Shown: piece after piece, positions 1 to 43,707 of the stretch
Layout of the letters: every line of letters starts with the position of its first letter
Numbering within the stretch: position 1 is the first letter of the stretch
NCBI GenBank assembly: GCA_938015655.1
Contig: CALLPP010000076.1
Span: forward strand, 1 to 43,707
Reading direction: 5' to 3'
DNA length: 43,707 bases
DNA from: an uncultured Algisphaera sp.
GTDB taxonomy: Bacteria > Planctomycetota > Phycisphaerae > Phycisphaerales > Phycisphaeraceae
Translations under genes and position numbers: made by a program
The notes under the pieces: generated by a model
Database searches by the model: none
What the model saw: only the letters and a program-made list of their open reading frames with translations
What the model was told of the DNA's origin: nothing

Positions 1-152
1 CACTCACCCTGGCCAAGGTAAACCCCGCCGACGAGGTCGAGCTGATGAAAGCCCCCCAGGTCGACGCGTTCGACCCCGTGGAAGAAACCGAAAAAGAAAT
101 CGAAAAAATCGGCCCCACCGACGTGCTGGGCCGGTTCTTCGGTGGAGAGTGA
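1..152 (+). CDS. 3' end of a CDS truncated by the window edge, unknown product (ends ...EKEIEKIGPTDVLGRFFGGE*)
   Basis: Open frame from the window start to TGA at 150-152 with an acidic/charged C-terminus; no family recognised. Confidence 0.55.
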   Translation, partial: LTLAKVNPADEVELMKAPQVDAFDPVEETEKEIEKIGPTDVLGRFFGGE

Positions 153-178
153 TCCCCGTGGTCGGACTCACCACGGCC

Positions 179-1720
179 CTATTCGCCGGCAATCCGCGTG
201 TAGGGGATCTTCCAGATGCCCCAGCTCTTGCCGCGGTTGCTCAAAAAGTAGATCGCGTCGCTCTCCGGACCGGCCATGGGGTAACGGTCAGCGCTGCCGT
301 TGGTGGTGAGCTGGCGCCGCTCGTCGCCCGCGCGGTTGGTCACCCACAAGTCCGCGTTGGGGCGCCCCGTGGGGTCCAGCCCCTCCATCGAGCTATACAG
401 GATGTAGCGTCCGTCCGGAGTCCACGACGGCTCGCGGAACGGCGTGATCTGCTGCACCCCCGCGGGCCGGTTGGCTTCAAACAGCCGCGTCTCGACCGTG
501 GACAGCGACGCGCGGTAGCGCCGACGGATATCCGCTGCGCCCGAGGTCAGCTGGGTCTTGGTGCTGCCGTCCACCGCCACCACCCACAAATTGCCGTCAA
601 CCCCGATATACGCAACGTGCCGGCCGTCAGGGGAAATCGCCGGGGAATGCCCCCCGGTGATCGACGTCGGGAATTCGTTGGGCGGCGGGCCGTGAACCGT
701 CCATAAATCGCTGCCGGTCAGCTTCCCGCTCGCGGGGTCTCGCTTCAGCGCGGCAAACGCCACCGTGCCGTCCTTGGCTTGGGTAGGGTTCAGCACCATG
801 CTGTCGCGGTGGTTCACATAAATATCGCTGATCCCCGACCGGCCCCCGGCCCGGATCCGCAGGATGTCCAGCAGGCCCGCCCGTCGGCGGTTGCTACTAA
901 ACAGTAAGTTAGCTCCATCAGGCGTAAAACTCGGGAACAGGTCGCGGTAATCTTCGGTGGTGATGTGCTGGATACCCCCACCCTGGATGTTGATACCCCG
1001 CAGGTTCGCGCCCTTCAGCGGATAGACCGAGGGCTGGTTCACCGGCTCGGTATCCACCCCCTTGACCTTCGGTAACGACTCGGTCGCCGGCAAGTTCACC
1101 GCCGCGTCCAGGCTGGCGGGCGGATCGACATACACCGCCTCGGCGTACACGATCCGGTCGCCCTGCGGCGACAACGTGAGTCCCTGCAGCCCGCGGTTCT
1201 CGCCGAAGTCCACCACCAACGCCGGCACTACCCCGCCGGATTCAGAGATGTCGTCGTACGCCCGCACCTTGCGGGCCAGCCCCACCCACTGCCCCTGATC
1301 GTTCAGCGTGACCTCAAACGAAGGGATGCTCAGATACGGACGCTCGGGCAGCGTCAACGTCAGCATCCGCGTCGAGCCCGCGGTGACCGGCAGTCGCTCG
1401 TAGCTGGACGCGGTCAGCTCGGCGCCCTGCGACTCATAGCGTTCCGCTTGCTCGGGCGTGGGGGTGATCTTGACCTGGTACCGCGCTTCGCCCTTGCCCG
1501 GAAACGTCAGATCCGCCCGCAGCGGCGAGGGACCCGAACGCACCGTCTTGCCCCGGCCGTCGAACACCTCAACTTGAGCCCCCGCCGGACGGGTCTCGAT
1601 CAACAGCTTGCTCGCGCACCCACCCAGCACCAGCAGCACCACGGCCAGCACCGCCACCCCGGTCAAAATGCGGCGGCGGCGGTTATTCAACGGTCCACGC
1701 GAAGAAAAAACGGCAGGCAT
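179..1720 (-). CDS. TolB/WD40-like beta-propeller (PD40) lipoprotein
   Basis: Start chosen at MPAVFSSRG...VAVLAVVLLVLGGCASK (lipobox LGGC); repeated propeller motifs SPDGRHVAYIG, TPDGRYILYSS, FTPDGANLLFSSNR. Confidence 0.85.
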   Translation of the reverse strand: MPAVFSSRGPLNNRRRRILTGVAVLAVVLLVLGGCASKLLIETRPAGAQVEVFDGRGKTVRSGPSPLRADLTFPGKGEARYQVKITPTPEQAERYESQGAELTASSYERLPVTAGSTRMLTLTLPERPYLSIPSFEVTLNDQGQWVGLARKVRAYDDISESGGVVPALVVDFGENRGLQGLTLSPQGDRIVYAEAVYVDPPASLDAAVNLPATESLPKVKGVDTEPVNQPSVYPLKGANLRGINIQGGGIQHITTEDYRDLFPSFTPDGANLLFSSNRRRAGLLDILRIRAGGRSGISDIYVNHRDSMVLNPTQAKDGTVAFAALKRDPASGKLTGSDLWTVHGPPPNEFPTSITGGHSPAISPDGRHVAYIGVDGNLWVVAVDGSTKTQLTSGAADIRRRYRASLSTVETRLFEANRPAGVQQITPFREPSWTPDGRYILYSSMEGLDPTGRPNADLWVTNRAGDERRQLTTNGSADRYPMAGPESDAIYFLSNRGKSWGIWKIPYTRIAGE

Positions 1721-1892
1721 GGGGCACCTTAGCGGTCGGAAGAAGGCGGCAAGCGCGTCTCCGCACCCCAGCCGGGCCACTGCGGACGGTCCGCAGCGTG
1801 CCCGGGTCATCGTATGCCGCGCTTCAAACCCTCCACCCCGCCCCGACATCGTTTTATCGGCCACGAGAACGCCCGGTAACCCACACTGCAGG

Positions 1893-2744
1893 TTACTCCC
1901 CGGGGATGTACGAGATTACCCCGTCCCAAGGGCTGCTGGCCGTCGCGTACAGCTTTTTGGGAATCCGCCCCGCCCCGTGGGCCAGCCGCCCGGCCTCCAG
2001 TGCCTGACGCATGGCGTGAGCCATGGCCACCGGGTCCTTCGCATGCGCAATGCCGGTATTCAGCAGCACCCCGTCGGCCCCCAGTTCCATGGCCCGGGTC
2101 ACGTCGCTGGCCGTGCCCACCCCCGCGTCCAAAATCACCGGGTAGTCCGCGTCGCCCTCTTTTAGGCTCTCCAGAATGATCGCAATCGCATTGGGGTTCA
2201 GCACGCCCTGCCCGCTGCCGATCGGCGAGCCCGCGGGCATCACGCTCGCGGCGCCCGCCTCTTTCAGCTTCATCGCCATCACCGGGTCGTCGCTGGTGTA
2301 GCACAGCACCTCGAAGCCGTCGGCCACCAGCGTCTTGGTCGCTTCCAGCGTGCCCACCGGGTCGGGCAGCAGCGTCTTCTTGTCGTTGAGCACCTCCAGC
2401 TTCACCCAGCTCTTACCGGGATTATCCAACTGATCCAGGATCTCGCGGCCCAGCCGAGCCACCCGCACCGCGTCGTCGGCGGTAAAGCAGCCGGCAGTGT
2501 TGGGCAGCACCGTATAGCGCGACGTGTCCAGGTAATCCAGCAGCGACTTGCCGTCGGCGTCGATCAACCGCTCACGCCGCACCGCCACGGTCACCGCGTT
2601 GCAGCCCGAGGCGTCGAGGGCCTGCTGCATCTGCGGATAGTCGGCGTACTTTCCAGTGCCCACGATCAGGCGTGAGGCGAGGGTGTGCGAGCCAACTCGG
2701 AGCGGCGGCGAAACGGGACCGGCGTGCGGGGGGGGCGTGGGCAT
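1893..2744 (-). CDS. thiG: Thiazole synthase ThiG
   Basis: [96 protein letters not shown]; start at MPTPPPHAG. Confidence 0.95.
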
Positions 2745-2826
2745 GAGCGACAGTCTAGAAAGCAAAACGCCCCGGCACGCCGCCGCCGCGAAAAGCGAAC
2801 CGGGCCCGGGAGCCGCAAGGTATTCT

Positions 2827-3420
2827 ATGCACCGCGTGCCCAACACCTCCCCGCTTAAGTTCATCCGCGGTTTCGCCGCCCGGCCTCGACAAGTCGGCGC
2901 AGTCATGCCCAGCGGGCGGACCCTGGCCGCCGCCATGGTCGGCGGGCTCAAGCTGCGTCCCACCGGGTCGGTGGTAGAATTCGGCCCGGGCACCGGCTCG
3001 TTCACCCAGGCGGTCCTCAACGCCCAGCCCGCCGGGGGCCGCTACCTGGGGGTCGAGCTAGCCCCCGAATTTGTGTCGCATCTGCGTGAGCGTTTTCCCG
3101 ACCAAGACTTCGCCCAAGCCAGCGCCGCCGACGCCTTTGACCTGCACGCCGACCGCGGCCTGCCCCCCGCCGACGCGGTGCTGTGCGGGCTGCCGTTTGC
3201 CAGCCTGCCAGCACAGGTCCAAGACGGCGTGGTGCATGCCGCCGACCGGCTGCTAGCCCGTGGCGGCACGTTCCGCACGTTTCAGTACCGGCACGCCTTC
3301 CACATGGTGAACGCCAAGGCCTTCCGCGCCCGCATGGACGCGCTCTTCGGCCCGGGCCAGTGCGTGGCCAAGGTGCTGCGCAACGTGCCGCCGGCGTGCG
3401 TCATGAGCTGGACGCGCTGA
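2827..3420 (+). CDS. SAM-dependent methyltransferase of phospholipid N-methyltransferase type (COG3963-like)
   Basis: [54 protein letters not shown]-terminal RNVPPACV. Confidence 0.8.
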
Positions 3421-3433
3421 CGCCCCGCGCGGT

Positions 3434-3637
3434 TTATCCGCCGCCCACCAGCGTCACCAGCTCCAGCACATCCCCGTCGCTCAGGGCGGTCTGCGCATGA
3501 TCGTTTTTGGGCACGACCGCCTCGTTGAGTTCCACAGCCACCGCCTGGCCCGCCAGCCCCAGGGCCTTCAGAAGCTCATCGATACGCATGACCGAGCCGG
3601 AAAACACGCGGATTTCGCCGTTGACGGTGAGTTTCAT
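3434..3637 (-). CDS. thiS: Sulfur carrier protein ThiS
   Basis: 67 aa beta-grasp protein, [12 protein letters not shown]...[17 protein letters not shown] with terminal GG. Confidence 0.93.
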
Positions 3638-3701
3638 GGCCCGATGGTAACCCGATCGTTACTCTGGTCCGGCTGCTTCTGCGCCCCCACCGAGCCCCCC
3701 C

Positions 3702-4409
3702 ATGCCCGACGCCTCGCCGCCCCGCACTTCAGCCCCTCTTCCGCGGCCCGCCGCGCCCCAGACCAACGCGACGATGTCCGAGCCGGCCACCAGCCGGATC
3801 TACGACCTGTGGGCCAAGGCCTACGACGGCACCTTCGGGCGCCTGGTTCACAAACGACAAACCCGAGCTATCCAGGAAATGCGACACCGTCCCGGCGACC
3901 GGGTACTGGACCTGGGCATCGGCACCGGCATGTCGCTACACGAATACCCCGACACCCTCCAGGTCGTGGGCATGGACCTGTCCCCGGGCATGTTAGCCAA
4001 GGCCGCCGAAAAAGTAACCGAGCACGGCCTGTCTAACGTGTCGCTGGTGCTAGGCAACGCATTGGAAACCCCCTTCCCCAACCACCACTTCGACCACGTG
4101 GTCATCAGTCACACCATCAGCGTGGTCAGCGAGCCCAACCGCCTGCTGCGCGAAGCCAAACGCCTGGTGAAGCCCGACGGCACCATCGTGGTCCTCAACC
4201 ACTTCCGCTCAAACAAACCCGTTGTCGGCTGGTTCGAACGGGTGGCCAACCCGCTGTTTGTCAAAATCGGCTGGCGCAGCGACCTCACGCTCGAAGAGTG
4301 CCTGGAGGGCGTGGGCCTGCGGGTGCTCTACCACTTCAAGCTCAGCGTGATCGACGTCTGGCAGATCGTGGTGCTTTCGCCGCGGAGCCTGCCTCTGGTG
4401 GTCCGTTAG
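3702..4409 (+). CDS. Class I SAM methyltransferase, Rhodobacter-type phosphatidylethanolamine N-methyltransferase-like
   Basis: IYDLWAKAYDGTFGRLVHKRQ, VLDLGIGTGMSLHEYP, VVGMDLSPGML, VVLNHFRSNKPVVGWFERVANPLFVKIGWRSDL; alternative start at 3774. Confidence 0.8.
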   Translation: MPDASPPRTSAPLPRPAAPQTNATMSEPATSRIYDLWAKAYDGTFGRLVHKRQTRAIQEMRHRPGDRVLDLGIGTGMSLHEYPDTLQVVGMDLSPGMLAKAAEKVTEHGLSNVSLVLGNALETPFPNHHFDHVVISHTISVVSEPNRLLREAKRLVKPDGTIVVLNHFRSNKPVVGWFERVANPLFVKIGWRSDLTLEECLEGVGLRVLYHFKLSVIDVWQIVVLSPRSLPLVVR

Positions 4410-4465
4410 TACGGCGCTCGCCGCGGCGCGGCCCACCGCAACACAGCAGCGGGTAAAGTCGCACC

Positions 4466-7400
4466 ATGCCACGCCGACCCGCCCGATCAGGGACCCGATC
4501 ACGACCCGTGATGACCGCCGCGTTGCTGGCCGCGGCGCTCACCCGCCCGGGCCTGGGCCAGGCCCCCGCCCCCCTACCGCCCGCGACCCTCGACGCCCCC
4601 TTCGCCGACCCCCGGCTGGACCTGGACCTCACGCTGACGGCGCTGCGCATCACCGCGTGGGACGACGGCGGCGCTCAGATGCTGCTGCTGGAAAACGACG
4701 CCCGCTTCGTGCTGGGCGCCCGCGGCTTCACCGCCGACACCGCGGTCGTGCGGATCGAGACCCAAGCCACCGACACCGGCCCGGTCCGGCACGTCGCGGG
4801 CTTTTTCGAAAACGCCCGCCCGCTGCCCGGCACCGGGCCGATCACCGGCGGCGGGCCGCGGCTGCTGGTGACCGCCGCCACGAGCGGAGCCATCCATCTA
4901 GACCGCCCCGGCGTCCTGAACCGGGCCAACGCCGCGCCGGATCACCCGCTGATCGCCCCGGCCCGGGCCCGCCTGGCCGCCCGCCGCTCCGCAGCACAGC
5001 AGCCAGGCTGGACCCCCGCCTTCGACCCCAACGACCCCGGCGGGCTGCCGGCGGACGTGGCCGCGCGGCGGGCCAGCCGCCGAGCCCGGCTCGCCCGCGA
5101 GGGCGCCGCCCCCGCACCCGGCGTGGCCGCCCAGCTTCACAATCCCCCCCCCTCCAAACCCGCCGCCGCCCAGCCCGGTAACGCCCCGGACACAGACCCG
5201 CTAGAAGGTGCCGACTCGGGCATCCTTCCCGCCCGGGGGGTCGTGGCCTACACCACCGAGCGCTGGTCGGTGCGCCCCGGCGACGACGAGACCGCCGTCA
5301 CCCTCAACGGCGACGTGCGGCTAGTGTTCGAAGACCAGCGCGACAACCGGGTCGTCACCCTCCGCGCCGACCACGTGGTGCTGTTCTTGGGCGGCAAAGA
5401 CCGCCCGCCGCCCAACCTCCGGCCCGGAGCCGCGGGCCCCACCGGCCCCGAAGGCCTGCCGGCCGAATCCATTGCCGGGGTTTACCTCGAAGACCACGCG
5501 GTGATCAGCGACGGCGAATACACCGTGCGGGCCCCGCGGGCCTACTACGACCTGCAGCGCAAACAGGCCACGCTGCTGGACGCGTCGTTTTACACCTACG
5601 ACCGCGACCTCCGCGTGCCGCTGTACGTGCGGGCCGACGAGGTCCGCCAGACATCGGCCGCGGACTTCGCCGCCCGCGGCGCCACGCTCAGCACCAGCGC
5701 CTTCGCGGTGCCGCACTTCTCGATCGGCGCCGACGAGCTCACGCTGCGCCGCTACGACGCGCAAGACCCCAACGCGCCCAACGACCCCGCCGCCGCGGTC
5801 GCCGACACGTCAGGCAGCTTCTTCACCGCCACCGGCACCACGCTTAACACCGGCAAACAACCGGTGCTCTACTGGCCCTACCTCGCGGGCTACGGCCTGA
5901 ACACCCCGCTAAAACGACTGGGCGCCAACTTTTCCTCCCGCAACGGCGTCGAAGTGACCACCCGTTGGGACCTTTTCGCCCTGCTGGGCCGCCCGCGGCC
6001 CGAGGGCGTGGAGTGGGAAGGCGACCTGGACTTCCGCGGCGAGCGCGGCCCGGCGGTGGGCTCGCGCGGCCGCTACGAAAACAACCTCACCCGCGGCGAT
6101 CACCGCAGCTATCTGCTGCTAGACGACAGCGGCGAAGACGACGTGGCGGGCCGCGAGGTCAGCCAGCGCGACGCGGTGCGCGGCTTCATCCAGGCCCGCC
6201 ACCGCCAGCCCCTGGCCCGCGACTACCGCCTGTCGCTCGAAGGCGCGTTCGTCAGCGACCCGGGCCTGCTGGAAACCTTCTTTCCCAGCGAGGCAGCCGC
6301 GGCCAAACCCTTCGAAACCTCCGCCCACGTGCAGCGGCAACACGGCGCTACCTCCGTGGACCTACTGGGCGCCACCCGCCTCAGCCAGTTTGTGGAGCAA
6401 CAAGACCTGCTTCAGTCGCGCGGGTTCAGCGTGGAGCGGCTGCCCGAAGCCGCCCACCGCGTGATCGGCGGCACCCTTTTCGAAGACCGGGCCACCTGGT
6501 TCAGCGAGGCCCGGCTAGGCCAGTTGCGGATCGACCCGGGCGATGACGCCCCGGAGGACCGCGGATTCAACGCGGCCGATTCCGCAGCCCTGTTCGGCAT
6601 CGCGCCCGGTATCAGCTTCGAAGAGCGAGCCCGGGCCCTGAACCTGCCCACCGACACCGTCACCCGCCTGGACCTGCGCCAAGAAATCAGCCTCCCGCTC
6701 CACGGGGGCCCGGGCAACGCGTGGAACTTCACGCCCTACGCCACGGGCCGGTTCACCGCCTACGACGAGTCGTTTGAAACCTTCAATAACCAAACCAGCG
6801 ACGACCAGGTGCGGCTGCGCGGCGAACTGGGCCTGCGAGCTGGTACCCAGTTCGCCAAAACCCTTCCCGCGGTCCGCAGCGACGTGCTGAACCTCGACGG
6901 GATCCGCCACCTGATCGAGCCGTCGGCCACGGTGTTTGTCGCCGGCAGCACACTGGACCGCGGCGACCTGCCAGTTTTTGACCCCGAGGTCGAACAGCTG
7001 GCCGAAGGGGCCGGCCTGCGGCTAGGCCTCACCCAAACCCTGCAGACCCGGCGCGGAGTCGAAAACCGCCGCCGCACCGTCGACTGGCTCACCCTGCGCA
7101 CCGACCTGGTGCTGCGCAACACCGGTGACCCCGAGACCGTGCTCCCGCGCTTTGACAACTTCCGTCCCGAGTTCGCCGCCGGCGGGGATCATCTCTACAC
7201 CGAACTGCGGTGGCTGGTGACCGACACCCTGGGCTTCACTGGCGAGCTGACCCACGACCTAGAAACCGACGACGTGGCCCAGTGGCGGGCGGGCGCTACC
7301 CTCGAACACACCCCCCGGCTCAACTCCCAGCTAGCGTATTTCGAGATCGACGCACTGGACAGCCGACTGCTACGGGCCGGCTTTGATTACGCCCTGACCC

Positions 7401-7597
7401 AAAAATACCGCCTGAGCGCTTTCCAAACCTTCGACCTGAGCGACAACGGCACACAAAACCTGTCGGTCGTGCTCGACCGGCGCCTGCCGCAGTGGACCCT
7501 ACGTCTGCAAACCGACTTCAACGAGCTCGACGACGAACAGCGTGTCAGTATTACCCTGATCCCCCACGGCGGCTCCCGCGACCCGCGGGTGTTTTAA
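4466..7597 (+). CDS. lptD: LPS-assembly protein LptD/OstA-like outer membrane protein
   Basis: 1043 aa; OstA-like N-terminal beta region and LptD barrel segment (PVLYWPYLAGYGLNTPLKRLGANFSSRNGVEVTTRWDLFALLG; ending in alternating beta-strand pattern). Confidence 0.75.
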   Translation: MPRRPARSGTRSRPVMTAALLAAALTRPGLGQAPAPLPPATLDAPFADPRLDLDLTLTALRITAWDDGGAQMLLLENDARFVLGARGFTADTAVVRIETQATDTGPVRHVAGFFENARPLPGTGPITGGGPRLLVTAATSGAIHLDRPGVLNRANAAPDHPLIAPARARLAARRSAAQQPGWTPAFDPNDPGGLPADVAARRASRRARLAREGAAPAPGVAAQLHNPPPSKPAAAQPGNAPDTDPLEGADSGILPARGVVAYTTERWSVRPGDDETAVTLNGDVRLVFEDQRDNRVVTLRADHVVLFLGGKDRPPPNLRPGAAGPTGPEGLPAESIAGVYLEDHAVISDGEYTVRAPRAYYDLQRKQATLLDASFYTYDRDLRVPLYVRADEVRQTSAADFAARGATLSTSAFAVPHFSIGADELTLRRYDAQDPNAPNDPAAAVADTSGSFFTATGTTLNTGKQPVLYWPYLAGYGLNTPLKRLGANFSSRNGVEVTTRWDLFALLGRPRPEGVEWEGDLDFRGERGPAVGSRGRYENNLTRGDHRSYLLLDDSGEDDVAGREVSQRDAVRGFIQARHRQPLARDYRLSLEGAFVSDPGLLETFFPSEAAAAKPFETSAHVQRQHGATSVDLLGATRLSQFVEQQDLLQSRGFSVERLPEAAHRVIGGTLFEDRATWFSEARLGQLRIDPGDDAPEDRGFNAADSAALFGIAPGISFEERARALNLPTDTVTRLDLRQEISLPLHGGPGNAWNFTPYATGRFTAYDESFETFNNQTSDDQVRLRGELGLRAGTQFAKTLPAVRSDVLNLDGIRHLIEPSATVFVAGSTLDRGDLPVFDPEVEQLAEGAGLRLGLTQTLQTRRGVENRRRTVDWLTLRTDLVLRNTGDPETVLPRFDNFRPEFAAGGDHLYTELRWLVTDTLGFTGELTHDLETDDVAQWRAGATLEHTPRLNSQLAYFEIDALDSRLLRAGFDYALTQKYRLSAFQTFDLSDNGTQNLSVVLDRRLPQWTLRLQTDFNELDDEQRVSITLIPHGGSRDPRVF

Positions 7598-7763
7598 CCT
7601 CCTCCGCGGCGGAGAACAGGCCCCGCCGGGCCTCCCAGCCACCGCGACACACCAGGCCGGCTCTATACTGGCGGCCCCGCCAACGCGGTTTCGAACTCCG
7701 CGGCCCTTCGCGCCGCTCTTTCTCCCGCCCGCCTCCGGGCGTCGTTCCAGCCAAGCACCGCCC

Positions 7764-9719
7764 ATGTTCAAGTTCTTCCGGCTTTACAACAAGATCATCC
7801 TCGTCGTCGGCGGCGTGATCCTCATGATCGCCTTCTTGGTGCCACAGGCCGCCCAGATGTTCGCCCCCACCGGGGCCAACGCCAAAGAGGGCTACGTCAA
7901 CGGCCAGGCCCTGCGCCGCAGCGCCCTGGTGCAGGCCGCCAACGAACTCCGCCTGATCCAAACCCTGCCGTTGTCCGCCGGCCTGCAGACTGACGACGAG
8001 GTGGCCTGGGCCATCCTCCAGGCCGACGCCGCGGAGATGGGCCTTTGGGCCAGCGAGGCCGAAATCAACACCGTGCTCGAACGCCTGGGCATCGACCAGG
8101 AACGCATGGCCGATCTGGCCCGCCGTTACGAGACCACCCCCGCCTCGGTCCGCCACGTGGTACGCCGGTTCTTGATCGCCGAGGACTACCGCCGGTTGGT
8201 CGACGGCGTGGCCTTCACCGACCCGGGCGACGCAGCCCCCTCTGCGGGGCTTCGTCGTGTCGAAATGGTTTCTCAAGCCTTGCAGCAGGTCGGCGGCAAC
8301 TTCGAGATGTATCAGCGTTTTCTTGCCCCGCGGATTGCCATGCAGACCAACGGGGCGCTGCGGGTCAGCACCCCCCTGCTGCGTCGCACGGTGCGTGACA
8401 ACGCCTCCAGCCTTTCGGGCCGCCTGGTCGTGCTGCGGCCCGATCCCGGCTCGGTCCCCGCCCCCACTGAGGAGAAACTCGAAGAAGTTTTCCAGACCTA
8501 CCGCGACCGGCTCCCGGGCACGGTCGACGACGACGCGCCGTTCCCCTTCGGCTACCGCTACCCCGACCGTGTGCGCGGCCACTACCTGTCGATCTCCGAC
8601 GACGCGATCCGCGCCGCGGTGGACATTCCCTACCTCGACGTTAAGAGCCACTACCTGGCCAACCGCGAAACATTTGCCGACGACCAGGGCAACACCCCCG
8701 AACGCCCCACCGCCGAGGTGCGCCGAGACATCACCGATCAGCTAACCGACCGGGGCACCAAAGCCCTAGCTGACCGCATCCAGGCCTTCCTCGCAGGAGC
8801 CGTCGCCGAGTCGGTGCGCGGAATGGAAGAACGCCTGGGGTACTACACCCTGAACGACAACCACACCCCGCTGGATCTACACGCCCTGGCCGACGCAGTC
8901 CAGGACACGTTCAACGTTCAAGCCACCGTCCAGGGGGATCCAAACGCCTGGACGCCGATCGACGAACTCGACAACGCAGCGGGCATCGGCCAAGCCACCT
9001 TCGACACCGAGGGGCAGATCGGCTTCGCCCAGTACGTCGGCCAGGTGCGCGAACTAACCAACACCCCCGACGAGGTCTCCCGCAGCCTACGCACTCAGGT
9101 CGGACTTCCCGGGCGCCCGCTGCGAGACTTCCACGGCGGGGTGTACCTGCACATCTTGACGGGCGTGGATCCCAGCCATCCGCCCGCCGACCTGGCCACG
9201 GTGCGCGATCGCGTCGAACAAGACGCTCGCACCATCGCGGCATTCGAAGCCCTGTCCGCCGAAACCGACGCGCTGCGGGCCGCGGCCGTTTCCAACGGCG
9301 TGGACGCCGTGGCCAGCGATCACGGCGCCGTTGCAGTGGAAGTACCCGGCTTCCAGCGGGTGGCCGACCTCAACGGCTCGCCCCCAGCCCTGCCCGAAGT
9401 GGGCACGAACGCCGCGTTCGTCACCGCCGCCTTCGGGCTTGTCGAAGGTCTGAACATCGAGCAGAACCTCCAGGACCTGCCCGCGGAACAACGCACCGTC
9501 GCCCTAGCCCTGCGTAACGCCGACGGTACGCCGGGGGTCGTCCTGTTCCGAGCCCAGACCTACCAGCCCCTGGCAGAGAACGACTATCAGCGTGAGGTCG
9601 GTGGTTTCGCCCCGGTGGGCGTCAGCCTGCTGCTTCGGGACCCGGCCGACCTGCCGCCGATCAGCGTCGAAGCCGTTGCCCAACGCACTGGTTTCGACCT
9701 TGAGGCTTACCGCAATTAA
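7764..9719 (+). CDS. Membrane-anchored SurA/PpiD-like periplasmic chaperone
   Basis: Single N-terminal TM (IILVVGGVILMIAFLVP) followed by SurA_N-type helical region (YVNGQALRRSALVQAANELR...); starts directly downstream of lptD. Confidence 0.6.
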   Translation: MFKFFRLYNKIILVVGGVILMIAFLVPQAAQMFAPTGANAKEGYVNGQALRRSALVQAANELRLIQTLPLSAGLQTDDEVAWAILQADAAEMGLWASEAEINTVLERLGIDQERMADLARRYETTPASVRHVVRRFLIAEDYRRLVDGVAFTDPGDAAPSAGLRRVEMVSQALQQVGGNFEMYQRFLAPRIAMQTNGALRVSTPLLRRTVRDNASSLSGRLVVLRPDPGSVPAPTEEKLEEVFQTYRDRLPGTVDDDAPFPFGYRYPDRVRGHYLSISDDAIRAAVDIPYLDVKSHYLANRETFADDQGNTPERPTAEVRRDITDQLTDRGTKALADRIQAFLAGAVAESVRGMEERLGYYTLNDNHTPLDLHALADAVQDTFNVQATVQGDPNAWTPIDELDNAAGIGQATFDTEGQIGFAQYVGQVRELTNTPDEVSRSLRTQVGLPGRPLRDFHGGVYLHILTGVDPSHPPADLATVRDRVEQDARTIAAFEALSAETDALRAAAVSNGVDAVASDHGAVAVEVPGFQRVADLNGSPPALPEVGTNAAFVTAAFGLVEGLNIEQNLQDLPAEQRTVALALRNADGTPGVVLFRAQTYQPLAENDYQREVGGFAPVGVSLLLRDPADLPPISVEAVAQRTGFDLEAYRN

Positions 9720-9747
9720 CCGCCCACCGCGGATCGACACACCACGT

Positions 9748-9782
9748 CCCCGCGCGACTTCGACCGTGCGGGGCGGTTTTTT
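9748..9782 (+). terminator. Rho-independent terminator
   Basis: CCCCGC...GCGGGG stem followed by a T run (cggtttttt), 29 nt after the stop of the 7764-9719 CDS. Confidence 0.7.
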
Positions 9783-9833
9783 ACCAGTTGCGAGACCGCC
9801 CCGGCCCGCCGGTGACCCGAGCCCACATCTCGA

Positions 9834-10223
9834 TCAGCCCACCACAGAACCCGCCGGCACGTTCTTGCCGGGCCCCAGCAGCACCACGTCCACCACCGAC
9901 AACGGCGTATCCGCGTCCTCCGGTGCCCCCATCGCGCTGGCCGCCAGCAGCATCCCGTTGCTCTCTTCACCACGGATCTTCCGCGGCGCGAGATTCGCGA
10001 CCACCACGATCTGCCGCCCCACCAATTCGGCGGGGTCGTAAAAAGCCCGCACCCCGGCGCAGATCTGCCGCGGTCCCAGGGGGCCCAGGTCCAGCTGTAG
10101 CTTCAGCAGGCGGTCGGCATTGGGGTGCGCCTCGGCCTCCACGATTGTCGCCACCCGCAGATCGATTTTGACGAAATCGTCGTAGGCAATGGTATCCTTA
10201 GGTGTTGCGGAAGCGTCGGACAT
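9834..10223 (-). CDS. tRNA-binding (EMAPII/CsaA/MetRS C-terminal type) OB-fold protein
   Basis: DFVKIDLRVATIVEAEAHPNADRLLKLQLDLG...QICAGVRAFYDPAELVGRQIVVVANLAPRKIRGEESNGMLLAAS. Confidence 0.9.
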   Translation of the reverse strand: MSDASATPKDTIAYDDFVKIDLRVATIVEAEAHPNADRLLKLQLDLGPLGPRQICAGVRAFYDPAELVGRQIVVVANLAPRKIRGEESNGMLLAASAMGAPEDADTPLSVVDVVLLGPGKNVPAGSVVG

Positions 10224-10320
10224 AAGCGGGGCTCGGGCAGGGGAAGTTAAAGAAAAACCACAGGGGAGGAACACAGCGCCGGACGGGAGCCCGGACGCGG
10301 AACCATACCAGCCGATCGTC

Positions 10321-13300
10321 ATGCCCGATAGCCCTCAGTCCAGCGCCGCCCCTGCCTCCACCACGCCCAAGCCGCGTTGGCGCCGCCGCGCCCAGCGCGG
10401 TGTGTTCGCCTTCGCCGCGCTGCTCGTGGTGCTGCTGGCCTTGGGGTATTACTACACCCGCCCGCAGCAGCTCACCCCCATCATCGAAGGCCTGCTCAGC
10501 AAGTCAATCGGCGGCGTGGCCCAGCTCCACCACGTTCGGCTGGATTTCACCGGCCAGCTCACCCTCGAAGGCCTCACCCTGGACCTGCCCGGCGGGCCCG
10601 ACGCCCACGCCCCGGGCTACGCCCGGCTGTTTGACTGCGAGCGGATCACCGTCGGAATGGACCTACGCCGGATCTGGCGTGGCGTGGTGGACGTAAATGC
10701 CATCGACATCCGCCGGCCACGAATCCACCTGGTCGAAAACCCCCAGCTTGGCCGATTGAACCTCGAAGACCTGCCGCTACCGCGCGGCAACGACAGCGAT
10801 ACCAAGGTGGAGCTGCGTCTCCCGCCGCTCATCTCCCTTATCGACGCCGAAGCCCGCTTCGCCACCCTCACGCCCGCGGGGGCCGACCGCACCGACGCGG
10901 TGCTCGGCCTGGCCGGGGAGCTGCGCGAGCAGGCCGCGCACCCCCGCCGCTACGACCTGGCCTTAAGAACCTTCGGCAACGCCGAGGTGGCGGACACCCA
11001 GCTCAAAGGCTGGGTCGACACCGGCACCCCGGGCATCAATCTCGACCTGGCCGGGCTCGCCTTCAACGCTTCCTACCGGCCGTTTGTTCCGCCCGCCTTC
11101 CGTGAGCTCTGGGACCACCTGGACCCCGTGGGCCGAGTGCCCGCCGCCGCAGTCAATCTGGAGACGGATTCAAGCGGTCGCATCCGGCTCAACCGCGCCC
11201 TAATCGAACTGACCGATGTCGCCCTCACCCCGCCCTACGCCGAACTGGGATTGTTTGACGACGACATCGCGCCCAACGCCGCGGGCCCGCGCTACGCACC
11301 CCGGATGACCCGAGTCACCGGCCGCCTGATCGCCGACCACCAGTCGGTGCGGATCGAAAGCCTCACCGGCACCATCGAGGGTATCGACTATCACCTCAGC
11401 GGCAGCTGGGGCCTGAACGCCGCCACCGCCGGCGCCCTCACTCTGCAAACCGACCCCTTCACCGTCGAGCGTAACCCTTTATTCGTGTCGGGCCTGCCCG
11501 CCGCCGCAGCTCGCATGTTTGCCGGGCTGAAACCCAGCGGCCGATTCCGTGCCACGACCCACGTCCGCCGCTCCACGCCCGGCGGGCCCGTCGCCGTTAG
11601 CGGGCGGGTACAGATCCTCGACGCCCGCGCGGTATACGACAAGTTCCCACTACCCATCGAAGGCCTGCGCGGCGAGGTGAGCTTCGACCCCGACGCGGTG
11701 CGACTGGACGGACTCACCGGCCGGGGCCCCGGGGGCGGGATCATCACCCTCAACGGCGAAATCACCCCGCCACGCCGCCACGCCGAGGTCGCCCTGCGGG
11801 TCACCGCACGCGACGTGCCCTACGACGATCACCTGCGCCAAGCCCTGGGACGCCACGCCGCCGTGGCCGACCTGTTTTTGAGTCAAGAAAAACTCGACGC
11901 CATCACGCAGATGCCCGGCGTCGCGGCCACGCTCGCCGCCCCGTCCGCCGTCGCCCACGGCGGTGGCTTCACCCTGGGGGGCAAGATCAACACCGACGTG
12001 TCCATCGAACGCCCGAGCGGACCAGACAAACGCCCCGCGGTGAGCGTCACCGTACACGCCGCGGGACTCGGAGCCGTGTTTCAACACTTTCCCTATCCCG
12101 TGACCGCCACGGGAGGCCGGGTTATCGTCGCCGGCCCCAATGTCGTCCTCGAAGACCTCACCCTCTCTGGCCCCACGGGCGCCAGCGCCACCGTCACCGG
12201 GCGCATCAACCGGCCCGACAAACGCGGGCCGGTCTTCCCGGACATCCGCGTCTCGGACATCCGCGCCCCCGCCGACGCCCTGCTGCTCGCCGCCCTGCCC
12301 GCCAGCGCCCAAGAACACCTGCGGCCGCTGAACATCCAGGGCGAGGCCCGCGGCCAGGTCACCGTGGTCCGCCCGCCCGCGGGGGGCGACACGCAGTTCG
12401 TCGTCCACGGCAAGCTCACCGGGGCACAGGCCCAGCCCGGCTCCGGCACCCTCACCGCCGGCCCGCTCGACGCCGATTTTGTGGTGACCCGCGACCACAC
12501 CGAGATCACCGCGCTGCGCAGCGGCCTAGACGTGGGCGGCACACTCGACCTCACCGCCCGCTTCGACTGGGCCCGCGACCGCCGGGGGTTCACCCTCGAC
12601 GGCGCTGCCCGGGGCGTGGCCTTCACCCCCGCGCTGGCCGATCTCATCCCCGAACAAAACGGCGTGAAACGCCAGGTCCTGGACTTCATGGACCGGTGGC
12701 AGCCCGGCGGCGACGGAAACCTGCGGCTGGAGGTCCAACGCCACGCATCAGGCGCAGCCCCGGGCACCGACACGCCCGGCGCCCCGGACGCAAACGACCT
12801 CGACTACACCTTCGAGGTCGAGCCCCGCACCCTGAGCCTGGTCCACCCGCACGCCCCGCTGCGCTTCGAACGGATGTCCGGGCGGGCCACCCTGCGCAAC
12901 GGCCACCTGGGCCTGAACGAACTCACCGGCGAGTTTCCTGCGGGCCGGGCCACGGTCAATGGCCAGGTCGGGCTGGACCCTGGCGCCGCCACCGTGCTCG
13001 ATCTCACCGCCACCACCACACTGCCCTGCCCCGTGGCAGAGGCCGTGCTACCCCCGGTGGTGCAAGACCTGCTGGCGGACCTGGAAGTCAGTGGTGGAGT
13101 CACGTTGCGCGACGCACGCCTGCGGCTGCACCCCAACGCTGGGCGCGACGAAAACACCGTCGAGTTCGATGGGCGCCTGGGACTACACGACACCCGCCTG
13201 AGCCTGGGCCTGCCGGTGACCGCCGTCCGCGGCGACATGCTCACCCGGGTTCGGGTCGGTGCCGGTCGCACCCACCCCGAACTCGCGTTTGATCTGAACC

Positions 13301-14073
13301 TAGAAACCCTCCGAATGTCCGACCGTGAGATCAGCCCCCTCAACGTACGGCTGGACAACGCCCGCTGGCCCGACACCCTCAGTTTCGGTCCGATGCTCGG
13401 TTCGGTCTACGGCGGCGTGCTCGTGGGCGAAGGCAAGATCCCCCTGACCGACGAGCAGCCCTGCCAATTGGAATTCAGCGTGACCGACGTCAACGTCGCC
13501 CAGTTCATCAATGCCACCGCCCCACCCGAAGGCCCCGCCACCGTGCCCCGCACACCGTCGCCCCGGGCCTTCAGCGACCCCGCGGGGGTGTCCAGTTCCG
13601 GCCTGCTTTCTGCAGGGTTCACGCTCGAACTCCCTCTGGACCGCCCGGAAGAACGACGGGGCCGCGGCGTGCTCCGTATCCACGACGCCGATCTATTCAA
13701 TCGCCCCTTCAGCAACGCGCTGCTGCGGGCCAGCAACCTGTCCCTACCCCTAGGAGCGCCTCTGGACCGCGCCTGGGCCCGCTACCTGCTCGACGGCGAC
13801 ACCGTGCGTTTTGACGACCTGTCCATCTCCGGCCCGGGCCTGTCGATCAACGGCACGGGCACCATGACCCTGCCCGATCAGCGTCTGCGCCTGCTCATGG
13901 TGTCTCGCAACACCGAGGGCCCGGACATCGGCCCGATCACCGACCTGTTCGAGATGTTCCGCGACGAACTAATCGCCATCAAAGTGCGAGGCACGCTGCA
14001 ACAACCCACCACCGAGGTCACCGCCCTAAGCGGCATCCGAAAAAGCATCAACACACTGTTCCGCGATCCTTAG
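10321..14073 (+). CDS. AsmA-like/YhdP-TamB-like large envelope protein
   Basis: About 1250 aa, one N-terminal TM (VFAFAALLVVLLALGYYYT), repeated beta-rich segments, AsmA-like C-terminus (LSISGPGLSINGTGTMTLPDQRLRLLMVSR). Confidence 0.7.
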   Translation: MPDSPQSSAAPASTTPKPRWRRRAQRGVFAFAALLVVLLALGYYYTRPQQLTPIIEGLLSKSIGGVAQLHHVRLDFTGQLTLEGLTLDLPGGPDAHAPGYARLFDCERITVGMDLRRIWRGVVDVNAIDIRRPRIHLVENPQLGRLNLEDLPLPRGNDSDTKVELRLPPLISLIDAEARFATLTPAGADRTDAVLGLAGELREQAAHPRRYDLALRTFGNAEVADTQLKGWVDTGTPGINLDLAGLAFNASYRPFVPPAFRELWDHLDPVGRVPAAAVNLETDSSGRIRLNRALIELTDVALTPPYAELGLFDDDIAPNAAGPRYAPRMTRVTGRLIADHQSVRIESLTGTIEGIDYHLSGSWGLNAATAGALTLQTDPFTVERNPLFVSGLPAAAARMFAGLKPSGRFRATTHVRRSTPGGPVAVSGRVQILDARAVYDKFPLPIEGLRGEVSFDPDAVRLDGLTGRGPGGGIITLNGEITPPRRHAEVALRVTARDVPYDDHLRQALGRHAAVADLFLSQEKLDAITQMPGVAATLAAPSAVAHGGGFTLGGKINTDVSIERPSGPDKRPAVSVTVHAAGLGAVFQHFPYPVTATGGRVIVAGPNVVLEDLTLSGPTGASATVTGRINRPDKRGPVFPDIRVSDIRAPADALLLAALPASAQEHLRPLNIQGEARGQVTVVRPPAGGDTQFVVHGKLTGAQAQPGSGTLTAGPLDADFVVTRDHTEITALRSGLDVGGTLDLTARFDWARDRRGFTLDGAARGVAFTPALADLIPEQNGVKRQVLDFMDRWQPGGDGNLRLEVQRHASGAAPGTDTPGAPDANDLDYTFEVEPRTLSLVHPHAPLRFERMSGRATLRNGHLGLNELTGEFPAGRATVNGQVGLDPGAATVLDLTATTTLPCPVAEAVLPPVVQDLLADLEVSGGVTLRDARLRLHPNAGRDENTVEFDGRLGLHDTRLSLGLPVTAVRGDMLTRVRVGAGRTHPELAFDLNLETLRMSDREISPLNVRLDNARWPDTLSFGPMLGSVYGGVLVGEGKIPLTDEQPCQLEFSVTDVNVAQFINATAPPEGPATVPRTPSPRAFSDPAGVSSSGLLSAGFTLELPLDRPEERRGRGVLRIHDADLFNRPFSNALLRASNLSLPLGAPLDRAWARYLLDGDTVRFDDLSISGPGLSINGTGTMTLPDQRLRLLMVSRNTEGPDIGPITDLFEMFRDELIAIKVRGTLQQPTTEVTALSGIRKSINTLFRDP

Positions 14074-14165
14074 AGCACCGCACGCCCTTATACCCAGGGG
14101 GTGGGCACCTCCGCCCGCAGCCTCCGTCGCCGCGTACTTTCAGATTCGACAGCTGCCCTTCTCGG

Positions 14166-14936
14166 TCACACCGCAGGCGAAGCCGCCACTCGCGACCAGT
14201 CCACCCCCGCCACCGCCGCCACCGCGCTGGTATCGGGGGTTCCGCTGCCCGGCTCCATCGGCCTCCCCGCGGGGACCCGGGCTAAAACCTCCACCCCCGA
14301 AAGCCGTTCGAGCCACCGCGGGTTGCTACGCAGCGACGGATCATCGTCCGGACCGCCCGCAGACACGCGTTCATTCAGCACCAAGCCCACCACCCGACAG
14401 CCCAGTCTCTTAAGACACTCTACAGTCAGCAGCGTGTGATTCAGCGTACCCAGCCTCCCATCAGCCACCACCAGCACCGGATAGCCCAAAGCCCGAGCAA
14501 ACTCCGCCAGCATGAAGTTCGGCGCGGCGGGATCCAGCGGCACCCGTACACCTCCCACCCCTTCGACCAGCACCGCATCGTGGTCGCGGTCCAACGCGGA
14601 CAGCGCGTCCGACACCGCCGCCCAGTCCGGGCCGCGGCCTTCGCTCTCGGCCGCCACCGCCGGGGCCAGCGGCGGGCCGTAGCACACCGGGCTCACCACC
14701 TCGCGCGGCGCGTCACACACCGCCGCTCGAGCCAGCGACTGCGCGTCGTCGGACCGCCAGCCCGCCGGGTCGGCCGTACAACCACTGGAGAACGGTTTGC
14801 ACACCCCAAGCCGGGCCCCCGGGGCCCGCTCCCGCCAGGCCCGCAACACCGCACAGGCCACCGTGGTCTTACCGATGTCCGTCCCGGTCCCGGTCACAAA
14901 CAAGCCCGGACTGGTCAGCGGTGGCGGGGAAAACAT
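14166..14936 (-). CDS. bioD: Dethiobiotin synthetase BioD
   Basis: LFVTGTGTDIGKTTVACAVLRAWRER, CKPFSSG, LVEGVGGVRVPL; start MFSPPPLTSPG. Confidence 0.92.
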   Translation of the reverse strand: MFSPPPLTSPGLFVTGTGTDIGKTTVACAVLRAWRERAPGARLGVCKPFSSGCTADPAGWRSDDAQSLARAAVCDAPREVVSPVCYGPPLAPAVAAESEGRGPDWAAVSDALSALDRDHDAVLVEGVGGVRVPLDPAAPNFMLAEFARALGYPVLVVADGRLGTLNHTLLTVECLKRLGCRVVGLVLNERVSAGGPDDDPSLRSNPRWLERLSGVEVLARVPAGRPMEPGSGTPDTSAVAAVAGVDWSRVAASPAV

Positions 14937-15138
14937 CGCTGCACTATATCCCCAGACCGCACGGCCTCCTCTAACGTCTTCCCAAGCCGGTATCAGGTCA
15001 GCCTCAGAGCAAAAGTTGGTCGAAAAAGCTGGCCTCGCGATCCAGAGATGACCGACTTCACAGGCGACGGGACACCCGGTCCACGCCGCCCTTCTCCCAG
15101 CCGTTCCGGCCTCGCATCCCGTTCTCTCGGAGTTCACC

Positions 15139-15393
15139 ATGACCCTCACCCCCGAAACCGTCGACCGCCTGCTCCAAGAACTTGAAAGCCTGCGCGGCTG
15201 CGTGTCGAGCCCGGGCCTGCGTCGCGCCAACCGGATCGACGGCGTGCTGGCCCGCGCACGCGTTCTGCAGGCCGCCGCCCAAGGCACGGACCACGAGCCG
15301 GTGCTGCGCGGCTGCACCAACCAACTCGCCCGCCTACGGGCCGCCGCGCACGGTCCCGCGCGGCCCCAACGCCGAACCCCCGCCGCCGGCTGA
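15139..15393 (+). CDS. Hypothetical small protein (84 aa)
   Basis: ATG preceded by ctcGGAG; compact ORF between neighbouring genes; no family recognised. Confidence 0.5.
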   Translation: MTLTPETVDRLLQELESLRGCVSSPGLRRANRIDGVLARARVLQAAAQGTDHEPVLRGCTNQLARLRAAAHGPARPQRRTPAAG

Positions 15394-15447
15394 TCCCCTC
15401 GGCAGCCCCGCCACGCCCGCTCAGCAACCGACGGTACCTTGATCGCC

Positions 15448-15831
15448 ATGAACCTGGCCGACCCCCTCTCGGATCTGCACCCCCGCGTCGGCGACGCGCC
15501 CTTCACTCGGCTTGCCGGGGCGTTCTATCGTCGAGTGCGGAGTGACGACCTGCTAGGCCCCATGTACCCACAACACGACTGGGGCGGCGCCGAGCACCGG
15601 CTACGGGGGTTTCTCATCCAGCGGTGCGGCGGGCCCGACACCTACTCCCGCGAACGCGGGCACCCCCGGCTACGCATGCGTCACGCACCCTTCGCCATCG
15701 ACCGCGCCGCCCGCGACCGCTGGATACAGCTCATGGCCCCATGCTTGGCCGAAGCCGGCTTTACCGAGGCCGACGCCGGCTTGCTGCAAGCGTTCTTTGA
15801 ACAGGTCGCCACGCACATGGTGAACCGCTAG
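15448..15831 (+). CDS. Group II truncated hemoglobin-like globin
   Basis: FTRLAGAFYRRVRSDDLLGPMYP, RLRGFLIQRCGGPDTYSRERGHPRLRMRHAPFAIDRAARDRWIQLM. Confidence 0.88.
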   Translation: MNLADPLSDLHPRVGDAPFTRLAGAFYRRVRSDDLLGPMYPQHDWGGAEHRLRGFLIQRCGGPDTYSRERGHPRLRMRHAPFAIDRAARDRWIQLMAPCLAEAGFTEADAGLLQAFFEQVATHMVNR

Positions 15832-15975
15832 CGCGGTTCGGGGTTGGGGACATGGCCCCCGAACGGCGCGCGGCGATCTTCAACCTCGTGCTGCGGCGCT
15901 CGCTAAGCTCGCTCGCCGAAACAGCGCGGCCGCCCACAACCCTCCGTTCCCAACCGGGCCGCTTCCCGGCGCACC

Positions 15976-16965
15976 ATGACCGTCCTCACCGCCACGCTTG
16001 CCGTCTTCACCGTGGTGGCTCTGGGGGCCTTGCTCCGCCGCCGCGGGGTGCTCGATCCCGGCGCCGACCGCACGCTGATGGCCCTGGTGATCTGGGTGCT
16101 GATCCCCGCGCTCATCGTCGATCGCATCCTCGACAGCACCGCCTTCGGCACCGCCGCCAACGTGTGGCTGCCTCCGCTGCTGGGTTTCGGCACCGCCGCC
16201 GCAGGAATCGGCCTCGCCAGCGCCGCCGCCTGGGCCCTGGGACCGGCCCTGGGGCTGCGCACCCCCCGAGCCCGGCGCACCTTCACCCTCGCCGCAGGCC
16301 TGCACAACTACGGCTACCTACCCATCCCCCTGGCCCAGGCCCTGCACCCTGACGCCACCGAGCGGGCCGACGTGCTGAGCGTACTTTTTGTCACCAACGT
16401 GGGCACCGAATTCGCGCTCTGGACCCTGGGCGTCGCCGTGGTCAGCGGCCACCTAGGCTGGTCCACCCTCCGGCGAGCCTGCAACCCCCCTGCCCTGGCC
16501 GTGGTCGCGGCGCTTGTGCTGCTCTCGGCCGGGGGTCGGACGCTGATCCCCGGCTTCCTCGATCATGCCCTTGGCACCCTCGCCGCCTGCGCGGTGCCTA
16601 TGGCCCTACTCATGATCGGCGCCCTGATGCACGACGCCTGGGCCCAGGGTCGATCCGACCCCAGCCACACCGCCCGCGACGCGTGGGCCACCGCCTTGGG
16701 CGGCAGCGTGCTGCGGCTGGGCCTGCTGCCTCTGGTGTTCGTCGCCACCGCCGCCGCCCTGCCCTGGATCTTCGTGGGCACCGCCGCGCAAGCCCAACCG
16801 TTACGCACCGTCCTGGTGTTGCACGCCGCCATGCCCAGCGCCATCTTCCCCGTGGTCATCGCCCGCTTTTACGGCGGCGATCCCGCCGTCGCCGCACGAG
16901 TCGCGGTGGCCACAAGCATCCTAAGCCTGGTCACCATGCCCCTGTGGATCTGGGCACTGGGATAA
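15976..16965 (+). CDS. AEC (auxin efflux carrier) family transporter
   Basis: About 10 hydrophobic helices; LHNYGYLPIPLAQAL and HAAMPSAIFPVVIARFYGGDPAVAARVAVATSILSLVTMPLWI. Confidence 0.85.
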   Translation: MTVLTATLAVFTVVALGALLRRRGVLDPGADRTLMALVIWVLIPALIVDRILDSTAFGTAANVWLPPLLGFGTAAAGIGLASAAAWALGPALGLRTPRARRTFTLAAGLHNYGYLPIPLAQALHPDATERADVLSVLFVTNVGTEFALWTLGVAVVSGHLGWSTLRRACNPPALAVVAALVLLSAGGRTLIPGFLDHALGTLAACAVPMALLMIGALMHDAWAQGRSDPSHTARDAWATALGGSVLRLGLLPLVFVATAAALPWIFVGTAAQAQPLRTVLVLHAAMPSAIFPVVIARFYGGDPAVAARVAVATSILSLVTMPLWIWALG

Positions 16966-16995
16966 AAACCGCCCGCGGACCGGAACCTGCGAGCC

Positions 16996-18030
16996 TCACA
17001 CCTCGGCCTTGTAAAATTCAGTGAACGGCCCCGCCGCGTCAGCGCAAAGCGTCACCAGGTCGCGGCGGCGCTCCTCGCTCAACGGCACGAACGCCCGGGC
17101 CAACGCCGCGTTCTCACGCACCATCTCCACCTTGTCCATGCCGCTCACCAGGCTGGCGACCGGCAGACTCCACACAAAGCCCAGCGCCTCGGCTAGCGGC
17201 ACCCGGTCTGGCACCAGGTGCCGGACCACCCGCTTTGGGTTGCCCCAGGGCGTGGCGGACCCCGAAATTTGCCCGTGCACCAGGGTCTTCATCGCCAACA
17301 CCGCGTAGTTGCGCTGCACACACGTGGGCAGCACCCGCTCGATAAAACTCTCATACCCCGGGTCCACCATATTGATGGGCATCTGCACCGTGTCCAGTTC
17401 CACGCCCAGTTGCTCCAAGCGTTCGAACATGCGCTCGTGGGCCGCCGGCGTAGTGTGCCCGGTGAACCCCAGGTGCCGGACCGTGCCTCGCTCCCGAGCA
17501 TCCAGCAACACCTCCAACACCCCCGCATCGACCCGCCCGTCTACGTCCTGGGCGCTCTCGATGCTGTGGATCTGCACCAGGTCGATCACGTCAGTGTTCA
17601 TACGTTGCCGCGACCCGTCCAGATGACGCCGCGCCGCCTCGGCACTGCGAGCCTGGGTCTTGGTCATCAGGTACACGTGCTCGCGGTATTTCGGCGTCAA
17701 AAAATCCCCTAAAAGTTCTTCACTCCGGCCCCGGCCATAGGCCTCAGCTGTGTCAAAAAACCTCACCCCTTCTTCCAGCGCCGCCTCAATCAGTTCCTGA
17801 GACTGAGCCGTCGTCTGCTGCTTATTGATCAGGTGCGATCCGCCCACCCCTAGCACGCTGATCGATTCGCCGGTGCGCCCCAGCAGCCGCTCAGGCAGGC
17901 GGTCTCCCAGCCCATCGCGTCCCCGACCCACCTCCGCCACAGCCTCTTCGGTCCGGCCTCCGACCGCCAATGCGGCCGAAACTGCCAGCATGGCTTTCAG
18001 AAAGCTCCGTCTCGGGGTGAAATCGTTCAT
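16996..18030 (-). CDS. Aldo/keto reductase with Tat-like signal
   Basis: RRSFLKAMLAVSAALAVGG twin-arginine start; LGVGGSHL, FFDTAEAYGRGRSEELLGDFL, DLVQIHSIE. Confidence 0.88.
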   Translation of the reverse strand: MNDFTPRRSFLKAMLAVSAALAVGGRTEEAVAEVGRGRDGLGDRLPERLLGRTGESISVLGVGGSHLINKQQTTAQSQELIEAALEEGVRFFDTAEAYGRGRSEELLGDFLTPKYREHVYLMTKTQARSAEAARRHLDGSRQRMNTDVIDLVQIHSIESAQDVDGRVDAGVLEVLLDARERGTVRHLGFTGHTTPAAHERMFERLEQLGVELDTVQMPINMVDPGYESFIERVLPTCVQRNYAVLAMKTLVHGQISGSATPWGNPKRVVRHLVPDRVPLAEALGFVWSLPVASLVSGMDKVEMVRENAALARAFVPLSEERRRDLVTLCADAAGPFTEFYKAEV

Positions 18031-18186
18031 GTCGTCAGTTTAGTCCGCCTCGCCCCACGTCCAGATAAAACCACCCCTGCACAAACCACGCAACCGCGCC
18101 ATCCCGCTTCAGCCGCACCGCCATCCCGCCGATGAACCCCCAACCCCCGTATTTCCCCGCCCCCTGCACGCCACGAGGTTTTCACC

Positions 18187-18690
18187 ATGAAAAAGCGTCA
18201 TAAAACCCCACACGAAGCCCCCGTCGACGACGGCGTCAAGCTCATCGAAAACCTGCAGCACCAGTGCGAATCACTACGGGCCTGGCAGACCGGCGAAGCC
18301 GCTAAACTTCAGCAACGCGCCCAACAGCTCGACGCCCAGTCGCAAGAACTCGAAGAAATCCGCACCGGCCTGGAAGCCGACGAAGTGGCCCAAAATGAAG
18401 CCCGACGCACCCTACAAGAAGCGCGCGAAACCCTCGGCCAGGAACGCCAGGCCTTCACCGCTCAGCAGCAAAAACAAATCGCCGAATCCGCCCGGCTGAA
18501 CGACCTCAAAACCCGCGTCGAACAAGAACAGGCCGAGCTGACCACCCTGCGGGCCGAGCTCGACAGCGAGTGGACCAACATCAGCCGCATCCGCCGCGCC
18601 AACGAAAAACTCGCCGACGAGTTGGACACCGAACGTTCACGCCTGCGTCAATCCGGCGGCCCGGGTCTCAAACTCAACAAAGCCGCCTAG
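18187..18690 (+). CDS. Coiled-coil protein of unknown function
   Basis: 167 aa, Gln/Glu/Arg-rich heptad-like sequence throughout. Confidence 0.7.
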   Translation: MKKRHKTPHEAPVDDGVKLIENLQHQCESLRAWQTGEAAKLQQRAQQLDAQSQELEEIRTGLEADEVAQNEARRTLQEARETLGQERQAFTAQQQKQIAESARLNDLKTRVEQEQAELTTLRAELDSEWTNISRIRRANEKLADELDTERSRLRQSGGPGLKLNKAA

Positions 18691-18737
18691 GAGCGTCAAG
18701 ACCGCGCCCTCCAGACACCCGAACTCCAGCCGCCGGC

Positions 18738-18820
18738 CCTGCGTACCTTCCGCAGGGAGGTTTGCTGCGCCCGCTCGCACCGAGCGCAGCCGATACAGTA
18801 AGTCGTGACGCCGCGTCACG
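18738..18820 (+). promoter_or_regulatory. Three consecutive hairpins upstream of the HPF-family gene
   Basis: CCTGCG-taccttc-CGCAGG (18738-18756); GCTGCG...CTCG cac CGAGCGCAGC (18764-18790); CGTGAC-gccgc-GTCACG (18804-18820). Confidence 0.5.
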
Positions 18821-18854
18821 GCCGCCCGTTCTTTCATCATCCAAGGAACCATTC

Positions 18855-19166
18855 ATGCTGATTCAAGTCAACGCCGGCGACGTGCAGTCCAGCGAATCAC
18901 TCGACAGTACCGTTAACCAAGAAGTTCACGCCGCCCTCAAACACGTTGAAGACAGCATCACCCGGGTCGAAGCCCACCTCCGCGACGACAACGCCCACAA
19001 GCACGGCGGCAACGACAAACGCTGCGTCCTCGAAGCTCGTATTGCCGGCATGAAACCCCTGACCGTGGAAGAGTCCAGCGACGACCTCTACAAGTCCATC
19101 CACCTCGCGGCCCAAAAACTCGGCCGCGCCGTCAGCCACACCCTCGAAAAACACAACCACGCCTGA
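18855..19166 (+). CDS. HPF/RaiA-family ribosome hibernation factor-like protein (short form)
   Basis: LKHVEDSITRVEAHLRDDNAHKHGGNDKRCVLEARIAGMKPLTVEESSDDLYKSIHLAAQKLGRAVSHTLEK; SD-like AAGGAA upstream. Confidence 0.85.
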   Translation: MLIQVNAGDVQSSESLDSTVNQEVHAALKHVEDSITRVEAHLRDDNAHKHGGNDKRCVLEARIAGMKPLTVEESSDDLYKSIHLAAQKLGRAVSHTLEKHNHA

Positions 19167-19206
19167 AGTTCACCGGACGGCGAACCACATCCAAGCTCCG
19201 GCCCAG

Positions 19207-19245
19207 GACCGCGCCGACGGCAGAGAAGCCGGCTCGGTCTTTTAA
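19207..19245 (+). terminator. Rho-independent terminator
   Basis: GACCGcGCCGaCGGC agagaa GCCGgCtCGGTC TTTT, about 40 nt after the HPF stop. Confidence 0.75.
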
Positions 19246-19517
19246 TTGCGCCCCGGAGGCCCGGGGCACTGCGAAACCACCGCCGGGCCCCGAGAATCAT
19301 CACGCACCGCCGGATAAAAACCGGTTCCTGTGCCTGCGCAGAGACTTCGCCCCCGGACAGCCGGCAGATGACCTAGGAGATTCCCGGCCCCCGTCAACCC
19401 CGTTTTTTGAGACGTCGATAGCCACGTGTATCTAGTTCGCGGTGCCTTGCCAGATCCCCCTCGCCCACCCCGCACGTCCGGGGCGACACGCCTTCCTTAC
19501 GATATCGGCGCCCCATC

Positions 19518-21491
19518 ATGCTCAAGCTCACCATCGCAAAAAAATTGGTTCTCGGTTTCGGTCTCACCCTGACGTTGCTGATCGGTCTGGCCTTCCTGAG
19601 CTATACCAACAACGTCAAATCTGCACAGAGCATGGAAGCCGTCGCCGGCATGATCGAAGACGCCGCCACCGGAGGTCACGCCAGCGTCGACATGCTGATG
19701 GCGCGCATGAAAGTCAAAGATTTTCTCATCCGCAACCAGCCCCAAGACGTTCACGAGTACCACTCTTGGCGCGACAAACTGGCCGAAGCAACCGCCGAAA
19801 GCCGCGCAAACTTCAGCGACCACGGGCGCGTCGAGCGGCTCGACCAAATCGAAGTTCTTTTCGCAGAATACGACCGGGCGTTTGGCCAGGTCCAGACCAT
19901 CATCAACCAACGCAACGAACTGCGGTTCAGCGTGCTGGACACCGTGGGGCCGCAGATTTCCACGGCCATCAAGCAGGCGGCCGCTCAGCTGAGCAGCCGC
20001 GGGGAAGACCAGGCTGCCCAGCAGCTTCTCCCGGGCCTCTGGGACGCGCTCGAAGGCCGCTTGGCCGTGGTGAAGTTCATCTCCACATCCGACGAGCAAG
20101 AGTACAAAAAAGCCTCGGCCCTGCTCCAGGCCGCCCACCACGCCCTGACCGGCGCCACGTCCGCCGTGCAAGACCCCACCACCCAAAACCAGCTGGCCTC
20201 GGCCACCCAAAACCTCGCCCGCTACCTCGATGCCTTGAACCGGGTCCACGGCCTGGTCGTCCAGCGTAACACCCTGGTTCAGGGAACCCTGGACCGGATC
20301 GGACCCGAGATCGCCCGGTTGCAGATCGAGATCCAGGAGTCGCTGATCCACGACAGCCACGCCGCAGAGCAAGAGACCGAACAGGTCATCGCAAGCGCCA
20401 ACCGCACGATCCTCGCCGTCTCGGTGTTCGCCACCCTACTGGCCTCTTTCGCCGGATACCTGATCTACCGCGGCACGGTGGTGCCGCTCAAAGCGGTCAT
20501 CGAACGGGTGGGCGAAATCGCCGACGGCGACGGCGACCTCACCCACCGCGTCGATGACCAGCGGCACGACGAGTTGGGCGAGTTGGGCTCCAAAGTAAAC
20601 GCTTTTATCTCGCGCACCCACGACACAATCGCCACGGTCCGCGACGCCACGCTCTCCGTCACCGCCGCCGCGGACGAGATCCGCGGGAACGCCCAGTCCA
20701 TGGCCACCAACATGAACCGTCAGAACGAGCGAGCGGCCGACATCAGCCACGCCATCGAAGAAATGAACAAAGCCGTGGGCGACGTCGCCCGGCAGGCGGC
20801 CGACGCAAGTAGCACCTCGATTCGGGCCGGCGAAGCGGCCTCCAGCGGCGGCGAAATCGTCCACCAGACAATCACCGGCATGAGCACGCTCAGCGACGCG
20901 GTGAACGCCTCGGCCAGCAGCGTGACCGAGCTGGGCAAACGCAGCGCCCAGATCGGCGAAATCGTCGCGGTGATCAACGAGATCGCCGAGCAGACCAACT
21001 TGCTGGCACTCAACGCGGCCATCGAAGCGGCCCGCGCCGGCGAACACGGCCGCGGGTTTGCCGTCGTGGCCGACGAGGTGCGCAAGCTCGCCGACCGCAC
21101 CACCGAAGCCACGCAAGAAATCGGCCAATCGATCCGCGCGATACAAAATGAGACCTCCGACGCGGTCCAACGCATGGAAGTGGGCGCCGGCCAAGTCCAC
21201 GAAAGCGTGGACCTGGCCCACAAGGCCGGCTCATCGCTCAAGCTGATCGTCGAGAGTACCGACGAGGTTGCGGGCATGATCCACGCCATCGCGTCGGCCA
21301 CCGAAGAGCAGTCCGCCACCACCCTCCAGATCAGCCGTACCGTGGACGCCACCAGCGCGGCGATCCGTGACGCCTCTCAGGGCGCCGAGCAGAGCTTCGA
21401 AGCCGCCGCCCAGCTCACCCGCAAAGCCTCTGAACTTCACGAAATGATCAGTCGGTTCAAGCTGGCCCAAACCGTAGATTCCCGCTCTTGA
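19518..21491 (+). CDS. Methyl-accepting chemotaxis protein (large helical periplasmic sensor, HAMP, MCP signalling domain)
   Basis: TM helices near N-terminus and before [55 protein letters not shown] hairpin tip. Confidence 0.96.
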
Positions 21492-21820
21492 CCCCACGCG
21501 CCCGCCGCGCCGACAACCGCCCTACCTCGCCGCGACACACCGCCCCCCAAGCGCCACTAGCACACGGAGTGGTCTCTCCTGCTGCCGCACGGCGTCGCCA
21601 TACCACCGCACGCCCCTCTACCCACGGTTTTCAACACAGCGGTCGAATTGGTCGCGCCGCAAGACGCGTTTACGGCGCTCCCCGTCGATTCGCAGTCCAC
21701 GCCCGCCCGGCGACCGCGCGGACGGCATCTGGCTCCGATGGGGGCGGGGGGTGTACCGGACGGTCGGACCCGTTGGATGTTTCAAGGGATACTTGGCGCG
21801 GCAGTAGAGCCCGGCAAGCA

Positions 21821-21850
21821 TAAAAAAACCCCGCCAAGCCATGACGGGGT
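21821..21850 (-). terminator. Rho-independent terminator downstream of the actin-like gene
   Basis: Minus strand: CCCCGTcatggcttGGCGGGG TTTTTTT, about 40 nt after the stop of 21889-22941. Confidence 0.7.
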
Positions 21851-21888
21851 CGGGGAGAATCGAGTTGTTGACACAGCGCAACAGGTGC

Positions 21889-22941
21889 TTACTTCAGCTG
21901 CTGCCAGTAATCCATTGGCATGTCCATGGCCAGCTTCAGACCGCCGTTGCTGCCGCTGTAGAGCGGTTCTTCGACGACGGTGACCTTGGCCCCGCCGACG
22001 CGCTCGAGCTTGTCTTCGATGGCTTTGTTCAAACCCCGCATCAGGCCACCACCCCCGGCGAGGATAATGTTGTCGCGCAGGCGGTCCTGGAACTCGGGGT
22101 CGAAGGTGGCGATCAGCTTGTGGATGCCCTCGACGATGGGATCGATCAGAATCGAGCAGGCGTCGCGGATCTCATCGGTCACGTCGTGCATGGTGGGCTT
22201 GCCGTTGACCGGCATCTCGACCTCGATCTTGTCGGTGCCGCTGTGTACGAAGCCGTACTGCTCCTTAAAGCGCTTGATCATGTTCATGCTGACCGAGGCT
22301 TCGGGGTACTTTTTCTTGATGTTCTCCATCATCGCCTTGTCGACCGCGTCGCCGGCCACGTCAAGGCTCAACTGGTCATCCGGGCCGGGCACGGTGCCGT
22401 GCATCCGCACCAGGTCGGTGGTACCTGCGCCGATGTCCACCACCAGCACGTCGCTGGTGCGGTCCAGCCCGTAGGCCACGCAGAACGGCTCGGTACAGAT
22501 CATCACCGCATCGAAAATACCCTTGGTAACTTCGATGATGTCTTCTTTGTTTTTTCCGCTGGCTTCAGAGGGCACGCCCACCACGCCATAGACCTGCTCA
22601 CCGCGGGCGGGCTCAACCATCTCCACGAGGTAGTTGATCAGCTCTTTGGCGGCTTCGAGATTACGGCTACCGTCCTTATCCTCCTGGATGACCCCGACAC
22701 CCAACGGGCGGTACAGATCCAGGCTAAGGCGGTTGTCCAACGCATCTTTACCAAAAATGATATCGCGGCCGCCCAGGTGCTTGAGCGACACGGCATCCTT
22801 GGGCCAGCCGACGTACGACTCAACGTTCTTGCGCAGGCCGTTGGCAGCCGAAATGGCCGAGCGGCTGGTGCCCAGGTCGATGCCGATGAACAGGGCGTTC
22901 TCGGGCACGGCGCTGTCGTCGGTGGTTACGTTCTTGCTCAT
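21889..22941 (-). CDS. Actin-like ATPase, MamK-type (MreB/ParM superfamily)
   Basis: 350 aa; LFIGIDLGTSRSAISA phosphate-1, DVLVVDIGAGTTDLVRMHGTVPGPDDQ phosphate-2, NIILAGGGGLMRGLNKAIEDKL adenosine motif; start at MSKNVTTDD with AGGAGA upstream. Confidence 0.93.
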   Translation of the reverse strand: MSKNVTTDDSAVPENALFIGIDLGTSRSAISAANGLRKNVESYVGWPKDAVSLKHLGGRDIIFGKDALDNRLSLDLYRPLGVGVIQEDKDGSRNLEAAKELINYLVEMVEPARGEQVYGVVGVPSEASGKNKEDIIEVTKGIFDAVMICTEPFCVAYGLDRTSDVLVVDIGAGTTDLVRMHGTVPGPDDQLSLDVAGDAVDKAMMENIKKKYPEASVSMNMIKRFKEQYGFVHSGTDKIEVEMPVNGKPTMHDVTDEIRDACSILIDPIVEGIHKLIATFDPEFQDRLRDNIILAGGGGLMRGLNKAIEDKLERVGGAKVTVVEEPLYSGSNGGLKLAMDMPMDYWQQLK

Positions 22942-23149
22942 TGAAGCGGTCTCCTGATCAAAAGAGGGACCCCGGCCCAGTGGGGCGCGGGCGGTCCGGT
23001 GGGGGTTCCGGGCGGCGGGTTGGTGTGCGCCGCCACACAGCGGAACACTCATTCATACACGTTTTAGGCCCTTGGCGGGACACATCTGGGTACGGCGACT
23101 CCCTATCGGCCGTCCAGGGAGGCGCCCTAAACGCCGGGCACGGCGAGCA

Positions 23150-24013
23150 TCAATCGGGACGGGCGGCTTTCTTCGCGGCGTCTTTGGCCTTGGACTGAGC
23201 CGCCAGCCGTTTGGCCGCCTCGGACGGACCAGACTTGGCCGCCCCAGCGGCGGCCGCGATCGCCGCCGCCGCCCCGCCGCCACCGTGACGTTGGGCCGCA
23301 CCTTTTTGTAGCTTCACGTTGGTCTCGAAGATCTCTAGCAATACCTTGTCGTTCTTCGGGTCTTTAACCGACTTAATCATCGCCCCACGACGGCCGCCGC
23401 CACCACCGCCGCCGCCCCAGCCGCCGCCGCCTTTGCGAACCAGCGCTTTGAGCTCGGCCATCGACTTCTGCAGGTCCAGCACCATGTCAGTGAGCTGGCC
23501 CATCTGGGCGCTGGGGGTCCCCGCGGCTTGAGCCGCGGCCTGCCCCGGCGAGATCTCGCTGGTGAGGTTCTGGTTATCCCCGAACATCTTCGTCAGGGCT
23601 TCTTCGACCCGCTGAAGCGTCTGTTTTTCACCGCTGTCGCCGCCGCCGCCGGACAGCATCGCCTTGCTGACCACGCTCATCACGCGGTTACGGATCTTGT
23701 CGCGGTCGATCACCCGCACCCGCTGCCCGCGGTACTTGCGCCACAGGTCATCGACGTTCACCTGCGTCGAGCTGGTGTCGAGCGCCGAATCGATCGCGTG
23801 GGTGAAATCGTCGCTCTCAGCGGCGGGTCCGCCCGGAGACGGCACGGCCTCGGTCCCGGTGAAGTCCCCTAGGCGGGGGTCTTCGCGAAGCGACTCGCAG
23901 ACAATGTTGTTATTGCCCATCAGGGTGTAGGCCTGATCGACCGACGGGGCCTCGACGTGACCCTCGACCGGTTTCCCGGTGTCGCGCATTAAGCCTCGGA
24001 AGCGGTATCTCAA
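23150..24013 (-). CDS. Unknown protein with N-terminal GspF/PilC-N-like module, Gly-rich linker and Ala/Lys-rich tail; co-directional with and upstream of the actin-like gene
   Basis: (TTG start) YRFRGLMRDTGKPVEGHVEAPSVDQAYTLMGNNNIV; KGGGGWGGGGGGGGRRG; C-terminal AAKRLAAQSKAKDAAKKAARPD. Confidence 0.75.
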   Translation of the reverse strand: MRYRFRGLMRDTGKPVEGHVEAPSVDQAYTLMGNNNIVCESLREDPRLGDFTGTEAVPSPGGPAAESDDFTHAIDSALDTSSTQVNVDDLWRKYRGQRVRVIDRDKIRNRVMSVVSKAMLSGGGGDSGEKQTLQRVEEALTKMFGDNQNLTSEISPGQAAAQAAGTPSAQMGQLTDMVLDLQKSMAELKALVRKGGGGWGGGGGGGGRRGAMIKSVKDPKNDKVLLEIFETNVKLQKGAAQRHGGGGAAAAIAAAAGAAKSGPSEAAKRLAAQSKAKDAAKKAARPD

Positions 24014-24255
24014 AGTACTTCGGTCCTGATCGGAGGCGCAGATGCCTGGGGCGGGATCACCTCATCGGTGAACCGTCATCTTAACATCACCCCTTGCGGG
24101 GGATTCAGTGAACAATCTTCGCGTCGCGTGGGGTCTTCTAATCCGGCTCGGTCCGTCTCCGCAACCCTCCTGCTGTCACCCAGCCGCCGCTGAAGCCGGC
24201 CGAGCGGGCTGATGCACGAAGCCGAGGTTATCGGGCAAAGCCGCGGGCCGGGCCC

Positions 24256-24279
24256 GCGGGTCAGCGGGTCAGCGGGTCA
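24256..24279. repeat. Three tandem copies of the 8-mer gcgggtca over the 3' end of the esterase gene
   Basis: gcgggtca gcgggtca gcgggtca; stop codon of the minus CDS lies across the second/third copy, followed downstream (minus strand) by the palindrome CCGCGGGCC/GGCCCGCGG. Confidence 0.8.
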
Positions 24280-26008
24280 ACTCGATCCGTATCGGCGCCC
24301 CGGAAAGCGCCACGCCGGGAATCGTCACCAAGCCCTGCGCATCCGCACGGACATTAAGCACCCGGCCGTCCACGGTCGCCCGCAGGCTTTCGTTGGGCGC
24401 CACCACAAACCCGGTGAGACGCCGCGGGGTGACGTCCACCCGCGCGCCTCGAACGTCCGACGTCACGGTGACGGCAAAGCCCCGGTCCGAGTCCTCCACC
24501 CCACTCCACACCAGGCCACGGTTAAACGCCCCTTCGATGTCGCCGTCGGTGATCGAACCGTTTCCCGGTTCGCCATTGCCCGTGAAGTTGCTGAACGCCG
24601 GGTAGGCCTGATCGCTGGCGAAGGCCGGCAGGCGGTCTAGGTGTCCGGAAATATCAGCGGGAAGGTTACGAAACATGTCGTGCCCACCGTTGTTCCAGTA
24701 CGCCATAAAGCCGCGGCGGCCCTCGGCCAGAGCGCGGTAAAATGGCGGGTTATTGGCCCAGGGCATCGATTCGTCGCGGCGGCCGTTCAACACCACCAGG
24801 TAAGGCAGCTCGCCGGGGTGCTCTGCCGCAATACGGATCGCATCCATCCGCTCGACCACGGGCACGCCTTCGTCACTCATCAGCGTCTCGTCGGCGGCAA
24901 AACCACCGGCCAAACCATTGAGGCGGTGGATCGTCCGCAGCCCGTGGAAGCCCTCTCGCTGGCCGTACACCGGCAGAGGCACCCGCGCCAGAATGAAGCT
25001 GAAGGTCTCCGGGTGGTTGAAACCCAAAGAAATCGCGCCGCTCCCGCCCATAGAGAAGCCTTCTAGACCCGTCATGTTCGGGTTCGTTCCGTAGTAGCTC
25101 TGCGCCCACTCCACCAGCCACAACAAGTAGCGCTCGGTGTAGTTGACCACCACCCCCTCGTGGACCTTCGCGGCGTCGTAGATCTTGTTGTTTCCCCCGT
25201 ACCACCAGGTATTAATCGCTTTGCCCGAGTCGCGGCGGTCGCCCGACGAAGCCAACGAGCGGCCCACCCACATGCGATCCAGCGGATCCACCTCGATGCG
25301 GTTCGGATTGCCGAACACCGTAAAGCGTCGCGCCAGCCCCTGTCGCCAGCCGTGCTTGGTGGTGCCGTACATCACAAAATTCGCCCCCTGGGCCGCACCG
25401 TTCGCATCGGCCCCACGGCCGTGTAGACGCAGCACCAGCGCCCGGCCGCGCCCCGCACCGGGCTGCGGCGCATCGCCCAGCCGGACGGGCTGGGGCATCT
25501 CCACCGCGCCACGCACCGCGCCGCGGGTCGCGTTGGCCCCCGGCACCACCGACCGGTCTTCAGTGCCGTCTCCCGCCGTGGTCGTCACCGCGAAGTGCAT
25601 GCGGTCCACGTTGTCGTCGGTCACGGTGTGTACGAACAGCCCCGACCGCGGGTTCAACGGCCGCCCCTCGTCCTCGATCACAAATCCCTGCGGCGACGCC
25701 GGGGTGCCCTGGGTAAACGCCGCAGGGTCCAGCCACCAGTCCGTCGCGCTGTACTTCTCGATGGTATGCCCGATCAACGCCGCAGAGTCCAGCGTTTGCG
25801 GGGTCAGCGCCGTCTCGGACAGATAAACGTTAAACGTCGTGTCGGCAGGAACGTTCGTCTCGCTCCAAGTCAGGAACACCTGCCCCGACCGGTAGACCGC
25901 GTTGAGGTTTGAAACCGCCGGCGCGGCCCACGCCGCTCCCGCGCTTAACAACAACCCCACGCCGGACAACCGAAGACAAGCCCGTGCCATACGAGTTGGG
26001 TAAGACAT
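24269..26008 (-). CDS. Secreted alpha/beta-hydrolase (esterase/peptidase-like) with N-terminal FN3-like segment
   Basis: Signal peptide ACLRLSGVGLLLSAGAAWA; FN3-like NAVYRSGQVFLTWSET; nucleophile elbow GFSMGGSG; C-terminal GGHDMF histidine candidate. Confidence 0.8.
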   Translation of the reverse strand: MSYPTRMARACLRLSGVGLLLSAGAAWAAPAVSNLNAVYRSGQVFLTWSETNVPADTTFNVYLSETALTPQTLDSAALIGHTIEKYSATDWWLDPAAFTQGTPASPQGFVIEDEGRPLNPRSGLFVHTVTDDNVDRMHFAVTTTAGDGTEDRSVVPGANATRGAVRGAVEMPQPVRLGDAPQPGAGRGRALVLRLHGRGADANGAAQGANFVMYGTTKHGWRQGLARRFTVFGNPNRIEVDPLDRMWVGRSLASSGDRRDSGKAINTWWYGGNNKIYDAAKVHEGVVVNYTERYLLWLVEWAQSYYGTNPNMTGLEGFSMGGSGAISLGFNHPETFSFILARVPLPVYGQREGFHGLRTIHRLNGLAGGFAADETLMSDEGVPVVERMDAIRIAAEHPGELPYLVVLNGRRDESMPWANNPPFYRALAEGRRGFMAYWNNGGHDMFRNLPADISGHLDRLPAFASDQAYPAFSNFTGNGEPGNGSITDGDIEGAFNRGLVWSGVEDSDRGFAVTVTSDVRGARVDVTPRRLTGFVVAPNESLRATVDGRVLNVRADAQGLVTIPGVALSGAPIRIELTR

Positions 26009-26201
26009 CACGTCATTCCTGCAGGGGTGGGACATTGGCGGCAACCGCGAGCACAAACAAACTCTCGGGGCCATCCTCCCTATCGCCCACCTGACGCGAC
26101 CAACCCAACCGGCCCGCACCCCGCGGCAGCAGCCGCCGGGTTATCGGATCAGCTCCAGCCCGGCGGGCGCCTCGCGTCCCTCCCGTCCCGGCGTCTTGTG
26201 A

Positions 26202-29411
<3,210 letters not shown>

Positions 29412-29493
29412 ACACCCACGCACCGCCGACAACGCTCTGGAGCCATACCCGTTACAAAAAAATCGGCGGCCCTCGATAAGATGCCGTCCACGA

Positions 29494-30465
29494 TCAAAAA
29501 TAGCCCACCAGATTGTGGCAGCGCTCCACGATTTCCGGCCAATCGATAAAGCCGAAGAAAATCACTTCGAAGGCAATCAGCCAGAAGATGTACCACTCCA
29601 CGCGATGTGAATCACGCGTGTTAATCAGATCAATCAGGGTCTGATTCGTCCGCCCAATCACCTGCCGTTTGTGCTCCATCACCGACAGCCGCTCGGTCAG
29701 GCCGTATTCTTCCAGCAGGTTGTCGTAAAGCCGTTTCAGCCCCGGACGCTCCCAAAGCACATCCGGCTTCTCATCGATCTGCACCCCGCCCAGCAGGTCC
29801 GCCTCCAAGGCAAGCATCTCTCCACTGTGCTGCATAAGCCGCCGGCGTTTACGGATCGGCGTGCCCTTCTCCCCCAACTCACGTGCAAGCACTCCGATGC
29901 GGTCGAGGTTGGATTGGATCCGCTCCTCGTACTCCTGAAGCACCACCGATTTCGATAACACGTCGGCCACCACCAGCAGCCGGGCGTCGGTCCCTGCGCC
30001 CAGTAAAATCTCTCCTGCAGTCACCCGATCCGACGCACCGACTTCGGTCACCAGCCGTACCGCCGCCTCCTCAGACCCCACCGCCGCGTCCGCGGGCTCG
30101 ATAAAGTCCTTCAACGTCTTTAAGAACGTCCGGCGGTCCTCGCGCGGGGTGTTAAAAAACACCGCCACCCCGAAGGGAACAACCACCGCCACCGCGTCGT
30201 CGCCCAGCCGGGCCACCGCTCGCCGACTCGGCGCCGCGGGATCCGCAGTGCAACCCGGCAGGTTCGCAAACTGCTTGAACCGCCGGCCCACCCTGACCGC
30301 GAACACCTCGAAATCCGAGGCATTCACCAACCGCACGTCGTTCAACTCTTCGCCAACCCCCGACCACTCCTGCGCCCCGGCAGGTTCGGCCCCGGCCCGC
30401 TGAGCCATCTCGGCAGTCGGCGTCGCAACTTTTACCACCACGTCCGCGGAATCTGTTTTCGGCAT
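29494..30465 (-). CDS. RMD1/DUF155 (RMND1/Sif2-like) family protein
   Basis: VVVPFGVAVFFNT, ADVLSKSVVLQEYEERIQSNLDRI, LLGGVQIDEKPDVLWERPGLKRLYDNLLEEYGLTERLSVMEHK, C-terminal RVEWYIFWLIAFEVIFFGFIDW. Confidence 0.88.
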   Translation of the reverse strand: MPKTDSADVVVKVATPTAEMAQRAGAEPAGAQEWSGVGEELNDVRLVNASDFEVFAVRVGRRFKQFANLPGCTADPAAPSRRAVARLGDDAVAVVVPFGVAVFFNTPREDRRTFLKTLKDFIEPADAAVGSEEAAVRLVTEVGASDRVTAGEILLGAGTDARLLVVADVLSKSVVLQEYEERIQSNLDRIGVLARELGEKGTPIRKRRRLMQHSGEMLALEADLLGGVQIDEKPDVLWERPGLKRLYDNLLEEYGLTERLSVMEHKRQVIGRTNQTLIDLINTRDSHRVEWYIFWLIAFEVIFFGFIDWPEIVERCHNLVGYF

Positions 30466-30773
30466 ACCCCATCGTGTCTCGGGGCCAGGGAGAAAGCAAA
30501 CCGGACCGGACATCTGCCGATAACTTCCAAGCCAGAAAGCCATGGTTCCGAAAAGAAACAGGCCGCGATCGCCTCATACACCGCCCCCCTAATAAGGTTT
30601 AAAAACTTTTTTTAAAAAGACTTATAAATCACCAAATTGCCTCCCCCCATTGGGGTTTCGGGGCTACACCCCTTGCCACTGGCCAACACTCATTCAAACC
30701 GTTTTTCTGACCGAACACTTTATTGGAGTGATACCGCCCCCTCCCTTCGCGTACGTCAGCCAGGGCTTAAACC

Positions 30774-32714
30774 ATGACCCTCCGCCTCAAACTGATCTTC
30801 GTTGGTCTCACCGCGGTCACCCTCATGGCCGCGACCGAGTTCGCCATCCAGCGTGCGGTCATCTCACCGCTCTTCACAGAGCTTGAGCGTGACGAAGCAA
30901 TCAAAGACATCACACGGTGCCGCGAGGCCATCGATCGCGAGATCCATCACCTCGAAGTGCTTTGCCTTGATTGGTCGAACTGGACCGACACCTACGAGTA
31001 CGTCCAAGGCATCGGCACCGAGGCCTACGACGAAGCCAACCTAATGCAAGTTGGGTGGTACCAAGCCACCAACGTGGGGCTTATGTACATCGCCAGGCGC
31101 GACGGGACCCTGGCCCACACCTACCTCGCCGGCGACGCTGCCGACGAAGACGACAACCTCCTGCCCCCCGTCCCGGCCGACGACGACGCCCTGCCCCGTG
31201 ATCGACTGGATCCGGACCACGCGCTACTGGCGCTGACCGACCACGAAGACTCGCTGGTTTCGGGCCTGATGATGACTCCGCGCGGCCCGCTGCTGGTGGC
31301 CAGCCGCCCCATCCTCACCAGCGAATCCGAAGGGCCACGGACCGGCGCCATGATCATCGGACGATTCCTCGACGCCGATCAGATCAGCCGGCTCAACGAA
31401 CAGACGAAAGTGCAGTTCACCGCGGGCCAAACCTCCGAAGACACCCCCCCGCGGAGCAACATCGAACCGACAATCGAAACCATCGATCAAGACACCCTGC
31501 ACGTGCTGGCCGCCATGCCACAACTCAACGGCGCGCCCGGACTCACGCTCAAGGCCCAAGTTGATCGCGAAATCACCGGCCGCGGCCGCCAGGCACTGGG
31601 CTACGCCCGGGCCGCCCAAGCCGTCGCGGCAGCCGGCGTGCTGTTGCTGCTGGCCTTCGCTTTACAACGCGTCGTCGTCGGCCCGCTCTCGCGGCTCACC
31701 CGACACGCCGACCGCGTCGCCGAAAACGAAGACCTCACCGTCCGCATGGATCTGGATCGGCGCGACGAGATCGGAACCCTCGCCCGCGGCTTCGACCACA
31801 TGCTTGATCAGTTGGAGCACTCCCGTGCCCGGCTCGCCGACCACGCCCGCCACACCGGCCGGGCCGAGGCCGCCAGCGGCGTGCTGCACAACGTGGGGAA
31901 CGTGCTGACCAGCGTCACCGCCCTCACCAGTTCCCTGCGTGACCACACCAACAACAGCCGCACCGAACGCCTGGCGCAAAGTGCCGAGCTCCTGCAGCAA
32001 CACGACCACGACCTTCCGGCGTTTCTGACGTCTGACCCCCGCGGCCAGCGCCTCCCGTCTTACTTACAAAAGCTCTGCCATCAGATGGCCAGCGACGAAA
32101 AGGATCTGCACAACCGCATCGAAACCCTTGGCGGTTGTATCAACCACCTGCAAGAACTCGTCGCCTCCCAGGCTGATCTTGCCGGGCCCGCCACGGTCGA
32201 CGAACCCATCAGCGTCGCCCGGATGCTCGATCAGGTCGCGGCGAACACCCGCCCCGCCTTCGAAGCCGCGGGCATCACGCTCGGCCTGCACTGCGAAACC
32301 ATGCCTACTTTGGTGCTGGATCGACGCAAGCTCAGCCAGGTCTTGGTCAATGTGCTAACCAACGCCCACGACGCCGTGAACCAACAAGGCAGCTCCCAAG
32401 AAGCGCGCCAAGTCGATCTGACCGCCACACACGAAGGCGACCACCTGGTCTTCACCGTTCGCGACAACGGAATCGGCATCGCTCCAGAACTAATCGAACG
32501 CATTTTCTCTGACGGCTTCACCACCAAACCCGCCACCAATGATCGGGGACGCGGCATGGGCCTTCACTACTGTGCAATCTCCGCCATCGAAATGGGAGGC
32601 CGGCTGAGCGCCACCAGCGAAGGGCCCGGACAGGGCGCCTGCTTCCGCCTGGAAATCCCGTGGCACGAGCACGCGGGTCGTACCGATACCAACCCCGCCG
32701 GAGAACCGGCATGA
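30774..32714 (+). CDS. CHASE4-HAMP sensor histidine kinase
   Basis: N-terminal TM, LEVLCLDWSNWTDTYEYVQ (CHASE4-like), HAMP (RLTRHADRVAENEDLTVRMDLDRRDEIGTLARGFDHML), GVLHNVGNVLTSV H-box, DNGIGI...GRGMGLHY HATPase. Confidence 0.93.
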   Translation: MTLRLKLIFVGLTAVTLMAATEFAIQRAVISPLFTELERDEAIKDITRCREAIDREIHHLEVLCLDWSNWTDTYEYVQGIGTEAYDEANLMQVGWYQATNVGLMYIARRDGTLAHTYLAGDAADEDDNLLPPVPADDDALPRDRLDPDHALLALTDHEDSLVSGLMMTPRGPLLVASRPILTSESEGPRTGAMIIGRFLDADQISRLNEQTKVQFTAGQTSEDTPPRSNIEPTIETIDQDTLHVLAAMPQLNGAPGLTLKAQVDREITGRGRQALGYARAAQAVAAAGVLLLLAFALQRVVVGPLSRLTRHADRVAENEDLTVRMDLDRRDEIGTLARGFDHMLDQLEHSRARLADHARHTGRAEAASGVLHNVGNVLTSVTALTSSLRDHTNNSRTERLAQSAELLQQHDHDLPAFLTSDPRGQRLPSYLQKLCHQMASDEKDLHNRIETLGGCINHLQELVASQADLAGPATVDEPISVARMLDQVAANTRPAFEAAGITLGLHCETMPTLVLDRRKLSQVLVNVLTNAHDAVNQQGSSQEARQVDLTATHEGDHLVFTVRDNGIGIAPELIERIFSDGFTTKPATNDRGRGMGLHYCAISAIEMGGRLSATSEGPGQGACFRLEIPWHEHAGRTDTNPAGEPA

Positions 32715-34696
32715 GCCCCGGCTTCGACGCCCCCCCGGGGGCAAACCCCACACCGAACCCCCAAGTCCTGGTCGTAGACGACCAGGCCAGCGTTCACCTG
32801 GCCTTCTCCGAGGTTTTCGCGGCCCAGCAAACCGCATCGGAACTCGAAGAAGACGAACAGGTTTTGTTCGGCCACACGGACGCCAGCCCGCCAGCCAACG
32901 GACCGGTCGGCCATCCGCCCGTGTCCCTGGATTTCGCCTTCCAAGGGGAAGAAGCCCTGCAAAAGGTCCAAGATCGGGCCAACGCGAACCAGCGCTACGA
33001 CGTAGTTTTTGTCGATATGCGGATGCCTCCGGGTATCGGCGGCGAGGAGACGATCCGTCGCATCTGGGAAATCGATCCGGACCTACACGTCGTGTGCTGC
33101 ACGGCCTATTCCGACGACGACCTGAGCAGCGTGATGCAGCGGCTGGGGCACGCGGATCAGCTGGTGTTGCTAAAAAAACCCTTCGACCCCGCCGAAGCCC
33201 GCCAGCTCGTGGCTGCACTTACCGGCAAAGGTGAGCTCCGCCGGCAGGCCCAGCGTCACGCCCGGGCGCTGCAGGCCAACGCCCAAGAACTCACGCTCGC
33301 CAATCGCGAACTCAAAAAACAGATCCAGCGCCGCGGGGAAGCCGAAGCCCGGCTACACCACCAAGCCACCCACGACACGCTCACCGGCCTGCACAACCGC
33401 CAGGCGTTTGATCACCACCTGGCAAACTGCTTCGATTCTCTTAATGAAGCCGCCGACACACACTTCGCGGTGGTCTACATCGACCTGGACGATTTTAAAA
33501 TCGTGAACGACACCCTGGGCCACCCGGTGGGCGATCGCCTGCTGACCACCGTGGCCCGGCGCCTCGAAGCCGAGCTCCAGGCCACCCACGACGATGCCTT
33601 TCCCGAATCCAGCGGCCGCTTCGCCGCCCGGCTGGGAGGAGACGAGTTCGTCGTACTGCTTGACGGCCTGCACGCCCCTGAGCAGGCCTACCACATGGCC
33701 GAGCGTCTGCTGGCTGCAGTCTCAGGCCCGGTCCAGCTCGACGGTATGCAGCAACAGGTAAGCGTCAGTATCGGGGTGGCCACCGGCGACCGGCACTGCG
33801 CAGACCGCAACGACGTTTTACGCCACGCCGACATGGCGATGTACCAGGCCAAGCGCGGCGGGCGGAACGGTTACGCAGTCTTCGACGAAGCCATGTTTGT
33901 GTCCCAACGCGACCACATCGAACTGCTCGCAGACCTGCGGCGGGGTATCGATCAAGAGCAAATCACGCTGGTGTACCAGCCGATCGTCAGCGTGCCGGAT
34001 ATGAAACTGGTCTCGGTCGAGGCCCTGGCCCGCTGGGAGCGTCCCGGCCACGGGCCAGTCGGCCCGGACGTCTTCATCCCCGCGGCCGAAGAGGCCGGGC
34101 TGATCGTCGCCCTGGGTGACTCGGTGCTGCGGCGGGCCTGCGCACAGCTGGCCACGTGGCGGGCCCACCCCGGACCGGGCACCCCCCGGGCGGTCAGCGT
34201 GAACGTCGCGCTCAAACAGCTGCTGCAGTGCGACTTTGTCGACAAGCTCGCGGCACTGGTCACCGAGTTCGACATCAGCCCCGGCGAGCTGCGCATCGAA
34301 CTGACCGAGTCCACCATCATGGACGAGACCATCGACATCCAGCGGGTGCTCCACGCCGCCCGCGAGCTGGGCGTGCGGGTACACCTGGACGACTTTGGCA
34401 CCGGCTACTCGTCGCTGAGCGCCCTGCACCGCTTCCCCATCGACGTACTCAAAATCGACCAGTCGTTTATGCGGGCGGTCGAGACCAACCCGCGCCACGC
34501 TGCAATCGTGCGCACCATCAGCGACCTGGCTCACCACCTGGGGTTCTCGGTGGTCATCGAGGGCGTGGAAGACAGCGCCCAGGCCGCCGCGGTCAACCGC
34601 TGGGGATGCGACTTCGCCCAGGGCTATCACTACGGCCGCCCCCGCAAGACCGAAACCTACCAACCCCAAGGCGTGGTGATCAACCGCTCGGCATAA
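32711..34696 (+). CDS. Response regulator with REC, GGDEF and EAL domains
   Basis: QVLVVDDQ...DVVFVDMRMPP...LLKKPF; RLGGDEFVVLL; SVEALARWERPGHG; DDFGTGYSSLSALHRFPIDVLKIDQSF; ATGA overlap with the upstream kinase. Confidence 0.95.
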   Translation: MSPGFDAPPGANPTPNPQVLVVDDQASVHLAFSEVFAAQQTASELEEDEQVLFGHTDASPPANGPVGHPPVSLDFAFQGEEALQKVQDRANANQRYDVVFVDMRMPPGIGGEETIRRIWEIDPDLHVVCCTAYSDDDLSSVMQRLGHADQLVLLKKPFDPAEARQLVAALTGKGELRRQAQRHARALQANAQELTLANRELKKQIQRRGEAEARLHHQATHDTLTGLHNRQAFDHHLANCFDSLNEAADTHFAVVYIDLDDFKIVNDTLGHPVGDRLLTTVARRLEAELQATHDDAFPESSGRFAARLGGDEFVVLLDGLHAPEQAYHMAERLLAAVSGPVQLDGMQQQVSVSIGVATGDRHCADRNDVLRHADMAMYQAKRGGRNGYAVFDEAMFVSQRDHIELLADLRRGIDQEQITLVYQPIVSVPDMKLVSVEALARWERPGHGPVGPDVFIPAAEEAGLIVALGDSVLRRACAQLATWRAHPGPGTPRAVSVNVALKQLLQCDFVDKLAALVTEFDISPGELRIELTESTIMDETIDIQRVLHAARELGVRVHLDDFGTGYSSLSALHRFPIDVLKIDQSFMRAVETNPRHAAIVRTISDLAHHLGFSVVIEGVEDSAQAAAVNRWGCDFAQGYHYGRPRKTETYQPQGVVINRSA

Positions 34697-34714
34697 GACA
34701 CCCACACGTTCGGA

Positions 34715-35842
34715 TCAACGGCGATCCCCGTCCGGACGAAGGCGGCGGTTGGCCCGCCGGTCTTGCCGAGACCGCTGCTCCAGATAGCCCGCCTGCTCGG
34801 CCAGTAGTTTGCGGTAGTTCTCCCAACGCCGCGGATCCAGCATGCCCTGAGCCAGCGCCACGGCCACCGCGCAGCCCGGCTCGCCGGTGTGCCTGCAGTT
34901 GCTAAATCGGCAGCGAGCAGCCACCTCCGCCGCCTCGGCAAAAGCCACGTCCAGCCCGCCGCCGTCGGCCAGCTGCAGCTCGCGGATGCCCGGCAGGTCC
35001 ACAATCACCCCGCCCGCCCGCAGGCGGTGCAGCGAGCGCGACGTGGTGGTGTGTTTTCCCTTGTTGTCGTCGCCTCGCACCGCGCCGGTCTTCTGCTGCG
35101 CATCGGAAATCGCGTTGATCAGCGTCGACTTGCCCACCCCCGACGACCCCAGCACCGCCACCGTCTGACCCGACCCGCACAGATCACCGAGGCGTGCGAC
35201 CTGCTCGGGGTCGCGTGCATCCATCACCTCCACCCGCAGTCCGCCAGGCATCCCCTCACCCAGCCGGCGTGCCGCCGCGGCGTAACGCTCCGCGTCGTCG
35301 GCCAGGTCCGCTTTGGTCAGGACCACCACCGCCCGAATCGGCCGGGTCGCCGGCCCGGCCCCGGCGGCCAGGGCCAGGTAGCGCTCGATGCGCCCCACAC
35401 TGAATTCCTCATTGCAGGCGGTCACCACCAGCAGCGTGTCCACATTCGCCGCCAGCACCTGGTCCTGAACCCGCGAGCCGGGCGCCCGCCGCGTGAGCAC
35501 GCTGAAACGCTCCAGCCGCCGCGGCCGCCCCGCCGCCGCGGGGTCCACCAGCACCCAGTCGCCCACCCCCGGCAGCCCGGCCTCGCCAAACAGGGCCACG
35601 GCCAGGTTTTGCTCGTCCGGTGGATCCACCCCCTCCCCGGCGCCGGACTCCGCGGGCACCAGCCACACACGGCACCGCCGCGCCTGCACCCGGCACACCC
35701 GCGCCGGCACCCAGCCCGCAGCAGCCTCCTCCGCCGTCATCTGCTGGGCGAAGTACGCGCGCCACCCCAGGGCAGCGCGCTGCGAGATGCGCGGGCGGTC
35801 AGCGTCCAACACGCCTCCACAGCGATTCGGGCCCAAATTCAA
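34715..35842 (-). CDS. rsgA: Ribosome small-subunit-dependent GTPase RsgA
   Basis: VLGSSGVGKSTLINAI, GKHTTTSRSLHRLRAGGVIVDLPGIREL, zinc-binding CRFSNCRHTGEPGCAV; N-terminal start uncertain (TTG). Confidence 0.94.
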   Translation of the reverse strand: MNLGPNRCGGVLDADRPRISQRAALGWRAYFAQQMTAEEAAAGWVPARVCRVQARRCRVWLVPAESGAGEGVDPPDEQNLAVALFGEAGLPGVGDWVLVDPAAAGRPRRLERFSVLTRRAPGSRVQDQVLAANVDTLLVVTACNEEFSVGRIERYLALAAGAGPATRPIRAVVVLTKADLADDAERYAAAARRLGEGMPGGLRVEVMDARDPEQVARLGDLCGSGQTVAVLGSSGVGKSTLINAISDAQQKTGAVRGDDNKGKHTTTSRSLHRLRAGGVIVDLPGIRELQLADGGGLDVAFAEAAEVAARCRFSNCRHTGEPGCAVAVALAQGMLDPRRWENYRKLLAEQAGYLEQRSRQDRRANRRLRPDGDRR

Positions 35843-35914
35843 ACTGGTTGGTCCGCGTGGTCATCCTTCCACCGTACCGCATCGCAACCCGCCGCCGTGC
35901 GCTAAACTCAGCCG

Positions 35915-36409
35915 ATGTCCGACGCCCACTCTAGCCCCTCAGTCCTTTTCGTCTGCCTGGGCAACATCTGCCGCAGCCCCGCCGCCGAGGCGGTCTTCAA
36001 CACCCACCTCGCCACGCAAGGGCTGACCGAGCAATTTACCGCCGATTCCGCCGGCACGATCGGCCACCACGCGGGCCATCCGGCAGACGGTCGCATGCGA
36101 GACGCCGGTGCGGCCCGCGGCCACACGCTGACCTCGGTCGCCCGCCAGGTCGTCCGCGACGATTTCGACCGCTTCAACCTGGTCGTAGCCATGGACCAGA
36201 GCAACCTCGAAGACCTACTGGACGCGGGCGCCAACCCCGACCGCACCCGCCTACTAGGCACCTTCCTGCCCGACTACGACGACGATATCGACACCCCCCA
36301 AGAAGTGCCCGACCCCTACTACGGCGGTGACCGCGGGTTCGAAGTGGTGCTGAACCTGCTCGAAGCAGCCACTCCCGGCGTGCTCGCGGCGTTGCAGCAC
36401 GACTTCTAG
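35915..36409 (+). CDS. Low molecular weight protein-tyrosine phosphatase
   Basis: VLFVCLGNICRSPAAEAVF P-loop (CX5RS) and DYDDDIDTPQEVPDPYYGG acid motif. Confidence 0.95.
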   Translation: MSDAHSSPSVLFVCLGNICRSPAAEAVFNTHLATQGLTEQFTADSAGTIGHHAGHPADGRMRDAGAARGHTLTSVARQVVRDDFDRFNLVVAMDQSNLEDLLDAGANPDRTRLLGTFLPDYDDDIDTPQEVPDPYYGGDRGFEVVLNLLEAATPGVLAALQHDF

Positions 36410-36441
36410 CACGCCCCTCCACGACCCGGGTCCCCCCCGCC

Positions 36442-36891
36442 ATGCCCACCGACGCCGACCAGCGCCTTATCGACGCCGCCTTCGCCCAGGCCCAGAAGTC
36501 TTACGACCAAGGCGGCCTGCCCATCGGCAGCGTGCTGGCCACCGCCGACGGCACCCTGGTGGCGCAAGGCCACAACGAACGCGTCCAATCCGGCGACCCC
36601 ACCGCTCATGCCGAGGTCGTGTGCATCCGCCGCGCCGGCCGCCGCCGCGACTGGCACGCCCTCACCCTCGCCAGCACCCTCAGCCCCTGCATCATGTGTA
36701 CCGGCACCAGCCTGCTCTACCGTATCCCCCGCGTGGTGGTGGGCGAGAACCAAAACTTCCTGGGCGCCGAAAACCTTTTTCGTGAACGCAACGTCGAGCT
36801 TGCCGTGCTTAACGACCCGCGCTGCACCGCGCTCATGGCCCGGTTCATCCGCGAACACCCCGACCTGTGGAATGAAGACATCGGGGTGTGA
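36442..36891 (+). CDS. Cytidine/deoxycytidylate deaminase-superfamily protein, yeast-type (FCY1-like) cytosine deaminase
   Basis: HAEV and SPCIMCTG zinc motifs; RIPRVVVGENQNF and C-terminal MARFIREHPDLWNEDIGV. Confidence 0.88.
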   Translation: MPTDADQRLIDAAFAQAQKSYDQGGLPIGSVLATADGTLVAQGHNERVQSGDPTAHAEVVCIRRAGRRRDWHALTLASTLSPCIMCTGTSLLYRIPRVVVGENQNFLGAENLFRERNVELAVLNDPRCTALMARFIREHPDLWNEDIGV

Positions 36892-36926
36892 TCACCAGCC
36901 CCAGCAACCCTTACAAGGACCTTTCG

Positions 36927-38102
36927 ATGCCTGACAACGCGATCAACCAACGCAGCCTCGAACTTCACCAGCAACTCCGTGGAAAAATCGGGATCACCAA
37001 CAAGGCCCCGGTTCAGACCCGCGACGACCTGTCACTGGTCTACACCCCCGGCGTGGCCGAACCCTGCCGCGTGATCGCCCAAGACCCCGCCCGGGCCCGC
37101 GAGCTCACCGGCCGCGGCAATGCCGTGGCCATTGTCACCGACGGCTCCGCGGTACTGGGCCTGGGCAACATCGGGCCCCTCGCCGCGTTGCCGGTCATGG
37201 AAGGCAAGGCCATGCTCTTCCGACAGTTCGCCAGCATCGACGCCTGGCCGCTGTGCTTGGACACCCAAGACCCCGACGCCATCGTCGAAACCGTACGCCG
37301 CGTGGCCCCGGGCTTCGGCGGCGTCAACCTCGAAGATATCGCCGCCCCGCGCTGCTTTGAGATCGAAGACCGCCTGCAAGACCTGGGCATTCCCGTCTTT
37401 CACGACGATCAACACGGCACCGCCATCGTGCTACTCGCCGCCCTCATGAACGCCGCCAAAGTTACCGGCCGCCGTCCCGAAGCGCTGCGCGTGGTCATCA
37501 ACGGCGCCGGGGCCGCTGGCACCGCCATCGCCTCACTGCTGCGTTGCGTCGGGCACGACCCCGCCGTCTGCGTGCCGATGCAAGACATCGTGGTCTGCGA
37601 CTCCCAGGGCGCTATCCACCCCGGCCGCGCCGGCCTCTCCGCAGCCAAACAACAGCTGCTGAGGTTCACCAACCGCGACCAACGAAGCGGCTCGCTGCAA
37701 GACATGCTCCGCGACGCGGACGTGTTCATCGGCGTCAGCCGCGGCAACCTACTCACCGCCGACGACGTGGCCACCATGCGGCCCCAGTCCATCGTCCTGG
37801 CCATGGCCAACCCCACCCCCGAAATCATGCCCGACCAAGCCCAACGCGGCGGCGCCGCGGTGGTGGGCACCGGGCGCAGCGACTTTCCCAACCAGGTCAA
37901 CAACCTGCTGGCCTTTCCGGGCATCTTCCGCGGGGCCCTGGACGCCGCCGCCCCCCGCATCACTCCGGCCATGAAGCTCGCCGCCGCCAAAGCACTCGCC
38001 GACGCGGTCGCCGATCCCACCCCCGACCGCGTGCTCCCCGACCCGCTGGACCAAACCGTCGCCCCCCGCGTGGCCGCGGCCGTCGCCGCCGCCGCGGGCT
38101 AG
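36927..38102 (+). CDS. NAD(P)-dependent malic enzyme, short bacterial type
   Basis: DLSLVYTPGVAEPCRVIAQDP, GDGSAVLGLGNIGPLAALPVMEGKAMLF-like segment, FHDDQHGTAIVLLAAL, GAGAAGTAIASLL, ANPTPEI; preceded by AAGGA. Confidence 0.95.
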   Translation: MPDNAINQRSLELHQQLRGKIGITNKAPVQTRDDLSLVYTPGVAEPCRVIAQDPARARELTGRGNAVAIVTDGSAVLGLGNIGPLAALPVMEGKAMLFRQFASIDAWPLCLDTQDPDAIVETVRRVAPGFGGVNLEDIAAPRCFEIEDRLQDLGIPVFHDDQHGTAIVLLAALMNAAKVTGRRPEALRVVINGAGAAGTAIASLLRCVGHDPAVCVPMQDIVVCDSQGAIHPGRAGLSAAKQQLLRFTNRDQRSGSLQDMLRDADVFIGVSRGNLLTADDVATMRPQSIVLAMANPTPEIMPDQAQRGGAAVVGTGRSDFPNQVNNLLAFPGIFRGALDAAAPRITPAMKLAAAKALADAVADPTPDRVLPDPLDQTVAPRVAAAVAAAAG

Positions 38103-38203
38103 AGCGCCGACCGCCCCCCCCCGGCGACCATCCGCCGCAAAGCGCCTGCTAAACTGCCAAATTCTTCGGCTCCGCCCGCTCCGCGCTCACCCCGGACGAC
38201 CCC

Positions 38204-39298
38204 ATGCCCACCGCTCACCGCATCCACAACTTTTCCGCCGGCCCCTGCACCCTGCCGCTTCCCGTTCTCCAGCAAATCCAGGCCGAACTGATCGACTTCA
38301 ACGGCAACGGCATGTCCGTGGTCGAAATGAGCCACCGCTCCAAACCTGTGGTCGAAGTCCACGAACGCGCCCTGCAGTCGGTGCGCGATCTGCTGGCCGT
38401 GCCTGACACCCACCACGTGCTGTTCTTGGGTGGCGGCGCCACCTTTCAGTTCGGCATGCTCCCGCTGAACCTCCTGCACGGCGGCCAAAAAGCGGACTAC
38501 ACCCACTCGGGCGCCTGGGCCAAAAAAGCCATCGCCGACGCCAAGGCTGCGGGCGGCGACATCCGTCTTGCCTTCGACGGCACCGAACACGCCTACACCA
38601 CCCTGCCCAACCCCGCAACCCAGTCGTCGTCGCCCGAAAGCGTTTACTACCACCTGACCAGCAACGAGACTATCGGCGGGCTGCAGTGGAAAGACTTCCC
38701 CCGGGTCGATGCCCCGCTGGTGGCAGACATGAGCAGCGACTTTTTGAGCCGCCCGATCGACTGGTCGCGCTTCGGCCTGGTGTACGCCGGTGCCCAGAAA
38801 AACATCGGTCCTGCGGGCGTTTGCGTGGTGATCATCAGCGATGAGCTACTACAGCAGTGCAACGGCCAGCAGGTCAACTACCTCAACTACGCCAACCACG
38901 TCAAAGGCGAGTCGATGCTCAACACCCCGCCGGTCTTCCAGATCTACGCCGTGGGACTGGTACTGGACTGGCTCAAATCTCACGGTGGCGTCGCCTGGGC
39001 TCAGCAGGCCGCCGCCAAGCGCAGCGGCGTACTCTACGACGTTATCGCCAAAAGTGGCGGGTTCTACCGCTGCCCCGTCGATGAGCGTTACCGCTCGTCG
39101 ATGAACGTAGTCTTCCGCCTACCCGACGAAACTCTCGAAGCCACCTTCATAAAAAGCGCCGCCGCCCAGGGCCTCGACGGGCTCAAAGGCCACCGCAGCG
39201 TCGGCGGCTGCCGGGCATCGGTCTACAACGCCATGCCACAGGCCGGCGCCGAGGCGTTGGCTCATTTCATGCACGATTTTGCGGCCTCCCACGGTTGA
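38204..39298 (+). CDS. serC: Phosphoserine aminotransferase SerC
   Basis: HNFSAGPCTLPLPVL, MSVVEMSHRS, VLFLGGGATFQFGMLPLNL, DMSSDFLSRPIDWSRFGLVYAGAQKNIGPAGV, GHRSVGGCRASVYNAMP. Confidence 0.97.
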   Translation: MPTAHRIHNFSAGPCTLPLPVLQQIQAELIDFNGNGMSVVEMSHRSKPVVEVHERALQSVRDLLAVPDTHHVLFLGGGATFQFGMLPLNLLHGGQKADYTHSGAWAKKAIADAKAAGGDIRLAFDGTEHAYTTLPNPATQSSSPESVYYHLTSNETIGGLQWKDFPRVDAPLVADMSSDFLSRPIDWSRFGLVYAGAQKNIGPAGVCVVIISDELLQQCNGQQVNYLNYANHVKGESMLNTPPVFQIYAVGLVLDWLKSHGGVAWAQQAAAKRSGVLYDVIAKSGGFYRCPVDERYRSSMNVVFRLPDETLEATFIKSAAAQGLDGLKGHRSVGGCRASVYNAMPQAGAEALAHFMHDFAASHG

Positions 39299-39432
39299 TC
39301 AGGGCAGTAAACCGCAGAGCATCCAACCCGCCCCACGACTCGCCATAGTCAACAAGGTACCCCCGGTTTCCGAAGGCGCAACAATCAAAAACGATCCGTA
39401 GCGTGAAACCAGGGAAAACACTTATGCCCTGT

Positions 39433-39444
39433 ACAAGCGCTTGT
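39433..39444. repeat. Perfect 12-bp palindrome ACAAGCGCTTGT
   Basis: Read directly; lies in the serC to 39576 intergenic region. Confidence 0.7.
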
Positions 39445-39533
39445 TTCAACGTCCCGCGGGGCATCTAAAAGCCCTCCACAGCACCCCAACTATGGACACC
39501 ACCTCAAAATGAGGTTGATTTATAAACCACCCT

Positions 39534-39561
39534 TTGGATCAAGCCGATGTTGCGCTAGTCT
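39534..39561 (+). promoter_or_regulatory. Candidate sigma70-like promoter for the 39576 CDS
   Basis: ttggat -16 nt- tagtct, followed by aaagga and ATG at 39576. Confidence 0.4.
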
Positions 39562-39575
39562 AAAGGATCCCCAAT

Positions 39576-40550
39576 ATGCCCGATACGCCCGACGCCCAGA
39601 GTCAGATTCCCCCGGCGCCCACGCAAATGGTCTACGCCGTGCGTGGCACCGATCGAATCAGTGGCCAAGAAGTAAATACCGTCATCGAGGCCCCCAACGT
39701 CAAAGCAGCACGACGGATTACCGACCGCAAAAGCCTCGATGTCGCCGAGCTCAGCGTGATGCACCCCCTCAACGGGAAAAACGCATTGCTCGCCGCGCAG
39801 GCCAATCCAGAAGACCGCTTCAACCAATCCCGTTCCTCCGCACCTCTCGCTGAGGTGGAGCCGCCCCCCAGCACCGAATTCGAAACCACACCTAAAGCCC
39901 AGACGGCGGACAGCGCGCCCCCTACACAAGCTCCCCCCCTCCACACAACCCCTGCTTCCTTCCCGCAACGCGCTCCCAACTTTTCTGGCCCGGCAAAGGT
40001 TGAGAGCGCAACCGCGGGCCTCCCCTGGCCCGGCAGCTTCGCCGCAGCGGTGCTGCTCACGGGCCTGAGCGGCCTGGTGTACTTCGCCATCACTCACCAT
40101 CAGCCCGAGGGCGCGCTGGCCGGTCACGTGTCCTCCCCCCCCCGCCAAGCAACGGCGGCCGTCGCTTCTCGCACCGACGACCTAGGCATCATCGACGTTG
40201 CCGGGCTGATCGCCGCGGCTCAATCCACACCGCCAGCCCCCATCCTCCCGCGTTCGCAGCGGGGACCGGGCCAGAGCGCGTATCTGCTTCCAGCTTCGCC
40301 CGACGACCAACGCTTCGTCACCATGCCGGTACAGCACGACAAGTCCGGATCACTCGTGCTCACCGCAGTGTCACGCCGCAACCACAACCGCCCCGCCACC
40401 GCCACTGTCAACAGGCAATCGCTCCGTCCGGGCCAGTCGGTCAACGGACACACCCTTGTCCAAATTCTCGACGATTCGGTCGTGTTCGAACGCAACGGAC
40501 ATCTGATTGCCGTGGATCTGACCACACAGGCGCACCCCGCTTCTCACTAG
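39576..40550 (+). CDS. Single-TM protein with N-terminal GspF-N-like module, Pro-rich linker and GspB-like C-terminal domain
   Basis: MVYAVRGTDRISGQEVNTVIEAPNVKAARRITDRKSLDVAELSVM; TM SFAAAVLLTGLSGLVYFAI; C-terminal ATATVNRQSLRPGQSVNGHTLVQILDDSVVFERNGHLIAVDL. Confidence 0.75.
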   Translation: MPDTPDAQSQIPPAPTQMVYAVRGTDRISGQEVNTVIEAPNVKAARRITDRKSLDVAELSVMHPLNGKNALLAAQANPEDRFNQSRSSAPLAEVEPPPSTEFETTPKAQTADSAPPTQAPPLHTTPASFPQRAPNFSGPAKVESATAGLPWPGSFAAAVLLTGLSGLVYFAITHHQPEGALAGHVSSPPRQATAAVASRTDDLGIIDVAGLIAAAQSTPPAPILPRSQRGPGQSAYLLPASPDDQRFVTMPVQHDKSGSLVLTAVSRRNHNRPATATVNRQSLRPGQSVNGHTLVQILDDSVVFERNGHLIAVDLTTQAHPASH

Positions 40551-40621
40551 AGCACCGCATTAGATGATTCAACCGCCGTGCCTGCCGGTAGCCGGTCAAA
40601 TCATCTAATGCAGCACTCTAG
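40547..40621. repeat. 29-bp-arm inverted repeat (17-nt loop) between convergent genes
   Basis: CTAGAGcaCcGCATTAGATGATTcaACCG (40547-40575) and CGGTcaAATCATCTAATGCagCaCTCTAG (40593-40621); five transition mismatches, all G.U in minus-strand RNA. Confidence 0.9.
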
Positions 40622-40661
40622 CGCGCGTCAGCTTTCACACGTAGGATTTTTCGGCGGCTCG

Positions 40662-42532
40662 CTAGGCCTCGCCTGCCTGCACAAATTCTCGATACAACCC
40701 CGCGTACGCGCCGCCTTGTTTCAACAGCGTTTCATGGCTGCCGCGCTCCACCACCCGGCCCTGATCCAGTACCAGCACCGCCGTGGCATGGCGGATCGTG
40801 CTCAGGCGGTGGGCCACCACAAAGCTCGTCCGTCCGGCCAAAAGCACCGTCAATGCTTTTTGAATGCGGACCTCGGTCATCGTGTCCACGCTGCTGGTCG
40901 CCTCGTCCAAGATCAAAATCCGGGGGTCGGCCAGCATCGCCCGGGCAAAACACACCAGCTGCCGCTGGCCCAGGCTCAGCCCCCCGCCCTGCTCGCCCAC
41001 CTCGGTCCGCAGCCCCTGCGGGAGCTGCTCCAGAAGATCCAGGCAGTCCAGCCGCCGCGCGGCGTCGACCACGACCTCGTCGCTCGCCCCGGGACGCCCC
41101 ACACGGATATTGTCCATCACCGTGCCGGTGAACAAAAAGTTGCTTTGCAACACCACGCCCACCTGGGCCAGCAGCCCGTCGGTCCGCAGGGCAAACACGT
41201 CATTCCCGTCCACGGTCACCCGCCCGCGGGTGGGCAGGTAAAACTTCGTGATCAACTTAATAACCGTGCTCTTACCACTCCCGGTATGGCCCACCAGGGC
41301 CACGGTGTCCCCGGGCTTGGCGGTAAAACACACCCCGTGCAGCACCGGGTGGTCTGGGTCGTACCCGAACGACACGTCTTCAAACACCACCACGCCGCGC
41401 AGCCCCCCCGGATCCGTTGCGGTATCGCTCTCCAACTTTTCGGGCACAGTGTCGAACAGGCTGAAGATGCGTTCGGCCCCCGCCATCGCGGTCAGCGCCG
41501 TGTTGTACTGCACCGCGATCACACGGATCGGCCCGAAGAAAATCGGGATCATGAACCAGAACACCACCAGCGTCTGAAACGTCGCCCCCGGGTCGCCCTC
41601 GCCAGTGCCGCCCAGCACCTGCCACCCCGCCAGCAGCGTCAGCACCGCGATCACAAACTGGCTCTTGAACTCGAGCAGCGGAAGCTGCGTGCCGCTCAGC
41701 CGCGACTGCGCCAGATTGTAATCACCGTGGTCGCGCACCAGCGCCCGAAACAACTTCGCGTTCACGTCCTGCCGGATGAAACCCTGAGTCACCCGCACCC
41801 CGCTCACACTCTCAGCAATGGTGGCGGTCACTCGGCTAAAACTCTCTTGAATGTCCCGGGCGCTCTCGGCCAGCCGCTTGGTAAACCGGCGGTTGACCAG
41901 GTAAATCACCGGCACCATGGCCAACACGAAGCCAAACAACAGCGGGTTGTAGAACATCATCACCCCCGCGGCCACCAGCATGCTGCCGCCCTGCACCAGG
42001 CTGACAAACAGTGTGTCCTGAACGCCCATGCGCACCGCCTCGGCGTCCGACGCCACGCGGCTAATCACCCGCCCGATCTTTGTACGGTCGTAAAACCGCA
42101 TGCTCATCCGCTGCAGGTGGGCAAAAATATCGCGCCGTAAATCGTGTACCACGCTCTCCCCAAACTCTAACGCCATCTTCTGGCGGTAGCGCAGCGTCCC
42201 CTGGGTAAACACCACCGCGGCAAAAAATACCAACGCCCCCCACGCCGTGCCCACCGCGTCGCGTCGCGCCGCGCCAGAGGCCCGTTGATCACCGACGCCA
42301 GGATCCACGCCGACGCGGGCACCTGAACCGCGCGCAACGCCACCACCACCAGCAGCCAGTTGCGCTGGCGGCGGTGCGGCGACGTGTATCGCCACAGCCG
42401 GCGGATCAACGCCAGGCTCAGCGGCTGCTGCCCCCGCTCGTCCTCTCCGCTTGGCGTCGTGGTCAGCCGCGTTGCGTAGGCCGACGTGCCGTGCTCCGGC
42501 GCCGGCAGCGGAATGTTTTTTGTCCTATCCAC
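40662..42532 (-). CDS. ABC exporter (TMD-NBD), apparently interrupted by a frameshift in its N-terminal TMD
   Basis: NBD: LVGHTGSGKST, GLSLGQRQLVCFARAMLADPRILILDEATSSVDT, VAHRLSTI. N-terminus ALIRRLWRYTSPHRRQRNWLLVVVALRAVQVPASAWILASVINGPLARRDA is in another frame (ORF 42167-42616); main frame resumes at VGTAWGALVFFAAVVFTQG. Confidence 0.85.
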
Positions 42533-42542
42533 GATGGATCTC

Positions 42543-42848
42543 CGACAACGAAGAAATGCTGCGCTTATCCACAGAGACACAGAGAAGGCACCGGGGCAAA
42601 CCCCGTCGCTGCCCAATCCGATGCCGCTCGCGGAAGAAAAAACCCCCGTTTAGTCAGCCAGACGGGGTCTGCTCCCGCCTCCACGTCATCACGCCTCATC
42701 GTTTTCGACATCCACTCGCGGGCAGCCCTCACCAAAATCGCCGAGGCACGCCTCCCTTCAACCGTCACACGGCATTCGGAGGCCTTGCTCTGTACCTCCG
42801 CGCCTCTGCGCTTTCTGTGGATGAGCGCAGCGACGGCTTTCGTTGTCG
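42543..42848. mobile_element. About 306-bp element with imperfect terminal inverted repeats (MITE-like or dispersed CACAGAG-type repeat)
   Basis: Left end CGACAACGAAgaaatGCTGCGCTtATCCACAGAgA; reverse complement of right end CGACAACGAAagccgtcGCTGCGCTcATCCACAGAaA. Confidence 0.6.
42636..42668 (-). terminator. Rho-independent terminator downstream of the 42870 ABC remnant
   Basis: Minus strand: ACCCCGTctggctgactaaACGGGGGTTTTTT. Confidence 0.7.
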
Positions 42849-42869
42849 AACCCGGGCGTCGCAGAATAC

Positions 42870-43616
42870 TCACGCCCCACCCCCGCCCCGGTTTCCATCC
42901 ACGTCCATCCCCAGCAGCCGGCGTGACCCATCGTCCGCCGCCTGCACGTCCGCCGCGTGTTTGTACATCCCCTCCTGAGCCATCAGCTCATCGTGCGTAC
43001 CGCACTGCACCACCCGCCCGCGCTGCAGCACCACGATTCGGTCCGCACGCCGCAGCGTGCTCATCCGGTGAGCCACCACAAAAGTGGTGCGGCCGTGCAT
43101 CGCTCGGTCCATCGCGCCTAAAATTTCCTGCTCGGTCTCCGGGTCGATTGCTGCGGTCGGATCATCCAAAAGCAGCAGCGGCGGATCGGTCAGCAGCGCC
43201 CGGGCAATCGCGATCCGCTGGCGCTGCCCGCCCGACAAGTTGCCTCCACCCTCGGTCAGCAGCGTGTCGTAGCCTCGCTCCAGATCGTTGGCGATAAACC
43301 CGTGGGCCTGGGCGATCTCCGCGGCACGACGCACCTGCTGGGCCGTGGCCTCGGGCCGGCCAAACGCGATGTTCTCCGCCACCGTATTGCTAAACAGGAA
43401 GCTCTCTTGGAACACAATGCCGATGTTGCCGCGTAGCGTCTGCAAGTCCAGCCGCCGCAGGTCCGTGCCGTCCAGGGTCACCCGCCCCTCACTCGGGTCG
43501 TAAAAACGTGGCAGAAGCGACAGCAGCGTGCTCTTGCCCGACCCGGTCGTGCCCAGCACCGCCACGCACTCCCCGGGCTGGTTTAACCGACAGGGGGAAA
43601 GGACCGCCTTCTTCAC
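42870..43616 (-). pseudogene. ABC exporter nucleotide-binding domain lacking its transmembrane domain (5'-truncated)
   Basis: QPGECVAVLGTTGSGKSTLLSLLPRFYDPSEGRVTLDG..., NLSGGQRQRIAIARALLTDPPLLLLDDPTAAIDPETE. Upstream of QPGE the frame has no ABC similarity and reaches a TAG a few codons before the GTG at 43616. Confidence 0.75.
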
Positions 43617-43707
43617 TGAGGACGATCCGGGATTGGCCTAAAGGAGATCGGCGTTAAGCTGCGTCTTCTTCTGCCAAGAAGGCCGGCAGATCCGCATCAG
43701 CCCCGGC

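Follow-up and report, generated by a model that had tools for sequence, protein, structure and literature searches.

Locus organisation

The gene pair lies in a 43,707-nucleotide stretch of DNA from an uncultured Algisphaera sp. (contig CALLPP010000076.1), the whole of which was analysed and is called the window hereafter. Both open reading frames (ORFs) are directly observed on the minus strand where a preliminary description of this DNA had placed them, and the 208-bp distance that it gave between them was borne out. In minus-strand order, the locus comprises the following features:

23150–24013, minus strand: partner gene (candidate adaptor), 287 aa, TTG start
23876–24013, minus strand: GspF-N-like module, residues 1–46 (hhalign; AlphaFold beta-beta-alpha-beta)
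23648–23797, minus strand: middle module (TQVNVDDLWRKYRGQRVRVIDRDKIRNRVMSVVSKAM), residues 73–122 (shared phylum-wide, hhalign)
23555–23623, minus strand: second conserved helix (QTLQRVEEALTKMFGDNQNLTSE), residues 131–153 (relatives and AlphaFold)
23432–23503, minus strand: coiled-coil-like helix, residues 171–194 (relatives and AlphaFold)
23387–23431, minus strand: Gly-rich linker, residues about 195–209 (read from sequence, relatives)
23300–23359, minus strand: C-terminal motif (PKNDKVLLEIFETNVKLQKG), residues 219–238, candidate actin-contact element (sequence conservation)
23153–23299, minus strand: Ala/Lys-rich tail, residues 239–287 (not conserved)
22942–23149, minus strand: gap between partner and actin genes, 208 bp (measured)
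22951–22955, minus strand: AGGAG, ribosome-binding-like site of the actin gene (read from sequence)
21889–22941, minus strand: MamK-family actin gene, 350 aa (NF040964 score; best solved relative 5ljw)
21827–21851, minus strand: terminator-like hairpin 3' of the actin gene (10 pairs, T7)

The actin gene runs from an ATG at 22941 to a stop at 21889; an alternative, longer in-frame ORF begins at 23052, and relatives favour the ATG. Its product scores 408.9 bits against the NCBIfam MamK family NF040964, barely over the curated cut-off of 400, and its closest solved structure is MamK 5ljw (E 1.3e-83), in agreement with the MamK-like actin originally proposed. In the alignment to 5ljw the nucleotide-binding motifs GIDLGTS, DIGAGTTD and AGGGG are intact, and the phosphate and adenosine motifs align with those of MamK. 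Against BeeR (NCBIfam) the protein reaches 225.3 bits, under the cut-off of 530 and thus outside that family, and against PilM 25 bits. An ordinary MreB is also encoded in the source genome. A plus-strand ORF antisense to the actin gene (21841–22944) was rejected as its shadow.

At 208 bp, the intergenic distance is greater than expected in an operon; it is 30–50 bp in several relatives and ranges from about 30 to 255 bp across loci. No sigma-70-like promoter pattern was found within the gap (22942–23149). The two genes may be cotranscribed. The terminator previously noted after the actin gene was found again, its call resting on position and T-run because a scan of shuffled DNA yields about equal numbers of sites. 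Elsewhere in the window, three 8-bp-spaced GACCCGCT-type repeats lie at the end of an esterase gene (24249–24279) and have no conserved counterpart ahead of the partner gene in relatives, and a DUF155 (RMND1/Sif2-Sif3) family protein is encoded at 29494–30543 on the minus strand (E 5e-29). Magnetosome genes (mamABIMQ and others) were not found among the 14 window proteins scanned against Pfam.

Modular architecture of the partner protein

The partner gene starts with a TTG at 24013 and stops at 23150 on the minus strand. That it is coding is certain, as its product is 32–87% identical across 12 other loci, and a T/GTG start ahead of RYRF is retained in its relatives. Neither the full protein nor the N-module alone matched a Pfam or NCBIfam family above its cut-off, GspF reaching no better than E 0.075, and these searches revealed neither T2SSF transmembrane domains nor a recognised DNA-binding domain in the partner. 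Foldseek, run against the PDB with the whole partner and with its N-module, likewise returned nothing at E <= 0.001.

Aligned with 20 GspF N-termini, the N-module reached an hhalign probability of 95% and a score of 35.9 (best of 50 column shuffles, 14.0), with the match spanning partner residues 10–45. AlphaFold models residues 1–46 as a beta-beta-alpha-beta fold (pLDDT 93), the only confident part of the protein, the remainder being mostly low-confidence helix. The GspF-N resemblance claimed in the preliminary description is thereby upheld; as the defining feature of the partner, it gave way, because the module is confined to this lineage and partners outside it lack the module, whereas the middle module and the C-terminal motif occur phylum-wide. 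These two parts, which sequence comparison indicates to be shared across the phylum, had been absent from that description.

The helical middle and the Gly-rich linker were found as described, the latter being Gly-rich in most relatives and variable in length. Just ahead of the Ala/Lys tail lies the conserved C-terminal element KVLLEIFETNVKLQ (residues 219–238), with the consensus K-x-L-L-x-x-I-F-x-x-N-L-x-L-R/Q. The tail itself is present, as had been noted, at residues 239–287; its proposed role as an anchor did not hold, since the tail is found in the closest species only and is absent or different elsewhere.

Conservation of the pair in related genomes

The pair had been put forward as a two-gene cassette whose conservation could be checked by a neighbourhood comparison, and the claim survived this comparison. 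Six of 61 related genomes encode a MamK-family actin and the identical six encode the partner; in every case the two genes adjoin and share a strand. Assuming independent genomes, the chance of such a coincidence is about 1 in 56 million, a figure that overstates the case because three of the six genomes share a genus. A scan of GTDB with the partner profile identified 12 loci, all from Planctomycetota and all with a MamK-family actin directly downstream (one of them, L088, breaks off inside the actin). By title, 11 of the 12 belong to Phycisphaera, Phycisphaeraceae, Phycisphaerae, Phycisphaerales or Tepidisphaeraceae, and one is a Planctomycetota bacterium. Partner and actin are the sole genes that the window has in common with the 12 other loci; among the flanking genes, none recurs in more than two other loci (12 loci compared).

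Could the two be unrelated genes that happen to adjoin? The 208-bp gap would allow it, and yet identical distribution together with constant adjacency amid otherwise unshared flanks refutes this explanation, to which we give next to no credence.

A tree that also included AMB-1 MamK, 24 MreB sequences and 70 other MamK-family actins from planctomycetes places the 15 actins of the lineage in one clade (support 1.0); its deeper branching is unreliable, as the MreB sequences did not serve as a clean outgroup. A plasmid collection that was searched contained MreB-like matches only, at under 30% identity, and a collection of phage records gave no match.

Parts of the partner shared across Planctomycetota

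MamK-family matches above cut-off are present in 93 of 399 Planctomycetota genomes. The full-length partner profile gave just 10 hits in these 399 genomes, either weak or close, and distant partners were therefore compared by module and position. To this end, 70 MamK loci were studied, which are not a random sample because 30 were taken as the best-scoring ones and 40 were chosen by hand from other families. The ORF directly upstream of the actin in the wider phylum usually has no GspF-N module; in some cases (L052, L059, L064 and L068) it carries a GGDEF-like domain (E 2.4e-17 in L064), by eye without the GGDEF signature.

The middle module of the window lineage aligned with that of ten wide-phylum upstream proteins with an hhalign probability of 93.6% and a score of 33.0 (maximum of 17.0 in 100 shuffles). 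With a profile built from these ten seeds, each of the top 37 matches fell in the ORF immediately preceding a MamK-family actin, and none in an MreB locus.

The C-terminal motif is the second recurring part. A pattern derived from the lineage occurs in the upstream ORF of 41 of the 70 MamK loci and in none of 24 MreB loci (0.65 expected after shuffling). A strict pattern matched 35 of the 70 MamK upstream ORFs, 0 of 24 MreB loci and 0 of 3,331 other ORFs; a loose one, which was widened after inspection of the sequences, matched 52 of 70, 0 of 24 and 5 of 3,331, respectively (0.28 expected after shuffling). We also built a profile from 49 wide-phylum motifs, in which the N at position 13 never varies, the pattern itself having required it, and L at position 16 is present in 43 copies. 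Applied to held-out loci, this profile placed 12 partner ORFs, two of them on virus contigs, ahead of the rest of 4,240 ORFs; the E-values are individually weak, and the window partner, at E 5.2, was yet ranked among the partners. Some upstream ORFs (L048, L050, L053 and L071) contain two or three motif copies of the GGGLLAGLVxENxALR type in tandem, separated by linkers, as would be expected of a multivalent filament binder.

In about 10 of the 70 MamK loci the upstream ORF has no recognisable motif, some of these loci lying at contig ends and some having another upstream gene. MamK-family loci without a recognisable upstream motif gene include L135, L138, L143 and L151, whose partner may be elsewhere or different. 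The actins of L129 and L146, which have a large, different upstream gene, group with AMB-1 MamK at a weak support of 0.525 and are possibly closer to the magnetosome type. Five loci of one lineage (L154, L155, L157, L158 and L161) encode long partners in which the motif is internal, with DDMPWE and PPPLERKK-type stretches after it at the end of the protein.

Related cassettes on virus-classified contigs

On three contigs classified as viral (L169, L176 and L177), small proteins encoded close to a MamK-family actin likewise end in the motif. The viral genes were checked on L169, and L176 and L177 are viral by the classification of the collection itself. On L169 (IMG/VR contig 3300009370_000045), the MamK-family actin (359 bits) is located between the major head protein and the terminase large subunit, and the product of the small gene directly before it ends KKLELLKVVFEENKQLRK; this pair (L169:2083–4032) is a phage-borne copy of the cassette. 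On the 273-kb contig L177 (both genes within 3679–4993), the gene just before the actin encodes a coiled-coil protein of 101 aa that ends VFERVLKENLDLRKQIEAI, and on the 114-kb contig L176 (both genes within 1926–4999), a small coiled-coil protein of 130 aa ending AIFQALIEENLRIREV is encoded three small genes upstream of the actin. The partner on viral contigs is minimal, consisting of a coiled coil and the motif, and the copies on virus-classified contigs suggest that phages use the same actin–adaptor system.

Comparison with known systems

Among the closest precedents are MamJ and Mg-1g50, whose genes lie upstream of mamK and which both tether magnetosomes (PMC10653835). The present pair resembles MamJ–MamK and Mg-1g50–MamK-II in the NCBIfam actin family, in the adaptor gene directly upstream and in the poorly conserved sequence of the adaptor (PMC10653835). 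It differs from MamJ–MamK in that MamJ is an acidic protein that works on magnetosomes, whereas no magnetosome gene accompanies the pair among the window genes scanned. AlpA–AlpC, a two-gene adaptor-then-actin operon of the Corynebacterium prophage CGP3 (PMC4446434), has the same gene order and is phage-borne; unlike the partner described here, AlpA binds DNA repeats, of which none is conserved at this locus, and the actin family differs. Arcadin-2, ParR and WH2 bind the groove of actin, through C-terminal helices in ParR and arcadin-2 (PMC5173319). As in ParR–ParM and arcadin-2–crenactin, the partner is encoded with the actin; the actin families differ, and a C-terminal helix on actin, with the binding demonstrated for those pairs, is proposed here. 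BeeR of Verrucomicrobiota (PMC11929497) is the next-closest actin family (225 bits), is likewise non-magnetotactic and has an N-terminal extension, whereas the score is below the cut-off of 530 and PMC11929497 describes no partner.

At the level of modules, residues 10–45 match the N-terminus of GspF/PilC proteins, which belong to type II secretion systems and type IV pili; in these proteins, unlike in the partner, a T2SSF transmembrane domain follows the N-module. The eukaryotic WH2 motif is LLxxIxxGxxLKKV. Like it, the C-terminal motif combines a short amphipathic helix with a subsequent basic end of the L-K/R type, and tandem arrays occur in both; the spacing is one residue longer and N replaces G. 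No Pfam family matches the C-terminal motif. In five stretches that bear it, the Pfam WH2 profile produced no hit at E <= 10, so the likeness to WH2 is one of resemblance.

An actin-plus-adaptor reading and its alternatives

We propose that the pair works as a single functional cassette, in which a MamK-family actin works with an adaptor whose variable N-terminus would pick cargo or site and whose C-terminal motif would contact the actin, and assign this reading, drawn from sequence comparison and analogy, a probability of roughly two in three. It is put forward because one short motif tracks one actin family across diverse partner architectures, down to the minimal viral partners. In detail, the downstream gene would give rise to a filament-forming MamK-family actin and the upstream gene to an elongated adaptor. 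The folded N-terminal module, GspF-N-like in this case, may select the cargo or cell site, and is followed by the conserved middle module and coiled coil and then by the flexible Gly linker. The amphipathic C-terminal motif could contact the actin, perhaps in its hydrophobic groove, like ParR on ParM and arcadin-2 on crenactin. An adaptor or anchor had been suggested for the partner before; the idea fits the precedents, with the charged tail no longer serving as the anchor and with binding between partner and actin still what we infer. Docking of the GspF-N module on a secretion or pilus machine is conceivable, though we attach little weight to this idea.

The partner could instead regulate polymerisation as a nucleator, sequesterer or depolymeriser and carry no cargo, its N-module serving merely for dimerisation or localisation. 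Arcadin-2, which depolymerises crenactin through its C-terminal peptide (PMC5173319), sets an example, and the tandem copies in some partners resemble arrays of monomer binders; we nevertheless regard a regulator as unlikely, as the diversity of N-terminal domains (GspF-N-like here, GGDEF-like in L052, L059, L064 and L068) is better suited to targeting. A cassette for DNA segregation like parMRC or alpAC, with the partner on DNA repeats and the actin moving the DNA, would share the two-gene logic of an adaptor upstream of the actin as in alpAC and would agree with related cassettes on virus-classified contigs. This is rather improbable, given that a centromere-like repeat array upstream of the partner is not conserved in the 11 loci examined, that the partner has no recognised DNA-binding domain and that the window contig looks chromosomal. 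More doubtful still is a secretory role, in which the partner would be a component of type II secretion or of a pilus and the actin a PilM-like cofactor: several GspF-like genes in the genome and the GspF-N resemblance itself speak for it, whereas the actin belongs to the MamK family (408.9 bits) and not to PilM (25 bits), the scanned neighbours include no secretion genes and partners outside the lineage lack the GspF-N module.

Returning to the actin-plus-adaptor cassette, a broader form of the proposal is that Planctomycetota and their viruses share an actin–adaptor system defined by the motif, the latter being a bacterial counterpart of WH2, that is, a portable actin-binding tail, single or tandem, on exchangeable cargo modules (GspF-N-like, GGDEF-like or none). 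For this broader form we see the odds as even.

Novelty and significance

Neither the pair nor the motif is described in the literature searched on MamK or actin in planctomycetes, a search mostly confined to papers outside subscription, so that the undescribed status first claimed stands within this scope. The partner family, the motif and their spread appear to be new, the actin family and the adaptor principle being already known, and the cassette is apparently a widespread, undescribed actin-plus-adaptor system.

Planctomycetota are noted for their unusual cell organisation, and we know of no function for the MamK-family actins of non-magnetotactic bacteria. A conserved, co-encoded partner with a shared tail motif provides a handle on these actins, as it predicts both a binding element and an interaction, and the variable N-termini of the partners offer a route to the cargo. 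Should actin binding by the motif be borne out, a bacterial phylum and its viruses would share a portable actin-binding motif.

Follow-up and report, generated by a model that had tools for sequence, protein, structure and literature searches.

MamK is the model of organelle-positioning actins in bacteria, and a gene for a MamK-like protein in a planctomycete of the class Phycisphaerae raises the question of whether it belongs to a magnetosome and, if not, what else its filament might serve. The gene lies on a contig of 43,707 nucleotides, the whole of which is the window analysed here, from a MAG (219 contigs, 78% complete). The first-pass annotation described a MamK-type actin at 21889-22941. 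The peptide blocks that it quoted are present, but it overlooked the strand: the 350-residue product (MSKNVTTDD...YWQQLK) is encoded on the minus strand from 22941 to 21892, with the stop codon at 21891-21889, and the plus-strand frame of the same interval does not encode it. The open frame of the gene reaches upstream to 23052 (387 residues), but translation probably starts at MSKNV, close to where the relatives begin.

The resemblance to MamK rather than to MreB or plasmid ParM is borne out by curated models, structures and phylogeny. The NCBIfam MamK model (NF040964) gives the protein 408.9 bits, above its cut-off of 400. The second-best models, BeeR (NF053558; 225 bits against a cut-off of 530) and MreB (84 bits), stay below their own cut-offs, the ParM model reaches 28 of 417 bits, and the PilM and FtsA models are far below theirs. 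In a PDB search the MamK chains of AMB-1 come first (E=1.3e-83 to 1.7e-82), followed by BeeR (8r2n, 1.8e-46) and then MreB (1.6e-17); identity to the AMB-1 MamK (5jyg, 5ljv, 5ljw) is about 40%. The nucleotide-site motifs DLGTS, TEPF, DIGAGTTD and GGG, which are the same in both, are intact, and a distinct, ordinary MreB is encoded on another contig of the same genome (C24, 467 bits). Nothing in the PDB ranking, the NCBIfam scores or the tree places the protein with DnaK, PilM, FtsA or MreB, and as judged from its sequence it belongs to the MamK family. One residue was considered as a sign of lost function. The A278 mutant of AMB-1 MamK is reportedly non-polymerising, and the window protein has Asp at the equivalent position (in the AMB-1 structures this position is D in the 5ljw chain and A in 5jyg and 5ljv). 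The suggestion that the window protein therefore forms no filaments was rejected and nothing is concluded from this residue, since Asp or Glu occurs naturally there in several magnetotactic MamKs.

The non-magnetosome context is supported by searches of the window and of whole genomes. A MamK-family match above the NF040964 cut-off is found in 14 of 400 genomes of the class. The genome-wide search was confined to the MamI, MamQ and MamB models, with accessions taken via the Magnetospirillum mam operon (L122). All four magnetotactic control genomes are positive with MamI and MamB. MamQ was rejected as uninformative, because non-magnetotactic control genomes also match and its matches are thus LemA-like background. 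No mam-type gene is recognised among the scanned window proteins, as the first-pass annotation had stated. The wider search that it had proposed finds no match to the MamI and MamB models in the host's own genome (78% complete) or in two sister carriers that are both 99% complete (G002 and G005, of 6 and 2 contigs respectively). At 1e-5, no MamB-like transporter is detected in G000, G001, G002 or G005, in none of which the MamI and MamB models reveal a magnetosome gene cluster, and no MamI match better than E=0.037 occurs in the carriers tested other than G417. The latter, from the same class but another family, has MamI (2.6e-17), a MamQ-like gene and two genes of MamB/M type (1e-67 and 1e-72), all on the contig that carries its MamK; this planctomycete is evidently magnetotactic and was used as the internal control. 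The window actin is thus a MamK-family member in a non-magnetosome setting. Such actins were known before, since BeeR (PMC11929497) and Bbp (PMC10580974) were both reported from non-magnetotactic bacteria, reports that the first-pass annotation overlooked, and the Phycisphaerae clade adds to them. A MamK annotation alone is thus no proof of magnetotaxis.

The phylogeny was built from 84 sequences including MreB and BeeR; FtsA, ParM and crenactin, which score very low against the window actin, were left out. MreB separates at 100/100 support, the BeeR end branch has a length of 3.55, and the window actin is one of the 15 rows of a Phycisphaerae clade (99/98) amid MamK-type actins, away from both. 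The known magnetotactic MamKs occupy at least three separate places, and forcing the magnetotactic rows into one clade costs 293 log-likelihood units, so that a single clade is marginally rejected (AU p=0.033). The non-magnetotactic rows represent Planctomycetota, Nitrospirota, Desulfobulbaceae, Acidobacteriota, Thiotrichaceae and Poseidoniales archaea. The actin of the magnetotactic planctomycete G417 (L053) clusters with L064 and L077, apart from the Phycisphaerae clade. L077 (8966-11011) is itself from a Phycisphaerae MAG; its MamK and partner are closest to those of the magnetotactic L053 and L064, and mam genes are absent within 10 kb of its MamK.

Two published actins are the nearest non-magnetosome comparisons. 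Bbp, the 'big bacteria protein', was described from Ca. Electrothrix gigas, Thiomargarita and Beggiatoa (PMC10580974) and is likewise a MamK-like actin of mostly non-magnetotactic bacteria. By host it corresponds to a clade that contains Beggiatoa, Thiomargarita, Parabeggiatoa and Thiohalocapsa. The Bbp-host rows L092, L096, L101 and L104 with L100, L110 and L117 form a separate 100/100 clade to which the window actin does not belong; these rows are assigned by host, Bbp itself being outside the tree. BeeR, from Verrucomicrobiota (PMC11929497), is the bacterial actin nearest to MamK, but it is much more distant from the window actin, which does not belong to its family, and it forms a three-stranded tube and has a long N-terminal extension. 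No relatives were found in viral contigs.

Magnetotactic planctomycetes exist, including one in this class, and MamK belongs to every magnetosome cluster, so the window actin could be the relic of a lost cluster, retained with one neighbour and with no specific present role. The separate clade of the 15 Phycisphaerae sequences, away from L053, speaks against such a relic, although the rejection of a single magnetotactic clade is no more than marginal; a relic also does not predict that the nucleotide-site motifs stay intact and a partner gene is kept across many genera. We consider this origin improbable.

Several further rows deserve mention. The actin of L047 (G114 contig C102, family f11) groups with those of the window's genus (99/97), by horizontal transfer or as a contaminating contig. 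Most of L105-L133 are marine Poseidoniales archaea whose MamK-like actins share about 40% identity; in two isolates there are two divergent copies each (L111 and L127; L114 and L121). L120 carries the title Verrucomicrobiales but appears to be an archaeal contig that was misbinned.

A gene overlooked by the first-pass annotation (24013-23150, minus strand, about 287 residues) precedes the actin gene directly in the same orientation. Homologues of this partner, a proposed adaptor, stand upstream of the actin in 14 of 16 loci of the class; in the other two, L047 is cut by the contig end and L053 has a PAS coiled-coil protein instead. The partner profile finds 12 of the 400 genomes, all within the 14 MamK carriers (E<=1e-87), and its only other match in the 400 covers 54 residues of the N-terminus. 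The pairing is strict (Fisher p=3e-21 over 400 genomes, relatedness not corrected for), and other neighbours are hardly conserved beyond near-identical relatives. Neither Pfam nor NCBIfam has a match for the partner, the PDB has none of substance, and no membrane helix is predicted. The MamJ-MamK pair of Magnetospirillum is arranged similarly, with the gene of the adaptor immediately preceding that of the actin, as L122 shows, but MamJ has no similarity to the window partner, and the MamJ model (NF040987) matches none of the 14 partners tested. Carriers of the window type thus differ from magnetosome systems in their separate actin clade, in the lack of MamI/MamB-type genes and in a non-MamJ partner directly upstream.

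An operon of an actin and an adaptor is also the classical type II layout of DNA segregation, in which a ParM-type actin would move DNA and the partner would be the DNA-binding adaptor on a centromere-like repeat. The features of that type, a plasmid location and centromere-like repeats, are not found: the genes of G002 and G005 are chromosomal because the contigs that carry them measure 4.1 and 3.8 Mb, and around the genes there is no iteron array, just GCC repeats of low complexity and pairs due to chance. Plasmid segregation is unlikely on both counts, and with the low ParM score and no DNA-binding domain recognised in the partner we regard this reading as very improbable.

The partner itself appears to be modular. 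Residues 1-45 (23879..24013, minus strand) form a beta-beta-alpha-beta mini-domain, a possible cargo or target end, and residues ~67-150 (23564..23815, minus strand; RYRGQRVRVIDRDKIRNRV) a middle domain with a mean majority conservation of 0.63 in the clade, which is helical in the model at low confidence and whose pattern recurs, by eye, in other Planctomycetota partners. When the window partner is modelled alone, pLDDT is about 93 over residues 1-40 and uncertain helices make up the rest. Profile comparison gives the mini-domain a weak similarity to the N-terminus of GspF (hhalign probability 54, E 1.3e-4), and a fold search returns small generic folds only, none with E under 0.08; an identification of the mini-domain by either route was rejected on these grounds. 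An N-terminus like the mini-domain also occurs on a different, apparently membrane-bound protein (L159:1404-2057) in G293, a genome with no MamK-like gene.

Near the C-terminus of the partner, at residues 222-237 (23303..23350, minus strand; DKVLLEIFETNVKLQK), lies a block in which V, L, I, F and N are invariant in 14 partners and mean conservation is 0.74, compared with about 0.5 in its flanks. It corresponds to a short amphipathic helix, [VL]LxxIFxxN[LVI]xL, which is proposed here as a filament-docking motif. The same motif recurs in PAS or coiled-coil partners of magnetotactic bacteria, including the magnetotactic planctomycete (KTMLENVFRQNVVLQK) and an Omnitrophota member that is also magnetotactic (QTLLANIFRQNLAIQK), and in a second Planctomycetota partner family. 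It also stands at the N-terminus of amidases adjoining MamK-like genes in Nitrospirota, Desulfobulbaceae and Acidobacteriota (e.g., QDILKGVFEDNLRIIG), and small membrane proteins with coiled coils in the probable Bbp clade have it at their C-terminus (MAMLKGIMDDNLKLRN). Once the motif is masked, BLAST puts these scaffolds in separate groups, and they show no detectable relation to the window's partner. In terminal position it is absent from MamJ (L122), the L129 partner, amidases L098 and L099 and several other upstream genes; the Poseidoniales upstream genes show no clear motif, and a weak look-alike occurs in a downstream gene.

A profile trained solely on partners of the window type gives the 48 upstream genes that were held out much higher scores than 2255 distant ORFs from those loci (Mann-Whitney p=3e-19; this and the following motif p-values are nominal because homologous partners are not independent), and a stringent score is passed by 14 of the 48 and by 3 of the 2255. 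A second profile, trained on two Planctomycetota partner types and scored on held-out scaffolds, gives 1e-13 for amidases, 2e-9 for Bbp-side coiled-coil proteins and 4e-6 for magnetotactic partners. Coiled-coil proteins are common beside MamK-like genes and some partners have no motif, which would fit a generic amphipathic helix that ends coiled coils, so that the pairing is real but the motif is no docking site. Shuffled partners pass the thresholds in 0.3% (at the stringent score) to 4.6% of cases, compared with 29 to 56% of real ones, and the amidase motif is N-terminal, away from any coiled coil; a generic helix is therefore an unlikely explanation. A common tail peptide on unrelated neighbours in many phyla instead suggests, at the level of sequence, one docking tag for different loads. 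In the open-access papers searched we found no report of a paired adaptor with a motif common to several scaffolds.

The predicted topologies are compatible with such docking. In the amidase partners the motif is followed by a membrane helix and then by Amidase_3, and is therefore predicted to be cytoplasmic, on the side of the actin; the probable Bbp-side proteins have a membrane helix close to the N-terminus and end in the motif. Either layout is compatible with a motif in the cytoplasm, where the actin is. Upstream amidases occur at L075, L080, L084, L085, L086, L087, L088 and L091, with Amidase_3 confirmed in L075, L084 and L087, and they may link the actin filament to cell-wall hydrolysis. 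A natural amidase-actin fusion considered in L103 was rejected, the long upstream open frame being out-of-frame sequence. In the probable Bbp-clade loci L100, L101, L110, L092 and L117 the upstream neighbour is a small coiled-coil protein, mostly with a membrane helix, that ends in the motif and is a candidate partner of Bbp; the partner in the window, by contrast, is soluble and unrelated in its body, and its actin belongs to another clade and a planctomycete host.

Structure prediction fits docking as well. In L048 the partner and actin genes are in frame with one stop codon between them, and the two were folded as one chain with the stop read as glycine. The motif block has a mean pLDDT of 88 in this joined chain, between linkers of 30-40, against about 66 in the window partner alone, a comparison of different proteins and alignments in which contacts are not visible; the higher value would agree with docking on the actin.

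These data make it probable, on balance, that the two genes form a chromosomal filament-and-adaptor module in which the motif docks the adaptor on the filament. The product of the second gene would be an actin of the MamK family, which most likely assembles into filaments with ATP, as we infer from knowledge of the family and the intact site motifs. The first would encode a soluble adaptor consisting of the mini-domain, the middle domain, a helical region, a glycine-rich linker and the motif helix, with the first two binding a putative load and the last holding the adaptor on the actin filament. Because the same helix is found on other scaffolds in other phyla, the family resembles a single filament whose adaptors can be exchanged, and magnetosome chains may be one of its uses.

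Other members of the family hint at one possible load. The filament could be a scaffold for cell size, shape or envelope, its adaptor anchoring envelope or secretion machinery; this would be a choice of load and not a different mechanism. Bbp is associated with large cells (PMC10580974), the amidases that adjoin MamK-like actins in three lineages are membrane-anchored N-acetylmuramoyl-L-alanine amidases, and the mini-domain faintly resembles the GspF N-terminus. As that similarity is weak and the window partner has neither a recognised amidase domain nor a membrane helix, an envelope load is possible but rather doubtful here. The exchangeable-adaptor module may have a wider meaning: MamK would belong to a wide actin family, spread over numerous bacterial phyla and perhaps archaea, in which one docking peptide serves varied adaptors. 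These would include magnetosome scaffolds, the soluble adaptors of planctomycetes, the membrane coiled coils next to Bbp, and amidases linking a cytoplasmic filament through the membrane to the wall, with magnetosome chains as a specialised use of an older cargo filament, a view that we hold tentatively and with somewhat less than even confidence. The peptide, common to unrelated neighbours of MamK-like genes inside and outside magnetosome clusters, is a testable candidate for the element by which the filament recognises its load; it also offers candidate partners for Bbp and suggests that filaments may be coupled through the membrane to amidases of the cell wall.

Other genes at these loci are recorded for completeness. 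A methyl-accepting chemotaxis protein gene (19518-21491) is convergent with the actin gene in the window, but a functional link between the two was rejected, the gene being absent there in the closest, 97%-identical relative (G001). At L094 (9944-11605, titled Methanoperedens) the gene after a MamK-like actin encodes a protein that has an archaellum domain (Arch_fla_DE) and, at its C-terminal end, a motif-like stretch (NNMYRDLMDQNIRLKK). Farther along the window, 30774-34696 encodes a CHASE4-HAMP sensor histidine kinase and then, by eye, a receiver-GGDEF-EAL-like regulator.
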